NCBI GenBank assembly: GCA_019359115.1
Contig: JAHHHW010000085.1
Span: forward strand, 62,001 to 126,000
Source of the DNA: Pelatocladus maniniholoensis HA4357-MV3
GTDB lineage: Bacteria > Cyanobacteriota > Cyanobacteriia > Cyanobacteriales > Nostocaceae
Direction of reading: 5' to 3'
Length of the DNA: 64,000 nucleotides
In this document: positions 1 through 64,000 of the stretch, one piece after another
Layout: each line of letters starts with the position of its first letter
How positions within the stretch are numbered: position 1 is the stretch's first letter
Notes under the pieces: generated by a model
The model's database searches: none
What the model saw: only the letters and a program-made list of their open reading frames with translations
Told to the model about the DNA's origin: nothing
Made by a program: the position numbers and the translations under genes

Positions 1-1
1 C

Positions 2-811
2 GCAGCAGCAAAAGCTGTAGATAGTGAAGCAGGTATTTTATACATCGTGAAGAACTACTCCGGCGATGTGATGAATTTTGAAATGGCGACAGAGTTAGCT
101 CGAAGTGAAGGTATCCAGACGCTGAATATCTTAATCGATGATGATGTTGCAGTCAAAGATAGTCTTTATACCCAGGGACGACGGGGTGTCGGAACTACAG
201 TACTAGCAGAAAAAATCTGTGGTGCAGCAGCGCAAGAGGGATATAATTTACGACAACTAGCTTCTTTGTGTAGGCGCGTCAATTTACATGGACGAAGTAT
301 GGGTATGGCCCTGACTTCCTGTACAACACCAGCCAAAGGTACACCAACGTTTACACTTGGGAACCAAGAAATGGAGATCGGTATCGGGATTCACGGTGAA
401 CCCGGAAGGGAACGCATGAGTCTAAAATCAGCAGATGAAGTTGCTGAGATGTTAGCGCTATCAATTATTGAGGATGCATCTTATACTCGGACACTACGAG
501 AATGGGACGAAAAAACAGGCGAATGGCAAGAAGTGGAACTGGTAAATGCAAATTTTGTCAAAGGCGATCGCTTGCTAGCTTTTGTTAATAGTATGGGTGG
601 TACGCCGATTTCTGAGTTGTATATCATCTACCGCAAACTCGCAGAAATTTGTCAACAGCATGGACTACAAATAGTGCGAAACTTGATTGGTGCTTATATT
701 ACTTCCTTAGATATGCAAGGTTGCTCTATTACTCTACTCAAGCTAGATGACGAGATGATTCGCTTATGGGACGCACCTGTAAAAACCCCAAGCTTACGGT
801 GGGGAATTTAA
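2..811 (+). CDS. dhaK: Dihydroxyacetone kinase subunit DhaK, 5'-truncated by the window edge
   Basis: The frame is open from base 2, so the true start lies before the window; about 269 of the usual 330-350 residues are visible. DhaK binds dihydroxyacetone covalently through a histidine, and the motif GIGIHGEPG supplies that histidine. The stretch [18 protein letters not shown] matches the conserved nucleotide-fold part of DhaK. The protein should act in the cytosol with DhaL to phosphorylate dihydroxyacetone. DhaL is encoded 2.1 kb downstream on the same strand, but the pair is separated by an opposing gene that ends only 37 bp after this stop. No DhaM phospho-donor gene is visible. An internal GTG at 47 is not the start. 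Confidence 0.93.
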
Positions 812-848
812 CTCAACTATATAAAACTCTTACCAATGACAAATGACA

Positions 849-2834
849 TCAATCTTTAAAACCCGTATACAACATCAGAACTCTACCATTACCTGTGTAT
901 CTGCCAGGAAGTTGATCTTTAATCAGCTTTTTAGTTTGGCTTCCTCGTGTTTCTTCTACCCATATTTGATAGCTATCATTATCAAAATACACTTCAGCCA
1001 CACCAATGAAGGAAGCAGAAGCATTAGTAATACGGAAAAGAGGATCTTGGGGCTTTTGTTCACCAGCAGCATAAAATAGTCCACCCAAAAGTTCAGTTAA
1101 GCCACCGTTTTTAGTTTCAATTTTTGTCTTACCTTTCTCTGTTTTAAAACCGAGAATCCACAGTTTTGCTCCATTATTAACTATATTAGTCTCTAAATCA
1201 CCTTCAGGATTGACTTGGCGTACCCAAATATCTTGAGCAGGATTTAAAAACCTCAGTTTATCCATAACAGCATCATCAATAAATAAATCTCCACTACCGT
1301 TACTTTCTAAACTTAGGTGACTAATACTACGATAAACAACAGTTCTCTTAGCCACATTCTTCCATCTCAACTTAGAACCAAAATCAACAAAGAAGTTTTC
1401 AACAATCAGTGTTGGTTTACTACCGTTATCTGCGACTATTTCTCCTTTCCCATTCATTACTCCTCCTGTACTAATAAATCTTTCTAGTTTTCCTCGTAGT
1501 CGCAGAGAACCGTCAATGATAAATGTTCCTTTCCCACCAGGTACTACTACTGTTGTGGCGCCAGAATCAATTGCCTTTTGAAAAGCCGCTGTATCATCTT
1601 TATTATCGTTAGCAATTGCGCCAAACTTCTCAACACTCACCCATTTTTTCGGATCATCCCATTTCAACTTGGGAAACTTTTTAATGGGAAGTTGCAGTGA
1701 CTTTGATGGTGAAGGAAATTGTGAAATTATGGGATGGGATGTATATTCCTTCAAATTGGAACCTGTAACTATCTTTTTTCCTTCTCTTGTATTATTTAAG
1801 AGAATTTCTTTATATCCAGAAGAGACGACATTTCTACCATAAATAAAACCAGCCGAAGAAATTCCTGGAAGTTTCTTAGCGCGATCGCGACCAACCACTT
1901 TAGCATTTACTAGGGTCAAAGTACTACCAGGATCGACACCTCCATTGGGATCAATACCATTGATAATTGCCGATACAGAATTAATGCTATTAAAACCCTC
2001 CAAACTCATTGCTTGTCCATTATTAAAAATACCTGCAAAATTTTGATCGCGGACAGTAATATTCTGCATGGTAATACCATTAATAGCGTTATTGGTACGC
2101 ACACCATAATCAAAACCAACTACTTCTACATCTTCAATCAAAAGAGGGCCAACTTCACCATGAGTTAAAGCTAAACCAGTAGTTCCCTTTTTGTCTTCAG
2201 AGATAATCTTGACGCTTCTGACTGCTCCTTGATTATTAGCAACAAAATTCAATCCCTCTGCACCTGGATTATTTTTTCCAACTTTAATAGTCAGATTTCT
2301 CACAGAATTACCAAAACGTTGAGCCGCTATACTTGCTTTAAAATCTTCTGAATTGGGATCTAAATCTGGATCGAATCCTGTAGAAATAACTGGTCGAGGT
2401 TTGTTGACATCTTGGAATAAAGGAGATTGATCTTGAAGGCGAATAATCACGCGATCGCGACTTTGACCTTGTAGCGTAGTAAATTTATAATCCGAGCGGT
2501 TACGCTCTCCAGCTGGCCAATGTAGACTATTAGAAATATCATAAGTACCGTTTGGTAAGTAAATAATTCGTCCTTGAGCGGGAAATTGATTGAGTGCTTT
2601 TTGAATAGCTTCTGTATCATCCTTTCCATCGTTGGGTATAGCTCCATATTCTGGTGCAGTAACATCTAATACACCTACATTTTTGGGAAAAACAATATTT
2701 TCTGGTACACTTGGGCTAGCTTGCGCGATTTGAATCTCAGCATTTTTGGTATAGTCAGCACAAGTAGAAGTGACAACAGCCACAAAAATCAAGCAGGGAA
2801 TTTGTTTGAAGATAGAGGCTTTAGCAAAAAACAC
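849..2834 (-). CDS. Secreted beta-helix protein with two pectate-lyase-3 (GH28/GH55-like) repeats
   Basis: This 661-residue protein begins with a GTG at 2834 and a hydrophobic segment at residues 11-24 that looks like an export signal. It contains two copies of the start of a pectate_lyase_3-type beta-helix: GAIPNDGKDDTEAIQKAL near residue 64 and GAIANDNKDDTAAFQKAI near residue 404. The tandem arrangement is like GH55-type beta-helix proteins that bind or cleave polysaccharides. The substrate is unknown and no catalytic residues can be assigned with confidence. The cysteine near residue 25 is not in a good lipobox (STC), so a lipoprotein is possible but unproven. The gene runs against dhaK and dhaL and is divergent from dhaL across 113 bp. 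Confidence 0.75.
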   Translation of the reverse strand: MFFAKASIFKQIPCLIFVAVVTSTCADYTKNAEIQIAQASPSVPENIVFPKNVGVLDVTAPEYGAIPNDGKDDTEAIQKALNQFPAQGRIIYLPNGTYDISNSLHWPAGERNRSDYKFTTLQGQSRDRVIIRLQDQSPLFQDVNKPRPVISTGFDPDLDPNSEDFKASIAAQRFGNSVRNLTIKVGKNNPGAEGLNFVANNQGAVRSVKIISEDKKGTTGLALTHGEVGPLLIEDVEVVGFDYGVRTNNAINGITMQNITVRDQNFAGIFNNGQAMSLEGFNSINSVSAIINGIDPNGGVDPGSTLTLVNAKVVGRDRAKKLPGISSAGFIYGRNVVSSGYKEILLNNTREGKKIVTGSNLKEYTSHPIISQFPSPSKSLQLPIKKFPKLKWDDPKKWVSVEKFGAIANDNKDDTAAFQKAIDSGATTVVVPGGKGTFIIDGSLRLRGKLERFISTGGVMNGKGEIVADNGSKPTLIVENFFVDFGSKLRWKNVAKRTVVYRSISHLSLESNGSGDLFIDDAVMDKLRFLNPAQDIWVRQVNPEGDLETNIVNNGAKLWILGFKTEKGKTKIETKNGGLTELLGGLFYAAGEQKPQDPLFRITNASASFIGVAEVYFDNDSYQIWVEETRGSQTKKLIKDQLPGRYTGNGRVLMLYTGFKD

Positions 2835-2947
2835 AAGCTGATGTTCTCTTAAATACTTTACTACTCCCTCTTACATTTGTTAATTGCCAAAACCGTAAGA
2901 ACTCGGATATTTCTCTATGATATCTGCATTCAGCAGGAGGTCTGAAG

Positions 2948-3574
2948 ATGGTGAGAAAAGAGCAGATTTTGCAGTGGTTGCAAAGATTTGCAACTCTAGT
3001 CGAAGCAAACAAAGACTACTTAACAGAATTAGATGCAGCCATAGGTGATGCTGATCATGGTATCAACATGGAACGTGGCTTTAAAAAGGTCATTACTCAG
3101 TTACCAACTGTTGCAGATAAAGACATCGGTAGTATTTTGAAAACGGTGAGTATGACCCTAATCTCCACAGTTGGTGGTGCAAGCGGCCCGCTTTATGGCA
3201 CATTATTTCTACGAGCAAGTACGGTAGTAGCTAGCAAACAAGGACTTAGCGAGCAAGATATACTAACTATGTTGCAAGCGGGATTAGATGGTGTCATTAG
3301 TAGAGGTAAAGCACAACTAGGCGATAAAACGATGGTGGATGCTTTTTCACCAGCCGTAGCAGCTTTTGGACAAGCTGTGACAAGAGGTGAAGATACATTG
3401 TCAGCAATGCAACAAGCTGTAGCAGCAGCAGAGAAGGGAATGCAAGATACAACACCAATGCAGGCTAAAAAAGGTCGCGCCAGTTATTTGGGAGAACGAA
3501 GTATAGGACATCAAGATCCAGGGGCGACTTCTGTTTATTTTATGTTGCAGAGTTTGCTAGATGTTATCCAGTAA
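2948..3574 (+). CDS. dhaL: Dihydroxyacetone kinase subunit DhaL (ATP/ADP-binding)
   Basis: The 208-residue length is normal for DhaL, the nucleotide-binding subunit that passes phosphate to dihydroxyacetone held by DhaK. The magnesium-binding motif GDADHGIN sits at residues 33-40, and a second conserved stretch SIGHQDPGATS lies near the C terminus. The ATG at 2948 is preceded by a strong AGGAGG at 2935-2940, which decides the start. The gene probably has its own promoter because an opposing gene separates it from dhaK. Whether the phosphate donor is ATP or a PTS-type protein cannot be told here. Confidence 0.93.
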   Translation: MVRKEQILQWLQRFATLVEANKDYLTELDAAIGDADHGINMERGFKKVITQLPTVADKDIGSILKTVSMTLISTVGGASGPLYGTLFLRASTVVASKQGLSEQDILTMLQAGLDGVISRGKAQLGDKTMVDAFSPAVAAFGQAVTRGEDTLSAMQQAVAAAEKGMQDTTPMQAKKGRASYLGERSIGHQDPGATSVYFMLQSLLDVIQ

Positions 3575-3639
3575 GTAAGTTGGGAAAGTGAACTACGTGC
3601 TGGGCGTTCACTCCTGCTTGAAACTCTAAGTTGAATTAA

Positions 3640-3671
3640 AGCCTTAATTCAACAGGAAAAAGGCTATTTTT
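3640..3671 (+). terminator. Possible rho-independent terminator after dhaL
   Basis: AGCCTT at 3640-3645 can pair with AAGGCT at 3660-3665 and is followed by ATTTTTAA. A competing palindrome (TTGAATTA with TAATTCAA, 3631-3652) overlaps it. The position, 65 bp after the dhaL stop, suits a terminator, but the stem is short. Confidence 0.35.
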
Positions 3672-3723
3672 AAGGGATTTTAAACATTTGGGATGCTCAC
3701 AGTGACAGCCTTGCTGAGTTTAA

Positions 3724-4494
3724 TCAAATCAGTTTTTCATACAGCAGCAAAGAGAGAAGAAAATCAAATATAAAAATTAATACCCAACTTGTTACAACTG
3801 CTGCGGTTGCTGATTCTCCTACCTGTTTTGCTCCACCTGTAGTAGTCAATCCCCAATTACAACCAATTACAGCAACCAGCACACCAAAAATTAAGGCTTT
3901 GAGCAAAACAGTCAATATATCCGGTACTGCTAAAAAATTCCTCACTGATTCTAAAAAGATCTCTGGGTCTACTTGGTAAAATTGCATAGCCGCAAAAACA
4001 CCACCCATAATCCCGATTACTAAACCTAAAATTGTGAGAATTGGCAACATTAAACAGCAAGCAATTACCCTTGGTACCACAAGATAATCAATAGGGTCAG
4101 TTTTAAGCATATAAAGTGCATCTATTTGTTCTGTGACAGACATTTCACCGATTTCCGCCGCAAAAGCAGAACCGACCTGCCCAGCAATTATACTTGCAGT
4201 CAAAATAGGTGCTAATTCTCGACAGAATGCTAAAGCAAAAGCGCCTCCCACAGTATTTACTGCATCAAATTTGACTAATTCCCTAGCGGTTTGAATCGTA
4301 AAAATCATACCTGCACAACCATTTACCAACAGTACAGGTAGGATAGAACCTGGTCCTGCTGTCACCATATGTTCCAGAATCTTGTGGTAGCATGTTTTTC
4401 CTTGAATAAAATGCAGCCATACCTGACCCATGAGCAAGATACTAGTAACAAGGCGGGCAATGTGCGATCGCCTAGATTTTTTTTGAGGTTGCAA
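3724..4494 (-). CDS. mlaE: MlaE/YrbE-type lipid ABC transporter permease
   Basis: This 256-residue membrane protein has about five hydrophobic segments and the family signatures FCRELAPILTASIIAGQVGS and EQIDALYMLKTDP. MlaE permeases work with an MlaF ATPase and an MlaD substrate-binding protein to move lipids between the inner and outer membranes; neither partner is next to it. The longest frame starts with a TTG at 4494. The N-terminal stretch LMGQVWLHFIQGK agrees with cyanobacterial homologues as I recall them, so the true start cannot be much further in. The 5' flank (4497-4690) stays open in another frame but has no convincing start. Confidence 0.88.
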   Translation of the reverse strand: MQPQKKSRRSHIARLVTSILLMGQVWLHFIQGKTCYHKILEHMVTAGPGSILPVLLVNGCAGMIFTIQTARELVKFDAVNTVGGAFALAFCRELAPILTASIIAGQVGSAFAAEIGEMSVTEQIDALYMLKTDPIDYLVVPRVIACCLMLPILTILGLVIGIMGGVFAAMQFYQVDPEIFLESVRNFLAVPDILTVLLKALIFGVLVAVIGCNWGLTTTGGAKQVGESATAAVVTSWVLIFIFDFLLSLLLYEKLI

Positions 4495-4708
4495 TGTTAA
4501 TTTAACTGCTTAATCGTTCTATCAATTAAATTTACACCCTGCTGTACAGTTTCTATCAAACTTAACTCTACACGCAACTGTGCCGCACCGACAAAACCTT
4601 TCACAAAATGAATTTGGTTAAAATTTTTAGTGATGTTTTGGGTGATTTTCGTAATTGCGATTATTAGTGATGTATTGATCTTGCAAATGAACTTACTGAC
4701 CTACACCC

Positions 4709-5656
4709 ATGATTAAATCTAATTATTCAAAATTCCCAATTCGAGTTCGTTGGAATGCGATCGCCCAAGCAACAGTTGGCTTGTTGTGCTTGTCTTCACC
4801 GTTATTTCTCATCAGCGCTAGTTGGGCGCAACAAGTGAATGGACAAAATATTAAAGTAACTTTACCCCTCAACGGTAATTCTCAACCTAATGCTAATCTT
4901 GGTGCTGCGGCTGTACCAGTTCTCATTCAAGTTTTACAAGGAAAACAAGCACCAGCAGGTTTTGATGCAACTTCTGCAATACCCGTTTTAATTCAAGGTA
5001 TACAGGGCAATAATCCTCAAATACGCTCAGATGCTGCGGCTGCGGTTCCTGGTATTATTCAAGCTTTGCAAAATCAAAATCCCCAGCTACAACAGCAGGT
5101 CCAACAACTAGGCCAACCAAACGCCCAACCACAGGCTCAACTCAATACTCAGCCCAAAGCCCAATCAAATGCAGGTAGATGTTTTGTGTCAAATCCAGGA
5201 TCTGTTGTACCATCACTAATTGGAGGTTTGCAAAATCAGGACGAATTGGTTCGCTTTTTTGCTGGTGCGACTCTCGGCTGTCTTGGCGATCAAGCTAAAG
5301 GTGCAGCCCCTGCTTTACTTACTAGCTTGACAGATCCAAACCAAGCTGTGCGTTTAGTTGCAGCCTTTGCTTTGGATAAAATCGGTATTGGAATTCAACA
5401 AGCAGCTAAGAGTTTATCTGCTGGGCAACTAAATCAATTAGTATCTTCGTTTAGCTCTAGTCTTGGTTTTTTAGCTAACCCATTAATTAACTTACCCCAA
5501 AATGTGGTTAATTCTTTGTTCAACACCTCACCAAATCCTCAACAACCTGTTCAACAACCTGTTCAACAACCTGTTCAACAACCCGTTCAACAGCAAATTC
5601 AACAGCCAACTCAACAAATTCAACAGCCAACTCAGCAAATTCAACAGTCGAGATAA
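4709..5656 (+). CDS. Secreted HEAT-repeat protein with glutamine-rich repeat tail
   Basis: The 315-residue protein starts with a signal peptide ending in ISASWA before QQ, giving a predicted cleavage after residue 40. The body has alpha-helical HEAT/PBS-like units (for example AIPVLIQGIQG and VPSLIGGLQN), usually used for protein binding. A proline/glutamine linker near residues 125-150 separates two such blocks, and the last 40 residues are repeats of QQPV and QQPTQQI. It is probably periplasmic or outer-membrane associated. No enzyme motif is visible. The gene stands alone between opposing neighbours. Confidence 0.7.
   Translation: MIKSNYSKFPIRVRWNAIAQATVGLLCLSSPLFLISASWAQQVNGQNIKVTLPLNGNSQPNANLGAAAVPVLIQVLQGKQAPAGFDATSAIPVLIQGIQGNNPQIRSDAAAAVPGIIQALQNQNPQLQQQVQQLGQPNAQPQAQLNTQPKAQSNAGRCFVSNPGSVVPSLIGGLQNQDELVRFFAGATLGCLGDQAKGAAPALLTSLTDPNQAVRLVAAFALDKIGIGIQQAAKSLSAGQLNQLVSSFSSSLGFLANPLINLPQNVVNSLFNTSPNPQQPVQQPVQQPVQQPVQQQIQQPTQQIQQPTQQIQQSR
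5537..5647 (+). repeat. In-gene tandem repeat coding for the Q-rich tail
   Basis: Four near-identical 12-bp units encode QQPV and are followed by 24-bp units encoding QQPTQQIQ. The array is in frame, so copy-number change would lengthen or shorten the tail without breaking the gene. Confidence 0.85.
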
Positions 5657-5780
5657 ACAAGAGCGATCGCCCGATAATTAATGGAAGCACAGGCGATCGC
5701 AGCACCAAATCTTTACCAATTACAAATGACAAATAACAAATGACGACCCCAATTAGTTAACTTTATTTGTAGCAACTTGC

Positions 5781-7277
5781 TTACCTCACAGAAAATGCTT
5801 CGCTGAATCTGCGAGTTACGGGTTCTAAAATGAAAGTTAAAATTGACTTTTTACGGGTGACAATTTCACCATTAGCACTCATACCTGGTGTAAAGGCGAC
5901 TTCTTGACCTCGCACCATTAGAGAGTGTTTATCTAACTTAATTCTTGTTGGGAAAACTAAGCCTAATTCTTTATCAACAATGGCGTTGGGACTGACTTGA
6001 ACAACTTCTCCATCAACAACGCCAAATTCTTGAAACGGGAAAGTTGCCATTTTGACTTTTGCTCTCATCCCTTCGCGAATAAAACCGATATCACGGTTGA
6101 GGACTTTTACTTCTAATAGCAATTCTTCCCCATCTGGCAAAATAGACAGTAATTCTTCACCAGATTGTACAGGGCCTTTAGTCGCCTTAACTCTATAGAC
6201 AGTTCCAGAAACTGGAGCTTCAATTGTTTCTAACTGTCGCTGCTTTTGGGCTTGATCAAGTTGACCTTGAACATTATTTAGTTCTTCTTTACGCTTATTA
6301 ATTTGGGTCAAAATTTCACTTAAACGTTCTGAAGCCAAACGTTGTGCTTGACTGCTAGCAGCTTGATAGGCTGCTTGTGCTTGGAGAATTTCTTGCTTTT
6401 GAGCATCAATATCTTTTTTTAAAGATATGACTTTATCTTGAGCTTCTGTGATTTTATTTTGAGCATTGGTGACTTCATCACTGGCTTTGGTAATTTCTGC
6501 TTTGGCACGATTGAGCCTGTCTTGTGCTTCTAGATAATCTATTCTGGGTATGGCACCACTATTATCAAGAGTGCGTAACCCTTGTTCTCTTTTTTGAGCG
6601 ATCGCCAAGCTACTGACAGTTTTTTCTCGAAGACTTTTGGCGTTGACAAGGTTAGTTTTGGCGTTAGCAAGGCTAGTTTGGGCGTTAACCAAGTTATCTT
6701 CTAGCCGACTTAAGCGGACTTTTGCTTGTTCGATCAACGCTTTTTGACGATTTGCTTCTGCTTCTGCTGCTACTTGACGTGCTTTATAATCTTGCAAGCG
6801 TGAGGTCAAAAGTTGATCTTGCAGTTGTGTACCTGCATTTGTTGCTCCCGTCCGTTCTGCATCCAAACGTCGTAAATCTTCTTTGATTAAAGAAGCAGAT
6901 TTGATCAAGCGTAAAACATCAGATTGCTGTAAATCTGGGTCACGTTCAACTACAACTTGACCTTTATTGATGCGATCGCCTTCTTTAACTTTCACAGCTA
7001 AAATCGAGCCATTTCCCAAGGATGTAATCGGTCGTACTTGACTAGAAGCAATTAACTCTCCGGTAGCTGTCGCAACTTCATCCACCTGGGAAAAATTAGC
7101 CCATGCGATCGCCCCAAATACAACTAAACTAATTGTTCCTGCTAATAATCTTGTATATAAAGGCGGTAATTCTTGTACCGCTTTACCCAATTCATAAGAA
7201 AGTTGTTCATCCGGTTTAGCAAATCTTTGTTTAGTTTGACGTGCTTGAGCAGCATTTGCAGCTAAGGAGTATCTCAT
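5781..7277 (-). CDS. HlyD-family membrane fusion protein
   Basis: The 498-residue protein has a cytoplasmic N terminus, one membrane segment at about residues 43-62, a lipoyl-like half motif ([18 protein letters not shown]), a long coiled coil from about 110 to 350, the second lipoyl half ([18 protein letters not shown]), and a beta-barrel region. This is the order in periplasmic adaptors of type I secretion systems or peptide/bacteriocin ABC exporters. The matching ABC transporter is not beside it, so the exported substrate cannot be named. ATG at 7277 is the natural start. The upstream region holds only short tandem repeats. Confidence 0.9.
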
Positions 7278-7293
7278 AGAATTTTTGATAGGT

Positions 7294-7480
7294 CGGGGAA
7301 CGGGGATTAGGGATTGGGGATTAGGGATTGGGGAACGGGGATTGGGGATCAGGGATTGGGGATTGGGGATTGGGGATTGGGGATTGGGGATCAGGGATTG
7401 GGAAAAGACTTTTTAAATAATTCCCCCTTGTCCTCCTTGTCTCCCTTGTCCCCCTTATCCCCAATCCCTGATTCCCTTTC
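7294..7480. repeat. Heptanucleotide short tandem repeats (STRR type)
   Basis: The first part (to about 7412) is many copies of GGGGATT and variants (GGGATTA, GGGGATC, GGGGAAC). The second part (7424-7460) is degenerate CCCTTGTC units. Such heptamer arrays are known from heterocystous cyanobacteria. The tract separates the HlyD start from the end of the reductase gene. Open frames across it are artefacts of 7-bp repeats. Confidence 0.9.
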
Positions 7481-7485
7481 CCCAA

Positions 7486-8361
7486 CTAAACTGCTAAATA
7501 ACGTCTTACAAAATGTTCTAGTGTTTCCAATTTAAAACCGAAAATCGTTTCCAAGTTGGCAATTTCTTCAGTTGTACAGAAAAATTCGTTTGCTAGCAAT
7601 GTGCGGAAGGTTCCCAAATTTTTTTGAGCTTGGGGATTCATAAAACCCAACACTCCACGCAATCCATCAATCATAAATAGTGGCGGATTAATGATAATTG
7701 GCTCTTTGTTAAAGATGCGACCAAAAATTTTTGGAATATCTTCTCGTAATAAAATCTCTGGTCCTCCCACTGATAAAATTTGATTACGAGCGCGTTCATT
7801 CGTCACAGATTCGACAATCATTCTTGCTAAATCGTCTGTACTTACTATCGAACTCCGGTTTTTGGGGTCGCCAATTAGCAAATAGACCCCTGTCTCCCGA
7901 AATCGTTCTGCCAATGGCAGCAAGTTAGATGCTAATCCAGATGGACGTAAAATAGTGTAATTTAAGCCACTGCTTTCTAAATATCGTTCTACTGCTCGTT
8001 TGGCTTTGAACACCGGAGCATCTTCATACCCCCGGTTGGCTCCTAATACAGAAATTAATACAAAATGTTGCACTCCATTGATTTTTGCCTGGTCAATTAG
8101 TTCTATATTGGCGCGGTAGTCCAAAGCTAAGGGATTGCCATTAGAACCGTGAGTACTAATAATGTACTGAACACCTTGACAAGCTTTGTGAATATCCTGT
8201 TGTTGTTCTAAATCACCAATAAAAATGTCAGCACCTCGATGTTCTAACTCTCCATAACGCGAGGTGAGGCGAACAAATGCTCGAACTGACATTTGGCGAT
8301 CGCGCAGCAGTCGTACAACACGACGACCAATTCCTCCGGAAGCTCCTGTGACTAGAAACAT
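7486..8361 (-). CDS. NmrA/Ycf39-like NAD(P)-binding protein (atypical SDR)
   Basis: The 291-residue protein opens with the Rossmann motif TGASGGIGRRVVRLL, followed by GDLEQQQDIHKACQG and the SVLGAN segment typical of the Ycf39/NmrA-like atypical short-chain dehydrogenases. The Tyr-Lys pair of classical SDRs is not clearly present, so the protein may be a redox sensor or assembly factor rather than a dehydrogenase. Ycf39 itself helps photosystem II assembly; this is a relative, not necessarily the orthologue. It starts with ATG at 8361, downstream of a divergent gene-free region. Confidence 0.8.
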   Translation of the reverse strand: MFLVTGASGGIGRRVVRLLRDRQMSVRAFVRLTSRYGELEHRGADIFIGDLEQQQDIHKACQGVQYIISTHGSNGNPLALDYRANIELIDQAKINGVQHFVLISVLGANRGYEDAPVFKAKRAVERYLESSGLNYTILRPSGLASNLLPLAERFRETGVYLLIGDPKNRSSIVSTDDLARMIVESVTNERARNQILSVGGPEILLREDIPKIFGRIFNKEPIIINPPLFMIDGLRGVLGFMNPQAQKNLGTFRTLLANEFFCTTEEIANLETIFGFKLETLEHFVRRYLAV

Positions 8362-8622
8362 AGTGATTTTGGATTAGGTGTAGGGGATTGGGGATTGAGC
8401 AAGACGCAAAGACGCAAAGAGTTGAAGACACGGAGAATCTATCAAAAATATTCTCTGTGTCTGTGTGTCCTCCTTCCCTTATCCTCTATCCCCGATCCCT
8501 TGTATTTTAAACTTCCAAAATTACAGGAGGTAAGGTGTGTTACGCCTCTGACTAACGCACCATCACAGATTAATGGGAATTCGACGGATAAAAAAACCTT
8601 TGCTACATTTGTTCCCTACAAG

Positions 8623-8744
8623 AGACCTCTTGCAAAAATATTTTTACCCCACCCTAACCCTCCCCGTAAACGGGGAGGGAACTAAATCTTCCCCCCGTGA
8701 ACGGGGGGATTGAGGGGGGTTCATTCGACTTTTGCAAGAGGTCT
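8623..8744. mobile_element. MITE-like element with 15-bp perfect terminal inverted repeats
   Basis: AGACCTCTTGCAAAA at 8623-8637 is the exact reverse complement of 8730-8744. The trinucleotide AAG lies directly outside both ends (8620-8622 and 8745-8747), possibly a target duplication. The inside holds two GC-rich hairpins (around CCGTAAACGG and CCGTGAACGG). It is too short (122 bp) to encode anything. The rest of the 8362-8945 gap has TTTGGA-type repeats near 8777-8800 and no gene. Confidence 0.65.
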
Positions 8745-8945
8745 AAGGACAGATGAATCCGCTTTCTTGGAAATTTTGGATTTTGGATTTTGGATTTATT
8801 CCACGGATCAATCCGCTTTCTTGTACCATCAAGGAATGATTGGTCAAAATATTACTGTCATTAAGGAATATGCCAAATTACCTTTGGTAGAGTGTTATCC
8901 AGGGGAAATAAATCTAGTTTTTATTCAAGCGAACATGATAGAACT

Positions 8946-9173
8946 ATGTCTTCTGGCATCTACGCGATCGCACATATTGGTGATTTTAAGCTTTTTATTG
9001 GTGAAGCTAGCAAACTTAGCCAAAAGTGGCCGCCTATACTAAATCAACTCAATAGCGGTACATTTCCCCATGCCATGTTACAAGAGGTATGGAACACAGA
9101 AGGCGGTAAGCGCTACTTTTCATTTCACACAAAAACAGAGATTATTAGCGATCGCGATATTTTAGGTATTTAG
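8946..9173 (+). CDS. Short, degenerate GIY-YIG-like protein, possibly a broken gene
   Basis: From the ATG at 8946 the 75-residue product reads SSGIYAIAHIGDFKLFIGE, then WPPILNQLNSGTFPHAMLQEVWN. Spacing and residues resemble a GIY-YIG nuclease domain (GIY, then KLFIG in place of YIG, then the LQ..WN helix). The catalytic arginine expected before the tryptophan appears as lysine (SQKW), so nuclease activity is doubtful. There is no good ribosome site. A preceding stretch in another frame (from ATG 8833) could be the original N-terminal part, joined by a frameshift near 8930-8945. Treat it as a real but possibly decayed gene. Confidence 0.4.
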   Translation: MSSGIYAIAHIGDFKLFIGEASKLSQKWPPILNQLNSGTFPHAMLQEVWNTEGGKRYFSFHTKTEIISDRDILGI

Positions 9174-9307
9174 TTAAAATGCAAAAAATCTAGTCAAACA
9201 TATTCAGATACAGCAGATTGCAACTTAGTGAAGTACAGGGTAAGGGCGTCTACGCCCCTACATCTGTACCTCATTTACGTGAAAAACGCTGTAGCTTGGT
9301 ATAAACT

Positions 9308-10321
9308 CTAACCAAAAATACTACCAATAGAACGAACTAAATTCTGTGGTTGCATAGCATCGGTAGCGGCGGTGGGTTCATAACCGCAGTGAACCATACA
9401 ATCTGCACACTTAGGATTACCACTCGCACGCCCGTATTTGTTCCACTCGGTCTTTTCCATCAGTTCATTGAAACTGCCATAATGTCCCTCATTCAACAAA
9501 TAGCACGGTTTTTGCCAACCGAGAACACTGTAACTCGGACTACCCCAAGGTGAACATTCATAGTCTTTCTCACCCGTGAGAAAATCTAAAAAGAGTGGAT
9601 TGTGGTTAAAGTTCCAGTTTTTTTGACCTGCTTTGTAAGGAGCTAAGATTTCTCTAAATAAGGCGCGTGTTTGTTCTCGCTTGAGAAAATGTTCTTGATC
9701 TGGCGCCCACTCATAGCTATAACCAGGCGAAATCATCATTCCATCAATATTGAGTGTACTTAGGAAATCAAAAAACTCCTGTATTTGTTTGCGATCGACA
9801 CCCTCAAACACAGTAGTGTTAGTAGTCACACAAAATCCCTTAGCTTTAGCAGCACGTATCGCTTGTACCGCAGTGTCAAAAACACCCTTGCGATTCACAC
9901 ATTGATCATGCCAATCTCGCATTCCATCTAGATGTACACTGAATGTTAAGTAGGGTGAAGGTTTAAATTTATCTAGGCTTTTTTCTAGTAACAAGCCATT
10001 CGTACACAGGTAAACAAACTTTTTGCGCTCAATCAATCCGTGGACAATCTCGTCAATCTGAGGATGCAGCAGTGGTTCGCCACCAGGAATAGAGACTATG
10101 GGTGCGCCACATTCTTCGGCTGCTGCAAAACATTCTTGTGGAGTTAGGTTGCGCTTGAGTATCTCTGTGGGATGCTGAATTTTACCACAACCAGTACAGG
10201 CGAGGTTGCAACGAAATAAAGGTTCCAACATTAAAACCAGGGGGTAACGTTTACGACCTTTTACACGTTGGGTAACTATGTATTTACCGACTTCTAATGC
10301 TTGCTGTAGATTAATAGCCAT
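9308..10321 (-). CDS. hpnH: HpnH: radical SAM adenosyl-hopene transferase
   Basis: This 337-residue protein carries the radical-SAM cluster motif CNLACTGC (Cys38, Cys42, Cys45), the glycine motif [11 protein letters not shown], and the C-terminal cysteines of the HpnH family ([12 protein letters not shown]). HpnH joins the 5'-deoxyadenosyl group of SAM to diploptene, the first step from squalene-derived hopene to C35 bacteriohopanepolyols, which stiffen cyanobacterial membranes. The length and the start [18 protein letters not shown] fit the family. No other hopanoid gene is adjacent. Confidence 0.93.
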
Positions 10322-10458
10322 TAAAGCTCACTCCCCACTCTTGGATTTAAATAATATTGTGCCGTAAGTCTGTGGTTGTAGTGGGAAATACTGAGTGGGA
10401 AGTAGAGAATTATAAATTAGACATCTGCAAAAATTAATTATACGTTACCCACAATGCT

Positions 10459-10488
10459 TGTAGAGAAGCGAAATTTCGCGTCTCTACA
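10459..10488. repeat. Short dispersed palindrome (TGTAGAGA...TCTCTACA)
   Basis: TGTAGAGAAGCGAAA pairs with TTTCGCGTCTCTACA. The same family occurs at 23935, 43760 and 58799. Here it lies 22 bp after the thrC stop and may double as a terminator hairpin for the leftward thrC transcript. Confidence 0.75.
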
Positions 10489-10510
10489 TATTTTTCACGC
10501 CTATGTCTAT

Positions 10511-11602
10511 TCAAAATCCCATCGCCGCAGCTACAGCGTCAACTTCCGCCTCAATACCTTGTTTAAATTGACTGTTACTGTGTTTAATGGCTGTATCTGG
10601 GTCTTTTAAACCATTACCAGTGAGGACACAAACTACTGTTGCATCTGTAGGAACTTGGTCTTTGACCTGCAACAAACCTGCAACAGAAGCAGCGCTGGCT
10701 GGTTCGCAGAAAATTCCTTCTTCTGATGCTAATAAGCGATAGGCATCGAGGATTTCGTCATCGGTGACAGAATGGAAATTCCCCATACTAGCTGATTTGA
10801 CAGCTACGGCTTTTTCCCAACTAGCGGGATTACCAATTCTTATGGCTGTGGCGATCGTTTCTGGGTGAGATATTGGTTCTCCCTTAACGAGGGGCGCTGC
10901 ACCAGCTGCTTGGAAACCCATCATCCGAGGTAAGCGATCGCACTTACCAATTTGATGATATTGACAAAATCCCATCCAATATGCTGTGATATTTCCTGCA
11001 TTACCCACGGGAATGCACAACCAATCGGGAGTTTTACCTAAGACATCAACAATTTCAAACGCTGCGGTTTTTTGCCCTTCTAAACGGTAAGGATTGACTG
11101 AATTCACCAAAGTGACCGGATGGGTTTCGGCCATTTCCCGTACTATTTCTAAAGCACGGTCAAAGTTTCCTTTAATTGCTAGTACCTCTGCACCATACAA
11201 TAGCGCCTGTGCCAATTTACCCAGCGCTACATAACCATCGGGAATCAATACAAAAGCGCGCATTCCTCCACGTCGAGCATAAGCTGCTGCTGCTGCTGAG
11301 GTATTACCTGTACTAGCACAAATCACCGCCTTAGCCCCTGCTTCCTTGGCTTTAGAAATTGCCATTGTCATACCCCGATCTTTAAAGCTACCAGTGGGGT
11401 TAAGACCGTCGTATTTGACAAAAACACGTACTTGTCTGCCAATGCGTTGTGCGATCGCAGGCGCTGGAATCAAGGGAGTGTTACCCTCCAGCAGGGTGAC
11501 AACTGGTGTTGTTTCACTGACAGGCAAGTAGTCACGATACTGCTCTATAAGTCCGGGCCAGGGTTGGCGATGAGATGTAGTTGCAGACAGGCTCAAGGTC
11601 AC
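10511..11602 (-). CDS. thrC: Threonine synthase
   Basis: The 363-residue protein is a fold-type II PLP enzyme. The PLP lysine is Lys74 in [11 protein letters not shown], the phosphate loop is [15 protein letters not shown], and LLEGNTPL starts the substrate domain. It converts O-phosphohomoserine to threonine in the cytosol. The length and sequence match the short bacterial/cyanobacterial ThrC rather than the long yeast-type enzyme. The start is a GTG at 11602; there is no upstream ATG in frame. No thrB or hom is adjacent. Confidence 0.93.
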
Positions 11603-12026
11603 GAGTTTTCAGGGCTTGTTATTGTTAAATATTTTTGGGTGTTGGGTGTTAGGTGTTGGGTATTGGGTATTGGTTATTAAGTGTTGATTGTTTAGAAATC
11701 ACTAACAAACAACATATGTCAAACCCAAACACAAATAACCACACAACAAACAACTTATTCGTAGAATGTCAGTTTATCGTTTTAGATGTACCTCTGGGAA
11801 GGTTGACGCCACATTTTTTGACACTTCCCACACCCCACACACCTCAAACATCCTAATAGCCGCAATTCCAGAGGAACAAAGTTATGTTTGTCTAGTCAAT
11901 GACTGCACATGAAAGATCGAATTACAAGGGAAAGAAAAAATTATATTATTTTTTAATAATTCTTTAAACTTTCCTATTATAATATCTTTGATGGTGTGAG
12001 TTGAGTTACGGGTAACTTAGTAAGCA
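11603..12026. other. Gene-free spacer with short tandem repeats
   Basis: From 11636 to 11690 the DNA is a degenerate TTGGGTG/TTGGGTA heptamer array. The rest is AT-rich, with no convincing frame, hairpin terminator or RNA gene. The last 60 bp before 12027 probably hold the promoter of the small gene that follows. Confidence 0.6.
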
Positions 12027-12209
12027 ATGTCTACATCTAGTATTTCTGAACGCGAATCCCATACAGCTTGGGCAACAAAGTTAGAGAAGTGTTTTAATCA
12101 AGTAGATCAGCAAGTTAAATTTATGCACTTGCAAGCAGAGGTGGATTGTCTGCTACAGCAGTTGCAGCACTTGAAAATGCAAAAATTGGCAGCCACCGAC
12201 ACTGAATAA
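12027..12209 (+). CDS. Small hydrophilic protein, coiled-coil type, unknown function
   Basis: The 60-residue product has no membrane segment or signal peptide. Residues 28-55 form an amphipathic helix (VDQQVKFMHLQAEVDCLLQQ) with leucine spacing that suggests a short coiled coil. It starts with ATG at 12027 and has 180-250 bp of non-coding DNA on both sides, so it is a free-standing gene. I do not recognise a family; a conserved Nostocales small protein is my best guess. Confidence 0.5.
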   Translation: MSTSSISERESHTAWATKLEKCFNQVDQQVKFMHLQAEVDCLLQQLQHLKMQKLAATDTE

Positions 12210-12461
12210 TAACAGTATCTCAAAACAAAAGCTCGCCTCTGACAAGTACTGTTTAGAAATGCCAGTGGTATATCGCAACTGTGGGCTATTAATTGGCATT
12301 CTCTACCAGTACATTGATTAAACTCAGCTATTCATTGTCGGTTTGACGATCGCTACTGAAAAAAATATTGAAAATTTTACTGAAAATAAATAGTCAATTT
12401 ATTAATTCACTTACCAGTTAGTTATCAACCAAAAGCTAGCTTATTGATAACTGATAACTGT

Positions 12462-12791
12462 TCACTGTTCCTCGCGGCTGACAGATTTTACCCATGCAGG
12501 CAAAAATTGATTCAGCCAGGTAACTTTATCAGGATTGATTATCAATTCAATACTAACCCAGGTAAAAGCCACGACTAAGAAAGCGCTACTTAATAAGATA
12601 GCGATCGCCACTTTTGACGCCAACTCAGAGGAATTTTTCTGAGTCTTGACTTTTCGACGCAGAAGCGAACACCCGTCTGGTTGAAAACTTTGTGTAGGAA
12701 CCTGAGATGTTTTGACAATTTTCTTAGGTTTTTTGACAATTCGTTTTTTAGTTTTGTTCGTAGCAGATGGATTTGGTGGGCGATTAACCAT
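12462..12791 (-). CDS. Single-pass membrane protein with basic N terminus, unknown
   Basis: This 109-residue protein has a very lysine-rich N-terminal 50 residues and one membrane segment at about 60-85 (VAIAILLSSAFLVVAFTWVS), followed by a short C-terminal tail. The positive-inside rule puts the basic tail in the cytosol. The basic tail could touch nucleic acid or membrane lipids, but no function is known to me. The gene is divergent from the porin gene. Confidence 0.55.
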   Translation of the reverse strand: MVNRPPNPSATNKTKKRIVKKPKKIVKTSQVPTQSFQPDGCSLLRRKVKTQKNSSELASKVAIAILLSSAFLVVAFTWVSIELIINPDKVTWLNQFLPAWVKSVSREEQ

Positions 12792-12951
12792 ACTTAATTT
12801 TTCAGTAAATCTAGCAAGACTTGTGATTATTTTTTTTCTTTTATACTCCCGTTCTTGAGATATTGCCCAGAAAGAAAAAGTGTAAATTTGTACAAATCAG
12901 TAATTTTACTAATGACGTTAAAAAGGTATTTTGAATAAGCTCTATCGTTGA

Positions 12952-14658
12952 GTGTGTGAGCGAAGTGTAAAAAAGTTGAACGAAAGTCAAAGTAGGGTAA
13001 TTGCGTGCGTATTAGTAGCGATAGTTAATGGATTTCCCACGCCAGCGATCGCTATTCCCGCACAAAAGCTGGGAGAATTAGCGGAGAGTTTTTCCTCTAA
13101 TTCTTCTGTTTCCTTAGCAGCATCAGATCAATTCACTTTCCTTGATGATCCGATGGCGCAAGTGACATCAGTATCTCAACTGCGAGATGTACAACCTACA
13201 GATTGGGTATTCGGTGCATTGCAATCTTTGGTAGAAAGATATGGTTGCATTGCAGGTTATCCCAATCAGACTTATCGTGGCGATCGCCCCATGACTCGCT
13301 ATGAATTTGCAGCTGGACTGAATGCTTGCTTAGATCGAGTCAATGAATTGATCGCCACAGCGACGAATGATTTAGTTAGTCGTGAAGATTTAATTGCTTT
13401 AGAAAAATTACACAAAGAATTCGCAACCGAATTAGCTGCTGTACGAGGTCGAGTTGATAATTTAGAAGCCCGTACTGCTGAAATTACTGCTAACCAATTC
13501 TCCACAACAACCAAACTCAGTGGTTTTACGATAGTTGGTATTCAAGGACGCACTGACAACCGTGCTGACATTAATCCAAGAGACGGTAAAAAAGATACAG
13601 ATGACGCTAGTACAAATATCAATATCATCAACTATAGCCAGCTATACCTAACTAGCCAATTCACTCCCAATAGCTATCTATTAACAAGTCTTATAGCGGG
13701 TAATGGCTCGACAGCACCAAAGTTAAGCAACGATGTTTATCTTGGTTACGAATATCCCACAAATAATCAGTTAAGTATATATGACTTGAATTTTCACTGG
13801 CTTGTTGCTGACAACTTAGCAATTGTAGCAGGAGTACAAGGTATAAATATGCCTAGTGCTTTCCGTGGCCCCAACCGAGCAGAAAGCGGAGCAACAGGCC
13901 CATTATCATATTTTGCCCAAAGGAACCCAATTTTAGATATTGGATTTAACGGAGGTGGTATTGCTGTTGATTGGCAATTTGCCAAACGTGCTAGCTTACA
14001 GGCTCTTTATACTAGTAACACACCAGCCAATCCTGGCAAACGTAGCGGCTTATTTGATGGTAACACAACCACTGGTGTGCAATTATTACTAACACCATCT
14101 GATAGCATTGATGTCAGTTTATATTACGTGAATAATTATTCATCAGATGGATGTTTACTGACTTACTTAGGTGATGATTGCCTAACAGCAGTTAACCCCG
14201 ATACTGGCAAATCAGAACCATTACAAACTAATGCTGTTGGTAGTTCTGTTAATTGGCAAATCTCACCCCAAGTCACTTTAGGTGGTTGGTTTGGTTATAC
14301 AAATTCTTACATTCCTGGTAAATCAGGAAATGTAGAGACTACAAATTATATGGTGTATCTTAATTTCCCTGATTTATTTGCCAAAGGTAATTTAGGTGGA
14401 ATTTATTTCGGACAGCCTCCTAAAATTACAGGTAGTGATTTACCTGTAGGAAAAAATGTCCCTGATTATATAAATACAGGTTTAGGGCGTCCAGGGAGTC
14501 AGCCAGGAACAACCCATCACATTGAAGCCTTCTATCGCTTCCAGATCACAGATAATATCAGTATGACACCAGGAATCATTCACATCTGGGAACCTGGCCA
14601 TACTCCAGATAGTGATTCTATTACAATAGGCGTGTTGCGGACTAGCTTCACTTTTTAG
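12952..14658 (+). CDS. SLH-domain OprB-type outer-membrane porin
   Basis: The 568-residue protein has an N-terminal signal (residues 15-38, ending PTPAIA), one S-layer-homology domain (VSQLRDVQPTDWVFGALQSL through RPMTRYEFAAGLNACLDRVN), a short coiled coil (LEARTAEI) and a C-terminal OprB-type beta barrel ending in aromatic FTF. Cyanobacterial porins of this design anchor to peptidoglycan-linked polymer through the SLH domain and carry inorganic ions or small solutes; some are called iron-uptake porins. The start must be the GTG at 12952, because TGA precedes it in frame. It is monocistronic. Confidence 0.9.
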   Translation: MCERSVKKLNESQSRVIACVLVAIVNGFPTPAIAIPAQKLGELAESFSSNSSVSLAASDQFTFLDDPMAQVTSVSQLRDVQPTDWVFGALQSLVERYGCIAGYPNQTYRGDRPMTRYEFAAGLNACLDRVNELIATATNDLVSREDLIALEKLHKEFATELAAVRGRVDNLEARTAEITANQFSTTTKLSGFTIVGIQGRTDNRADINPRDGKKDTDDASTNINIINYSQLYLTSQFTPNSYLLTSLIAGNGSTAPKLSNDVYLGYEYPTNNQLSIYDLNFHWLVADNLAIVAGVQGINMPSAFRGPNRAESGATGPLSYFAQRNPILDIGFNGGGIAVDWQFAKRASLQALYTSNTPANPGKRSGLFDGNTTTGVQLLLTPSDSIDVSLYYVNNYSSDGCLLTYLGDDCLTAVNPDTGKSEPLQTNAVGSSVNWQISPQVTLGGWFGYTNSYIPGKSGNVETTNYMVYLNFPDLFAKGNLGGIYFGQPPKITGSDLPVGKNVPDYINTGLGRPGSQPGTTHHIEAFYRFQITDNISMTPGIIHIWEPGHTPDSDSITIGVLRTSFTF

Positions 14659-14866
14659 ATCGAAAAACTCTCTTTTTCTTGAATTTGTATTCATAAAGAG
14701 TTCATAAAATTATTTTATTTTGAGTAAAATCCACGCAGTAATAAGTTTTTCAAAAAGCAAAAAATAAATTTTCTATTTCCGAGAATTTTCTATTGTTGAA
14801 ACCATTCCCAAAAATATAAATTATTGAATAGTTGTTGAGTCATGCATCACAACATCTTCATTACAA

Positions 14867-14979
14867 GTTTGTAGTAAGCACTTTAGTGCTTAAATATTCG
14901 AGGACTAAAGTCCACCCTTCGGGTAGACACGAAGTGGCTTCTGAAAGTAGCCGCTCTTACGAGCGTCTACACTACAAAC
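14867..14979. repeat. Inverted-repeat element of about 113 bp
   Basis: GTTTGTAGT at 14867-14875 is inverted at 14971-14979. Inside are the palindrome AAGCACTTTAGTGCTT (14876-14891) and the hairpin around ACGAGCGT. It looks like a dispersed cyanobacterial intergenic repeat. The rest of the 14659-15077 gap is AT-rich with nothing else recognisable. Confidence 0.6.
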
Positions 14980-15077
14980 GCATTACTCTAAAAAATTGAT
15001 GTGGTAAACCATTAGAACGTGAGTAGGTAGTAATTAGAAGTTCAACGAATAACTACTATCTATTAATTGCTAACGGG

Positions 15078-15428
15078 ATGGAAACAAATTTTGTAACGAA
15101 ATTAATTAACCCAATGTGTCAATATCTCTATAATCTACTAGAAATAATGCTAGTAGCTGGTTCTACTATGCTGGTTATTCCTTGTCAAGCTCAAAATCTC
15201 TCGAAATCCAATCTAGAAAATAGCAATAGTAATATAATATCCGCATCGTCTCAATTTGATGCTGCCAATACAAATATAAAATCTAACTTGAGTAATGGTG
15301 ATGATTCCAGGAATAATCAACTACAAGTCATTTCTGAGTCAACTAATAATGAACCAGTTACCACTAAAGCTAATCAACGCATTCCCATATCAAGTAGAAT
15401 CTTTGCTGTGCCTTCAATGCAACAGTAA
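15078..15428 (+). CDS. Small secreted protein, Asn/Ser-rich, unknown
   Basis: The 116-residue product has a hydrophobic segment (LLEIMLVAGSTMLVIP) and a good signal-peptidase I site, CQAQ before N, near residue 39. The mature part is short and rich in Asn, Ser and Gln, with no cysteines and no known domain. It is probably periplasmic or outside the cell. ATG at 15078 follows a gene-free region, and a strong hairpin follows the stop. Confidence 0.5.
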   Translation: METNFVTKLINPMCQYLYNLLEIMLVAGSTMLVIPCQAQNLSKSNLENSNSNIISASSQFDAANTNIKSNLSNGDDSRNNQLQVISESTNNEPVTTKANQRIPISSRIFAVPSMQQ

Positions 15429-15434
15429 AGTGTC

Positions 15435-15463
15435 ATCAGCCGTGAAATAAATTTCCGGCTGAT
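15435..15463. terminator. Bidirectional terminator hairpin between converging genes
   Basis: ATCAGCCG (15435-15442) pairs with CGGCTGAT (15456-15463) around an A/T-rich loop. It lies between two converging stops. A nearly identical 35-bp sequence occurs at 49045, so the hairpin is also a dispersed repeat. Confidence 0.6.
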
Positions 15464-15476
15464 AGGTTAAACCTGT

Positions 15477-16748
15477 TCAAGCAAGTTGATTTTTGATAGT
15501 TTTACCTTCCACGCCTTTATACTCTAACTCTAATTTATCAATACAGATTTGTTCGTAGCATTTACCTGCACTTTCCCAGGTGAATTCATTTTCGATTAAT
15601 TTTCTACCGTTACAAGATAATTCATCTCGTAGTTGTGAATTACTAAATAGGTGACTAATGGCGCTAATATATTCAGCTGGATGATTTGCTCGTAGTGCGG
15701 TGAGTGGAACATTTGCGCCATCTACAGCTAATCCTTCTAAACCGCGATCGCTTGCTACTATTGGAACACCAGCAGCCATTGCTTCTAAGGTTTTATTTTT
15801 AATTCCAAATCCTGTCCGCATCGGTACAACACAGACAGTGGATTTATGTAAGTACTCTACCATCGAGGGTACACGTCCGGTGACAGTAATTCCTGGTTTT
15901 GCTTGCAGTGCTAAAACTTCTGGTACAGGACGAGAACCAACGATATCAAAAGTTGCATCTGGATAACGTTGTTGAACTTTTGGTAAAACTTCATTGCTGA
16001 AAAAGCAGACAGCATCTATATTCGCTAAATTATCCATCGCACCGATAAAAACTAAATGGTGTCCTCCTGGATCGGTAATGCGATTGGGGAATGACTCTAG
16101 ATCCACACCGTTAGGAATGACGGAAATTTCAGCATCAGGATTGAACTGTTGCAGTTGAATTTTATCTTCTTGTGTTGTCACTGCGATCGCCGAAAATTTA
16201 GAGCAGTAGCGTTGTTCGTAATGTCGTAGTAAAGGTAAATTGATTCTATCTCGCCAAGGATTTTCAGAAATCCCAATTTCTAGCTGGTTGCGACAGGTTC
16301 CATATACAGAACTATGGACATTAACTATAGTTCTTACCTGTTTTTTAAAATGAGGTTTTATATAGATTTCATTAGCGCTATGTTCGCAGGTAATAACATC
16401 GCATTTGCCTGCTTGTACAAAATTATCTATCCACTCCTGCATTTCCACAGAATATCGATTTAAGACACTTGGTGGAATTCCTTCTCGCAAAAAATTCGTG
16501 AAACGTTGAAATTTTTTAACGATACCGCCATTAGTTCCAAAATCAGGAGGACGGTTAAAAACAACTAAATTACTTAACCAATTTTGTAACTCTGTAATTT
16601 CTGCATCTGTGACATCAGCTTCCCGTTGAGTTACCAGGGTAACAGCATGGCGTTGACAAAGATACTTGAGTAAGTTAAACGTTCGTACCTGTGTTCCTCC
16701 TCGCGTTGACGGATAAGGAAAATTGGAAGATAACATCAAAATGTTCAT
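15477..16748 (-). CDS. Glycosyltransferase, GT4 family
   Basis: The 423-residue protein has the two Rossmann halves of a GT-B enzyme. The N-terminal loop PYPSTRGGTQVRTFNLL and the C-terminal donor-binding block KNKTLEAMAAGVPIVASDRG (E-x7-E type) are characteristic of GT4. SVIPNGVDLESFP marks the inter-domain hinge. It probably adds a sugar to a lipid-linked or surface glycan on the cytosolic side of the membrane. The gene is divergent from the two sugar-transfer genes to its right. Donor and acceptor are unknown. Confidence 0.88.
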   Translation of the reverse strand: MNILMLSSNFPYPSTRGGTQVRTFNLLKYLCQRHAVTLVTQREADVTDAEITELQNWLSNLVVFNRPPDFGTNGGIVKKFQRFTNFLREGIPPSVLNRYSVEMQEWIDNFVQAGKCDVITCEHSANEIYIKPHFKKQVRTIVNVHSSVYGTCRNQLEIGISENPWRDRINLPLLRHYEQRYCSKFSAIAVTTQEDKIQLQQFNPDAEISVIPNGVDLESFPNRITDPGGHHLVFIGAMDNLANIDAVCFFSNEVLPKVQQRYPDATFDIVGSRPVPEVLALQAKPGITVTGRVPSMVEYLHKSTVCVVPMRTGFGIKNKTLEAMAAGVPIVASDRGLEGLAVDGANVPLTALRANHPAEYISAISHLFSNSQLRDELSCNGRKLIENEFTWESAGKCYEQICIDKLELEYKGVEGKTIKNQLA

Positions 16749-16885
16749 AAAGGAATTGATTTGGGAACAATATTGATCAGTGCAGTGATGTATATAGAAT
16801 GACCTGTTGATATAGTTTATGTCATCATCTTGAACTCTATGTATTTGAGCTACTTATAAATTCAATCTCAGGATCATCTTTCCGT

Positions 16886-17905
16886 ATGAAAAAAGCTGGT
16901 ATTTATACTCTTGCCAATGATGCTGTTTATGATCAGTTAGTTGCATTATTAAATAGTATTGAAAGAAATATTAACCCAGAGATTCCAGTTTCTATCATTC
17001 CCTATAATCAACAATTAAAGAAAATTACAGAAGAAATTAAGTCTAGACCTCATGTCAGTCTTTTTGACAATTGGGAGTCAATTCAACGTTGGGATGATTT
17101 TGTCAATTTAGTATGGGATGCTCATCCCAGAGCTAAAGAATCTCAGTTAACTCGTCCTGGCTGGTATAAGGGTTTTGTCCATAGAAAACTCGCTGCGTTT
17201 GATGGAGATTTTGAAAGATTCATATTTTATGATGCTGACAGCTTAGTGATGAAACCAATTGATGATGTCTTAACAAAACTAGACAATTACGATTTAATTT
17301 TTGATGATTGGGAACATGACAAGCCTGAAGCCGCTACAGATATTAATCTTAAACTTGCAGCAAGTGCAACTAATCTTATAGAAGCTCAATTACGTTATAA
17401 AATTCATTGCAATAGTTTTTTTGGTTCCCATCAAGGACTATTTGGAAGTGAAGAATTAAATAATTTAATGTATCGCCTAATTGACAAAAGAGAAATTGAA
17501 TGGATTAATCAAAAGTTTTGGTGGTCAAGTTCAGCTTTATTCAATTACATGACTATAGATAATAAATATTCTATATTTAACTACACTCTTAGCCCTAATG
17601 GTAAAGACAGAACTGGAAACTGTGCAAATGCAGATACATTTATAAATATTGACAATATCCTTTACAACCAAGAGGATTTAAAACCTATTCACCGCATTCA
17701 TTATATGAGCTATCATGCACGTGATTTTGCTCGTTTATGTTGTGGTGAAGATGTTGATATTCGTTACCGAGAGGAATTTTTGTATTATCGATTCCTTAAA
17801 CAAATAGAGCAAAAACCACGGCAATTTCAACCGCCAAGTATGATGGCAAAAACAAATCGATATTTAAAAAAAATTATGAATAAACTTAAGAGAACTATTG
17901 CTTGA
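16886..17905 (+). CDS. Putative sugar transferase with DxD motif (Npun_R2821-like family)
   Basis: The 339-residue protein starts KKAGIYTLANDAVYDQLVAL and contains FIFYDADSLVM, a DxD-type metal/nucleotide-sugar site like that of GT8-fold enzymes, and SFFGSHQGLFGS, which resembles the acceptor-side loop of such enzymes. I recall a cyanobacterial family with this profile named after Nostoc punctiforme genes, but its reaction is not known to me. It is on the same strand as the GT2 gene 106 bp downstream, and the pair may be co-transcribed. A basic C terminus suggests loose membrane contact. Confidence 0.65.
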   Translation: MKKAGIYTLANDAVYDQLVALLNSIERNINPEIPVSIIPYNQQLKKITEEIKSRPHVSLFDNWESIQRWDDFVNLVWDAHPRAKESQLTRPGWYKGFVHRKLAAFDGDFERFIFYDADSLVMKPIDDVLTKLDNYDLIFDDWEHDKPEAATDINLKLAASATNLIEAQLRYKIHCNSFFGSHQGLFGSEELNNLMYRLIDKREIEWINQKFWWSSSALFNYMTIDNKYSIFNYTLSPNGKDRTGNCANADTFINIDNILYNQEDLKPIHRIHYMSYHARDFARLCCGEDVDIRYREEFLYYRFLKQIEQKPRQFQPPSMMAKTNRYLKKIMNKLKRTIA

Positions 17906-18011
17906 TTTGGTGGCTGTTTTAAATTAAATATGTGAAAAATTTATTTTGTGAACGAACACAAATGTACACAGATAGGATTTTGATTAGGATTTTTAATATT
18001 TATAGGATAAT

Positions 18012-18959
18012 ATGCCAAAAATCAGTATTTGTATTTCAACTTTTAACCGAGTTAAACTTTTACCTTTTGCTATTAATAGTGTACTACAGCAGACTTACCA
18101 AGATTTAGAATTAATCATTTGTGATGATGGTTCTCGTGATGGTACACCCGAATTAATTTCACAATACACAGATAGCCGAATTAGATATATTCGACATTCG
18201 CAAAATATCGGTAAAAGCAATAATATGCGCTCTGGTTTTGAGGCTGCTACAGGTGAATATTTTATCAAATTTGATGATGATGATCGATTAATACCAGATT
18301 TTTTAGAACGTACTGCTAAGATCTTAGATCAAGAACATAATATTGATTTTGTTGGTACTGATCACTGGATTATTGATATTAATAATATTAGAGATGAGGC
18401 AAAAACTCAGGAAAATTCTCGTCGCTGGGGTAGAGCAAATTTAGCAACAGGTATTGTAGATAATTTATTAGAAATAGTCTTTATTCAACAAAGCTTCCAA
18501 ATTGGTGCAACTTTATTTCGTCGTCAAAGTTTGTCAGAGTTAGGGTTTATGCAACCTAATTGGCAAAATTGTGAGGACAATGATTTATTTGTGCGGCTAG
18601 CTTTAGCTGGTAAGAAGGGTTATTATTTGCCAGAGTTATTAATGGAATATCGCATACATGCAGAACAGCAAGGAATAAATCGCGTTATTCCTTATTTGCA
18701 GGATAAATTGGGGTATTTAAGTCATTATAAATTTGAGTCAGATAAATTAGAGAAGGTTAGGTTACAGCGTCTTGCAGAAACGCAGTTATTATTAGGTTTG
18801 CGGTTACTTGAAAAAGGAGAAATTCAAAAAGGTAGAGAGTTAGTTCTCGCAGGTAAGTCTTTTTCTCACGCTAAGGCGTGGACTGGGTTAGGGTTATCGT
18901 TGTTACCCAAGGGTTTGAGAAAGAAGGGGTTTGAGCTATTGCGACAGATGCGGGGGTGA
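18012..18959 (+). CDS. Glycosyltransferase, GT2 family
   Basis: The 315-residue protein has the GT-A start ISICISTFNRVKLLPFAINS, the first acidic site IICDDGSRDGT, the DxD-type site KFDDDDR, and QNCEDNDLFVRLAL for the ED motif. It is an inverting glycosyltransferase of the WcaA/WbbL type. The C-terminal 60 residues are amphipathic and basic, likely for membrane contact. It follows the putative transferase at 16886 and probably forms an operon with it. The sugar is unknown. Confidence 0.88.
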   Translation: MPKISICISTFNRVKLLPFAINSVLQQTYQDLELIICDDGSRDGTPELISQYTDSRIRYIRHSQNIGKSNNMRSGFEAATGEYFIKFDDDDRLIPDFLERTAKILDQEHNIDFVGTDHWIIDINNIRDEAKTQENSRRWGRANLATGIVDNLLEIVFIQQSFQIGATLFRRQSLSELGFMQPNWQNCEDNDLFVRLALAGKKGYYLPELLMEYRIHAEQQGINRVIPYLQDKLGYLSHYKFESDKLEKVRLQRLAETQLLLGLRLLEKGEIQKGRELVLAGKSFSHAKAWTGLGLSLLPKGLRKKGFELLRQMRG

Positions 18960-19083
18960 TATTTTAGAGCAAAATGTATAAAGCGTCCTTAATTCACTTT
19001 AATCACTTGTGCCTTCTGAATAATTCTTCGTCAAGGTTTTGGGTATTTTGTAGCTTATTCTCAGTTACGCGCAGCCAAAAACG

Positions 19084-19113
19084 CGGTGTAGAGAGTCATG
19101 GCTACACCGTTTT
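19084..19113 (+). terminator. Probable rho-independent terminator
   Basis: CGGTGTAG (19084-19091) pairs with CTACACCG (19102-19109) and is followed by TTTT. It lies 125 bp after the GT2 stop. The rest of the 18960-19308 gap is AT-rich and should contain the rpaA promoter; a small opposing frame in it has no support. Confidence 0.55.
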
Positions 19114-19308
19114 GCAAAAAATATGGTAGATTGTATGGCCAGTAACACATTCGCTTTAGGATTTAGTATAGCTTGGACTTGTTTTGAAAATCTTTGAATT
19201 TTAATCTTTATGTTAGATTTAAAATATTTTTTATAATCTAATGAAGCAATCTTTGTATTTCCCAAAGGTTCTTATTTATCCTTAATAAGTAGTAATATTT
19301 TTTTAATA

Positions 19309-20052
19309 ATGCCGAGGATTCTAGTCATAGACGATGACCCAGCAATTTCAGAGTTAGTTGCCGTCAACTTAGAGATGGCTGGCTACGACGTCAGCCAAGC
19401 AGAAGATGGGATCAAGGGTCAGGCGCTGGCTTTACAACTTCAGCCAGATTTGATTATGCTCGATCTGATGTTGCCCAGGGTAGACGGATTCACTGTTTGT
19501 CAGCGCTTGCGACGAGATGAACGTACAGCTGAAATTCCTGTGTTGATGTTGACAGCACTCAGCCAAACTCAGGATAAAGTAGAAGGCTTTAACGCTGGCG
19601 CGGATGACTACCTAACTAAACCGTTTGAAGTTGAGGAAATGCTGGCGCGGGTGCGTGCTTTATTGCGGCGTACTGACCGGATTCCCCAAGCCGCCAAGCA
19701 CAGTGAAATTCTCAACTATGGGCCTTTGACCCTGGTTCCTGAACGTTTTGAGGCAATATGGTTTAATCAAACAGTCAAACTGACTCATTTAGAGTTTGAG
19801 TTACTTCACTGCTTGCTTCAGCGACATGGTCAAACTGTTTCCCCAAGTGAAATCCTCAGAGAAGTTTGGGGGTACGATCCAGATGATGATATTGAAACCA
19901 TTCGAGTCCACATTCGCCACTTACGAACCAAACTAGAACCAGATCCTCGCCATCCTCGTTACATCAAAACAGTATATGGTGCTGGATACTGCCTAGAGTT
20001 GCCTAGTGTTCCCCAATCAAGTGAAGGTGTCTCTACATCAAAAGTCGATTGA
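19309..20052 (+). CDS. rpaA: OmpR-type response regulator, RpaA
   Basis: The 247-residue protein has a receiver domain (acidic pocket Asp8-Asp10, phospho-acceptor Asp52 in LIMLDLMLP, Lys104 in LTKPF) and a winged-helix DNA-binding domain ([27 protein letters not shown]). The start [20 protein letters not shown] and the linker [17 protein letters not shown] match RpaA rather than its paralogue RpaB, as I recall both. RpaA is phosphorylated by SasA, reads out the KaiABC clock, and also affects phycobilisome-photosystem coupling. No kinase is adjacent. Confidence 0.85.
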
Positions 20053-20096
20053 TCCTATTTGGGCTATTGTGTAAATGTTATTAAATTAACGTTTGA

Positions 20097-20140
20097 ATTG
20101 GCACTCGTATGTTGTCATCACTTCAAGAGTGCCAATAAGA
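20097..20140 (+). terminator. Hairpin downstream of rpaA
   Basis: ATTGGCACTC (20097-20106) is perfectly inverted at 20127-20136 (GAGTGCCAAT) with a 20-nt loop. It is followed by a weak T-rich stretch (AAGATTTTG) and lies 45 bp after the rpaA stop. It is a terminator or 3'-protecting hairpin. The interval 20141-20353 has no gene I can support. Confidence 0.5.
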
Positions 20141-20353
20141 TTTTGCGTTTATCAAAACTTCTAATTAATTGGTGCGATCGCCATCACACCAGAGTCTGAA
20201 TCAGTGATGATCGCAGTATCCCCTTTTGAACCTATCAATTTACTTTTTGCTGACCCTGCTTCTTATTGCTCTTGGTGGCATCTTGACACAATCTAATTTA
20301 GCAGGTAGGTTATTCGAGTTATGTTATTAGGCAGTTTCAAGAGGAATGGATGA

Positions 20354-20521
20354 TTATGCGTGACATCCACAGCCTTGATGACCACAACCCTCTCCACTGG
20401 GATGACCATTCGCACAGGCTTCTCCACAATAAGGCTTGCCATCTTTGATCACAGCATCGGTTAGAGAAACTATACAAAGGCAAGATTCACAAGCGCATTT
20501 CATCTGAGTAACAGTTGTCAT
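20354..20521 (-). CDS. smtA: Bacterial metallothionein, SmtA family
   Basis: A 55-residue frame starts at ATG 20519-20521 and stops at TAA 20354-20356. It has nine cysteines and three histidines: the N-terminal set KCACESCLC, then PYCGEACANGHPSG, then CGHQGCGCH. This is the SmtA layout, in which about four zinc (or cadmium) ions bind in one cluster. SmtA buffers excess zinc in the cytosol. The gene is short enough to be missed by length filters. It is monocistronic; no smtB repressor gene is beside it, although an SmtB-like box lies upstream. Confidence 0.93.
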   Translation of the reverse strand: MTTVTQMKCACESCLCIVSLTDAVIKDGKPYCGEACANGHPSGEGCGHQGCGCHA

Positions 20522-20569
20522 AGCAAGCACCAAAAGAAATTTGTTTTCAAGTAATTAATATAAAACACC

Positions 20570-20583
20570 TGAACATAAATTCA
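20570..20583 (-). promoter_or_regulatory. Candidate SmtB/ArsR-type operator upstream of smtA
   Basis: TGAACATAAATTCA, 50 bp upstream of the smtA start, is a TGAA-N6-TTCA half-site pair of the kind bound by SmtB-type zinc-sensing repressors. Position and spacing fit a site over or near the promoter. It is a single short match, so support is modest. Confidence 0.4.
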
Positions 20584-20688
20584 GTTATTTAAAGAAATTA
20601 TAACTCCTAAGTAAGTCGGCGTGAAAAAACCAAACTATGTAAAGATAAGTAAATACGGAGAATGTATATACTGAGGTAACTAAACGAT

Positions 20689-20790
20689 ATGAGCGCTCGC
20701 TTAAGGGTATTTTTGATTCGTTAGCAAGACAAAACCCTGCTAAACCTGAGAACTAGGGATGCACCAAAGAATTATCTATTTTCTCTAAAT
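20689..20790 (+). pseudogene. Remnant of an IS630-like transposase N terminus
   Basis: From ATG 20689 the frame reads MSARLRVFLIR, a TAG stop (20722-20724), then QDKTLLNLRTRDAPK. From memory this resembles the first 25-30 residues of the helix-turn-helix part of cyanobacterial IS630-type transposases, with one stop and decay after about 35 codons. No inverted repeats or rest of the element were found. The flanking 20584-20911 DNA is otherwise AT-rich and contains the metH promoter region. Confidence 0.4.
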
Positions 20791-20911
20791 ACTTCATATC
20801 ATTTACCACCACACCAGTTTTCATCAATTTCTTACTCCGAAACTGTAGAAATTTTGGAAAATAATAAATTAAGTCGAATTATTAAGACTAACCAAATTTC
20901 TTTTGGCAAAT

Positions 20912-23900
20912 ATGACTCATCCCTTTTTAGAACACTTGCATAGCCCTGAACGTCCCGTAATTGTTTTCGACGGTGCGATGGGAACTAACTTACAAACGCA
21001 AAATCTTACTGCTGAAGATTTCGGTGGTGCTGAATATGAAGGTTGCAACGAATATCTAGTCCACACCAAACCTGAAGCTGTGGCCAAAGTTCACCGTGAC
21101 TTCCTTGCTGCGGGTGCGGATGTGATTGAAACCAATACTTTTGGTAGTACACCTATAGTATTGGCAGAATATGATCTCGCTGATCAAACATACTACCTTA
21201 ACAAAACCGCCGCCGAACTAGCAAAGCGTGTCGCAGCAGAATTTTCTACACCAGAAAAACCCAGGTTTGTAGCTGGTTCAATGGGTCCGACAACAAAATT
21301 GCCTACTTTGGGACACATTGATTTTGACACAATGAAAGATAACTTCGCCCAACAAGCAGAAGCTTTGTGGGATGGTGGTGTCGATTTATTTATTATCGAG
21401 ACTTGTCAGGATGTGCTGCAAATCAAAGCGGCGTTGAATGGTATTGAAGAAATTTTTGCTAAAAAAGGCGATCGCCGTCCTTTGATGGTTTCTGTGACAA
21501 TGGAAACAATGGGGACAATGCTAGTAGGTACGGAAATCAATGCTGTGCTAACTATTTTGGAACCTTATCCAATAGATATTCTCGGTCTAAACTGTGCCAC
21601 AGGACCAGACCTGATGAAGCCGCACATAAAATATCTTTCCGAACATTCTCATTTCGTAGTTTCCTGTATTCCTAATGCTGGTTTACCAGAAAACGTCGGT
21701 GGACAAGCACACTATCGCTTGACACCAATGGAATTGCGGATGTCATTGATGCACTTTGTTGAAGATTTAGGTGTCCAAGTAATTGGGGGTTGCTGTGGGA
21801 CACGTCCAGATCACATTCAACAATTAGCACAAATCACTAAAGAACTTAAGCCAAAAGTTAGAGAACCGCAGCTAGAACCAGCCGCAGCATCAATTTACAG
21901 TACTCAGCCTTACGAACAAGATAATTCTTTCTTAATTATCGGTGAACGCTTAAACGCCAGTGGTTCTAAAAAATGCCGTGAATTGCTCAACGCAGAAGAC
22001 TGGGATGGACTAGTGTCGATGGCGAGAGCGCAAGTCAAAGAAGGCGCACACATCCTGGATGTTAACGTCGATTATGTGGGACGTGATGGCGTGCGAGATA
22101 TGCACGAATTAGTTTCTCGCATTGTCAACAATGTCACACTACCTTTGATGCTCGATTCCACAGAATGGGAAAAGATGGAGGCGGGTTTAAAAGTCGCTGG
22201 TGGTAAGTGTTTGTTGAATTCTACCAACTATGAAGACGGCGAACCACGTTTTTTGAAAGTATTGGAATTGGCAAAGAAATACGGTGCTGGTGTCGTCATT
22301 GGTACTATTGATGAAGAGGGGATGGCGCGAACTGCCGAAAAGAAATTCCAAATTGCTCAACGTGCCTACCGTCAAGCATTAGAGTATGGTATCCCATGCC
22401 ATGAAATCTTTTTTGATACACTTGCTCTACCTATTTCTACGGGAATTGCAGAAGACCGAGAAAATGCCAAAGCGACTATAGAAGCGATTCGTCGCATCCG
22501 CAAAGAATTGCCTGGTTGTCATGTTGTTTTAGGTGTATCTAATATTTCCTTTGGTTTGAGTCCCGCCGCCCGGATAGTGCTGAATTCCATGTTTTTGCAT
22601 GAGGCGATCGCAGTAGGTATGGATGCGGCAATTGTTAGCCCTAACAAAATTTTACCACTGTCGAAGATTGAAGAGAAACATCAACAAATCTGTCATCACC
22701 TAATTTACGACGATCGCAAATTTGAAGGTGATGTCTGTATTTATGATCCCCTAGCAGAATTAACCAAGATGTTTGAAGGGGTGACGACAAAACGTGACAA
22801 AGGTGTTGATGAAAATCTCCCCATTGAAGAACGTCTCAAGCGTCACGTGATTGATGGTGAACGTATCGGTTTAGATGCAGCACTGGCTGAAGCGTTAAAT
22901 AAATATCCGGCTTTGGATATTATTAATATCTTCCTGCTAGATGGAATGAAGGTAGTAGGTGAGTTGTTTGGTTCTGGACAAATGCAGCTACCTTTTGTGT
23001 TACAGTCAGCCGAAACCATGAAAGCGGCGGTTGCTTACCTAGAACCGTTCATGGAAAAATCAGAAGCTGGCAACAATGGCAAGGGTACGTTTATTATTGC
23101 CACAGTCAAAGGTGATGTTCACGATATTGGGAAAAACCTGGTAGATATCATTCTCTCTAACAACGGTTATAGGGTGATTAACCTGGGAATTAAGCAGTCG
23201 GTGGAAAACATCATTGAAGCATACGATAAGCACAAAGCTGATTGTATTGCTATGAGTGGGTTGTTGGTGAAGTCTACCGCCTTCATGAAAGAAAATTTGC
23301 AGGTATTTAATGAAAAGGGAATTACTGTCCCTGTAATTTTGGGTGGTGCGGCCTTAACTCCCAAGTTTGTTTCTGAAGATTGCCAGAAGACTTACAAAGG
23401 TAAGGTAGTCTATGGCAAAGATGCTTTTTCAGATTTGCACTTTATGGACAAATTAATGCCAGCAAAAGCATCTGGAAAGTGGGATGATCTGCAAGGATTT
23501 TTAGGTGAATTGGCAGAAGAAACATCTCAAAATGGACATAAGGAATCTATAACAGAAAAATCTCCAGCAGAAAAAGCACCTGTCGAACCAACAGAAGTTG
23601 ATACCAGGCGTTCAGAAGCTGTGGTGGTAGATATTCCACGTCCCACACCACCTTTCTGGGGAAGTAAGTTATTACAACCGAGTGATATTCCTTTAGAAGA
23701 AGTATTTTGGTATTTGGATTTGCAAGCTTTGATTGCAGGACAATGGCAGTTTAGGAAGCCAAAGGATCAATCTAAGAAGGAGTATCAGGCTTTTTTGGAT
23801 GAGAAGGTATACCCAATTTTGGAGGAGTGGAAGCAGCGAATTATTACAGAGAATTTGTTGCATCCGCAGGTTATTTATGGGTATTTTCCTTGTCAGTCTG

Positions 23901-24487
23901 AGGGGAATAGTTTGTATGTTTACCACCCCGAAAATGTAGAGACACGTTCGCTTTTAGCGTTCCCGCAGGGTAATTTGGCGTCTCTACAACTTGTTACAAA
24001 ATTTGAATTTCCCCGTCAAAAATCTCTGCGTCGTTTATGTATTGCAGATTTCTTTGCATCGAAGGAGTCAGGGGTGATTGATGTGTTCCCGATGCAGGCG
24101 GTGACAGTGGGTGAAGTGGCGACGGAGTACGCGCAGAAGTTATTTGCAGATAATCAATACACAGATTATCTGTATTTCCACGGTTTGGCTGTGCAGATGG
24201 CAGAGGCTGTGGCTGAGTGGACTCATGCACGAATTCGGCGGGAGTTGGGTTTTACTGCTGAGGAACCGGATAATATTCGGGATATTTTGGCCCAGAGGTA
24301 TCAAGGTTCACGGTATAGCTTTGGCTATCCGGCGTGTCCAAATATTCAGGATCAGTACAAGCAGCTAGAGTTGTTGGGGACTGAGCGGATTAATCTGTAT
24401 ATGGATGAAAGTGAACAGTTGTATCCAGAGCAGTCTACGACGGCGATTATTTGTTACCACCCGGTAGCGAAGTATTTTAGCGCGTAA
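20912..24487 (+). CDS. metH: Cobalamin-dependent methionine synthase
   Basis: From ATG 20912 (an in-frame TTG lies 9 bp earlier) the protein has 1191 residues. Domain order: homocysteine-binding zinc barrel (GLNCATGPD and [10 protein letters not shown] give the three cysteines), pterin-binding barrel ([18 protein letters not shown]), helical cap, cobalamin domain with the ligand histidine in DVHDIGKN near residue 736, an acidic linker, and the activation domain ([11 protein letters not shown]). It transfers methyl from methyl-tetrahydrofolate to homocysteine in the cytosol. Near residues 1009-1026 the activation domain contains an in-frame insertion derived from a dispersed DNA repeat. No cobalamin riboswitch was seen upstream. 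Confidence 0.95.
23935..23988. repeat. Dispersed palindromic repeat lying in frame inside metH
   Basis: TGTAGAGAC at 23935-23943 is inverted at 23980-23988 (GTCTCTACA). The 54-bp span is exactly 18 codons and encodes [18 protein letters not shown] between conserved MetH segments YVYHPEN and KFEFPRQKS. Related copies are intergenic at 10459, 43760 and 58799. Confidence 0.8.
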
Positions 24488-24579
24488 CTTCACCCCCACA
24501 GCCTCTCTCCGAACTTGCGGAGAGCAGGTATCAATTATAGCATAGACGGTGATTATTTCGTTTAGCATATTCCCCTCCC

Positions 24580-24771
24580 TTTTTCATATCTTGGAGGCAA
24601 GGTGGTTTCATACGAAAAAAGAAAAATATGGAAGTCTGTATTTCTCGTTTTGAAGCATAGATTTTTACCCCTCTCCAAACCTCTCCCCTTATTAAGGGGA
24701 GAGGCTTTAAAAGAAGATTTTAATTTTTCTCTGCTTGTATGAAACCACCCTGCTTTTTCATATCTTGGAGG
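24580..24771. repeat. 18-bp direct repeats flanking a MITE-like element
   Basis: TTTTTCATATCTTGGAGG occurs at 24580-24597 and again, identically, at 24754-24771, on either side of the element at 24599-24751. It is either an unusually long target duplication or a pre-existing repeat. The 24488-24824 gap holds no gene. Confidence 0.7.
24599..24751. mobile_element. MITE-like element, family A, uninterrupted copy
   Basis: GGTGGTTTCATAC at 24601-24613 is the reverse complement of 24737-24749, so the ends are terminal inverted repeats of at least 13 bp. The core contains a CTCCCCTTATTAAGGGGAG palindrome. The same sequence, in the opposite orientation and split by a second element, occurs at 50158-50465. 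It encodes nothing. Confidence 0.75.
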
Positions 24772-24824
24772 GGATTTTATTGCATAAAGTTTATAAGGAA
24801 AAATGGGCAACACTCAAAGACCCG

Positions 24825-25076
24825 CTACGGTTGATTTTGATGGAGAGTTGAGGTGTTGTTGGAGAATTGCTTTTGAGACTGGCTGATTACTTGAAATTCA
24901 TCTGGATTTAGCGACAACACAATATTTTCAGACTCTACCTGAATGAGCCAGCGATCGCTCATCTTTTCGTTGATAATTATTTCTCGACCACAAACAACTC
25001 CCCTTCTTCCGGCGACATATTCCGGGTACAGGATCACAACAATGTTTCCTAATTGAATCTTCTGTGGATTTTGCAA
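24825..25076 (-). CDS. Small KOW-like beta-barrel protein, unknown
   Basis: The 83-residue product starts with TTG at 25076 and reads IQLGNIVVILYPEYVAGRRG, then an alternating beta-type sequence (WLIQVESENIVLSLNPDEFQ). The GxxV...GRxG pattern is like a KOW or SH3-like fold that binds RNA or protein, but the match is weak. The last 20 residues are Gln/Ser-rich and disordered. There is no strong ribosome site. It appears to be a free-standing gene convergent with metH. Confidence 0.45.
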   Translation of the reverse strand: MQNPQKIQLGNIVVILYPEYVAGRRGVVCGREIIINEKMSDRWLIQVESENIVLSLNPDEFQVISQSQKQFSNNTSTLHQNQP

Positions 25077-25324
25077 TCGCGTTTTTTAGCTTGATATTAT
25101 ATAGACTGATAATAACTTGACCATTAGGAATCAAACCTTAAATTTACAGAAAAAACTGTATCACATATATCATTTTGCTAATTTTGTTTTAGACAAGATC
25201 AAACATACTCAGTAATATAACGCAGTCAACCAGTATCTAAAGTTTGCTGTCTGAAGAATGGCGATCGCTACTTGCAACAAGTGTGTAATTCTTAAAATAA
25301 TTAAGGCGAGCAACATCAGGATTT

Positions 25325-26548
25325 ATGGCATCTAAATTGCGATCGCTTTTCAATAATTCAAGCTGGATTGGTGTGGCTTTATCTTTCTACGCTTTTATTG
25401 CAATTGGTATCGCTGAGGGAGGTTTGGGTGTTCTCATCCCCTCGATCCAAGCAACATTCAATCTGACTTCTGCAACTGTCACCTTACTTTTTCTCAGCCA
25501 AGTTTCTGGTTACATATTTGCTGCACTGACTAGCAGTCTTCTTAGCAGTCGCATTGGCTTGGCACGGATGTTATTAATGGCGTCTTTTTGTCTTACCTGC
25601 GCTCTTGTTTGCTATGCTGTTTCTCCCTACTGGTTATTAATGGTTGCAGCAGGTACACTCCTTGGTTTAGGAATTGGCTTGATTGATGCTGGTATTAATA
25701 CTTATATTGCGAACCACCAAAATAATGCTGATTTAATGGGTTTACTGCACGCTTTTTATGGTATCGGGGCGTTGCTAGGCCCTGCTGTCGCTACAACACT
25801 GTTAGCAATGAACATCAATTGGCGGGGTGTGTATTTTGTCATTGCTACTGTTGTTGGTTTAACAGTACTAGGGATGCTATGGGCTGTTGTGTATAACTAT
25901 AGACCACTTACTAAACGAACTAGTGTTACAGATACGAGTGCAACAGCTAATTTAAGTGTAGCTTTGAGAACACCTACAGTGTTGCTGGCTGGATTATTCT
26001 TGCTAATTTACGTAGGTACAGAAGCCTCAGTTGGTAACTGGGCTTACAGTGTTCAGACGTTAGGTCGAGGGACGCCAGAAATTCTTGCAGGCTATAGTGT
26101 CAGCGCCTATTGGTTGGGGTTAACCTTGGGACGTTTAGCTACGGGGCGTATGGTGAGATATCTCGGTGCAGTCCGTACTTTGGATAGTGCTTTAATATTG
26201 CTAGGAGTCAGTTTAACTGCTTGGTGGTTGCTACCGAAACAATTATTTAGTTTACCGATTATTGGCTTTGCTTTGGCTCCTATTTTCCCACTGACAATTT
26301 GGTTAATGCCGCAACGAATACCTACTGCAATTGTACCGGCGGGAATTGGTTTTATGACGAGTGTTGCTAGCTTGGGGGCTGCGGGAATTCCGGCTGGTGT
26401 TGGCGCTGTTGCAGCCCGTTTTAGTTTGGGGATTATTCCAGTTTTGATGATTCCTTTAGTAGTAATCATGGTGATGTTGCATCGTTGGCTGGTAAAGCGA
26501 TCGCCTGCTAACCACGATAGAAAAGATTGGTTTAGTAAAAAAAGGTAA
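25325..26548 (+). CDS. Major facilitator superfamily transporter
   Basis: The 407-residue protein has about twelve hydrophobic segments. It contains the family loop after helix 2 (SSRIGLARMLLMASF) and a related loop in the second half (RLATGRMVRYLGAVRTL). The length and the pattern LGLGIGLIDAGINTYIANH resemble the FucP/YfkF-like or sugar-transporter MFS groups. It sits in the inner membrane and uses the proton or another ion gradient. The substrate cannot be deduced; no pathway gene is adjacent. The large opposing frame inside it is a shadow. Confidence 0.88.
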   Translation: MASKLRSLFNNSSWIGVALSFYAFIAIGIAEGGLGVLIPSIQATFNLTSATVTLLFLSQVSGYIFAALTSSLLSSRIGLARMLLMASFCLTCALVCYAVSPYWLLMVAAGTLLGLGIGLIDAGINTYIANHQNNADLMGLLHAFYGIGALLGPAVATTLLAMNINWRGVYFVIATVVGLTVLGMLWAVVYNYRPLTKRTSVTDTSATANLSVALRTPTVLLAGLFLLIYVGTEASVGNWAYSVQTLGRGTPEILAGYSVSAYWLGLTLGRLATGRMVRYLGAVRTLDSALILLGVSLTAWWLLPKQLFSLPIIGFALAPIFPLTIWLMPQRIPTAIVPAGIGFMTSVASLGAAGIPAGVGAVAARFSLGIIPVLMIPLVVIMVMLHRWLVKRSPANHDRKDWFSKKR

Positions 26549-26632
26549 AGGATGAAGAGTGAAGGGCAATAGGTAAGAACACCAATGCCCAATACTCAAT
26601 GAAATCCCATTGGCTTCAGGCGTGGGATGAGC

Positions 26633-26827
26633 TTAACTGAACTGTTGCAGTTGGCTACCAATCCAAGTAGCACCCCTAGCTATACATTCAGGACAAACAT
26701 CTCCGTAGCTGTCACCTTTGTCGCTGCACACAATTAATCTTGCTTCTTTCGTCTGAAACAAGCGATCGCATACTAAACACATTTGGCTGTTTGTTAAGAA
26801 GCTGTTACATTCTATTTGAAACTTCAT
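26633..26827 (-). CDS. Small zinc-ribbon-like protein
   Basis: I place the start at ATG 26825-26827, giving 64 residues, because TAGGAAG sits 7-13 bp upstream; a longer frame starts at 26875. The product contains CLVCDRLF and VCPECIA, two CxxC pairs about 30 residues apart, which suggests one zinc site. The middle is short and polar. No family is recognised. It may bind nucleic acid or another protein. Confidence 0.55.
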   Translation of the reverse strand: MKFQIECNSFLTNSQMCLVCDRLFQTKEARLIVCSDKGDSYGDVCPECIARGATWIGSQLQQFS

Positions 26828-26875
26828 CTTTTCACTTCCTAAGAAAGTTTTTAAATAAAAACTGATTTTTATCAC

Positions 26876-27466
26876 ATAAATATAATATTAGTTTCTACTT
26901 TAATCAACTAAAAAATATTAATAAGTAATCAGCAATACTATTTACTTTCTAAAGACGAAAATAAGTTGTAATACTAATATTAATCATTTAAAAATTATAT
27001 GCAAAATATGACCATCAAATAACTAGATAATATAATGTATTGCTAACTTTAGTTTCCCTATTTAGACTACTAAGCTGTTCTAAAAATGGGTTTGCAAAAT
27101 GCGTGGACTTAATTACAATCCTCACGCATTAAAATACAATTAATTAACTTAATAAACATATAGTAATCCTAAATCCTTTGCGAGAAAGTTGGAAACGATT
27201 GAGCGAATAAAATTAGCTACTGCACAAAGAAAATCTATTTAACTGAACTTTATCAAATCTGACTTTTCACGGCATCTGGAAAACGCCATTTTGAGCTTTT
27301 CTCACTGCAATATTTTTATCCAATATTTTTTGTATAGATGAACACTTAATTACTTAATATTTTTTATAACTTTAGTCGGATTAGAGTTAACTATTTCTGC
27401 GAATATATTGGTTTTGAGGTAAAGTCAAACCTATTATCAACACGATAATTGGTGTCCAAAGTGATG
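26876..27466. other. AT-rich gene-free region before an orphan terminator
   Basis: There is no supported coding frame in about 590 bp. AATGCGTG (27098-27105) and CACGCATT (27123-27130) form an isolated hairpin. A TATAAC-type -10 sequence near 27365 precedes the strong terminator at 27467, so a small rightward RNA could be made here. Confidence 0.4.
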
Positions 27467-27511
27467 AAGGAGGAGTCGAGTCTAAGAAAGACTTTTACTC
27501 CTCTTTTTTTA
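27467..27511 (+). terminator. Strong rightward intrinsic terminator without an obvious gene
   Basis: AAGGAGGAGT (27467-27476) pairs with ACTCCTCTTT (27497-27506), with an inner AGTCT/AGACT stem (27479-27483, 27489-27493). The stem is followed by a run of seven T on the + strand. The genes on both sides read leftward, so it does not end either of them in its strong direction. It could end a small RNA starting within the preceding gap. Confidence 0.65.
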
Positions 27512-27517
27512 AAGTAA

Positions 27518-28642
27518 TTATATTTCAATTAACTTTTTCTCGAACACACCAAGCGCTCGAATCACAGCCTGATCCATGTCATAGTACTTATACTCAGCAA
27601 GCCGTCCAACAAAGATTACCGTACCATTCAAGTTATCTACCTCTTTGAGGTAAAGGTCTAGCCGTTCACGGTTCTCCTCACGAGGTATGGGGTAATAGGG
27701 GTCGTTTTTCTCTGGGATATAAGCTTGAGGATATTCCATCACCAAAGTCGTTTTGGGTAAGCTTTGTCCCGACAAATATTTTTGTTCAGTAATGCGGGTG
27801 ATGTCGTAATCGTTGGGGTAGTTGACCGTACCTACTTCTTGATAATACTCTTGCTCCAAAGTTTCAAACTGAAAGCGCAAACTACGATAAGGCAACTCGC
27901 CATACATATAATCAAAGAAAGTATCAATCGGTGCGGTACAGATTATCCGGTTAAACTTAATGTCATCAATAACTTCCCGGTAATCTGCGTTCAGGAGTAC
28001 CTTGATGTTGGGATGAGTAAGCATTCGGCGAAACATCTCGGTATAACCGTACTTTGGCATAGCCTGATATATATCCTGAAAATAACGGTTATCCCGACTG
28101 ATATAAACTGGAACACGTCCTGTTACTCCACGATCCAATTGCTCAGGTTTTAATTCCCACTGCTTAATTGTGTAGTGGAGGAAAACATTTTCATAAATGT
28201 AGTTAGCTAAAAACTCTAAATCTCCACTAGTGCTTTCACGCAACTTGAGAATAGGGACTTTAACTCCAAAGCCGAAGTGTTCTAGAAGCAAATTCTCCAA
28301 CTTCTGTGCATAGTGTGGAGGAAAAAGAGCATAGAGAGAATTGAGATTAAAAGGAATAGGCACTTTCTTTCCTTCTACAACCCCCAGCACATGATGATAG
28401 TAGTGTCTCCACTCAGTAAATTGAGAGAGATAATCCCAGGCTTTTTTAGATTTGGTGTGGAAGATATGAGGACCATACTTATGTACTAAAATGCCATGCT
28501 CGTTGTAGAAATCGTAAGCATTACCACCAATATGATCCCGCCGTTCCACAACTAGCACTTGTTGTGCCAATTGAGTTGCAATCCGTTCAGCTAGCACGCA
28601 GCTTGAATATCCAGCCCCTATAATCAGCCAATCTACTTTCAT
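27518..28642 (-). CDS. glf: UDP-galactopyranose mutase
   Basis: The 374-residue flavoprotein begins VDWLIIGAGYSSCVLAERIA, the FAD-binding Rossmann motif, then DHIGGNAYDFYNEHGILVHKYGPHIFHT, diagnostic for Glf. RNDPYYPIP-type and GRLAEYKYYDMD segments near the C terminus also belong to the family. It converts UDP-galactopyranose to UDP-galactofuranose in the cytosol using reduced FAD. It is the last gene of the leftward polysaccharide cluster and lies 45 bp after a galactofuranosyltransferase-like gene, which gives a clear metabolic link. Confidence 0.95.
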   Translation of the reverse strand: MKVDWLIIGAGYSSCVLAERIATQLAQQVLVVERRDHIGGNAYDFYNEHGILVHKYGPHIFHTKSKKAWDYLSQFTEWRHYYHHVLGVVEGKKVPIPFNLNSLYALFPPHYAQKLENLLLEHFGFGVKVPILKLRESTSGDLEFLANYIYENVFLHYTIKQWELKPEQLDRGVTGRVPVYISRDNRYFQDIYQAMPKYGYTEMFRRMLTHPNIKVLLNADYREVIDDIKFNRIICTAPIDTFFDYMYGELPYRSLRFQFETLEQEYYQEVGTVNYPNDYDITRITEQKYLSGQSLPKTTLVMEYPQAYIPEKNDPYYPIPREENRERLDLYLKEVDNLNGTVIFVGRLAEYKYYDMDQAVIRALGVFEKKLIEI

Positions 28643-28687
28643 GCTGCTTCTCCTTACTTGACATAGTTTGGATGTTGAAACTTTGTC

Positions 28688-30520
28688 TTACTTTTGAAGT
28701 TCAAGATATTCCTGCCAAAATTGCATAGAGGTCAAGTCGTTGAATGCTTTTTTCCACTCTGCACTGACACTAGACCATCTCAAACAACTCCTAATTGCAG
28801 AGTTAAACCAAGTAAATAAAATATTAAGACCAGCTTTTTGATCGAATTCGTACTGATAAGAGTTAGGATTTTCGTCTATAACATAAATAATTCTTTTTTT
28901 AGCTAACCCTTTACAGATAGAATCACGTTCTTCTTCTTTAACACTAACTCGAATAATCACACTCTCGTCAGCAATTATAAATTGTGGAACTAAATGACCA
29001 TTAAGCGTTAATAAAGTAACTATTTTTTGAAATGTTCCAGCTTTAGTAACCTGATAAAATTCACTCCGTAAAACTGAATTAACCAATATAGTTTGATTTT
29101 TATAACTTTTACTGAGTTCATAAATTTTAGAATGTAGAATCTCTGGATAGTTGTTGGTAATGAAATTAGGCCCCTGCATATAATCTTCAAAACCTTTAAT
29201 TACCATTTGTGCAGAATTATAATCAAAGATGCATAAAGAATATAGGATAGATTGTGTGAATATTTTAACTGTTTTCACATATTCCAAGGAACTATGAATT
29301 GAATTAGTTATTAAGTGATTACGAATGTGATAGTATGAATCCCAAATGGGTCTTTTAGCATAAAAGGGTTCGTGCCACACAGCTATAGATGGAAAAGCCA
29401 CTATTCCATTATCAAAATGTTCATTAATTCTTAAACCAAATTCCATATCATCTATTTTGATAAACAAGGGGAGCAGTAATCCAATCCTTTCGACAATTTC
29501 TTTAGGGAAAGCAAAAAACCAAAATCCCCCATAATCGATATTGTCTTCTAACAAAAGTGAGGTAAGTGTGATGGTATTTCGTAAATCAAGATTGTGCTTT
29601 AGAGGATAACCTGTGAATTTATCTTGCTTGATGTTTCCTTCATCGTCAATGGATTTATTATATATTGCTCCTGCTTCATATAAGATGTGTTTTTTGTATA
29701 AATCGAGCATACTGCCAGCTACAGCAAAATCTTTCTTTGCATACTCATATAAAGAAAAAAGCCTGTAAATAGCTTCACTGTCTATCTCTATATCGTCATC
29801 CATGAACAAGAAATGTGTATAAATGTCTTCTTGCAACGCTTCAATCAATCCTTTAGTAAAACCACCACTTCCACCGACATTGCGATTATAAATAAGCTTA
29901 AATTTATAGTCTTTAAAATCACTCGTATTTAGAGTTACGCCATTGTCCACTACAAAGATTTTGAAGTGTTTATACTGCAATAAATTGTCTTGCAAAATAG
30001 TATTGACTGTCTTTTTTACATAAACTTCTTTTTTAAATGTACAAGTGATAATAGCTAATGACACATCCCTATGCTTTTCTTGTTCAGTTACAACTAACCC
30101 TTCTGTAAATAAACCTTGCTGACTAAGGCAAGTTATTTCTAGATAAATGCGACCAGCTTCTTGATCGTGCTTGAGTTTGGGTAAGCAAAATTTAGCATAA
30201 TCTGATATTTTACAATCTTTAAAACTTTGATTGAAAATAACTTCTCTTGTAATCGCTTCCGAAGTTTCTCTATAAGCAAAAACCTCAAAATTTCCCTCTA
30301 ATCTCAGTAAATAATAGAGTGAGTTAATATATGTATATTTTGTATAGTATTTTTCGTATAATGAGTTGAAATAAGTGTTTAAAGATATGATAGTATCTTT
30401 ATGTAAAATGAATTGTTTTTTGTCTTCCTTAAAATTAATTGATACATCATTAGAAAGTTTGAAGTATAAATCAGAAATCTCAGCAGTTTTAGGAAATTGT
30501 ACTCTGCTCACTATATTCAT
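28688..30520 (-). CDS. GlfT2-like galactofuranosyltransferase (GT2)
   Basis: The 610-residue protein has an N-terminal beta-rich part, a GT-A core from about residue 150, and a C-terminal helical part, as in mycobacterial GlfT2. Key motifs are NRNVGGSGGFTKGL, the metal site MDDDIEID, GGFWFFAFPKE, the base motif KIDDMEFGLR, and WHEPF. GlfT2 polymerises galactofuranose from UDP-galactofuranose, and the next gene makes that donor. It therefore probably adds one or more galactofuranose residues to a surface glycan. Codon use is more AT-rich than in the central-metabolism genes, like the rest of the cluster. Confidence 0.87.
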   Translation of the reverse strand: MNIVSRVQFPKTAEISDLYFKLSNDVSINFKEDKKQFILHKDTIISLNTYFNSLYEKYYTKYTYINSLYYLLRLEGNFEVFAYRETSEAITREVIFNQSFKDCKISDYAKFCLPKLKHDQEAGRIYLEITCLSQQGLFTEGLVVTEQEKHRDVSLAIITCTFKKEVYVKKTVNTILQDNLLQYKHFKIFVVDNGVTLNTSDFKDYKFKLIYNRNVGGSGGFTKGLIEALQEDIYTHFLFMDDDIEIDSEAIYRLFSLYEYAKKDFAVAGSMLDLYKKHILYEAGAIYNKSIDDEGNIKQDKFTGYPLKHNLDLRNTITLTSLLLEDNIDYGGFWFFAFPKEIVERIGLLLPLFIKIDDMEFGLRINEHFDNGIVAFPSIAVWHEPFYAKRPIWDSYYHIRNHLITNSIHSSLEYVKTVKIFTQSILYSLCIFDYNSAQMVIKGFEDYMQGPNFITNNYPEILHSKIYELSKSYKNQTILVNSVLRSEFYQVTKAGTFQKIVTLLTLNGHLVPQFIIADESVIIRVSVKEEERDSICKGLAKKRIIYVIDENPNSYQYEFDQKAGLNILFTWFNSAIRSCLRWSSVSAEWKKAFNDLTSMQFWQEYLELQK

Positions 30521-30562
30521 ATGCTTCCTACCTTTTAGGCGTGTTTCCTGAGAATAATTAGT

Positions 30563-31876
30563 TTAGGTTCTGTTATAGTGTGATACTTGCTCTAAGTATT
30601 GGTAAATGTAATCTACAAAAGGTTGATAGACTGCTTGAGGAGAAAGCTTGGCGATCGCATAACTATGAGCTTGTTCCTCCATCCATTGGCGCTTTTGTTT
30701 GTTGGTTAGCACTGTGTGTATAGCTACTGCGAAATCTTCAGGTGCATCTGCTACCAGAACAGCACTACCTACAACCCCACCCAGTCCTTGAACGCCTACA
30801 CTGGTGGAAACACAAGCACGACCATAGGACATTGCTTCTACGAGTTTGATTTTCAGTCCGCTACCAGCTAGCAAAGGAACCAGACAAACTTCAGCAGCAC
30901 CATATTCCGGTTCCAAATTATCAACCCTACCCAAAAGATGAACATTCGGAAAAGATTCTTGTATCAAGTCACAGACAGTACCACATACGTGGAGACTACA
31001 ATCGTGGATTAACTGTGTAACTCTTAACCACACATTTTCAAGAAACCACTTGAGACCATAGTAGTTGTGATCCACACGACTTCCAACAAACAAGCATCGT
31101 CCAGGTACTTGCGTGACGCTGGGATCATGAATTATCGCAGCTTTAGGTATACAGATAACCTCAGATTGAGGTGTCATTTGCTTGAGGAGTTTTGCTTCTT
31201 CTTCCTGAATAGCTAAAATTACCTGTGCTTTGCTTAACTGTATTGCTTCGTGTTCCCAACTCCAGTTTGATTCAACAGTGGTAAGTCCTAATTTTTTAAA
31301 GTGAGCATATCTTTGATGGAGTACGTCGTGGGTAAGTATAACTTTCAATACTGTTTTATCTAAAACGGGGGAGTCTAAAACACTTCCTAGAAAAGTGTAA
31401 TTAGCGATCGCTACATTAGGTTTGAATCTCACAAACCTTGAACTTGCAAAATTTAGCTCCTCTGGCGTTGGTAAAGCATCCCAAGCTTGAGTTTGTCGTT
31501 CCTTCCTGATAGAACGGTAAATGTTTTTCAGATTTTCTGGTAAGCAAATATAAACCAATCGCACCAATTCCATTAACCAATCTGATAAAGGGTTAACTCT
31601 AAGCAGAAGACGACCTATCCTCAAGTTATTCTTAACCGACACATTAGCAAGTGTTGCCAATGCAGGCGAAATTATATACCAGGGAACTCTGCCTTTAGGT
31701 GATGAATTAGGAATTACATACTCAATTTCACAACCAGCTTGCCGCAAGTAGCACAGAAAATTCAATATATAAGTAGCGTTACCAGCAGTATTCTCAACAG
31801 GAATATCTCTACCAACAAATTGAATTTTGATAGGTCGGTCAATACGATATATAGACACATTTTTGACTGAAATCAT
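30563..31876 (-). CDS. Glycosyltransferase, GT4 type with GT-B fold
   Basis: From ATG 31876 (a TTG lies one codon earlier) the protein has about 437 residues. The C-terminal half has CLFVGSRVDHNYYGLKWFL, LGRVDNLEPEYGAAEVCLVP and the donor-site block GLKIKLVEAMSYGRACVSTS, the E-x7-E motif of GT4 enzymes. The N-terminal half binds the acceptor and is divergent. It lies within the leftward polysaccharide operon, 42 bp before the galactofuranosyltransferase gene. The linked sugar is unknown. Confidence 0.83.
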   Translation of the reverse strand: MISVKNVSIYRIDRPIKIQFVGRDIPVENTAGNATYILNFLCYLRQAGCEIEYVIPNSSPKGRVPWYIISPALATLANVSVKNNLRIGRLLLRVNPLSDWLMELVRLVYICLPENLKNIYRSIRKERQTQAWDALPTPEELNFASSRFVRFKPNVAIANYTFLGSVLDSPVLDKTVLKVILTHDVLHQRYAHFKKLGLTTVESNWSWEHEAIQLSKAQVILAIQEEEAKLLKQMTPQSEVICIPKAAIIHDPSVTQVPGRCLFVGSRVDHNYYGLKWFLENVWLRVTQLIHDCSLHVCGTVCDLIQESFPNVHLLGRVDNLEPEYGAAEVCLVPLLAGSGLKIKLVEAMSYGRACVSTSVGVQGLGGVVGSAVLVADAPEDFAVAIHTVLTNKQKRQWMEEQAHSYAIAKLSPQAVYQPFVDYIYQYLEQVSHYNRT

Positions 31877-31972
31877 CAAATATATAACCTTATTTTGAAA
31901 TTTTTAAAATTATGACATTGAAACTTCTGACATCAATAAAACTAGACAAGATTGAATTAGTCAAAACTTCAA

Positions 31973-33169
31973 CTATAGATTAGGAACAGAGGTTTGTATC
32001 AATTTGTGCCAAACCTCTAGGGTTTCTTGTACCATTCTTTCTTCAGAAAACTCTTGAGCATGTGTTTTGGCATTCTTTGCTATCTCTTTCATGCGATCAG
32101 GATTTCTGAGTGACCATCTCAATTTCTCAAGCAGATCATAGGTATCTCCAGTTCTAAATAACAAACCGTGAACTCCATGTTCAATTACCTCTGGAATTCC
32201 ACTTGCATCTGAGGCAATAATTGGTAAACCATATGCCATTGCTTCAGCGATCGCATGAGATTGACCACCTTCATAGTGGGTTGGAAAAACAAACAAATTA
32301 GCAGCTTGCAACCACCTACGGACATCAGATCGATAACCTAGCATGAAAACTTTGCTCTCAACACCATACTCTCGTATTTGACTGGATAATTTCTTCCTTT
32401 GCTCACCTTCACCAATCCAGATAAATTTCACATCTGGGAACTCTTTAATAATATGAGGAATGATTGGGATAATATCCATGTAACCTTTTTGCTCATGTAA
32501 GCGTCCTACTGTGAGCAGAAGTTGGCTATTTTCACAAATCCCTATTTCCTTTGTTAACTTATTGTGGAATTCTACATAGTTTGTTTTATTTGTGCCAAGA
32601 ATGGGCTTAATACTAGCACCGTTATAAATGCAGAGGATTTGATGTTCAGGAATTTGAAATAAATTAGCCACAAGTCTGCGATTATTTTGAGAAATAGCTA
32701 ATAATTGTTGATTCCTATTTCTTGCCCAGGTATATGCTTTTAATTTCTTGGGACTATAAGGCGTTTGCCATATAGGTGGAACTAGCCCAAACCGAATTAT
32801 AGTTGGTATTTTTAGAAATCCACAAGCCATAATACTGCCAAAGCAATGGTCAGGCAATGGAAGAATAATTTGTACAACATCTGGCTTCACTTTGAGCAGT
32901 AATAAAATTGTTCGTACAAAATATGGTAAATATTTTTTGAAATATTTTTTCAAGATTACCTGGTTACGATATTGTTTTTCCTCAATTTCTAAACGATGAT
33001 ATTGTACACCTGCTGTGAGCAATTCTTGAACTAAAGCTTTTGTTCCATCAGAATTTGGGAATGCTACATGAACATTCCAACCTAATATTACAGATGCTGA
33101 CGCAATTTTTAAAGTATATTCTTCTACTCCACCGCGTATAATTGATGGAATAATCAGTAAGGATTTCAT
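31973..33169 (-). CDS. Glycosyltransferase, GT4 family
   Basis: The 398-residue protein opens SLLIIPSIIRGGVEEYTLKI, with the glycine loop of GT4, and has LLTVGRLHEQKGYMDIIPII and YEGGQSHAIAEAMAYGLPII in the donor domain (E-x7-E as EGGQSHAIAE). It is a retaining, cytosolic or membrane-peripheral glycosyltransferase. It follows the ABC exporter ATPase by 32 bp, which suggests the same transcript. Its role in a particular linkage cannot be stated. Confidence 0.9.
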   Translation of the reverse strand: MKSLLIIPSIIRGGVEEYTLKIASASVILGWNVHVAFPNSDGTKALVQELLTAGVQYHRLEIEEKQYRNQVILKKYFKKYLPYFVRTILLLLKVKPDVVQIILPLPDHCFGSIMACGFLKIPTIIRFGLVPPIWQTPYSPKKLKAYTWARNRNQQLLAISQNNRRLVANLFQIPEHQILCIYNGASIKPILGTNKTNYVEFHNKLTKEIGICENSQLLLTVGRLHEQKGYMDIIPIIPHIIKEFPDVKFIWIGEGEQRKKLSSQIREYGVESKVFMLGYRSDVRRWLQAANLFVFPTHYEGGQSHAIAEAMAYGLPIIASDASGIPEVIEHGVHGLLFRTGDTYDLLEKLRWSLRNPDRMKEIAKNAKTHAQEFSEERMVQETLEVWHKLIQTSVPNL

Positions 33170-33201
33170 GATTTTAATTTTTGAGAATTGAAGATTTTAT
33201 A

Positions 33202-34509
33202 TTAATTGTCAATCATTAATTTTCCACCATTTATTTGCCATGTTCGCGGTTGGTAAAATAAACATTGGCTCATATTGATATACTCACTAACTCTAAATTG
33301 AAAAACTTCAACTGCATCAAGATAATTGTGTCCAGGTTGACCGATGAGTACCTTCATAATATATAAACCAGGTCTTAAGCTAAGGTATGGGATCTGAAGC
33401 TGAATTTCTTGCCTTTCTGGTATGAGATTAAATTTCACCTGATCACTAAAACTACTCAATCGGAGAATAATTCCTCCCTCTCCAAATTTTTCTTGAATTA
33501 AAACAATTACACCTACATTTTCGATATAAATATGAGCTTTGCATCCTATGCAAAAATTAGTGGATTTACCACAAATCGGTGATGCAATTATTTTTCCTTG
33601 ATTATCTTTAAAACAGAGATAAATAATATCCACCCCTAGACTTTCATTCTGAGATTTTTCTGGTAGAAATAATGCCTTTGTAGAGTATTCTGCCCGTTCC
33701 CTCAAAAAAAGGTCTGCTTCATACTTACTCATTATTAAATGAGGTTCTCCAGATGCAATTACATTGCCAGATGAAAGGTAAATTGCCGTATCACAGGCCG
33801 TTAGTATAAGATTTGGATCGTGAGAAACGAGTATTAGAGATGTGCCATATTTGCGTAACTCACCAAGACGGTGAAAGCATTTAACTCTAAACTTCATATC
33901 TCCGACAGCTAGCACTTCATCAACCAGTAAAATATCTGGATTTGTATGAATTGCACTGGCAAATCCTAACCTTGCAGCCATCCCAGAACTATAACTCTGT
34001 ACTGGTGCATCGATTGCATCCCCAATTTCTGCAAACTCTACTACTTCATCAAATCGCTCATTAATTTCCTTCTTTGACAAACCCAAGATTGACATATTGG
34101 CATAAATATTTTCTCGCCCTGTCAAAATAGGATTGAATCCAGCACCTAAAGCAATCAAAGGTGCTACCCGACCATTAACTTCTACAAAACCAGTATCGGG
34201 TTTAATCAACCCTGCAATCATCCGCAATAAGGTAGATTTTCCACTGCCATTTTTACCAACTAAACCAAGTGCTTCTCCTCGACACAATCGAAAATTAACA
34301 TCCTTCAATGCCCAAAATTCTTTTGGTCGAATAATGTCATTTTTCTCTCGCAGACCAAGTAATTCAGAAGCAATATCTTGAATACCATAGAGTAGCGATC
34401 GCTTTAAATCTCGACAAAACTTTTTAGAAACACTGTTAACTGAAAGAACAATTTCATGATCATTTTTGTATGGCTTTGCTGAAATTTCCTGCTCATTGAT
34501 ATCAAGCAT
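33202..34509 (-). CDS. wzt: Polysaccharide ABC exporter ATPase with Wzt C-terminal domain
   Basis: The 435-residue protein has an ABC ATPase domain: Walker A GKNGSGKST, signature YSSGMAARLGFA, Walker B ILLVDEVLAVGD and the H-loop SHDPN. Residues after about 285 form a beta-sandwich like the Wzt carbohydrate-binding domain (FQFRVSEY near its end), which in O-antigen exporters recognises a modified chain end. It pairs with the permease gene ending only 2 bp upstream. Together they should move an undecaprenyl-linked glycan across the inner membrane. Confidence 0.92.
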   Translation of the reverse strand: MLDINEQEISAKPYKNDHEIVLSVNSVSKKFCRDLKRSLLYGIQDIASELLGLREKNDIIRPKEFWALKDVNFRLCRGEALGLVGKNGSGKSTLLRMIAGLIKPDTGFVEVNGRVAPLIALGAGFNPILTGRENIYANMSILGLSKKEINERFDEVVEFAEIGDAIDAPVQSYSSGMAARLGFASAIHTNPDILLVDEVLAVGDMKFRVKCFHRLGELRKYGTSLILVSHDPNLILTACDTAIYLSSGNVIASGEPHLIMSKYEADLFLRERAEYSTKALFLPEKSQNESLGVDIIYLCFKDNQGKIIASPICGKSTNFCIGCKAHIYIENVGVIVLIQEKFGEGGIILRLSSFSDQVKFNLIPERQEIQLQIPYLSLRPGLYIMKVLIGQPGHNYLDAVEVFQFRVSEYINMSQCLFYQPRTWQINGGKLMIDN

Positions 34510-34511
34510 GA

Positions 34512-35426
34512 TTAAGAACTCATTCTCTCAACGACATAAGGCATCGCCAGACGATAGATAATCCAAGCTAAAACTAATCCCACAATTGCAATTAGACTGG
34601 CTATCCAAAATCCTTTGGGGTCAGATATCACACCTGTTGTTGCCAACTCCCGTGTTGTTACTAACAAAGGTGTAACAGGATTGAGATTAACAATAGTGCC
34701 GAATATGCCATTATTGGGAACTGGGTAGACTACTGGCGTCAGAAATAGCCAAAATCCAGTTATTAAGGTTAGCCCCATTGAAAAATCTTGATAGAGAGCG
34801 CTGAGTGGAGCTAACAGCAGACCAAAAAAAGTTCCTAACAATATTAGATGAATTAATGCGATTGGCGCTAAAAAAACGCTCCAAGTTACAGGGATTTTAA
34901 ACCAGATGAACAAACCCACAATCAGAATTAGTTTGATGCCAAAATTGAAAAAAACTTCCCCTAATTTGGCAAGAATCAGCGCTTCTCTAGGGAAATTAAT
35001 TCTAGAAAGCATCATTTTGGCAGCTATCACTGCTTGAGGAGGGCCATTCAATGCTTCGACAAAGGTTTGCCACAATGTCATGCTGAACATGACGTAAGCA
35101 GGATAGGGTAAGTCCGTAATACCGATATTGACAACTCCACCTCCTTGGGCAAGGGTAAAGCCAACTGCCATAAGAATCGGAGGTATAATTGCCCAGAAAA
35201 TACCTAAAAATGACTGACGGTATTTAGCGCTGATATCTCGAATCATCAGCCGCCAAGCCAACTCTCGTGATCCTAACAAGTCTCGTCTCATTTCTTTGAA
35301 TAATTGAAGCGGACGCCTCATTTGACTCTCAGGTCGATGCACTACTCTATAGACTTTTGGAGGTAATTTTTGAGTCTGTTTAGAGAATTTATTGTGTTTC
35401 AAATAATGCTGATTTTTGTGCATCAT
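34512..35426 (-). CDS. wzm: Polysaccharide ABC exporter permease, ABC-2 type
   Basis: The 304-residue membrane protein has six hydrophobic segments after a basic cytoplasmic start and the ABC-2/TagG signatures RDISAKYRQSFLGIFWAIIP and LNPVTPLLVTTRELATTG. It is the membrane channel for the neighbouring Wzt ATPase, with 2 bp between the genes, so translation is probably coupled. Two in-frame ATG codons (35426 and 35423) begin the gene; the first is used here. Confidence 0.92.
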   Translation of the reverse strand: MMHKNQHYLKHNKFSKQTQKLPPKVYRVVHRPESQMRRPLQLFKEMRRDLLGSRELAWRLMIRDISAKYRQSFLGIFWAIIPPILMAVGFTLAQGGGVVNIGITDLPYPAYVMFSMTLWQTFVEALNGPPQAVIAAKMMLSRINFPREALILAKLGEVFFNFGIKLILIVGLFIWFKIPVTWSVFLAPIALIHLILLGTFFGLLLAPLSALYQDFSMGLTLITGFWLFLTPVVYPVPNNGIFGTIVNLNPVTPLLVTTRELATTGVISDPKGFWIASLIAIVGLVLAWIIYRLAMPYVVERMSS

Positions 35427-35541
35427 TATTAACTATTTATTGCGGTGAAAAAAAACATAAGAGGGCAAAAAATAAGGGTAAATAAATAATTTATTTGAGC
35501 ATTTCTACAAATGATTCTGCTAATAATGGATTGAATCGCTA

Positions 35542-36501
35542 TTAGACAGAGACACCTGGTATAAACCGACGCACAATACGAGACAGTTCTCGCGCTCTAT
35601 CGTAGCTTTGAAGACCGAACCAGCGTGCGATCGCTATTGCTAAACTCAAGCGTAAATAGATGAATGTGTAGCGTATTCGGGGATAGTGCAAAATAGCTTG
35701 CCGACGGTAATGCATAGCATTCTGATAGTTCCCTGTGCCTTGTAGATAACCCCAAGCTGCAAAGAAGTTCATCCAGCCATAGCTTTGGTTTCTCAAATAC
35801 AGCAACTCCAAGGGAGCAGACTGGAAGGTTTTCTCAATCACCTGGCGCAGCTCCTGGATCATCTTTTCGTGGTTCCTGCTAAAACTGTTAGGAAGCTGTC
35901 GGTAGAGAATTAAAGGTTCTTTGACAACTCCAAAGGGATAACGAGCAGCAATGCGAGTCCACATATCTCGATCTGGAGCGTAGCGAAAATTTGGATCGAA
36001 TACCCCCACAGTTTCAAAGCAACTACGGCGAACCATTGGTGTACTACCATTAGAAATCATGTCTCTGACAACAATTTGCTCCCATACATTCCCCTCTGCA
36101 TGGAAAGCTAGCACTATACCTGTGGACTTACCCCACTGATCAACAAAAGCCGTCCAAGTATAAACCAAACCAACTTCTGGATTATCCTCTAGATAATGTA
36201 CTTGTTTTTCTAATTTAGTTGGCTGCCACAAGTCGTCAGCATCCAAGAATGCGATGTATTCCCCTTGAGCATGGGTAATACCTGTGTTACGTGCAACAGA
36301 TACACCCTGGTTTGGTTGCGAAATCAGCCTTACACGTGGATCTGCTATCTGATTAGCCCATTCAACGATATTGTCTGAGCTACCATCATTAATGATTAAT
36401 ATTTCAAAGTCTGTGAAAGTCTGCTGCAAAACACTCTCTAGAGTTTCTGGCAGATAAGTCATCGCATTGTAGGCTGGAATGACAACAGAAACTTTTGACA
36501 T
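35542..36501 (-). CDS. Glycosyltransferase GT2, paralogue 1 of a tandem pair
   Basis: The 319-residue protein has the GT-A motifs VVIPAYNAMTYLPETLESVL, NDGSSDNIVEWA and FLDADDLW (DxD), followed by APDRDMWTRIA at the ED site. The C-terminal 90 residues are helical and basic. It is strikingly similar to the gene at 36719, with near-identical first 110 residues and divergence in the middle and end. It is an inverting transferase that adds a hexose or similar sugar to the cluster's glycan. The region 36502-36718 between the pair holds three ATTGCCT-type heptamers near 36624. Confidence 0.9.
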   Translation of the reverse strand: MSKVSVVIPAYNAMTYLPETLESVLQQTFTDFEILIINDGSSDNIVEWANQIADPRVRLISQPNQGVSVARNTGITHAQGEYIAFLDADDLWQPTKLEKQVHYLEDNPEVGLVYTWTAFVDQWGKSTGIVLAFHAEGNVWEQIVVRDMISNGSTPMVRRSCFETVGVFDPNFRYAPDRDMWTRIAARYPFGVVKEPLILYRQLPNSFSRNHEKMIQELRQVIEKTFQSAPLELLYLRNQSYGWMNFFAAWGYLQGTGNYQNAMHYRRQAILHYPRIRYTFIYLRLSLAIAIARWFGLQSYDRARELSRIVRRFIPGVSV

Positions 36502-36623
36502 ATGTGATCTCTCTGAAGGTAAGTAGTTTGTAGCGTTCCTAGCACATAGTTCTCTATAGGATTCCTATTTGATTTTTGAACAAAACTCAGTACACATCTA
36601 GCTTCCTTTTTTTCTTTCTTTCC

Positions 36624-36644
36624 CTATTGCCTATTGCCTATTGC
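36624..36644. repeat. Heptamer short tandem repeat, three copies
   Basis: CTATTGC is repeated three times exactly between the two GT2 paralogues. It is of the same repeat class as the longer tracts at 7294 and 50466. Confidence 0.8.
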
Positions 36645-36718
36645 CTGCCTCCACGAGTAAATTCATTAATCAAATCGGATTGCTATATAAGTAATCGCTT
36701 TGTCTGGGTTTTGGAAGT

Positions 36719-37687
36719 TCACCTAATGGAATGCAATTGTGCAACATTTAAAATCCGCCGCCGCACAGAATAGATTAGGGCTAGTACTCTCCTAAAGCCA
36801 TCAGCATCAAACCATTGCATCATGGCGATCGCTAAACTCAAGCGAATACAGTCCCAAGAATAATGTAATTGTGGATAATGAGCGATCGCTTGCTGACGAT
36901 AATGAATCGCCTGATTAAAATTTTTGTTGTTTACAGACTTCCAAGCTAAGTAAAGATTCTGATTTCCATAGCTTCGATTTCTTAAATAAAGTAATTCTGT
37001 GGGAACAGACTCAAATGCTCTTTCAGTAAGAATACGAAAATCTTTGAGAACTTCTTTGCAATGCGTAGACAAAGTCGAATCATGTAAACGATATCTTGTC
37101 AAAGGTTCCCTAATTACTGCAAAGACGTAACGAGACGCAAAACGAATCCACAGATCATTATCTTCACAATAGTGTAGCTCCCGATCAAATCCCCCAACAG
37201 TTTTTAAACAAGTGGCGCGAACCATCACCGAAGAAGTAACAACTATATTTTTTTGAACAATCTGTGTCCATACATCACCCTCTAGTTGAGTGGTAAGTAA
37301 TTTTCCTGTTTGATTACCTTCTTTATCAATTAACAGTGTCCAGGTATGTACTAAACCAACTGTGGAATTATTATCCAAACAATGGACTTGTTTTTCCAAT
37401 TTTCTTGGTTCCCAAAGATCGTCAGCATCTAGGAATGCTATGTATTCTCCTTGGACGTGAGCAATACCTGTGTTACGTGCTGCGGATACACCCTGGTTGG
37501 GTAGCGAAATCACTTGCAATCGTGGATCTACTAACTCATCAGCCCATTCCACAATATTGTCTGAACTACCATCATTAATCATCAACACTTCAAAATCTGT
37601 AAAAGTTTGTCTAAAAACACTTTCTAAAGTTTCTGGTAGATAAGTCATAGCATTGTAGGCTGGAATGATTACAGAAACCTTTGGCAT
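36719..37687 (-). CDS. Glycosyltransferase GT2, paralogue 2 of a tandem pair
   Basis: The 322-residue protein has VIIPAYNAMTYLPETLESVF, NDGSSDNIVEWADE, FLDADDLW and CEDNDLWIRFA, the last being a better ED motif than in its neighbour. The shared tail (LRNRSYGNQNLYLAW, HYRQQAIAHYP) shows that the two genes arose by duplication of the whole gene. The middle third, which usually contacts acceptor and sugar, differs most, so the two enzymes probably make different linkages. It lies 14 bp after the GT4 gene at 37702. Confidence 0.9.
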   Translation of the reverse strand: MPKVSVIIPAYNAMTYLPETLESVFRQTFTDFEVLMINDGSSDNIVEWADELVDPRLQVISLPNQGVSAARNTGIAHVQGEYIAFLDADDLWEPRKLEKQVHCLDNNSTVGLVHTWTLLIDKEGNQTGKLLTTQLEGDVWTQIVQKNIVVTSSVMVRATCLKTVGGFDRELHYCEDNDLWIRFASRYVFAVIREPLTRYRLHDSTLSTHCKEVLKDFRILTERAFESVPTELLYLRNRSYGNQNLYLAWKSVNNKNFNQAIHYRQQAIAHYPQLHYSWDCIRLSLAIAMMQWFDADGFRRVLALIYSVRRRILNVAQLHSIR

Positions 37688-37701
37688 ATAAACCTCAAAA
37701 T

Positions 37702-38922
37702 TTAATCAGTTTTGACTGGTAATTTTTTCTTGGACTGCACAATAGTTTCTAAAATCACATCGCGGTAGCGTAGTGTCATAGCATCCCAACTAAAACGTGT
37801 AGCATTCTCTCTAGCCAGTTGACTCCAGTTCCCACTCAACGCATGTTTTAGAGCAGTAGCATAGATATCCAGATTGGTTACATCGCAGAGAATACCACCC
37901 TTGCCAATCATATATTGTCGTATTTGATCATCAGTAGCGACCACAGGTAAACCACTAGCCATTGCTTCGAGATACACCAGTGCAAATGGCTCATAGATAG
38001 AAGGAAGTGTAAAGACATCGACACTCCGGTAGACTTCAGCCATTTGTTCAAAAGGGAAGGTGCGAATCGCAAAGCGTTCTTTACCTAACAGTCGTTCACC
38101 CAGTGATTGAAAATAGATGCGATCGCCTCCGTCTCCACACACCAGAAGACTAACTCCACTCAGACGAGACACTGCTTGCATCGCTAGCTCAACTCGCTTT
38201 TGATTCTGGCAATTTAACGAAGCGACACACAATACTACTGGTTTGGGTAAACCAAGATCAAGGCGAGTTCCATGAGGGGTAAATTTGTCGAGATTCACAC
38301 CATTAGGAATTACGCTGATTGATTGTGTTGGTTTCAGGTTACGAGCAAACGCAGCCGTAGCTGCATCAAAAACCACCAGATGATTCGGACAAAAGCGTAG
38401 ATTGCGCTTCAGACATTTGCCATTCTGTACTAATGAGCCATCATCCCCTCTACCTAGTAAGCTATTGTGTTCGGTGAAAAGAATCGGAATTCCCGTGAGC
38501 GATCGCACACAAGCAGCCATAGCCAATCCACCGTAATCGTTATGAGGAAAGATTAAATCAGCAGGTTTACTGAGCAGACGGAGTAGAGAAGGAAAAAAAC
38601 TGGAGACATGTTCCAACAAAATTTCAGGAGTTGTAAAACCCTTCAACAGTGGAGCAATCAAAGGATGACGCACAGCATTAGCGGTGTAGGTACGAGGAAT
38701 ACATTTGACGGGATAGCTAAAGGAGCCACAAGGAGCGCCACTCAGTAGTTCTACCTCAAAGTAAGAACTCAGGCGATGTGCTAGCTCAATAGCAAGATTC
38801 TCCGCTCCACCACTCCAGTTAACTCCTGCACTTGGATGAGCTAGAACAATTCTGTAGGGTAGTCTCTCACCTTGTCCATTTATATGGGTTTCATCAGTTC
38901 CACTCATTAGTTGTTGTGTCAT
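37702..38922 (-). CDS. Glycosyltransferase, GT4 family
   Basis: The 406-residue protein has HPSAGVNWSGGAENLAIELA as the N-terminal glycine loop, SVIPNGVNLDKFTPH at the hinge, and PSIYEPFALVYLEAMASGLP at the donor site (E-x7-E). It is a retaining GT-B enzyme. The gene is 14 bp upstream of the GT2 gene and clearly belongs to the same leftward transcription unit. Donor and acceptor are unknown. Confidence 0.9.
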   Translation of the reverse strand: MTQQLMSGTDETHINGQGERLPYRIVLAHPSAGVNWSGGAENLAIELAHRLSSYFEVELLSGAPCGSFSYPVKCIPRTYTANAVRHPLIAPLLKGFTTPEILLEHVSSFFPSLLRLLSKPADLIFPHNDYGGLAMAACVRSLTGIPILFTEHNSLLGRGDDGSLVQNGKCLKRNLRFCPNHLVVFDAATAAFARNLKPTQSISVIPNGVNLDKFTPHGTRLDLGLPKPVVLCVASLNCQNQKRVELAMQAVSRLSGVSLLVCGDGGDRIYFQSLGERLLGKERFAIRTFPFEQMAEVYRSVDVFTLPSIYEPFALVYLEAMASGLPVVATDDQIRQYMIGKGGILCDVTNLDIYATALKHALSGNWSQLARENATRFSWDAMTLRYRDVILETIVQSKKKLPVKTD

Positions 38923-39027
38923 CCTGAAAATACTCCACTTGCAACAACAATATGGCTAGGCGATCGCAAGTTTATATTTCTTTAGAGCAATAGTTTTCCC
39001 AGATCTATGCATACTTTTTTAACAACA

Positions 39028-40020
39028 TCAAAAAGAACTAGACTGTGTACCTCTATAGAGTTTTAGCAATTCTCGATCAGATAGAATACGTTCGCTTTTC
39101 GTACCCATGAAATAATATCCAGAAGCAGAATCAAATGTACCAGGTTGATTGATTAAGTAGTAGTCAAAATACTTTAACCAAAAGGATGTTAGTCTCGCAA
39201 AAACCTTCACTAATGCTCTTGCTATAGGTTTCTTGACAAAACTGAGTAAAAAGTATTGATATGACCAAGCTAATGCCATTCCTGGCCCACAAACTGCACC
39301 ACTATCAATTTCTTCAAAATTATGGAATAGTCGCCGATGTCCTAAGTGAGTAAAGCGAGTAAAATCATATTTCCCCAAATGAACTTGTTGTATGAATGGT
39401 GTTTCTGAATAAACTAAACCATTGGGTTTTAAAACTCGATAAATTTCTTCAACACAACGCTTTGGATCTATAACATGTTCGAGAACAGCTTGTACGATAA
39501 CTCCATCAAATGAATCTTCTGCAAAAGGTATTTGATGGGCATCACATATGACTGATATCCGAGAACCAAAAGTCACATCTGTCTCAATGAATTCAATCTC
39601 AGATCTTGACAATAAATCTTCCATTCCTTGACCAACAACACTACCACCAATAATCAAAACCAGAGGATTTTTGTTCTGCTGAAGCAGAATTTCTGTGAAT
39701 TTTTGAGAATTCTTTTTGGTTTTAACATTTAGATTGATTCCTGGCACTATATTTACCATCAATCTTTCTAGTTTTGATTTTGGTTTGAGAGTAATTTGAA
39801 CCTTGTCTATAAAGTCATTAACAGAGAAAACACTAGACAATTCATCTATCAAAATAGGTATATTATTAACGAGATGAAATTTATTATTGCATTGATTATT
39901 TGTACATCTCAGTTGATTTTTCGATAATTTAAATCTAGACTTACATACTGGACATCGCAGAATATCTTGAGTACTTTTTGCTGATTTTATGGGAAAATCT
40001 GTTTTGATTTCAGTATTCAT
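39028..40020 (-). CDS. SAM methyltransferase with N-terminal zinc ribbon
   Basis: The 330-residue protein has an N-terminal Trm112-like ribbon (CPVCKSRFKLS, CTNNQCNNKF) followed by a class I methyltransferase fold with LVLIIGGSVVGQGME as the SAM loop, FDGVIVQAVLEHVIDP as motif IV, and IYRVLKPNGLVYSETPF as motif VI. Its place between the ligase and a GT4 gene suggests methylation of a sugar or chain end. Terminal methylation is a known stop signal read by Wzt C-terminal domains, so a link to the exporter is attractive but inferred. Confidence 0.78.
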   Translation of the reverse strand: MNTEIKTDFPIKSAKSTQDILRCPVCKSRFKLSKNQLRCTNNQCNNKFHLVNNIPILIDELSSVFSVNDFIDKVQITLKPKSKLERLMVNIVPGINLNVKTKKNSQKFTEILLQQNKNPLVLIIGGSVVGQGMEDLLSRSEIEFIETDVTFGSRISVICDAHQIPFAEDSFDGVIVQAVLEHVIDPKRCVEEIYRVLKPNGLVYSETPFIQQVHLGKYDFTRFTHLGHRRLFHNFEEIDSGAVCGPGMALAWSYQYFLLSFVKKPIARALVKVFARLTSFWLKYFDYYLINQPGTFDSASGYYFMGTKSERILSDRELLKLYRGTQSSSF

Positions 40021-40110
40021 AGATAGGTATCATCACTATTTTTTTATGCTAAAAAATTGAAATGAAATACTTTGGTCAATTTATAACGAAAATTTTTCTA
40101 GAGGACTAAC

Positions 40111-41508
40111 CTAAACAGTCCTTGTGTCGTTCCAATTCCAACCAGCTACTGCCATTAGAGTCATCCAGTAGAAAAAGAGAGTGGTATGGCTCCATATGTT
40201 TTCAGTAACCATCGCTACGGGTATAGACAGAAAAATAGCCAACATAGTTAAACACAGATCACGCTTTGCACTACCAGGGGGTGCTGATTGTATTAACTGA
40301 ACAATGCGTATACCCTGAACGAATAAAAAGAGTAGAAAAATTACTAAACCAATAATTCCCTCTTCGACTAAAGCCCGCACATAATCATTGTGAGCAATAA
40401 ATCCATTACCAATCGTGTTGGCACTTGCCAAACCGTATCCAAATATTGGAAACTGCTGCCAAGCATTGAGAAGTAAATGCCAGTGGGAAAGCCGCCAGTT
40501 GAAACTGTTATAATCGCCCTGAGACATTAAAATTGCTCGCGAAACATCAATATCTGGATTTAGTAGTGGTGTGTTAGCCACAGAGTTCAGGCGTTCTTGT
40601 CCAAACTCTGTACTGGCAAATAATCCTATGACTAGCGCCAAAAATATGACTCCACCTATGAGATTGGCTATATTTAGTCGAGGAGTAATTAAAACCAAAA
40701 CAAAAGTAGCAATCATTATCAAACCAAATAGAGCTTTGGTACCTACAAACAAAAAGGCGAGTAAACCCAGCAACAATAACCATGAATAATATTGCCTTGA
40801 TTGCCTTAGCTTCCAGTAAGTCAGGCCGATAAACAGCAACAGTAAAGTTGTAAAGCCATTAGAGTGTCCTATGGTTCCCTTGATTCGAGAACCATCATCT
40901 CCACCAGCCAAGAGGAAGAAAGGTAAGATTGACGGCATAAATACTTGTATCAATGCAACTGTGATCGGTACAACTAGAGCCAGAAACAGTGTAGAAATTA
41001 TCTTTTCAGGAGGAAGTCGATCCTTTAGTTGCATGACTAACAGATAAACCATCAGCCATGAAAAAAGGCGAATCCACTCACGGATACTCTCTGGTAACAA
41101 CGAAACATTCAATCCCAACCCTCCCAGAGGTAGGAGCATCACCCATAAGCCTTGTACCATTACCCAGGCGGCAAAAAACCACCAAAAGCGATCTGTATGT
41201 ACAGTTTGACCTGTCAATAACTGTATAGTCACATATAGTAAAGTTAGAATATCTAATCCTACGGCAAACGCAGCTGGTATTTGTTGAGCAGACCAAGGAT
41301 CAAGACAGGTACGAAAGATCAATAGACCCATTACTGTTTGCTCAAACCTGGTAAAGAATAAGATGACTACAGCGATCGCCACTAGAGCTAAACACAGATA
41401 AAGAGGTTTCGCACCTGCGAGAAATCCTGCAACTATACCAACTCCTACACCTACCAACCCAATCAACAGTGGCAAAACAGAAGAATTTGTACGTTGATTA
41501 GTCAACAT
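40111..41508 (-). CDS. O-antigen ligase/polymerase (Wzy_C family)
   Basis: The 465-residue protein has about eleven membrane segments. A large periplasmic loop contains GTIGHSNGFTT and, further on, NAWQQFPIFGYGLASANT and AHNDYVRALVEEGIIG, the conserved arginine/histidine loop of the Wzy_C/WaaL family. It acts in the inner membrane, on its periplasmic side, to polymerise or transfer lipid-linked glycans. WaaL-type ligases and Wzy polymerases cannot be separated by sequence reading. It lies 33 bp after the Wzc-like gene. Confidence 0.9.
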   Translation of the reverse strand: MLTNQRTNSSVLPLLIGLVGVGVGIVAGFLAGAKPLYLCLALVAIAVVILFFTRFEQTVMGLLIFRTCLDPWSAQQIPAAFAVGLDILTLLYVTIQLLTGQTVHTDRFWWFFAAWVMVQGLWVMLLPLGGLGLNVSLLPESIREWIRLFSWLMVYLLVMQLKDRLPPEKIISTLFLALVVPITVALIQVFMPSILPFFLLAGGDDGSRIKGTIGHSNGFTTLLLLFIGLTYWKLRQSRQYYSWLLLLGLLAFLFVGTKALFGLIMIATFVLVLITPRLNIANLIGGVIFLALVIGLFASTEFGQERLNSVANTPLLNPDIDVSRAILMSQGDYNSFNWRLSHWHLLLNAWQQFPIFGYGLASANTIGNGFIAHNDYVRALVEEGIIGLVIFLLFLFVQGIRIVQLIQSAPPGSAKRDLCLTMLAIFLSIPVAMVTENIWSHTTLFFYWMTLMAVAGWNWNDTRTV

Positions 41509-41541
41509 AATTAGCTAGATTGCAAATGGTTTTTAGCAACT

Positions 41542-43686
41542 TTAAGCAGAACTACCCTGGCTTAAACCTTTGGATAATAGGGATCTATAACCATTAACGG
41601 GATAGCGGTAATATCGTTCAGTCTGCTGTGTAATTCCATTGACAACTACTCCCATGATTGGTATTTGATTATGTGTTAATTCTGATACTGCTCTTTGCAG
41701 AACTTCTTTAATTGTGAAATTCGGACGTGTAACTAACAGAATTCCATCACTTTGCCGCCCTAATGTCTGAGCATCAGCACAAGCACTAAGAGGAGGAGTA
41801 TCTATAATGACACAATCATACTGCCGAATTGCTTCTGTTATTAGAGACTTCATAACCTCTGACTCTAGTAAATGTGAGGGATGTCCATACAAATCACCAC
41901 AAGTTAATACACAGAGGTTAGCAATATGAGTGCGTTGCACCGTTTCTTCTAGAGATCTTTGTGAATCAATCACATCTGTAATTCCTGGCTGAGGAGCTAA
42001 GTTAAATAATGTATGCAGCACAGGACGACGCAAATCTGCATCAATCAGCAGTGTGCGTCGGGACAACATGGCGGAAATCACAGCCAGATGTGAAGCAACT
42101 ACCGATTTTCCTTCCCCAGTGATACTGCTACTAACAACAATTGATCGCAATGGTTCATTACTACGAAACTCTAGGTTTTTAAATAGAGTGCGGTATGGCT
42201 CAACCAAACCAACATGATCTAAAAATTGTCCAGATGATTCAAGAGCGATCGCATGAGTTGGTAGACGTGGTAATACTCCCAACAATGGTAACTTCAATAA
42301 TTCCTCAGCTTCGGAAGCATCCTTTAAAGTATGATCCATAAGCTCCAGTAACAGGACAATACCTGTAGCTAAAGCAGTTCCGAATACAGTCGCGATCGCC
42401 AATATAGCTTTCTTATTGGGTAAGGACGGTTCTTTCGGTGGTTGTGCTGCTTCAATAATTTGGATATTACCAACCAGTTGAGCTTCAGCAATCCGCGCTT
42501 CTTCCAGTTTACTTTGCAGTAACTTCAAAGATTCCACAGCCTCTTCTCGTTTCCGTGTGAGTGGAGTGAGCTGTTGCTGTTTGATTGGCAATTGTGCTAA
42601 ACGAGTTTGGAGGTTAGCACGATTAGCTTGCACAGATCTAAACTTATTTTCAATTGCCAAGCGCTCTACATCATTAACAATCAGTTGAGAGGTTAAGTCT
42701 TGGCTGATTTTATCACCTGCTACAGAGCTAGAGGAAATAGATGTATTTCCAGGCGATACACGAGCTAATCCTTGCAAGTACAACCCACGTAAACCATTTC
42801 GTTGTCCAAGCAGATTAATAACAGTGGGATGACTCTCTGTTAAATACAAACGAGCTTGAATTAGCTTAGTTTCTATTTCTGCTAACTTATTGCGTAACGC
42901 CTTGAGTTCTTCATCTTGACCACCACGCACTGCTGCATAAGCTTGATTCAGAGCTTTAGCATCGGTGACTTGTCGCAGTGAAGCTTCTTTGGAGCGCAAT
43001 TCTTGAAGTTGAGCTACAAGAGTATTCTCCTGCTCTTCCAAAGTAGCTAAACTATTCACCAAACTTTTGGTTTGCTCATCAAAGGAGACAATACCACTAC
43101 TTTGTCTATATTTATTTTCCTTCTGTTCAGCCTCCTCTACTCGCTTGCGAGCATCAGGAACCTTTTTTTCTAAGAATTTGCGAACATTAGCAGCTTCTTG
43201 ACGGATAACTTGGGTATTATCCTCAACCATTGCTTGGGAAATTGCATTGACAACTTTGGTTGCAAGTGTAGGGTTTTTGTTAAGATAGCTCACCTCCAAA
43301 ATATTAGTAGCGGGAACAATTTTGACTTTCAAGTTTTGACTTAATTGTTCAACTGTCAGTTCATTTCCAGGTGGACTAAATCCAGATTCAGCAGAAACCT
43401 TAGCTAGCGCTTTTTGAAGAACTCGCTGCGACTTAATTAATTCTGCTTGGTCAGCTAAAGGGTTAGAACCACCTGGTGTACCCGGACTGAGTTGAGTCAA
43501 ATCCCGTCCCAATTCCGAAACGCTTACCCTTTTTTGATCAAGTATTAGTCGCGTCGATGTTTCATAAAGCCTTGGGGTAATTTGAAGGTAGGCGATCGCT
43601 CCACCAATGACAGCAGCAAATGTAGCTAGAGCTGGTAGAGTACGCCGCTTCAATATAAATAGTAAAGATGATAAGCCTTTTTCCAT
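41542..43686 (-). CDS. Wzc-like polysaccharide co-polymerase and tyrosine autokinase
   Basis: I place the start at ATG 43686 (714 residues); an in-frame ATG 72 bp earlier lies across short tandem repeats and would add a Ser/Pro-rich peptide. Two membrane segments flank a Wzz-type periplasmic domain with coiled coils (residues about 50-400). The cytosolic BY-kinase domain has Walker A ITGEGKSVVA, Walker A' TLLIDADLRRP and Walker B CVIIDTPP. The tyrosine cluster ERYYRYPVNGY is near the C terminus. Such proteins control chain length and export, cycling between phosphorylated and free forms. Confidence 0.93.
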   Translation of the reverse strand: MEKGLSSLLFILKRRTLPALATFAAVIGGAIAYLQITPRLYETSTRLILDQKRVSVSELGRDLTQLSPGTPGGSNPLADQAELIKSQRVLQKALAKVSAESGFSPPGNELTVEQLSQNLKVKIVPATNILEVSYLNKNPTLATKVVNAISQAMVEDNTQVIRQEAANVRKFLEKKVPDARKRVEEAEQKENKYRQSSGIVSFDEQTKSLVNSLATLEEQENTLVAQLQELRSKEASLRQVTDAKALNQAYAAVRGGQDEELKALRNKLAEIETKLIQARLYLTESHPTVINLLGQRNGLRGLYLQGLARVSPGNTSISSSSVAGDKISQDLTSQLIVNDVERLAIENKFRSVQANRANLQTRLAQLPIKQQQLTPLTRKREEAVESLKLLQSKLEEARIAEAQLVGNIQIIEAAQPPKEPSLPNKKAILAIATVFGTALATGIVLLLELMDHTLKDASEAEELLKLPLLGVLPRLPTHAIALESSGQFLDHVGLVEPYRTLFKNLEFRSNEPLRSIVVSSSITGEGKSVVASHLAVISAMLSRRTLLIDADLRRPVLHTLFNLAPQPGITDVIDSQRSLEETVQRTHIANLCVLTCGDLYGHPSHLLESEVMKSLITEAIRQYDCVIIDTPPLSACADAQTLGRQSDGILLVTRPNFTIKEVLQRAVSELTHNQIPIMGVVVNGITQQTERYYRYPVNGYRSLLSKGLSQGSSA

Positions 43687-43687
43687 A

Positions 43688-43736
43688 ATTTTTGGGGAAC
43701 GGGGAACGGGGAACGGGGACAAGGGAGACAAAGAGA
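43688..43736. repeat. Short tandem repeats directly upstream of the Wzc-like start
   Basis: GGGGAAC is repeated three times, followed by GGGGACAAGGG. The tract lies between the start codon and any upstream promoter or Shine-Dalgarno sequence, and it is the reason the longer reading frame is doubtful. Confidence 0.8.
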
Positions 43737-43759
43737 ATGACAAATGACCAATGACCATT

Positions 43760-43787
43760 GTAGAGACGCGATGAATCGCGTCTCTAC
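43760..43787. repeat. Short dispersed palindrome (GTAGAGAC...GTCTCTAC)
   Basis: GTAGAGACGCGAT pairs with ATCGCGTCTCTAC. One edge overlaps the stop codon of the next leftward gene (43787). Another member of the family lies inside metH. Confidence 0.75.
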
Positions 43788-44959
43788 TAATGACGAATGA
43801 CCATTGACTCTGGACTATTGACTACTAGTTCAGGGGAGTTCAACACAGTTGTATATAGTTTCAAGGTTTCTGAGGTAATGTGATCCCAACCATAGTGAAG
43901 TTGTACATGTTTTTGTGCATTCTCAGCCATTGCAGCCATTTGTATTGGGTGATCAATTGCCCAATCTAGAGAACGAACACAAGAGTTGAGGTTTCCAGCT
44001 TCAAAAAGCATTCCCCGTCCCCCACAAATCAATTGCTGATGGGGTGGGATATTACTTGCCAGTACTGGTATACTTTCTTGCATGGCTTCTAACATCGCCA
44101 GAGGAAGTCCCTCTAAATCAGAAGGTAGGACAAATAACCCTGCACCTCGGACAATTTCCCACAAACGAACACCCCTAAGTTCCCCAGCAAATACGATATT
44201 GGGATTGTTCGCTATCTTTTCTAACAATTTTGCGGTAAAAGATTTTGTATCGCTGACACCTCCTGCAATAACTAGTTTCCATCCCTGCGGTTTCAAGATG
44301 TTAAAGGCTTCAATAAGTAAGTCGGGACGTTTTTCTGGTACTATTCTGCCTAAAAACAAAATATAGCGTCCCTTAGTAAGTCCTAGCTGGGTTGCATAGG
44401 TGAAATTTGGATCTGAATCACCATAGCTGGCTGGAGCATTAGGAATGTAGACTGTCTCTCGACCATAGGTTTGTAAAAAATAGGATTTGAGGGCATCAGA
44501 TACCACAATAATTCCATCAGCAAAACGTACTGCTGCCTTCTCACCCATCTGGATTAAGCGAGTAGAAAAATTGCCCCACTTGGCACGTTGCCAATCTAAT
44601 CCCTGACAGGTGACTATTACTTTGGCAGAGGTGGTAATTCTAGCTAAACCAGTAAACAGAGATGGGCCAAGAGCGTGAAAATGAATAATATCGTATTTTT
44701 GACCAGTAGCAGCGATCGCACTTAATGCTGAGGTCAGAAAAGCATCCACACCTTTGATATGCAAACCAGGTAAGGAGACGACTCGAACTCCTTGAAAATT
44801 ATGATGAACAAGCCAGGAATTCTGGGTATAGGAACAGCGAGCAAATAAATCCACGATGTTACTCTGTGCTGTCATGCGAGGATATATTTCTGCACAGTAA
44901 TGTTCGATCCCACCCTGCTTGGGAGGTAGACCTTTTGCACCAATAACGGCAATCTTCAT
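43787..44959 (-). CDS. Glycosyltransferase, GT4 family
   Basis: The 390-residue protein begins IAVIGAKGLPPKQGGIEHYC, a glycine-rich GT4 loop, and has FLGRIVPEKRPDLLIEAFNI and PSDLEGLPLAMLEAMQESIP at the donor site. It is a retaining GT-B enzyme. Its opening loop resembles the RfaB/PssF-type starts in exopolysaccharide clusters. The stop codon touches a dispersed palindrome. It belongs with the leftward polysaccharide genes. Confidence 0.9.
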   Translation of the reverse strand: MKIAVIGAKGLPPKQGGIEHYCAEIYPRMTAQSNIVDLFARCSYTQNSWLVHHNFQGVRVVSLPGLHIKGVDAFLTSALSAIAATGQKYDIIHFHALGPSLFTGLARITTSAKVIVTCQGLDWQRAKWGNFSTRLIQMGEKAAVRFADGIIVVSDALKSYFLQTYGRETVYIPNAPASYGDSDPNFTYATQLGLTKGRYILFLGRIVPEKRPDLLIEAFNILKPQGWKLVIAGGVSDTKSFTAKLLEKIANNPNIVFAGELRGVRLWEIVRGAGLFVLPSDLEGLPLAMLEAMQESIPVLASNIPPHQQLICGGRGMLFEAGNLNSCVRSLDWAIDHPIQMAAMAENAQKHVQLHYGWDHITSETLKLYTTVLNSPELVVNSPESMVIRH

Positions 44960-45012
44960 ACCAACATACCAATCAGTTGTGCTTGTGCTTTAAAGCCTCT
45001 TTTATATAAGAG

Positions 45013-46212
45013 TCAATTGGATTCATTCCAGCGTTGCCACATTTGGCTGTAAACTTCGTTAATTACAGTGTGTGCAGCATAGGGCTTTGCAATTTGTGTA
45101 CAAGACTCACTTGGATAATCCTCTGGATGCAGCAATATTTTGTGTAAGGCATCTGCTAAACTCTTGGGAGTGCGTTCTTGACAAACAACTCCAGTCTTAG
45201 CAGTCAAAATTTTTGGTGTTTCACCGCATCTAGTCGTAACTACGGGTGTTCCGCTAGCAAGTGCTTCCAGCGCTGCTAAGGGTAAACCTTCATATGCACT
45301 GCTGAGAACAAAGATATTGCTGATTTGATACAACTGTGCCATTTGTATTTGCTCTACTGCACCAAGCATGGTTACTTGCTCAGATAAGCCTAATTGATCA
45401 ATTTCTTCACGCACAATCTTTGCTAACTCGCCATCACCTGCCAAGAATAAATGAACATCCGTAATATTCAACGCTGCAAATGCATGTAGCAACAAAATCG
45501 GGTCTTTTTGTGGGTGCAATCTGCCAGCAAACAGTACAAAACGTGTATCTTCAGCTAATCCCAGATGAGATGCTAGTTTGGCTCTTGATGCTTCCCGTTC
45601 TTCCTTAGTTAATGGGTAGAATATTTCATTGTCAAATGAATTTTTGATGTAAGTAACACGTTCTGCTATTTTTGGGTAGCGCTGTCGGTACAGTTCTGCT
45701 GTATCTGTGTTACATGAAAGAATTTGGTTAAACTGTCCAAGTAATATTTTTTCCAAAGCAAAATAAGCTCCGGGAAATCTTCGCCACAAAATCGCCTTTT
45801 TGTCACCCGCAGCCTGCATCTGTGTGCGAATATCATTGTGAACAAACAGAGTTTTCTCTCCATACCAATTAAGAGCTGCTAAGGTTGGCTCCAAGCGATG
45901 AAAATGCATGAAGTCTGAAGCAAAGCAATGCCCCAAAAGACTAGCTGTATACTTGAATGTGGTAGGTATTAAACTTCTAACATTGTCATTTTGCAGAGTA
46001 AATAAAGGTAGGAAACTAATTACCCTACCAGCTAATTCTGCTTCTTGCCAATTAGCTACAATTTGGTTGCGATCGCATCCTGTTCCTACTAGCCGCACCT
46101 CAAATTTATCGGGAGCATATTTAATAAAATTTTTGATCAGTGTCTGAATTCCACCAATTGTGGTATTCCAAGGATTGAATTGATAAAAAATTGTCAGAAC
46201 AGGTTTACGCAT
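45013..46212 (-). CDS. Glycosyltransferase, GT4 family, first gene of the leftward cluster
   Basis: I choose ATG 46212 (399 residues), three codons after a GTG at 46221, because AGGGTGC lies about 10 bp before it. Motifs: FAGRLHPQKDPILLLHAFAA and SSAYEGLPLAALEALASGTP (E-x7-E). It is a retaining GT-B enzyme of the polysaccharide cluster. The promoter of the whole leftward unit should lie in the AT-rich 46213-46980 interval; no clear promoter could be picked. Confidence 0.88.
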   Translation of the reverse strand: MRKPVLTIFYQFNPWNTTIGGIQTLIKNFIKYAPDKFEVRLVGTGCDRNQIVANWQEAELAGRVISFLPLFTLQNDNVRSLIPTTFKYTASLLGHCFASDFMHFHRLEPTLAALNWYGEKTLFVHNDIRTQMQAAGDKKAILWRRFPGAYFALEKILLGQFNQILSCNTDTAELYRQRYPKIAERVTYIKNSFDNEIFYPLTKEEREASRAKLASHLGLAEDTRFVLFAGRLHPQKDPILLLHAFAALNITDVHLFLAGDGELAKIVREEIDQLGLSEQVTMLGAVEQIQMAQLYQISNIFVLSSAYEGLPLAALEALASGTPVVTTRCGETPKILTAKTGVVCQERTPKSLADALHKILLHPEDYPSESCTQIAKPYAAHTVINEVYSQMWQRWNESN

Positions 46213-46388
46213 GAGATGCACCCTACACAGTTACTGTGCAATTAATTAGGTGTTTTTATTAGCAAAAGATCTCAAGAAATATTAGCTACTTCCGTCATCC
46301 GAGTTTAAATGTTGGATTTTGGATCGGTGAAATACAATTAGCAAACTTACGTCGTCACATTGATTACTTTTCCAATTCTGGAATCTGA

Positions 46389-46417
46389 GGGCTTGTACCC
46401 TGCTCGGAATTATCGGT
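46389..46417 (+). repeat. Left arm of a long-range inverted repeat (partner at 47758)
   Basis: This arm reads GGGCTTGTACCCTGCTCGG then AATTATCGGT. It is inverted at 47758-47787 with one mismatch and one indel over 29-30 bp. A second matching patch, GATTTTGGATCG, occurs further out at 46315-46326 and, inverted, at 47806-47817. Confidence 0.85.
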
Positions 46418-46984
46418 CAGTTCTGTATTTTTTTAATCTAAAGACATTGATGATTTTTGAATTCCTCCGATAGTAGTATTGCGTGTTAAATTTATTTTTT
46501 GAAACTCTTTATAAAATACCTACGCATAGCCATAAAATAAGATTGCTCTCGCGTGTACACTGAGCAAGCTTTTAAATTCATAAAACACGCAAACAAAAAA
46601 TTTACTATTTTTTCATCAATACTTTATTACACCTTTAATTAAAAATCGTAGTCTTTTTGAACTTGAATTTCACTGAGTTCTACAAACCTTTACACAATCT
46701 TTATATAAAATCGAATGTGATATAATTTGCTATAAAAAAGTATTGTATGCAACTAATATTTAGTTAAAAAAAGTATAAGTATTAAAATACTTGTATCTTA
46801 AGTATAAAGATTTAATGAACCTTTGTGATTAAGAAGTTATAAGTATTTGAAAATAAGAGCTTATTTGATATATATTTGAGGCTGCTTTTCTGTTCGTTTT
46901 TTGAGAGTTTTATTCTGCTGTTGCACCGTTGTTTTATATTCATTGTCGTTATTTTACATAGCTGATACCTTGGTTTGTGGAGAC

Positions 46985-47078
46985 AAAAAAGAAGTGGGTA
47001 GTCCTCCATCACACCCACCTACTTAACCTTCTGCGCCATACTGGAGCTTTGTGTATTCCTCACTTAGCTCCTTTTCTA
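46985..47078 (-). ncRNA. Candidate leftward small RNA ending in an intrinsic terminator
   Basis: On the minus strand GGAGCT (47071-47066) pairs with AGCTCC (47048-47043). About 25 nt later GTGGGT (47018-47013) pairs with ACCCAC (46999-46994), followed by TTC and six T. Two stems and a U-tract in a gene-free stretch is the layout of a short regulatory RNA. The alternative is a 5' leader or attenuator of the polysaccharide operon, whose first gene starts 770 bp further left. Confidence 0.4.
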
Positions 47079-47246
47079 TAGTAGGGCTAGCTCTTAAAAA
47101 ACACATTTTATAACCCTTATATAGCAAGGCTTTTAGTCAATCAGGAAAAATGTGTTTCTTTTATTCGTTGCTAGCAGCGAATAAACGCCGCTAGTTAGGC
47201 GCTCATATCTTGCACCAGCTTTTCATCCCGCCAAAAAATAAATTTT

Positions 47247-47326
47247 TTAGCTAATAGCTAAAGTCTGCTTAAGCAGACTGCTTGATTTGTTTTAGTCATC
47301 TGAAGACGACTTGTGCTATTAGCTAA
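47247..47326. repeat. 80-bp nested palindromic repeat
   Basis: TTAGCTAATAGC (47247-47258) is inverted at 47315-47326. Inside are a perfect palindrome (AGTCTGCTTAAGCAGACT, 47262-47279) and an imperfect one near 47294-47311. A related hairpin pair occurs at 58547-58594. Confidence 0.7.
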
Positions 47327-47394
47327 CGGTTTAAACCCAAGCGCAGTATATTGAAAAAATTGGGATCTTCCCTCTCAAAAAGCTTGATTACTTT

Positions 47395-47690
47395 CTCAAA
47401 ATGCCTATTTGCTTTCTCAAAATGCCTATTTGCTTTCTCAAAATGCCTATTTGCTTTCTCAAAATGCCTATTTACTTTCTCAAAATGCCTATTTGCTTTC
47501 TCATTTCGGTAGATTCAGCAAGTAAAAAGCCTGATTGCTTTCTCAAAAAGCTTAAATGCTTTCTCATTTCGGTAGATCGCGTATTCATTTCGGTAGATTC
47601 AGCAAGTAAAAAGCCTGATTGCTTTCTCAAAAAGCTTAAATGCTTTCTCATTTCGGTAGATCGCGTATTCATTTCGGTAGATTCAGCAAG
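47395..47690. repeat. 21-bp tandem repeats building an 84-bp higher-order repeat
   Basis: About five copies of a 21-bp unit (TTTCTCAAAATGCCTATTTG plus C) span 47395-47499. They run directly into two identical 84-bp blocks, 47503-47586 and 47587-47670, and a third partial copy from 47671. Each 84-bp block is four diverged 21-mers. CAGTATATTGA at 47344-47354 and its inverse at 47712-47722 bracket the array. There are no spacers, so this is not CRISPR. Reading frames exist on both strands because 21 is a multiple of three; I do not call a gene. Confidence 0.9.
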
Positions 47691-47757
47691 CAAATAGGTT
47701 CTTTAAATTTCTCAATATACTGATTGCTTTTTTATATCAGTAATTTACGCAATCATA

Positions 47758-47787
47758 ACCGATTATTCCGAGCAGGGTACAAGTCCC
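47758..47787 (-). repeat. Right arm of a long-range inverted repeat (partner at 46389)
   Basis: This arm is the reverse complement of 46389-46417 apart from one mismatch and one indel. The 1.34 kb between the arms contains no supported protein gene, one candidate small RNA and two further repeat structures. Confidence 0.85.
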
Positions 47788-47879
47788 CAGATTTATCTGT
47801 GGAATCGATCCAAAATCGTTCGACTGAGCGATCACGACGAAGTCTAAAATTCAAAATCGATTGACAGCGATCGCTCCAC

Positions 47880-48977
47880 TTATTTTTTCTGAGATAAATC
47901 CATAAAATTTGCTAGCTTGTAAACAATCCGCGCCCCGACATTACCATCCCACTCAGCATCACCAACTTCACAAACATCAAAACCAATAATTTTTCTACCG
48001 CTTTTTACTAATTCACGAAACAAACAAAAAGTTTGCTCTAATTCCAGTCCACCAGGAACAGGAGTACCTGTCTTCGGACAAAGTTTTGGATCAAGACCAT
48101 CAACATCAAAGCTAATATGCACGTATTCGGGTAAATGACCGATAATTGATCGACATACTTCAATCCAAGTAGTTCCAGAGTAAAGTTTTTGTTTCATCAT
48201 TGAGTCGTAATAAGCAACAATCCGACTATTGGATTGACTAATGATTTCCACTTCATCATGACAAATATCACGCAAACCTACCTGTACTAATTTGGAAATT
48301 TGCGGTATTTTCATAGCATTAAACATGACAGAAGCATGAGAAAACTCAAATTCTTCATAGGTATCTCGTAAATCTGCATGAGCATCAATATGTAAAATAC
48401 CAAAGTTAGAATATTTAGCTGCTAATGCTTGAAAATAACCTAAAGGTGAACTGTGATCTCCTCCAATTACTGCAACTCTTTTACCATGATTAATCGCTTC
48501 TTGACACTGTGCAAATAACCATTGATTAAACTGTTGACAGGCTTGGTTAATTTCTGCGAGAACAGGAGTTAAGTCTGGTGTATCTGTTAATTGTTGACCT
48601 TGCTCTAAGCGTTCAATAATTGTTGCAGCTAAATAACGGTAGTATGTATTTTTATCTAAAATATCCTGGGGAATTTCTGCCATGAAAATTCCCTGTTTCC
48701 ATCCATTAGGGTTATCAAAATCAAATAAGTCTAATTGCGGTGAAGCATCTAGAATTCTTTGTGGCCCATTCGCCGTACCTGCACCATAGGAAACGGTAAC
48801 TTCCCACGGGACACCAAAGACAATTAAATTTGCAGACTCATAATCGAAAGGTAAACCGAAGAGGTTGCTGTTGATTTGTCCTATACCGCTAGGATTGTAC
48901 TCTGGAAATTGATTACTCATCGACTGTCTTTTAGATTTATATGGGTAAACAAAATACTGCTTGTTGGATATTTGCAT
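47880..48977 (-). CDS. Ureohydrolase of the agmatinase/arginase family (possibly guanidine hydrolase)
   Basis: The protein has 365 residues from ATG 48977, or 346 from ATG 48920; neither start has a clear ribosome site. The binuclear metal ligands are GGDHSS near residue 175, DAHADLRD near 197, and SFDVDGLD near 292. The family hydrolyses guanidino groups to urea with two Mn or Ni ions. It is longer than SpeB agmatinase (about 305 residues) and has extra sequence between PVPW-like FGVPWEVTVSYGAGTANGP and the GGDH motif, as in cyanobacterial enzymes described as guanidine hydrolases. The substrate is therefore left open: agmatine, arginine or guanidine. Confidence 0.82.
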   Translation of the reverse strand: MQISNKQYFVYPYKSKRQSMSNQFPEYNPSGIGQINSNLFGLPFDYESANLIVFGVPWEVTVSYGAGTANGPQRILDASPQLDLFDFDNPNGWKQGIFMAEIPQDILDKNTYYRYLAATIIERLEQGQQLTDTPDLTPVLAEINQACQQFNQWLFAQCQEAINHGKRVAVIGGDHSSPLGYFQALAAKYSNFGILHIDAHADLRDTYEEFEFSHASVMFNAMKIPQISKLVQVGLRDICHDEVEIISQSNSRIVAYYDSMMKQKLYSGTTWIEVCRSIIGHLPEYVHISFDVDGLDPKLCPKTGTPVPGGLELEQTFCLFRELVKSGRKIIGFDVCEVGDAEWDGNVGARIVYKLANFMDLSQKK

Positions 48978-49044
48978 TATGTTAGCGTAGTTTGGAAGAA
49001 GCTCACCAAAAAATCTTTACTAACATTTTGCAGCAATTGCAAAA

Positions 49045-49067
49045 AGCCGTGAAATAAATTTCCGGCT
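49045..49067. repeat. Hairpin repeat identical to one at 15438-15460
   Basis: AGCCG (49045-49049) pairs with CGGCT (49063-49067). The 23-bp core is identical to that after the small secreted gene at 15078, and similarity continues about 12 bp beyond. Here it lies upstream of both divergent genes, so it cannot be a terminator for either. Confidence 0.7.
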
Positions 49068-49101
49068 CATAGCTTAAACTCATTAAAATGGAGTTAAAAC
49101 T

Positions 49102-49200
49102 CTTAGAGGATGTTTGAAAAGTCTTTATTGATGTATCAAATACTTTGAGACCCCCCTAAATCCCCCTTACAAAGCAGGGTGGCTTGTTGGAGTGTTGAAA
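49102..49200. repeat. Repeat family C fragment
   Basis: CTTAGAGGATGTTTGAAAAG and, further on, CCCCCTAAATCCCCCTTAC are shared, with few changes and the same order, with the reverse strand of 60243-60366. It is probably a truncated member of a dispersed element. It occupies much of the 48978-49283 spacer, which otherwise shows nothing. Confidence 0.55.
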
Positions 49201-49283
49201 AAATTATTCAGTACTTAAACAGAATTTGTTACACACATTGTTTCCCTATTCTCTGTTAATACAAATAATTGAATTTAATTTTT

Positions 49284-50126
49284 ATGACAGATATCCGCAA
49301 GCTAATTAACCAACTCGCTGCCGAGGAAAATAATTTACATTCCACCCACTTTATCGCGCCCTGTGTGCGTGGTGGTAAGGTACGAACTAGAGTAGCAGGA
49401 ATAATTTATACATTTAATCCTAAGCCTCGTACATTTGAAGGTTGGGGCATATTTCAACCAGTAGATGAGAAAATCGCGATGGTAGTTGAAGAACCTAACT
49501 TACCTCAAATTGCCGAATATTTACAGAACCTTAAACCACTGCGTTTACGACTTGCTCATCCATTGCGATCGCAAACTTGGCTAGCCTACCCAATCAACGA
49601 AGCTGATATGCAACAACGCTGTGGATATTGCCGACCAGTAGCGGTAAATTTAGTGACAGAAGGAGCCAAATTTGAGGTAATTATTGGCCGCACTGATGGT
49701 GCTGCTTGGTGGTTTGACGAATGCGATCGCCGTGCTGATCCGTTAGTTACTGAAAAACTACGAGAACACCTCAAACAAGTCACACCAACAGACAAACTTC
49801 ACTTTCAGGGTATGACACCAGAAATGCGGACAGTATACGAAATTGTTGCCAAACAAACCAAAGAATTCGCGGCTTTGCAGCAACAACAACGCGATGAAAA
49901 ACTGTTACACAAAGCATTACACATGGGTGGTGGAGAATTACATGAATTTCTTGAGCGCCAAGATCATTGGGTTGTACAGTGGACAACTGCTGATGGCGAA
50001 CGTCACACCAGTGCTATTTCTAAAACAGATTTAACCGTGATGAGTGCGGGAATTTGTTTGAGTGGAGAAGATGAAAAATTTGATTTGCAATCTTTAGTAG
50101 GTATTGTAGAGCAACGGTATGAATAG
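49284..50126 (+). CDS. Conserved cyanobacterial hypothetical protein
   Basis: From ATG 49284 (TTG 49269 is 15 bp earlier in frame) the protein has 280 residues. It is soluble, with no signal peptide or membrane segment. The first 150 residues are mixed alpha/beta (CVRGGKVRTRVAGIIYTFNP, GWGIFQPVDEK) and include RCGYCRPVAVNLV. The rest is helical, with a conserved-looking LLHKALHMGGGELHEFLERQ segment and a beta-rich end (WVVQWTTADGERHTSAISK). I do not recognise a domain. The gene stands alone. Confidence 0.7.
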   Translation: MTDIRKLINQLAAEENNLHSTHFIAPCVRGGKVRTRVAGIIYTFNPKPRTFEGWGIFQPVDEKIAMVVEEPNLPQIAEYLQNLKPLRLRLAHPLRSQTWLAYPINEADMQQRCGYCRPVAVNLVTEGAKFEVIIGRTDGAAWWFDECDRRADPLVTEKLREHLKQVTPTDKLHFQGMTPEMRTVYEIVAKQTKEFAALQQQQRDEKLLHKALHMGGGELHEFLERQDHWVVQWTTADGERHTSAISKTDLTVMSAGICLSGEDEKFDLQSLVGIVEQRYE

Positions 50127-50157
50127 GGATCGGGGAAAGGGGACAAGGGAGTTGGGG

Positions 50158-50465
50158 CAGGGTGGTTTCATACAAGCAGAGAAAAATTAAAATCTTCTTT
50201 TAAAGCCTCTCCCCTTATTAAGGCTGCGGTGTACACATAAATCCTCTGATCCCCCTAAATCCCCCTTAAAAAAGGGGGACTTTGATTCTAGTTCCCCCTT
50301 TTTTAAGGGGGGTTAGGGGGGATCAAAACGCTACTAGGCAACTTTATAAGACTTCTGTGTACACCGCAGAATAAGGGGAGAGGTTTGGAGAGGGGTAAAA
50401 ATCTATGCTTCAAAACAAGAAATACAGACTTCCATATTTTTATTTTTTCGTATGAAACCACCCTG
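50158..50465. mobile_element. MITE-like element, family A, copy split by a second element
   Basis: The ends CAGGGTGGTTTCATAC (from 50158) and its inverse (to 50465) frame a sequence that matches 24599-24751 in reverse orientation. The match breaks inside the central TTATTAAGG palindrome and resumes after 50369. The nested element is listed separately. Confidence 0.8.
50224..50369. mobile_element. MITE-like element, family B, nested inside family A
   Basis: CTGCGGTGTACAC (50224-50236) is perfectly inverted at 50357-50369. The core is a long hairpin between GATCCCCCTAAATCCCCCTT and GGGGGGTTAGGGGGGATC. The flanks ATTAAGG and AATAAGG may be a 7-bp target duplication with one change. The insertion postdates that of the family A copy. 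Confidence 0.8.
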
Positions 50466-50540
50466 AAGGGGACAAAGGAGTGTGGGGAGTGTGGGGAACA
50501 ATTTGTCTCCCTTGTCTCCCTTGTCTCCTTTCCCCAATCC
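50466..50540. repeat. Short tandem repeats before pyrC stop
   Basis: GTGTGGGGA units are followed by three CTCCCTTGT units and CCCCAATCC. It is the same repeat class as 7294-7480. Confidence 0.75.
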
Positions 50541-50542
50541 CT

Positions 50543-51868
50543 TTACTCACCAAATTTTAAAGCTTGTCCCCGTACTTGTGTATGCAATTTGCCTTTTTCA
50601 TACACAATCTCACCACCAACAATTGTGTAAGCGGGCCATCCTGTGAGATTCCAACCTTCAAAGGGACTCCAACCGCATTTACTTAATAATTCTTGGCGCA
50701 AAACAGGACGATAATTTTGCAAATCTACAAGCACTAAATCAGCATCATAACCAGGTGCGATCGCTCCTTTGTTGGGGATATTATATGCTTTGGCGACAGC
50801 AGTAGACATCCAGTTAACAACTTGAGCGAGAGTGCATCGTCCTTGGTCTGTGGCTGTTAACATTAAAGGTAAAGAAGTTTCTACCCCTGGCATTCCAGAG
50901 GGACTATTGGGGTAAGGTTGCGCTTTTTCTTCTAAGGTGTGGGGTGCATGATCGGTGGCAATAAAATCAATAATGCCATCATGCAAAGCTTGCCAGAGAA
51001 CTTCGTTATCGTGGGGCGATCGCAAAGGTGGATTCATCTGTGCCAATGTGCCAATTTTTTCATAGACACTTGTATTCAATAATAAATGTTGTGGTGTGAC
51101 TTCTGCTGTCACCCAACTTGGCTTTTGTTGACGCAGTAATTCTGCTTCCTCAGCCGTAGACATATGTAAAATATGCAGACGTCGCTGATATTTTTGTGAC
51201 AATTTCAATACTTGCTGCGTTGCCAAGAGTGCTGCTTGATTATCTTGGATTTGAGAATGGACTGCAACGTCATGAATACCAGCAAATTCTTGGCGTCTTT
51301 GGTTGATTCTGGCTTGATCTTCGGCGTGAACGGCAATTAAACGTTTTTCTTTAGCAAATATTGCTTCTAAAATCTCTTGTTCATCCACCAACAACTGCCC
51401 ATGCATCGACCCCATAAAGATTTTGATCCCTGGGGTTGGATTTGCCAAGAGCAAGTCTGGGAGATTTTCTGCTGTGGCGCCAATAAAAAAGCCATAGTTC
51501 ACTAGGCATTTATTCTGGGCGCGTTGCAGTTTATCATCAAGTGCTTGCTGGGTAGTTGTCAGAGGACGTGTATTTGGCATTTCCAAAAACGAAGTCACTC
51601 CGCCTTTGGCACACGCACAAGTTGCAGTAAACAAGTCTTCCTTGTGTTCCAATCCTGGTTCCCGGAAGTGTACTTGTGGATCGATAACTCCTGGCAACAA
51701 AGTTAACCCTTCTGCGTCAATCTCTGTGATTGCTGTTTGTTCTGTGGATATTTCTGGTGCAATTTCCACGATCAGGCGATCGCGCGTCAGCACATCCCCA
51801 ATTATTAATTCTCCATTGGGTAAAATTATGCGAGCGTGCCGAATTAGTAAACTAGTTGAAGATGACAT
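50543..51868 (-). CDS. pyrC: Dihydroorotase, class I type
   Basis: The 441-residue amidohydrolase has the barrel signatures LLPGVIDPQVHFREPG (near residue 63), FLEMPNTRPLT, IKIFMGSMHG for the lysine region, LHILHMSTAEEAELL for a metal histidine, and FIATDHAPHTLEEK for the catalytic aspartate. Dihydroorotases make dihydroorotate from carbamoyl aspartate in pyrimidine synthesis. The usual metal pair HxH is QxH here (PQVHFR), as in some cyanobacterial and Bacteroidetes homologues as I recall. The enzyme may be mononuclear, or a related amidohydrolase such as allantoinase is possible. ATG at 51868. Confidence 0.85.
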   Translation of the reverse strand: MSSSTSLLIRHARIILPNGELIIGDVLTRDRLIVEIAPEISTEQTAITEIDAEGLTLLPGVIDPQVHFREPGLEHKEDLFTATCACAKGGVTSFLEMPNTRPLTTTQQALDDKLQRAQNKCLVNYGFFIGATAENLPDLLLANPTPGIKIFMGSMHGQLLVDEQEILEAIFAKEKRLIAVHAEDQARINQRRQEFAGIHDVAVHSQIQDNQAALLATQQVLKLSQKYQRRLHILHMSTAEEAELLRQQKPSWVTAEVTPQHLLLNTSVYEKIGTLAQMNPPLRSPHDNEVLWQALHDGIIDFIATDHAPHTLEEKAQPYPNSPSGMPGVETSLPLMLTATDQGRCTLAQVVNWMSTAVAKAYNIPNKGAIAPGYDADLVLVDLQNYRPVLRQELLSKCGWSPFEGWNLTGWPAYTIVGGEIVYEKGKLHTQVRGQALKFGE

Positions 51869-52372
51869 GGATATTCAAGTGTTAAAGCAAGAGGTATTTT
51901 TCACAAAGCCCATTTTAGAGGCAGTCTATAGGAGTGTAAAAGAAAAAATCAGATCATGATTACAGTAATACTTGCGGTTAACTTATTCTTTTTTTTAGGT
52001 TAAACTTTATTTGACTGTTAATGATAAATTTTTGTCACTTATCAAAAACAAGTTTATTTTTTTAAGCATAAATAAATAATTCAGTTATGAAATACCTAAA
52101 CTCCTAAGTTTCTGTCTCCTACTTTCTATTGCAAGCTTGTACATTGGACAATGTAACTGAAAAACTCGCTTTCTACGGTTAAGATTACAGGTATGGCATC
52201 TTTAAGGATTGTGGATTAAATAACATGCAACTAATTTATATATTTACCTCGCACCAACTACAACACCCCTTTGAACTCCCTCGCAGAGGATGAGATAGTG
52301 TTTTTTATTTAGTTCGCGTTCCTAAACAGAAAAAATAGAAATAGTATCTTGTGCTTTTAGTCAAGTAATTTC
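51869..52372. other. Gene-free AT-rich spacer between divergent pyrC and lepB
   Basis: About 500 bp with no supported frame, no RNA-gene signature and no strong hairpin. It should carry promoters for both genes. A TTTTTTTT run near 51990 and AATAAATAAATAATTC near 52068 are its only marked features. Confidence 0.5.
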
Positions 52373-53017
52373 ATGCAAAATCAAGTGTCTGATAACAACA
52401 ACTCTAGTCAAAAACCGGATAGTTCTTGGATAGCAGAACTAGGTAGAACAATTGTATTAAGTATCGTGTTGGCTTTGGGTATTCGTACCTTTGTAGCTGA
52501 AGCCCGTTGGATTCCATCTGGTTCAATGGAACCAACCTTACATGGTTCGCCTAATCAGTGGGAAGCAGATAAGATTATTGTTGATAAGTTAAGTTATAAA
52601 TTTTCTAATCCCCAAAGGGGAGATATTGTAGTATTTTCACCCACAAAAGAGCTACAGCAAGAACAATATCAAGATGCTTTTATCAAGCGTATTATTGGTT
52701 TGCCAGGAGAAACAGTATCACTCAAAAGCGGTAAAGTATTTATCAACAATCAACCTCTTCCAGAAAACAAATATCTTTCGCCTTCACAGCAGACAGTCGT
52801 TAATGTTTGCACTTCCGGTCCACAACCACCCTTTTTAGCTAAACCTGTAACCATACCTGCCAATTCCTATTTAGTATTAGGTGACAACCGTAACAGCAGT
52901 TACGATAGTCGCTGTTGGGGTGTTGTTCCCAGAGAAAATATTATTGGTCGTGCTGTAATTCGTTTTTGGCCTCTAGATCACGTCGGTGGTATTGATAAGT
53001 CACCATTGTATAAGTAA
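52373..53017 (+). CDS. lepB: Signal peptidase I
   Basis: The 214-residue enzyme has a polar N terminus, one membrane anchor (TIVLSIVLALGIRTFV), catalytic Ser51 in SGSMEPTL, catalytic Lys105 in FIKRIIGLPGE, and box E VLGDNRNSSYDSR. It removes signal peptides on the outer side of the inner or thylakoid membrane. ATG at 52373. The substrates should include the exported proteins elsewhere in the window, but there is no operon link. Confidence 0.95.
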   Translation: MQNQVSDNNNSSQKPDSSWIAELGRTIVLSIVLALGIRTFVAEARWIPSGSMEPTLHGSPNQWEADKIIVDKLSYKFSNPQRGDIVVFSPTKELQQEQYQDAFIKRIIGLPGETVSLKSGKVFINNQPLPENKYLSPSQQTVVNVCTSGPQPPFLAKPVTIPANSYLVLGDNRNSSYDSRCWGVVPRENIIGRAVIRFWPLDHVGGIDKSPLYK

Positions 53018-53018
53018 G

Positions 53019-53098
53019 GGAATCGGGAAACGGGGACAAGAGAAATGAGGAGAATGACGAATGACTAATGACTAATGACTAATGACTAATGACCATTG
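53019..53098. repeat. Short tandem repeats, AATGACT type
   Basis: CGGGAAACGGGGACAAG is followed by four AATGACT heptamers and variants. It lies between lepB and the MOSC gene and carries no gene. Confidence 0.8.
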
Positions 53099-53120
53099 AC
53101 CAACAATCAACTGAAAACTC

Positions 53121-53897
53121 ATGCCATACGTTGCTAAGATTTTAATCTACCCGATTAAATCACTAGATGGTGTTGAAGTAGAGACAGCAAGACTCCTATC
53201 TAGTGGTGCTATACAGTATGATCGTGAGTTTGTGATTGTTGATGAACACGATAGGTTTGTCAATGGTAAGCGTCATGTCAAAATTCATTTGTTGCGATCG
53301 CAATATAATTTAGAAAATAGAACTGTATTGTTAAAAATCTCAGAGAATAACTTACAACAAGTTTTTCATCTAGATCATGAACAGCAGATGCTGGAAGATT
53401 GGTTAAGTAAATTTTTTGGGTTTGCCGTTAAACTAAAACAAAATCTTCTGATGGGTTTTCCTGATGATACTGTCTCACCAGGTCCAACGATCATTAGTAC
53501 AGCAACCTTAACAGAAGTGGCCTCCTGGTTTACTGGTGTGAGTGTAGATGAAATGCGTCGTCGTATACGTGCCAATATCGAGATCGACGGTGTATCAGCA
53601 TTTTGGGAAGATAGATTATTTGGCGAACAAGATGATTTTGTTCCCTTTCGAGTCGGAGATATACACCTGTTAGGGATAAATCCCTGTCAACGTTGTATTG
53701 TACCAACACGTGATTCTTTGAGTGGAAAAGTTTATACAAACTTTCAGAAAGTGTTTGTAGCAAAGCGCCAGCAAACATTACCTGCTTGGGTTGCTTCATC
53801 CCGTTTTAATCACTTTTATCGGTTAAGTGTCAATACGCAATTATCACCTTTAGCAGGAAAAACCGATTTCAAAATTGGTGATCAAGTAAAAGTATGA
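53121..53897 (+). CDS. MOSC-domain protein (molybdenum cofactor-type sulfur carrier)
   Basis: The 258-residue protein starts with a MOSC_N beta-barrel (AKILIYPIKSLDGVEVETAR) and continues with the MOSC domain (SARIRANIEID-like RRRIRANIEIDGV, then FRVGDIHLLGINPCQRCIVP). The cysteine in NPCQRC is the usual sulfur- or molybdopterin-linked residue. Related proteins include YcbX and mARC, which reduce N-hydroxylated compounds. No redox partner is next to it, although YcbX-type proteins often have a fused ferredoxin that this protein lacks. Confidence 0.88.
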   Translation: MPYVAKILIYPIKSLDGVEVETARLLSSGAIQYDREFVIVDEHDRFVNGKRHVKIHLLRSQYNLENRTVLLKISENNLQQVFHLDHEQQMLEDWLSKFFGFAVKLKQNLLMGFPDDTVSPGPTIISTATLTEVASWFTGVSVDEMRRRIRANIEIDGVSAFWEDRLFGEQDDFVPFRVGDIHLLGINPCQRCIVPTRDSLSGKVYTNFQKVFVAKRQQTLPAWVASSRFNHFYRLSVNTQLSPLAGKTDFKIGDQVKV

Positions 53898-53917
53898 CAC
53901 AAATCAAAATTACCTGA

Positions 53918-53950
53918 TACATATTGGATTTATTCTAGGGGCGTACAACT
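53918..53950. repeat. Short 3'-flanking repeat, copy 1
   Basis: TACATATTGGATTTATTCTA followed by GGGGCGTA lies about 20 bp after the MOSC stop. A near-identical sequence occurs at 58488-58516, the same distance after the R3H ATPase stop. The remaining spacer to 54176 holds no gene. Confidence 0.6.
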
Positions 53951-54176
53951 GTATGCCCTTCTGCCATATATTTGTATGATCAAAAAAGTTAAATGATTAG
54001 ATCCCTGCACCAATTTTCAAGAGAATCAATCACGGAAAAATCCCTCTAACTAACACGAAAATACATTTTCTCCTACACATCCCTAAACTCGTTCGGACTT
54101 CGGCCTGAGCGCTCAGTCAAAAGCTGACGCTCACTTACACCCTCACACCCCACCTTTTTCTAGCTAGATTCCTAAA

Positions 54177-55481
54177 ATGCATTTGACTCCAAAAAGAGAT
54201 TCCAAAGCAAATATCTTGGTAGTTGATGATACCCCTGATAATCTGCGACTTTTGTCAGCAATGCTTACTGCACAAGGCTATGAAGTTCGTAAAGCCTTAA
54301 GTGGCAAAATGGCGCTTACTGCTTGTCAAATGGTTTTGCCAGATGTCATTTTGTTAGATATTAACATGCCAGAAATCGATGGCTACGAAGTTTGCAGACA
54401 GTTAAAAACTAATGATAGAACTTGTCGAATTCCAGTTATTTTTATTAGCGCTCTTGATGATGTTTTAGATAAAGTTAAAGCTTTTGATGTGGGTGGTGTA
54501 GATTATATTACTAAACCATTTCATGGAGTAGAAGTTGTATTGCGAATAGAAAATCAGCTAAAACTATGTTTATTACAAAATAAATTACACGATAAAAATA
54601 TATTACTGCAAAAAGCTCTTGATGATTTGCAAACTTCTGAAGTTCAAATGATTCAACAAGAAAAAATGGCAGCATTAGGGCAGTTGGTAGCAGGGATTGC
54701 TCATGAAGTTAACAACCCTATTAGTTTTATCTACGGAAACCTTGAACATGTTAGTCAATATGTACAAGACTTAATCAATTTAATTGAAGCCTATCAACAA
54801 GAATATCCATCCCCCACATTAAAAATTCAAGAAATAGTTAAACAAATGGACTTAAATTTTTTGATCAACGATCAACAAAACCTTATGGATGCAATGTATA
54901 GGGGAGCAGAACGCATCCGTTCTATTGTTGAAGCACTACAAAATTTCTCTCGACTCGATGAAGCGCAAATGAAGCGTGTAAATATCCACGAAGGTATAGA
55001 TAGTACTATAGTGATGTTGCAACATCGACTCAATAAAACAACTAATCGTCCTGCAATTAGAATATTAAAAAAGTATAGTGATTTACCGTTAGTTGCTTGT
55101 TATGTCAGTGAAATAAACCAAGTGTTTATGCATCTATTGAATAATGCGATCGATGCCTTGGATGAGTCAAGTGTCAATAGTCAAGTGTCAATAGCAAAGG
55201 ACAAAGGAGAAATTCACATTCGCACGATGCTAACAAACTCAGATACTGTAAATATTTATATCGCTGACAATGGACCGGGTATATCTGAATCCGTGCGATC
55301 GCGAATGTTTGACCCATTTTTTACTACAAAGCCACCAGGCAAAGGTAGTGGACTAGGATTGGCAATTAGTTATCAGATTGTTGTGCAGAAACATCAAGGA
55401 AAACTCACCTGTAACTCACTACCAGGGCAAGGTGCAGAGTTTATCATCGAAATTCCTCTCCAACAAAGCGAATTAAATTAG
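54177..55481 (+). CDS. Response regulator fused to a histidine kinase
   Basis: The 434-residue soluble protein has a receiver domain (phospho-acceptor Asp61 in VILLDINMP, Lys in ITKPF), a coiled-coil linker at 130-160, a dimerisation domain with His176 in [10 protein letters not shown], and an ATPase domain with [21 protein letters not shown] and GSGLGLA. There is no sensor or membrane region, so its input is through the receiver from another kinase. The order receiver-kinase is common in cyanobacterial two-component proteins. The partner regulator is not in the window. Confidence 0.92.
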
Positions 55482-55526
55482 GCAAATGCCTACAACATTT
55501 TTCTGTCACATAGCATAATAGATAAT

Positions 55527-56666
55527 GTGACTGATCACCTCAACCCCTTGCAATCCCTTAAAGAAGGTCACTGGTTCAAGCTCATTTGCGGAGCCAGCTT
55601 TCAACACCTGCCTGCGGTCAGAAGTTTAACATTGGCCTATACACTAGCAGGTGCTGACTGTATAGATGTGGCTGCTGATCCGGCTGTAATTACCGCAGTT
55701 CGAGAGGCGCTACAAATTGCAGTTGAGTTTGCCGAAGACGCACAAGCACGAGGCTTTGCCAACAAAGGAAAGTCACCTTTTCTGATGGTTAGCCTTAATG
55801 ATGGAGAAGATCCACATTTTCGCAAAGCAAAATTTGATTCTACAGCGTGTCCTGCAAATTGCAATAGACCATGTGAAAGAATTTGCCCTGCACAGGCAAT
55901 AGAATTTAGCAACACACCAGAGCATTTTTCAGGAGTGATATCCAACAAGTGCTACGGTTGTGGTCGTTGCATACCAATCTGCCCTTATGGTATAATTAAT
56001 ACAAGCTCTTACGTAATAAAACCAGAAGCGATCGCACCATTAATTTTGTCATCTGGGGTAGATGCGATAGAAATTCATACACAAGTAGGACGTTTGACCG
56101 AATTTCAGCGATTGTGGCAAACGATAGCACCCTGGGTTGAGCAATTGAAGTTAGTAGCGATTAGTTGTCCAGACGGGGAGGGTATGATTGATTACCTACA
56201 TGCCCTGTATGATGCGATCGCGATCCATAATTATGCCTTGATTTGGCAAACCGACGGACGGCCAATGAGTGGTGATATTGGCGATGGCACCACCACAGCC
56301 GCAGTCAAATTAGGGCAAAAAGTCTTGGCAGCAAAATTACCTGGATACGTGCAGTTAGCAGGCGGCACGAACAGTTATACCGTTGCCAAGTTAAGGGCGA
56401 TGGGATTGTTGAGGAAAGGAGGACAAGGAAGAATTTCTCCCATATCTCCCCCCTCTTCCTTGTCTGCCTTGTCTCACATTTCTGGGATAGCCTACGGCAG
56501 CTACGCTCGTGTATTGCTGTCACCAATTCTAGAGCAGTTAGAAGCAAAGGAGGTGAATGACACCAGTGTCAAAACAACTGTCCGCCTAGAAAATGAACCA
56601 GAATTGCTCTGGCAAGCTGTTGGACTTGCTCATTCTCTTGTTTCCCAGCTCAAGTCACAGCAGTAG
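55527..56666 (+). CDS. ldpA: LdpA: iron-sulfur protein modulating the circadian clock
   Basis: The protein has 379 residues from GTG 55527. It opens with HWFKLICGASFQHLPAVRSL and has two cysteine clusters, CPANCNRPCERICP and CYGCGRCIPICP, for 4Fe-4S centres. LdpA (light-dependent period) senses redox state and tunes the clock, acting with CikA and other clock proteins. The C-terminal domain is interrupted at about residues 296-319 by a Ser/Pro-rich stretch that comes from a short tandem repeat; conserved sequence resumes with GIAYGSYARVLLSP. It is followed by the R3H ATPase 65 bp downstream. Confidence 0.9.
   Translation: MTDHLNPLQSLKEGHWFKLICGASFQHLPAVRSLTLAYTLAGADCIDVAADPAVITAVREALQIAVEFAEDAQARGFANKGKSPFLMVSLNDGEDPHFRKAKFDSTACPANCNRPCERICPAQAIEFSNTPEHFSGVISNKCYGCGRCIPICPYGIINTSSYVIKPEAIAPLILSSGVDAIEIHTQVGRLTEFQRLWQTIAPWVEQLKLVAISCPDGEGMIDYLHALYDAIAIHNYALIWQTDGRPMSGDIGDGTTTAAVKLGQKVLAAKLPGYVQLAGGTNSYTVAKLRAMGLLRKGGQGRISPISPPSSLSALSHISGIAYGSYARVLLSPILEQLEAKEVNDTSVKTTVRLENEPELLWQAVGLAHSLVSQLKSQQ
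56412..56481. repeat. STRR-type repeat in frame inside ldpA
   Basis: AGGAAAGGAGGACAAGGAAG is partly complementary to CTTCCTTGTCTGCCTTGTCT across a CTCCC-rich centre. The same motifs are intergenic at 7424 and 50500. The tract encodes a low-complexity peptide (GGQGRISPISPPSSLSALS). Confidence 0.7.
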
Positions 56667-56731
56667 GGTACGGGCAAACCTCGTGTCCAGAAAAGCATAT
56701 CGCTATCTCTAAAAACGTCACCATAATAAGC

Positions 56732-58465
56732 ATGACGATTACAGAAGATCTCCAAAAATTGTTAGATATTTTGCCCCAAGACCTGCGGCAAATATTAGAG
56801 AAGCATCCCCAACGAGATAGTTTAGTGGAAGTGGTTTTAGATCTGGGCCGTCGTCCAGAAGCCCGCTTCCCTCATCAAGCTGAGTATCTGAGCGAAATAC
56901 CCATCACTCAGAACGTGATCGATGATTGTATTCAGCGAGTGGGGAACTTTGGCGGAGATAATCGAGCCGGAATAGAGCAAACTTTGCATAGAATCAGTGC
57001 CATCCGTAACCGTAGCGGTAAAATTATTGGCTTAACTTGCCGTGTTGGTCGAGCGGTGTTTGGAACTATCGGCATGATTCGCGATTTAGTAGAAACTGGT
57101 AAATCGATTCTGATGCTGGGACGCCCAGGTGTGGGTAAAACCACTGCCTTACGAGAAATTGCCCGTGTTTTAGCGGATGAGTTGAACAAACGTGTAGTAA
57201 TTATTGACACCTCCAATGAAATCGCAGGTGATGGCGATGTTCCCCATCCAGCAATTGGGAAAGCCAGGCGGATGCAAGTTGCTCATCCCGAATTACAACA
57301 TCAAGTGATGATTGAAGCTGTGGAAAACCACATGCCAGAAGTGATCGTCATTGATGAAATTGGCACAGAACTAGAAGCTTTAGCCGCTCGCACCATTGCC
57401 GAACGAGGTGTACAGTTAGTAGGTACTGCCCACGGAAACCAAATTGAAAACTTAATCAAAAACCCAACTCTTGCGGATTTGGTTGGTGGTATCCAAGCTG
57501 TAACATTAGGCGATGATGAAGCCAGACGCCGAGGCAGTCAAAAAACTGTTTTGGAACGCAAAGCACCTCCCACTTTCGAGATTGCCGTGGAAATGCTGGA
57601 ACGACAACGCTGGGTAGTTCATGAGAGTGTAGCTGACACAGTAGATAGTTTACTAAGAGGGTATCAGCCTACTCCACAGGTGAGAACTGTTGACGAAGAA
57701 GGTAAGGTTAAGATTACACGCCAGTTAACACCTTTGAATGGCCGTTCCCAAACTCTCGCCAAAGAAGAGTCATTTGTACCAGCACGACAGTCAAACGGCT
57801 GGCGCTCATCTGGACAAATGCAAGCATTACCGTTACCTACTACCCAACCAAATAAGTTGAGTAGGCATAATGAATTTGACCGCTTACTAGATGAATCTTT
57901 CAACTATTTTGGTGGCTTCGATGATGCTGATAGTAAACTAGCAGGGCCCAATGGTGAAGATTTACCACTGCATATCTATCCCTATGGTGTCAGTCGTAGT
58001 CAATTAGAACAAGTAGTTGAAGTGTTGAATTTACCAGTGGTCTTGACAAAAGATATCGATAGTGCTGATTCAATTTTGGCATTGCGATCGCACGTCAAAA
58101 ACCATGCTAAATTGCGGCAAATGGCCAAAGCCAGACAAGTGCCAATCCACATGATTAAATCTAGTACCATACCGCAAATTACCCGTGGTTTGCGGCGGTT
58201 ACTCAACATTGATGATCCGGAAGTGACGGACGATCGCGAACTGCAATTATTCCTCCACAGCGCTACTGATGATGAAATTGACGCGTTAGAGGAAGCCAGA
58301 TTAGCAGTCGAAAATATTGTCATTCCTAAAGGACAACCTGTGGAATTATTACCCCGTTCTGCTCAAGTGCGGAAAATGCAGCATGAGTTGGTGGAACACT
58401 ACCGCTTAAAATCCAATAGCTTTGGGGAAGAACCAAATCGGCGTCTGCGGATTTATCCAGCATAA
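56732..58465 (+). CDS. Ycf45-like AAA ATPase with C-terminal R3H domain
   Basis: The 577-residue protein has an N-terminal P-loop ATPase related to SpoIIIAA/Ycf45 (Walker A GRPGVGKTT near residue 130, VIVIDEIGTELEALAART near 205), a middle linker and a C-terminal R3H nucleic-acid-binding domain (MQHELVEHYRLKSNS). The family name comes from the chloroplast reading frame ycf45. It probably acts on single-stranded nucleic acid; a precise role is not known. It lies 65 bp after ldpA on the same strand and could share its transcript. Confidence 0.88.
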   Translation: MTITEDLQKLLDILPQDLRQILEKHPQRDSLVEVVLDLGRRPEARFPHQAEYLSEIPITQNVIDDCIQRVGNFGGDNRAGIEQTLHRISAIRNRSGKIIGLTCRVGRAVFGTIGMIRDLVETGKSILMLGRPGVGKTTALREIARVLADELNKRVVIIDTSNEIAGDGDVPHPAIGKARRMQVAHPELQHQVMIEAVENHMPEVIVIDEIGTELEALAARTIAERGVQLVGTAHGNQIENLIKNPTLADLVGGIQAVTLGDDEARRRGSQKTVLERKAPPTFEIAVEMLERQRWVVHESVADTVDSLLRGYQPTPQVRTVDEEGKVKITRQLTPLNGRSQTLAKEESFVPARQSNGWRSSGQMQALPLPTTQPNKLSRHNEFDRLLDESFNYFGGFDDADSKLAGPNGEDLPLHIYPYGVSRSQLEQVVEVLNLPVVLTKDIDSADSILALRSHVKNHAKLRQMAKARQVPIHMIKSSTIPQITRGLRRLLNIDDPEVTDDRELQLFLHSATDDEIDALEEARLAVENIVIPKGQPVELLPRSAQVRKMQHELVEHYRLKSNSFGEEPNRRLRIYPA

Positions 58466-58546
58466 TATTGTTTGACGAAAATCCTCATACATATTGGATT
58501 TTTTATAGGGGCGTAACTGATATCTTGCACCAAACCCGTATCTCGC

Positions 58547-58594
58547 CTCAGAATTAATTCTGAGGCTAATAGCATAAGTCCGTTAAAACGGACT
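58547..58594. repeat. Two perfect palindromes after the R3H gene
   Basis: CTCAGAATTAATTCTGAG (58547-58564) and AGTCCGTTAAAACGGACT (58577-58594) are each perfect. They may end the ldpA/R3H transcript and also resemble the palindromes at 47262. Confidence 0.65.
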
Positions 58595-58630
58595 CAAACA
58601 CTTTTCTAGTCACAGTTTTCTCCTCCTAAT

Positions 58631-58772
58631 GCAGGAGCCGAGCCTTTATGTATATTCAACGAGCTGCGTGATTTACCCTTGGTAGTGGTACAGCGACGGA
58701 CTTCCATAGCCGGAGGTTTCCTCTGGCTCCAGTCCTCCCCTAAAGGCGCGTCTTGCTTGGCTCGGCTCCTGC
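58631..58772. mobile_element. MITE-like element with 14-bp perfect inverted ends
   Basis: GCAGGAGCCGAGCC (58631-58644) is perfectly inverted at 58759-58772. The 142-bp core is GC-richer than its surroundings and has its own pairing (CCGGAGG, CCTCTGG). No target duplication is visible. It could also be a structured RNA; no other copy lies in the window. Confidence 0.55.
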
Positions 58773-58798
58773 TGATGGTTCATTGCATCGAAGTTATG

Positions 58799-58828
58799 TG
58801 TAGAGACGCGAAATTTCTCGTCTCTACA
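58799..58828. repeat. Short dispersed palindrome at the end of the BrxD-type gene
   Basis: TGTAGAGACGCGAAA pairs with TTTCTCGTCTCTACA with one mismatch. It sits 3 bp from the stop of the leftward ATPase gene and probably serves as its terminator hairpin. Confidence 0.75.
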
Positions 58829-58831
58829 TGA

Positions 58832-60160
58832 CTATAAACTAAACTCCGCAACATCATCTTCACCCATATCTAGATCTTTACCCACGGCAGTAGGCTTAAA
58901 ATCAGCACCATGAATTAACTCATTAAAAGGCTTACTAGGATTTTGATAAATTATATTTAAAACACTCAGAAAATCCCTAACAATTTCACCCGGAGTTAGT
59001 AAAGCTGCTGCACCCAAACGATTGACAATTTCTTGGACAAATTCTTTTAAATCAGAAGTTTTTAATATCTGTGTATAAGCAAAATTCAGAGCATGAATTT
59101 CTGTTAATGTTTGCAAAAGTAACAGAATTTCTTCTTGACTCAAAGGATTGAGCCGCATCACAGGCCCTAAAAATTCTTGTACACCAGCTTGAGTCACAAA
59201 ACGGCTTTCTTTTGTTCTTCGACGCCAGGCAGGATCAGCAAACAGCCCACGATTTGGATCTTCTAAAAATTTTGTTGTTCCACCTACAAATACTCCGAGA
59301 TTTTCGGCTTTACACTGCATAGTATCGTTGAAGATTGCTAGTAACCTGTTGTAATTTTTTTCGCGAGTTACAGTAGTGGGAATTTGATATATATTTGCTG
59401 CTTCATCCAGTAACAATACAAGCCCTTTGTAGCCAATTTCCGCAGTAAATTTAGCAATTAATTTAATGTAATCATACCAACTATCATCATCAATAATTAC
59501 CCGCACTCCTAAAGCTGCTTTAGCTTCTGTCTTAGTGCTATATTCTCCTCGCAGCCAACGCAAAGCAGAATTTTTTAGCTCATCATCATCTAGGCGATAA
59601 CCACGCCAATAAGCAATAATCACATTGCCAAAGTCAAAACCATGAACTAAGTCTTCTATATACTGAATTACTTCCCTAATTTTGTTTTCTACTTGGTCAT
59701 CAAAGCCATCATCATTGGGACGCATTCCAGTTTCTTTGGCAACTTCTTGTTGAATTTTACTAATCCATCCCTCTAAAATTGCTACTAAAGCACCGCCATC
59801 AGGGCGAGTTTTTGTAGCAAGGCGACTCATTAATTCTCGATAAGTTGCTAAACCTTCGTTGTTGCTTCCTGCTAGTCGGCGTTCTGAACACAAGTCCGCA
59901 TCAGTAACTACAAAACCTTGCTCCATAGCACGATTGCGAAGTAACTGTAGCATGAAGCTTTTACCTGAACCATAGTTCCCAATTATGAAGCGAAAAGCTG
60001 CTACTCCTTCTGCAATGTCATTGAGGTTTTGTAATAGGCTTTGTAGTTCTTTTTCCCGACCTACTGCTATATGTTCTAGTCCTACCCTTGGTACAACACC
60101 CGCGCCAAGAGAATTGATGATAGCAGTGGAGACTTTTTTCGAGATTTTGAGCTTTGCCAT
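58832..60160 (-). CDS. BrxD/DUF2791-type P-loop ATPase
   Basis: The 442-residue protein opens with the family sequence IINSLGAGVVPRVGLEHIAV and has Walker A GNYGSGKS at residues 61-68, YRELMSRLAT, and Walker B LVLLLDEAANIY near 247-257. The later part has VGGTTKFLEDPNRGLFAD and RLNPLSQEEI. This is the DUF2791 ATPase (BREX system ATP-binding) group, as in BrxD of type 2 BREX and in TerB-associated DNA-processing loci. The usual helicase partner is not adjacent. The upstream same-strand neighbour has a TerB_C-like domain, which fits a functional link. The final 20 residues are acidic. Confidence 0.85.
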   Translation of the reverse strand: MAKLKISKKVSTAIINSLGAGVVPRVGLEHIAVGREKELQSLLQNLNDIAEGVAAFRFIIGNYGSGKSFMLQLLRNRAMEQGFVVTDADLCSERRLAGSNNEGLATYRELMSRLATKTRPDGGALVAILEGWISKIQQEVAKETGMRPNDDGFDDQVENKIREVIQYIEDLVHGFDFGNVIIAYWRGYRLDDDELKNSALRWLRGEYSTKTEAKAALGVRVIIDDDSWYDYIKLIAKFTAEIGYKGLVLLLDEAANIYQIPTTVTREKNYNRLLAIFNDTMQCKAENLGVFVGGTTKFLEDPNRGLFADPAWRRRTKESRFVTQAGVQEFLGPVMRLNPLSQEEILLLLQTLTEIHALNFAYTQILKTSDLKEFVQEIVNRLGAAALLTPGEIVRDFLSVLNIIYQNPSKPFNELIHGADFKPTAVGKDLDMGEDDVAEFSL

Positions 60161-60242
60161 GTAAATTTACCTCACTTCCATGTATTTTAGCTTGAAGGTG
60201 AGCTTTGCTTTCACATGGAGTAAGGTCAAGAAATAGGGGTGC

Positions 60243-60366
60243 AGGGGAAAGGACGTCTTAAAAAGGAAGAGAAATAGAATCAAAGTCTCCCTTTGTAAGG
60301 GGGACTTTGGGGGATCTAAAACGTTTTGCTACACCGACAAGAGGGCTTTTCAAACAACCTCTAAGA
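60243..60366. repeat. Repeat family C, copy between the ATPase and the coiled-coil gene
   Basis: Read on the minus strand it begins CTTAGAGGTTGTTTGAAAAG and continues with AGATCCCCC and AGTCCCCCTTACAAAG, matching the fragment at 49102 in order and sequence. It fills most of the 241-bp gap between two genes that otherwise look like one operon, so it may be a later insertion. Confidence 0.6.
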
Positions 60367-60401
60367 AGCAACTCTATAATTATTGCCCAGAGGCTTCGCT
60401 C

Positions 60402-61685
60402 TTACTTAATATTTTTGTAGATTGCGATCGCTTTTTCCACGTCACTTTTATACTCTGGATAAATTTCTGGAGTTGCTACATTTGGATCAATGAGCAATTC
60501 GCCAATCGTGTTATTAGCATTTTCATTGATAGAATCAATTAATAAATTTGGCATAGTAATATTAGCTTCAGCTATTTTTTTTATAGCTACATTTGGATTC
60601 TCCTCTTCAATAATTGCTTTTAATACTTGAATTTCTGAGTCAGACAAATGATTGAGTAAGCTAGACCATTCTGAGGTAAATACTTCTAGATTATTGGATG
60701 TCTCTAGCTCATCTACTGTATCAAGTAAATCAGCAAACGGAAAAAGGTCTACATCTTCTTCCTGATTATTTTCTAATACATTACTGGAATCTAAATTTTC
60801 TATTTGCTGTAATAATTCCCATACTTGATTTTGTAAATGATCGCGTTCATCTTGCAATAAGGAAATTTGACTTTCCAATTGTTGGAGTTGGTTTTGCTGC
60901 TCTGCTAATTGTACTTTTAATGAATTTAGATTAATTTCTGTCTTTTCTGTTTCTAGCTTTTTGTCAAGCAACAATTGATTTTGTTGCTGATATTCTGCTT
61001 CTATTTCTTGAACTTGAAGTCTCATTTCATGTAACTTTTCTTCTAGTTGAGGTTTAAGCCTTTCTAGAAGAGTTAAGTTACTTTCTAGGTCTTGCCTTTG
61101 CTGCAACAGTTCACACAGTTGATTATGTAACTGATTGATCTCAGCTTTAGAAACACTACAATTTAATTCTAATCGGCGTTTTTCTGCATTGATAGCAGAC
61201 AAAGAATTATTATGTTCTAATTTCGCTTTTTCTAGTTCGGTAATTTCATTTTGTAAAAGAACAATTTGTGATTCCAACTGTTTTTTTTCGATTACATAAC
61301 TGCTTAACTCACGGTTAAGACTGTCTCTTTGATTTCGACGTTCATTTATTTGATTTTGTAATTTATTCGATTCTTGATACAATAAAGAATGTTGAGTTTC
61401 TAATTCATTGACTTCTGCAACTACACGAGATTTCAAACCCTCCAGTTCTTTAATACGTCTGTGGAGAGAATCTAGAACTAGCATTTCACTAGCTCGGCGT
61501 CGCTTGTCTATAAACAAGGCTGCAAGATAGGTAGAAAATATTGTGATGATGCCTGTGAAAAAGGCATTTTTAACATCCCAATTACTAAAGACTAAACCAA
61601 GTCCGAAACTCGCACCAAAGGCAACTACACCGAGAATAAGTCGATTACTTACTGTTGTTGACTGCATATTGCTGGTTTTGAGCAT
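60402..61685 (-). CDS. Membrane-anchored coiled-coil protein with TerB_C-like tail
   Basis: The 427-residue protein has two N-terminal hydrophobic segments (ILGVVAFGASFGLGLVFS and NAFFTGIITIFSTYLAALF), a very long coiled coil (about residues 65-300, rich in QLESQI and LQNQ heptads), an acidic linker, and a globular C-terminal domain from about 335. The tail (WSSLLNHLSDSEIQVLKAII, NITMPNLLIDSINENANNTI) follows the pattern I know from the TerB C-terminal domain of tellurite-resistance-type proteins. It should present a cytosolic domain from a membrane anchor. It starts 18 bp after the DUF815 gene and is probably co-transcribed with it. The start can be ATG 61685 or 61667. Confidence 0.65.
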   Translation of the reverse strand: MLKTSNMQSTTVSNRLILGVVAFGASFGLGLVFSNWDVKNAFFTGIITIFSTYLAALFIDKRRRASEMLVLDSLHRRIKELEGLKSRVVAEVNELETQHSLLYQESNKLQNQINERRNQRDSLNRELSSYVIEKKQLESQIVLLQNEITELEKAKLEHNNSLSAINAEKRRLELNCSVSKAEINQLHNQLCELLQQRQDLESNLTLLERLKPQLEEKLHEMRLQVQEIEAEYQQQNQLLLDKKLETEKTEINLNSLKVQLAEQQNQLQQLESQISLLQDERDHLQNQVWELLQQIENLDSSNVLENNQEEDVDLFPFADLLDTVDELETSNNLEVFTSEWSSLLNHLSDSEIQVLKAIIEEENPNVAIKKIAEANITMPNLLIDSINENANNTIGELLIDPNVATPEIYPEYKSDVEKAIAIYKNIK

Positions 61686-61703
61686 ATTTCTTTCTTTTGA
61701 CTT

Positions 61704-63047
61704 TTAATTTTTAACTTGGATTGCAGCAAGATTCATATCTGCTTTTAAAAAATCTACAAATTGTCGTGCTGTTCTTCCAGAACGACCGTTATGACGAGTT
61801 GCCCATTGTAAAGCTTTGTATTCTAAATCTTCCTGACTGATATTAATTCCTGCTAAATCCGCAAGATGCCGGATAATTTTTAAATAAGTTTTTTGATCAG
61901 ATCCTTCAAAAGTGAGAGTCAGACCAAAGCGATCGCTAAAGGAAAGTTTTTCCTGCATTGTATCCCAGGCATGAACTTCATCATGATCGCGGGGAGCAGG
62001 TCTATCAGCGAAAAACTCCCGTACTAAGTGGCGACGGTTAGAAGTAGCATACACCACGATGTTTTGTGGACGTGCAGTTAAATTCCCTTCTAACACGACT
62101 TTTAACGCCTTAAAAGCATCGTCATCTTCCTCAAATGAAAGATCATCAACAAAGATAATAAATTTATGCGGTACTCCTCGCAAATGTTCCACAATCACTG
62201 GTAAGTCTTGTAGTCGTGATTTTCCCACTTCCAACAGTCGCAAGTTACTCTCTCCATACTCATTCAGCAAAGCTTTAACTAAAGAAGATTTACCAGAACC
62301 ACGACTACCATAAAGTAATACGTGTAGAGCCACTTGTCCCGACAACAAAAATTCCGTATTTTTCAACAAAGCTTCTTTTTGCGACTCATAACCCACAAGT
62401 TCGCTTAATTTAACTGTATCAGGATAAGTTATACCCACAAACTGCCCATCTTGCCAACGTAGGGCTTTGTACTCTGCAAATAAACCCGTACCGTATTGCT
62501 GATAGTATGTCGCCAAATATTCTACAGCGTCTGACCAATTTTCCAACTGTTGTAGAGAACTAATAAACTGTGTTTCTACACCCGCTATCCCATCCTGCTC
62601 TAAATACCACACTACTGGTGAAACAGGTAAATGAGCAATATTCTGTACCCATTCACTCAAAATAGCGCTGCTACATTCATATAAATTTTGGAGTGCGAGT
62701 AAATCATGTTTGGCTGCTGCTACCAAAGCAGTTGGTAAATTCTCAAACTCTTGCTGTTGAGCTTGTTTTGTAAAAGGATTCTCAGCTTTGAGAATTTGAG
62801 TAATTAGATATTCTTCCCAGTTTTGATTTTTTGTTGCTAAGGCTCGAAAGTAACTGCCATAAGCTTGCAGACAACTCCTAGCATCTGCTTCACTGTAACG
62901 AATAGCTTGTAACAGATCAAGAAACGCTATACCTACTTCCGTTTGCAGGACAGATTGGTAGAGTAAAAGAGAAGCTGCTTGGCGTTGGAGAAATTGAATC
63001 TTTGCGTAAGACGAATTACTTGCCGTAGGCATAACTTGATTATCCAT
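61704..63047 (-). CDS. DUF815-family AAA ATPase
   Basis: The 447-residue protein has an N-terminal helical part (residues 1-200), then LLSGQVALHVLLYGSRGSGKSSLVKAL with Walker A GSRGSGKS, FIIFVDDLSFEEDDDAF as Walker B, VVYATSNRRHLVREFFADRP as sensor region, and a C-terminal helical lid (NGRSGRTARQFVDFL). This is the DUF815 ATPase group, whose function is not known to me; an AAA chaperone or motor role is likely. It is the first gene of the leftward three-gene set, with ATG at 63047. Confidence 0.87.
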   Translation of the reverse strand: MDNQVMPTASNSSYAKIQFLQRQAASLLLYQSVLQTEVGIAFLDLLQAIRYSEADARSCLQAYGSYFRALATKNQNWEEYLITQILKAENPFTKQAQQQEFENLPTALVAAAKHDLLALQNLYECSSAILSEWVQNIAHLPVSPVVWYLEQDGIAGVETQFISSLQQLENWSDAVEYLATYYQQYGTGLFAEYKALRWQDGQFVGITYPDTVKLSELVGYESQKEALLKNTEFLLSGQVALHVLLYGSRGSGKSSLVKALLNEYGESNLRLLEVGKSRLQDLPVIVEHLRGVPHKFIIFVDDLSFEEDDDAFKALKVVLEGNLTARPQNIVVYATSNRRHLVREFFADRPAPRDHDEVHAWDTMQEKLSFSDRFGLTLTFEGSDQKTYLKIIRHLADLAGINISQEDLEYKALQWATRHNGRSGRTARQFVDFLKADMNLAAIQVKN

Positions 63048-63128
63048 CTATCAATTGGGTTATTTAGCGAAACAGCTATGCTAAATTGTCTACCGGGGCT
63101 TGCAAGAAAATTAAAATCTACATAGGTT

Positions 63129-63464
63129 ATGAATTTAGGTATTGTTGCCGCCCTTGCTTACGGCATCTTGACAGTAGTGGGTGGTATTGTAGGTTACATA
63201 ACGGCTGGTAGTAATATGTCACTTTTTAGTGGCAGTATCAGTGGTTTAATACTCATATTTTCGGCTTTAATACAAATTCAAGGTCAAAACTGGGGTTTGA
63301 CTCTAGCAGCTATTGTTACAGCCATATTAATAGTTGTTTTTGCATTTAGATTAGCTAAAACACGTAAGTTTATGCCTGCGGGATTGATGACAATTTTAGG
63401 TATGTTGACGCTAGCGCTGATTGTACATCAATTTCAAATTATGAAATTAGGTAGAGGGGGATAG
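63129..63464 (+). CDS. TMEM14-like small membrane protein
   Basis: The 111-residue protein has four hydrophobic helices separated by short loops and the family pattern GILTVVGGIVGYITAGSN and FMPAGLMTILG. It matches the TMEM14/UPF0136 family, which in plants and animals includes fatty-acid and heme-related carriers of plastids and mitochondria. The bacterial substrate is unknown. It is divergent from the DUF815 gene across 81 bp. Confidence 0.8.
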   Translation: MNLGIVAALAYGILTVVGGIVGYITAGSNMSLFSGSISGLILIFSALIQIQGQNWGLTLAAIVTAILIVVFAFRLAKTRKFMPAGLMTILGMLTLALIVHQFQIMKLGRGG

Positions 63465-63681
63465 TCATTCGTCATTTGTCATTAATCATTGATAAGGGTT
63501 TCAATAGAGATTATTAAGGACTTTTAAAATTAGTTACTTTTGCACTTAACGTTTGGCTAAATTTTGATTTAGTAACTTAAATTTTTGTTGCGAACCACAA
63601 TAGCTTTATCGGGGAACCGGTGTTCTATGTCATCATGTCACAATAGAACACGTATCCTTTTTTATCCACAGGGAATCAAGC

Positions 63682-64000
63682 ATGGCTCTCCGTCTAGGTG
63701 ATACAGTACCGAATTTTACCCAAGCCTCAACACACGGCGATATTGATTTTTATGAGTGGGCGGGTGACAGCTGGGTAGTGCTGTTCTCTCACCCCGCAGA
63801 CTATACACCAGTTTGCACCACTGAGTTAGGAACTGTTGCCAAACTCAAACCAGAATTTGATCAGCGCAATGTTAAAGCGATCGCCCTGAGTGTTGATGAT
63901 GTTGAATCCCACACAGGCTGGGTGGGAGACATTGAAGAAACACAGAGTACTAAACTCAACTACCCAATTTTGGCAGATCCAGATCGTAAAGTTTCTGACC
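63682..64000 (+). CDS. 1-Cys peroxiredoxin (Prx6 type), 3'-truncated by the window
   Basis: The frame opens with ATG 63682 and runs off the window after 106 residues of about 212. It begins ALRLGDTVPNFTQASTHGDI and has the peroxidatic Cys45 in HPADYTPVCTTELG, as in Prx6-type 1-Cys peroxiredoxins. These reduce peroxides in the cytosol. The resolving residues and C-terminal domain lie outside the window. The 217-bp spacer before it has GTCATT-type short repeats near 63465 and otherwise nothing. Confidence 0.93.
   Translation, partial: MALRLGDTVPNFTQASTHGDIDFYEWAGDSWVVLFSHPADYTPVCTTELGTVAKLKPEFDQRNVKAIALSVDDVESHTGWVGDIEETQSTKLNYPILADPDRKVSD

What the first reader, a model, noticed from the sequence alone, without database searches (positions are those of the whole stretch)
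58832..63047. Candidate undescribed system: DUF815 ATPase, membrane coiled coil with TerB_C-like tail, and BrxD-type ATPase
Three leftward genes put two different P-loop ATPases on either side of a two-helix membrane anchor with a coiled coil of about 235 residues and a TerB_C-like head. Seen: Walker motifs GSRGSGKS and GNYGSGKS, 18 bp between the first two genes, and a 241-bp gap mostly filled by a dispersed repeat before the third. Known: BrxD/DUF2791 ATPases occur in type 2 BREX and in TerB-associated DNA-processing loci, normally with a helicase. Inference: here the helicase is absent or elsewhere, and the set forms a membrane-tethered ATPase module, perhaps for defence or DNA/membrane stress.
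Basis: partly seen in the sequence, partly recalled or inferred. Interest (0 to 1): 0.72.

Follow-up and report, generated by a model that had tools for sequence, protein, structure and literature searches.

The report
Septal protein on a Shango-type ATPase–helicase module
The three genes belong to a conserved block of heterocyst-forming cyanobacteria in which a known cell-septum protein sits beside an ATPase of the Shango anti-phage family, whose partner helicase is encoded elsewhere in the same genome, a link between bacterial immunity and multicellularity that we did not find in print.

Summary
In detail: a DUF815 AAA+ ATPase, a two-helix membrane coiled coil with a genuine TerB_C head, and a BrxD-like ATPase, all leftward. 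It is not undescribed as such: the coiled-coil protein matches SepT (All2460), a published septal protein of Anabaena whose paper already notes two P-loop NTPase neighbours. What is new is the nature of the module. The ATPase is SngB of Shango (578 bits; BrxD 175). The 'missing' helicase, SngC, is on another contig of the same genome (834 bits). In 193 genomes of the window's family SngB and SngC are both present in 169, both absent in 19, discordant in 5, although unlinked in 10 of 19 genomes checked. SepT fills the SngA slot: TerB_C head kept, membrane coiled coil in place of TerB_N/TerB. Among the relatives compared, SngB, SngC and the head are all closest to Paenibacillus plasmid Shango. 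The module is near-universal in the family, apparently vertical, and under purifying selection, unlike a mobile defence cassette. DUF815 is a widespread cyanobacterial gene and probably not a dedicated part. Most likely this is a Shango-derived helicase-loading module tethered to the envelope or septum by SepT; whether it still fights phage is open.

The parts
58832..60160 (-). SngB: Shango/BrxD-type AAA+ ATPase, 442 aa; Walker A GNYGSGKS at residues 61-68 (about 59957-59980), Walker B-like VLLLDEA at residue 248
   Evidence: PF10923 547 bits; PADLOC SngB 578 bits vs BrxD 175; Walker A in 36 of 36 rows compared; the Walker B pattern used was not found in five divergent rows
60161..60401 (.). 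SepT-SngB intergenic gap, longer than in most relatives, with extra repeat-like sequence
   Evidence: alignment with 5 relatives shows sequence not shared; gaps in named loci; 20-mer once in genome, 3 near-copies in window
60402..61685 (-). SepT orthologue (SngA slot): two N-terminal membrane helices, long coiled coil, TerB_C head
   Evidence: PF15615 56.2 bits, PADLOC SngA C-terminal half 65.7 bits, AlphaFold model, only TerB_C match of the genome, description of All2460 in PMC10653889
61509..61640 (-). two membrane helices of SepT (residues 16-34 and 41-59) with positive flanks: N-in/C-in, coiled coil predicted cytoplasmic
   Evidence: hydropathy; K+R mean 2.02 before, 0.76 between, 4.15 after the helices over 41 rows
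60408..60674 (-). TerB_C head of SepT (residues 338-426), motif MPxLLIDSIN..A..TIGELLI
   Evidence: Pfam; hhalign with five classic SngA C-termini, probability 85.8, E 5e-6; model pLDDT 74-84 at residues 341-420
61704..63047 (-). DUF815 AAA+ ATPase, Walker A GSRGSGKS; likely start at 63032; conserved upstream neighbour, probably not a dedicated component
   Evidence: PF05673 314.7 bits; widespread without SngB; stop codons before Met6 in 4 of 35 relatives
63129..63464 (+). divergent TMEM14-family membrane protein gene, frequent neighbour of the block
   Evidence: PF03647 83 bits; matched in 68 of 80 named loci

Best explanation
The locus is two thirds of a Shango-derived, envelope-anchored ATPase-helicase module; the third part, the SngC helicase, is encoded elsewhere in the genome. 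SepT replaces SngA: its two membrane helices and coiled coil carry a TerB_C head into the cytoplasm at the membrane and the intercellular septum. That head binds the AAA+ ATPase SngB, which, like an ORC/Cdc6-type loader, loads or switches on the SF2 (BrxHI/Lhr-like) helicase SngC on DNA near the envelope. In the window's family (Nostocaceae in the wide sense) the set has become a fixed chromosomal function, most likely processing or surveillance of DNA at the septum or membrane. Shown here: identities, co-occurrence, conserved catalytic motifs, shared ancestry with Shango, purifying selection. Shown by others: septal location of SepT and co-precipitation of All2459. Inferred: that All2459 is SngB, that the head is the docking site, helicase loading, and DNA at the envelope as substrate. 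DUF815 is taken as a conserved neighbour.
For: SngB and SngC identities: 578 vs 175 bits, 834 vs 456 bits for SngC vs BrxHI. SngC is in the same genome, G000:C150:9042-11189. Phylum sample: the same 29 of 194 genomes have strong SngB-type and SngC-type matches; 26 of these also have TerB_C, and the other three are better explained as BREX-type pairs. Family sample of 193: both 169, neither 19, SngB only 4, SngC only 1. TerB_C is in 173 of 173 genomes with SngB, and in 15 without it. In G204 SngB and SngC are both broken up while SepT and DUF815 stay open. TerB_N matched in 0 of 193 genomes (no positive control in that call). Trees of SngB (36 rows) and SngC (34 rows) agree: one cyanobacterial clade next to Paenibacillus Shango. 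Paenibacillus plasmid SngB is 53%, SngC 48%, head 34% identical over 62 residues. DUF815-SepT-SngB-SngC contiguous in L142, L143, L153. dN/dS 0.06-0.11 for SngB, 0.12-0.18 for SepT. SepT septal location and All2459 co-precipitation.
Against: SngB and SngC are missing from 20 and 23 of 193 genomes while SepT is usually kept, so SepT's septal role does not need them. No experiment shows SngB or SngC at the septum. The TerB_C-SngB contact and helicase loading are inferred. The sepT phenotype reported is in cell size, peptidoglycan and nanopores; no DNA phenotype is in the parts read. The genomes counted are related, so Fisher P values overstate the case. All2459 = SngB rests on gene order, not on a sequence compared here. 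One published AlphaFold 3 model places the SepT coiled coil in the periplasm (PMC12096826).
Confidence: 0.58

Rival explanations
1. It is still an anti-phage system: a core, chromosomally fixed variant of Shango whose sensor part is the membrane-anchored SepT, which also moonlights in septum formation.
For: Enzyme motifs are kept. Shango restricts phage in Pseudomonas (PMC10250203, passages). SngB and SngC are lost together in smaller genomes (median 5.1 Mb without SngB, 20 genomes; 7.6 Mb with it, 173) and broken up in G204, thought to be a vertically transmitted symbiont, while SepT stays.
Against: Present in 173 of 193 genomes of the family, tree without sign of transfer inside the family, genes scattered. 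SepT has no TerB_N or TerB. Six of 193 genomes show what a patchy, closely linked relative looks like: a second BrxD/BrxHI-type pair, with PglZ or PglX in the two loci scanned.
Confidence: 0.3
2. SepT is purely a cell-wall and septum scaffold, and SngB and DUF815 are NTPases that regulate the scaffold (MinD/ParA-like positioning, as its discoverers hinted); the helicase is unrelated to it.
For: Published phenotypes and interactions with MreB, RodA, FtsW, SepF, ZipN, SepJ and PBPs. TerB_C (SepT) is kept without SngB in 15 of 193 genomes.
Against: The neighbours match PF10923 and PF05673, not MinD/ParA families. SngB goes with SngC in 169 genomes with 5 discordant, follows the same tree, and is contiguous with it in several genomes.
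Confidence: 0.2
3. One reading: DUF815, the coiled coil and the BrxD-type ATPase form one three-part machine.
For: DUF815 lies directly upstream of SepT in 76 of 76 named loci that hold the stretch, and stays beside SepT in 5 of 5 loci fetched from family members without SngB. The published synteny block and the nitrogen-stepdown induction cover all three genes.
Against: Strong DUF815 is in 70 of 194 phylum genomes, 47 without strong SngB. DUF815 is unlinked to the TerB_C gene in G054, G110, G168 and G179, and about 11 kb away on the other strand in G085. Only All2459, not All2461, is named among co-precipitated proteins in the text read; the full list is in a data set not seen.
Confidence: 0.12

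Closest known systems
Shango (SngA-SngB-SngC), PMC10250203 (passages)
   Same: SngB ATPase and SngC DEAD/DEAH helicase are full-length family members by PADLOC models; the TerB_C head of SngA is shared; Paenibacillus plasmid Shango is the nearest relative among those compared
   Different: SngA's TerB_N and TerB are replaced by two membrane helices and a coiled coil; the helicase is often unlinked; near-universal in the window's family; no anti-phage test
SepT (All2460) synteny block of Anabaena sp. PCC 7120, PMC10653889
   Same: same architecture (two TM helices, coiled coil, TerB-C), length (426 vs 427 aa) and flanking P-loop NTPase genes; the same gene block by description
   Different: the main text has no occurrence of helicase, ATPase, BREX, Shango, phage or defense; the neighbours are there likened to MinD/ParA
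Type 2 BREX BrxD-BrxHI dyad, PMC12839542 (passages)
   Same: homologous ATPase-helicase pair; proposed loader-helicase logic
   Different: the window's SngB scores 176 bits against a cut-off of 350 in NCBIfam BREX_BrxD and higher for Shango in PADLOC; real BREX-type pairs exist in a few relatives
Ter-associated DNA-processing systems (recalled, Anantharaman and colleagues 2012; not held)
   Same: TerB-family domains with an ATPase and helicase
   Different: not compared with the paper itself

Membership tests
Shango | SngB ATPase | tested here: met
   PADLOC SngB 578 bits over residues 1-441
Shango | SngC DEAD/DEAH helicase in the genome | tested here: met
   834 bits, G000:C150:9042-11189; motifs ATAAGKTE, DEIH, SAT, QRLGRTGR
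Shango | SngA with TerB_N, usually TerB, and TerB_C | tested here: not met
   only TerB_C in SepT; TerB_N in 0 of 193 genomes of the family, without a positive control in that call
Shango | three genes in one tight cassette | tested here: not met
   SngC on another contig here; contiguous with SepT and SngB in some relatives only
Shango | anti-phage activity | not testable with these tools
   needs deletion or expression and phage challenge
SepT | two N-terminal TM helices, coiled coil, TerB-C, about 426 aa | tested here: met
   published description; no direct sequence comparison with All2460
SepT | flanked by two P-loop NTPase genes | tested here: met
   paper
SepT | septal localisation and nanopore phenotype | not testable with these tools
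   shown for All2460 by others
Type 2 BREX | BrxD equivalog score | tested here: not met
   NCBIfam NF033438 176 bits, cut-off 350
Type 2 BREX | adjacent PglX, PglZ, BrxC, PglW | tested here: inconclusive
   none among 15 of the 43 window ORFs of 150 aa or more, plus one shorter ORF, that were scanned with Pfam; the rest of the window and genome was not scanned for them

The most novel reading that the evidence does not exclude
An anti-phage Shango cassette was captured by an ancestor of heterocyst-forming cyanobacteria and domesticated into a septum-anchored helicase-loading machine. SngA became SepT, and the module now handles or polices DNA at the junctions between cells of a multicellular filament.
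Probability: 0.35. Interest if true: 0.88.

Novelty: new variant of a known kind. Interest (0 to 1): 0.68.

Why it matters
It gives SepT, a septal protein with a strong phenotype, two candidate enzyme partners: an AAA+ loader and a helicase of the Shango family. If right, an immune module has been turned into, or shares parts with, the multicellularity machinery of cyanobacteria. It also predicts the side of the membrane on which the SepT head lies, a point on which published models differ, and each step can be tested in Anabaena.

Tried and rejected
Considered and rejected: type 2 BREX (score test); helicase absent (it is on another contig); mobile defence island (near-universal in the family); DUF815 as the defining part; MinD/ParA-like neighbours. 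PDB sequence searches with SngB and DUF815 gave nothing at E 0.001; with SngC they gave other SF2 helicases, best an ATP-dependent DNA helicase. The AlphaFold model of DUF815 was poor (mean pLDDT 53.6) and its Foldseek hits are varied AAA+ proteins, so no function was drawn from it. The SepT model was not searched against structures because a lone coiled coil matches many. No genome search for TerB (PF05099) was run. The TerB_N genome search had no positive control, although the same model matches classic SngA proteins at 49 to 228 bits. Of the 29 phylum genomes with both enzymes I first counted all as Shango-type; one search showed BREX models score higher in G007, G032 and (ATPase only tested) G001, and the text now says so. 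My first SngC Walker A pattern missed 17 of 34 rows; a looser one finds it in 33 of 34.

What the papers rest on: PMC10653889: abstract, outline, found passages, and the whole of the interactions and discussion sections. PMC10250203, PMC12839542, PMC12096826, PMC12421839: found passages only. The not-in-print statement rests, open-licence PMC papers only; no preprint server and few subscription papers were covered.
Full report
What is there. The three leftward genes are real and at the stated places. Upstream first: a 447-aa DUF815 AAA+ protein, a 427-aa membrane coiled-coil protein, and a 442-aa BrxD-like ATPase. Pfam gives DUF815 314.7 bits, TerB_C 56.2 bits (cut-off 26.3) and BrxC_BrxD 547.3 bits. 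TerB_C and BrxC_BrxD are each found once in the whole genome, here.

Which family. PADLOC names the ATPase SngB (578 bits, against 175 for BrxD), and the coiled-coil protein matches the C-terminal half of SngA (65.7 bits, profile 265-526 of 528); weaker matches to other coiled-coil defence proteins in the same call are what any coiled coil gives. NCBIfam's BREX BrxD model gives 176 bits against a cut-off of 350. So the relative is Shango, the three-gene TerB/ATPase/helicase anti-phage system (PMC10250203, passages), rather than BREX.

The helicase. It is elsewhere: G000:C150:9042-11189 scores 834 bits for SngC, against 456 for BrxHI, and keeps the helicase motifs. In the 194-genome phylum sample the same 29 genomes carry strong PF10923 (360 bits or more) and strong SngC-model matches (400 bits or more); the next lower values are 178 and 274 bits, and every genome has weak helicase matches to the SngC model, not counted. 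TerB_C is in 26 of the 29. The other three, G001, G007 and G032, score higher for BREX models where scanned. Of the 26, 23 have a SepT-like protein or lie in the window's family, and three distant ones (G016, G018, G116) have adjacent genes; the SngA of G018 and G116 is of the classic kind. Among the 19 genomes of the window's family (f1) in that sample with both enzymes, 9 have them within 4 kb and 10 have them more than 50 kb apart or on different contigs (read).

Co-occurrence. In 193 genomes of f1 both enzymes are present in 169 and both absent in 19. SngB only: G204, G207, G242, G260. Joint absence falls in six genera (g5, g6, g13, g14, g106, g124), and in g5, g13 and g14 other members keep both, which suggests several joint losses. 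These are related genomes and no species tree was built, so the Fisher P of 2e-21 overstates the case.

SepT. The coiled-coil protein fits SepT, All2460 of Anabaena sp. PCC 7120: 426 aa, two TM helices at residues 12-50, coiled coils, TerB-C, P-loop NTPase genes on both sides in a conserved block. SepT-GFP lies at the septa and periphery; mutants have altered cell size, peptidoglycan incorporation and nanopores; All2459 co-precipitates with SepT. By transcription order All2459 should be SngB and All2461 DUF815; I had no PCC 7120 sequence to check this. The paper's main text has no occurrence of helicase, ATPase, phage, BREX, Shango or defense.

SepT in the SngA slot. Classic SngA in a distant member of the phylum (G018), G116, Sulfitobacter and Halocatena has TerB_N, TerB (just under its cut-off in Halocatena) and TerB_C; the two Paenibacillus ones show TerB_N and TerB_C only. 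The 193 genomes of f1 have no TerB_N match (with the caution that nothing rang in its controls either). TerB_C occurs in 188 of 193, in 173 of 173 genomes with SngB, and in 15 without it. Profile comparison of the SepT family with five classic SngA C-termini gives probability 85.8 and E 5e-6, over the motif MPxLLIDSIN..A..TIGELLI.

History. SngB and SngC trees both give one clade of cyanobacteria (f1 and four genomes of other families) next to two Paenibacillus plasmid Shango systems (SngB: 94/98 support; SngC: 100/99). They hold 36 and 34 rows that I chose, are rooted at the midpoint for drawing only, and the program warns of long branches in the outer rows. In the plasmid collection Paenibacillus SngB is the best hit (53%). 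Among the loci compared, Paenibacillus SngC is the closest (48%) and only the two Paenibacillus SngA proteins gave a BLAST match to SepT (34% over 62 and 35% over 71 residues). In G022, G040 and G081 the order DUF815-SepT-SngB-SngC is contiguous (L143, L153, L142). SepT lies beside SngB in 79 of 80 named loci; these are the best 80 of 137 relatives, all close kin. The exception, L080, lies on a contig of the same length as that of G207, where SepT and DUF815 lie together away from SngB. SngC lies in the fetched stretch in 19 of 80; many stretches are cut by contig ends. dN/dS is 0.06-0.11 for SngB, 0.12-0.18 for SepT and 0.11-0.12 for DUF815 in five comparisons each.

Loss. In G204 the SngB frame is 230 aa and SngC shows as two pieces of about 100 aa in the stretch fetched, while SepT (438 aa from the first start, 420 from an inner Met) and DUF815 stay open; in G242, same genus, the SngB frame is 252 aa. 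Chromosome length and SepT length suggest that G204 is Nostoc azollae 0708 (the chromosome length is recalled; PMC12421839 lists a 420-aa SepT there). In five of five loci fetched from f1 genomes without SngB, SepT still follows DUF815; in G143 it is truncated. A sixth locus with TerB_C but no SngB, from G035 outside the class, holds a 244-aa frame that does not match SepT. Genomes without SngB are smaller (median 5.1 vs 7.6 Mb). So SepT can do without SngB and SngC, but in f1 SngB is not seen without a TerB_C gene.

Topology. K+R counts flanking the two helices (2.02 before, 0.76 between, 4.15 after, means of 41 rows) favour N-in/C-in, with the coiled coil and head in the cytoplasm, where SngB would be. 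This agrees with the predictions in the SepT paper and disagrees with a later AlphaFold 3 suggestion (PMC12096826).

DUF815. A strong match is in 70 of 194 phylum genomes, 47 without strong SngB. It lies next to SepT in 76 of 76 named loci that hold the stretch, but is unlinked to the TerB_C gene in G054, G110, G168 and G179. It is best seen as an old, conserved neighbour whose role is open.

Mechanism. By analogy with the BrxD-BrxHI dyad, for which loader and helicase roles have been proposed (PMC12839542, passages), SngB would load or activate SngC, and SepT would fix this at the membrane or septum. The first step is inference from homology; the second rests on published SepT location and co-precipitation of All2459. 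Whether the target is phage DNA or the cell's own DNA at the septum cannot be settled from sequence.

Noticed in passing
G203, G227, G296, G300, G337, G347 (L179-L184): Six of 193 genomes of the family carry a second, closely linked BrxD/BrxHI-type pair; with PglZ in L181 and PglX in L179, the only two scanned, so probably type 2 BREX.
   Followed up: partly
L132, L133, L134 (G018, G016, G116): Distant members of the phylum carry adjacent Shango genes; SngA is complete in L132 and L134 and seems cut by the contig end in L133. The SngA of G116 starts with a hydrophobic helix, as does that of Sulfitobacter (L165).
   Followed up: partly
L135, L136, L137 (G001, G007, G032): BREX-type ATPase-helicase pairs by PADLOC score (with PglZ in L136; only the ATPase scanned in L135), which also pass loose SngB/SngC thresholds.
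   Followed up: partly
window 61704-63047: DUF815 start is probably Met6 (63032): 4 of 35 relatives have a stop codon just before it.
   Followed up: yes
window 63129-63464: A TMEM14-family membrane protein gene diverges from DUF815 and is matched in 68 of 80 named loci.
   Followed up: no
L127 8181-8903: A 240-aa protein without a Pfam match sits between SngB and SngC in G056.
   Followed up: no
L144 (G204) and L145 (G242): TerB_C of these SepT proteins has the two highest scores of the family sample (120 and 95 bits), although their SngB is broken up.
   Followed up: no
window 55527-58465: LdpA and an AAA/R3H protein gene lie on the other side of SngB, convergent with it; this arrangement is matched in only 3 of 80 named loci (L003-L005).
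   Followed up: partly
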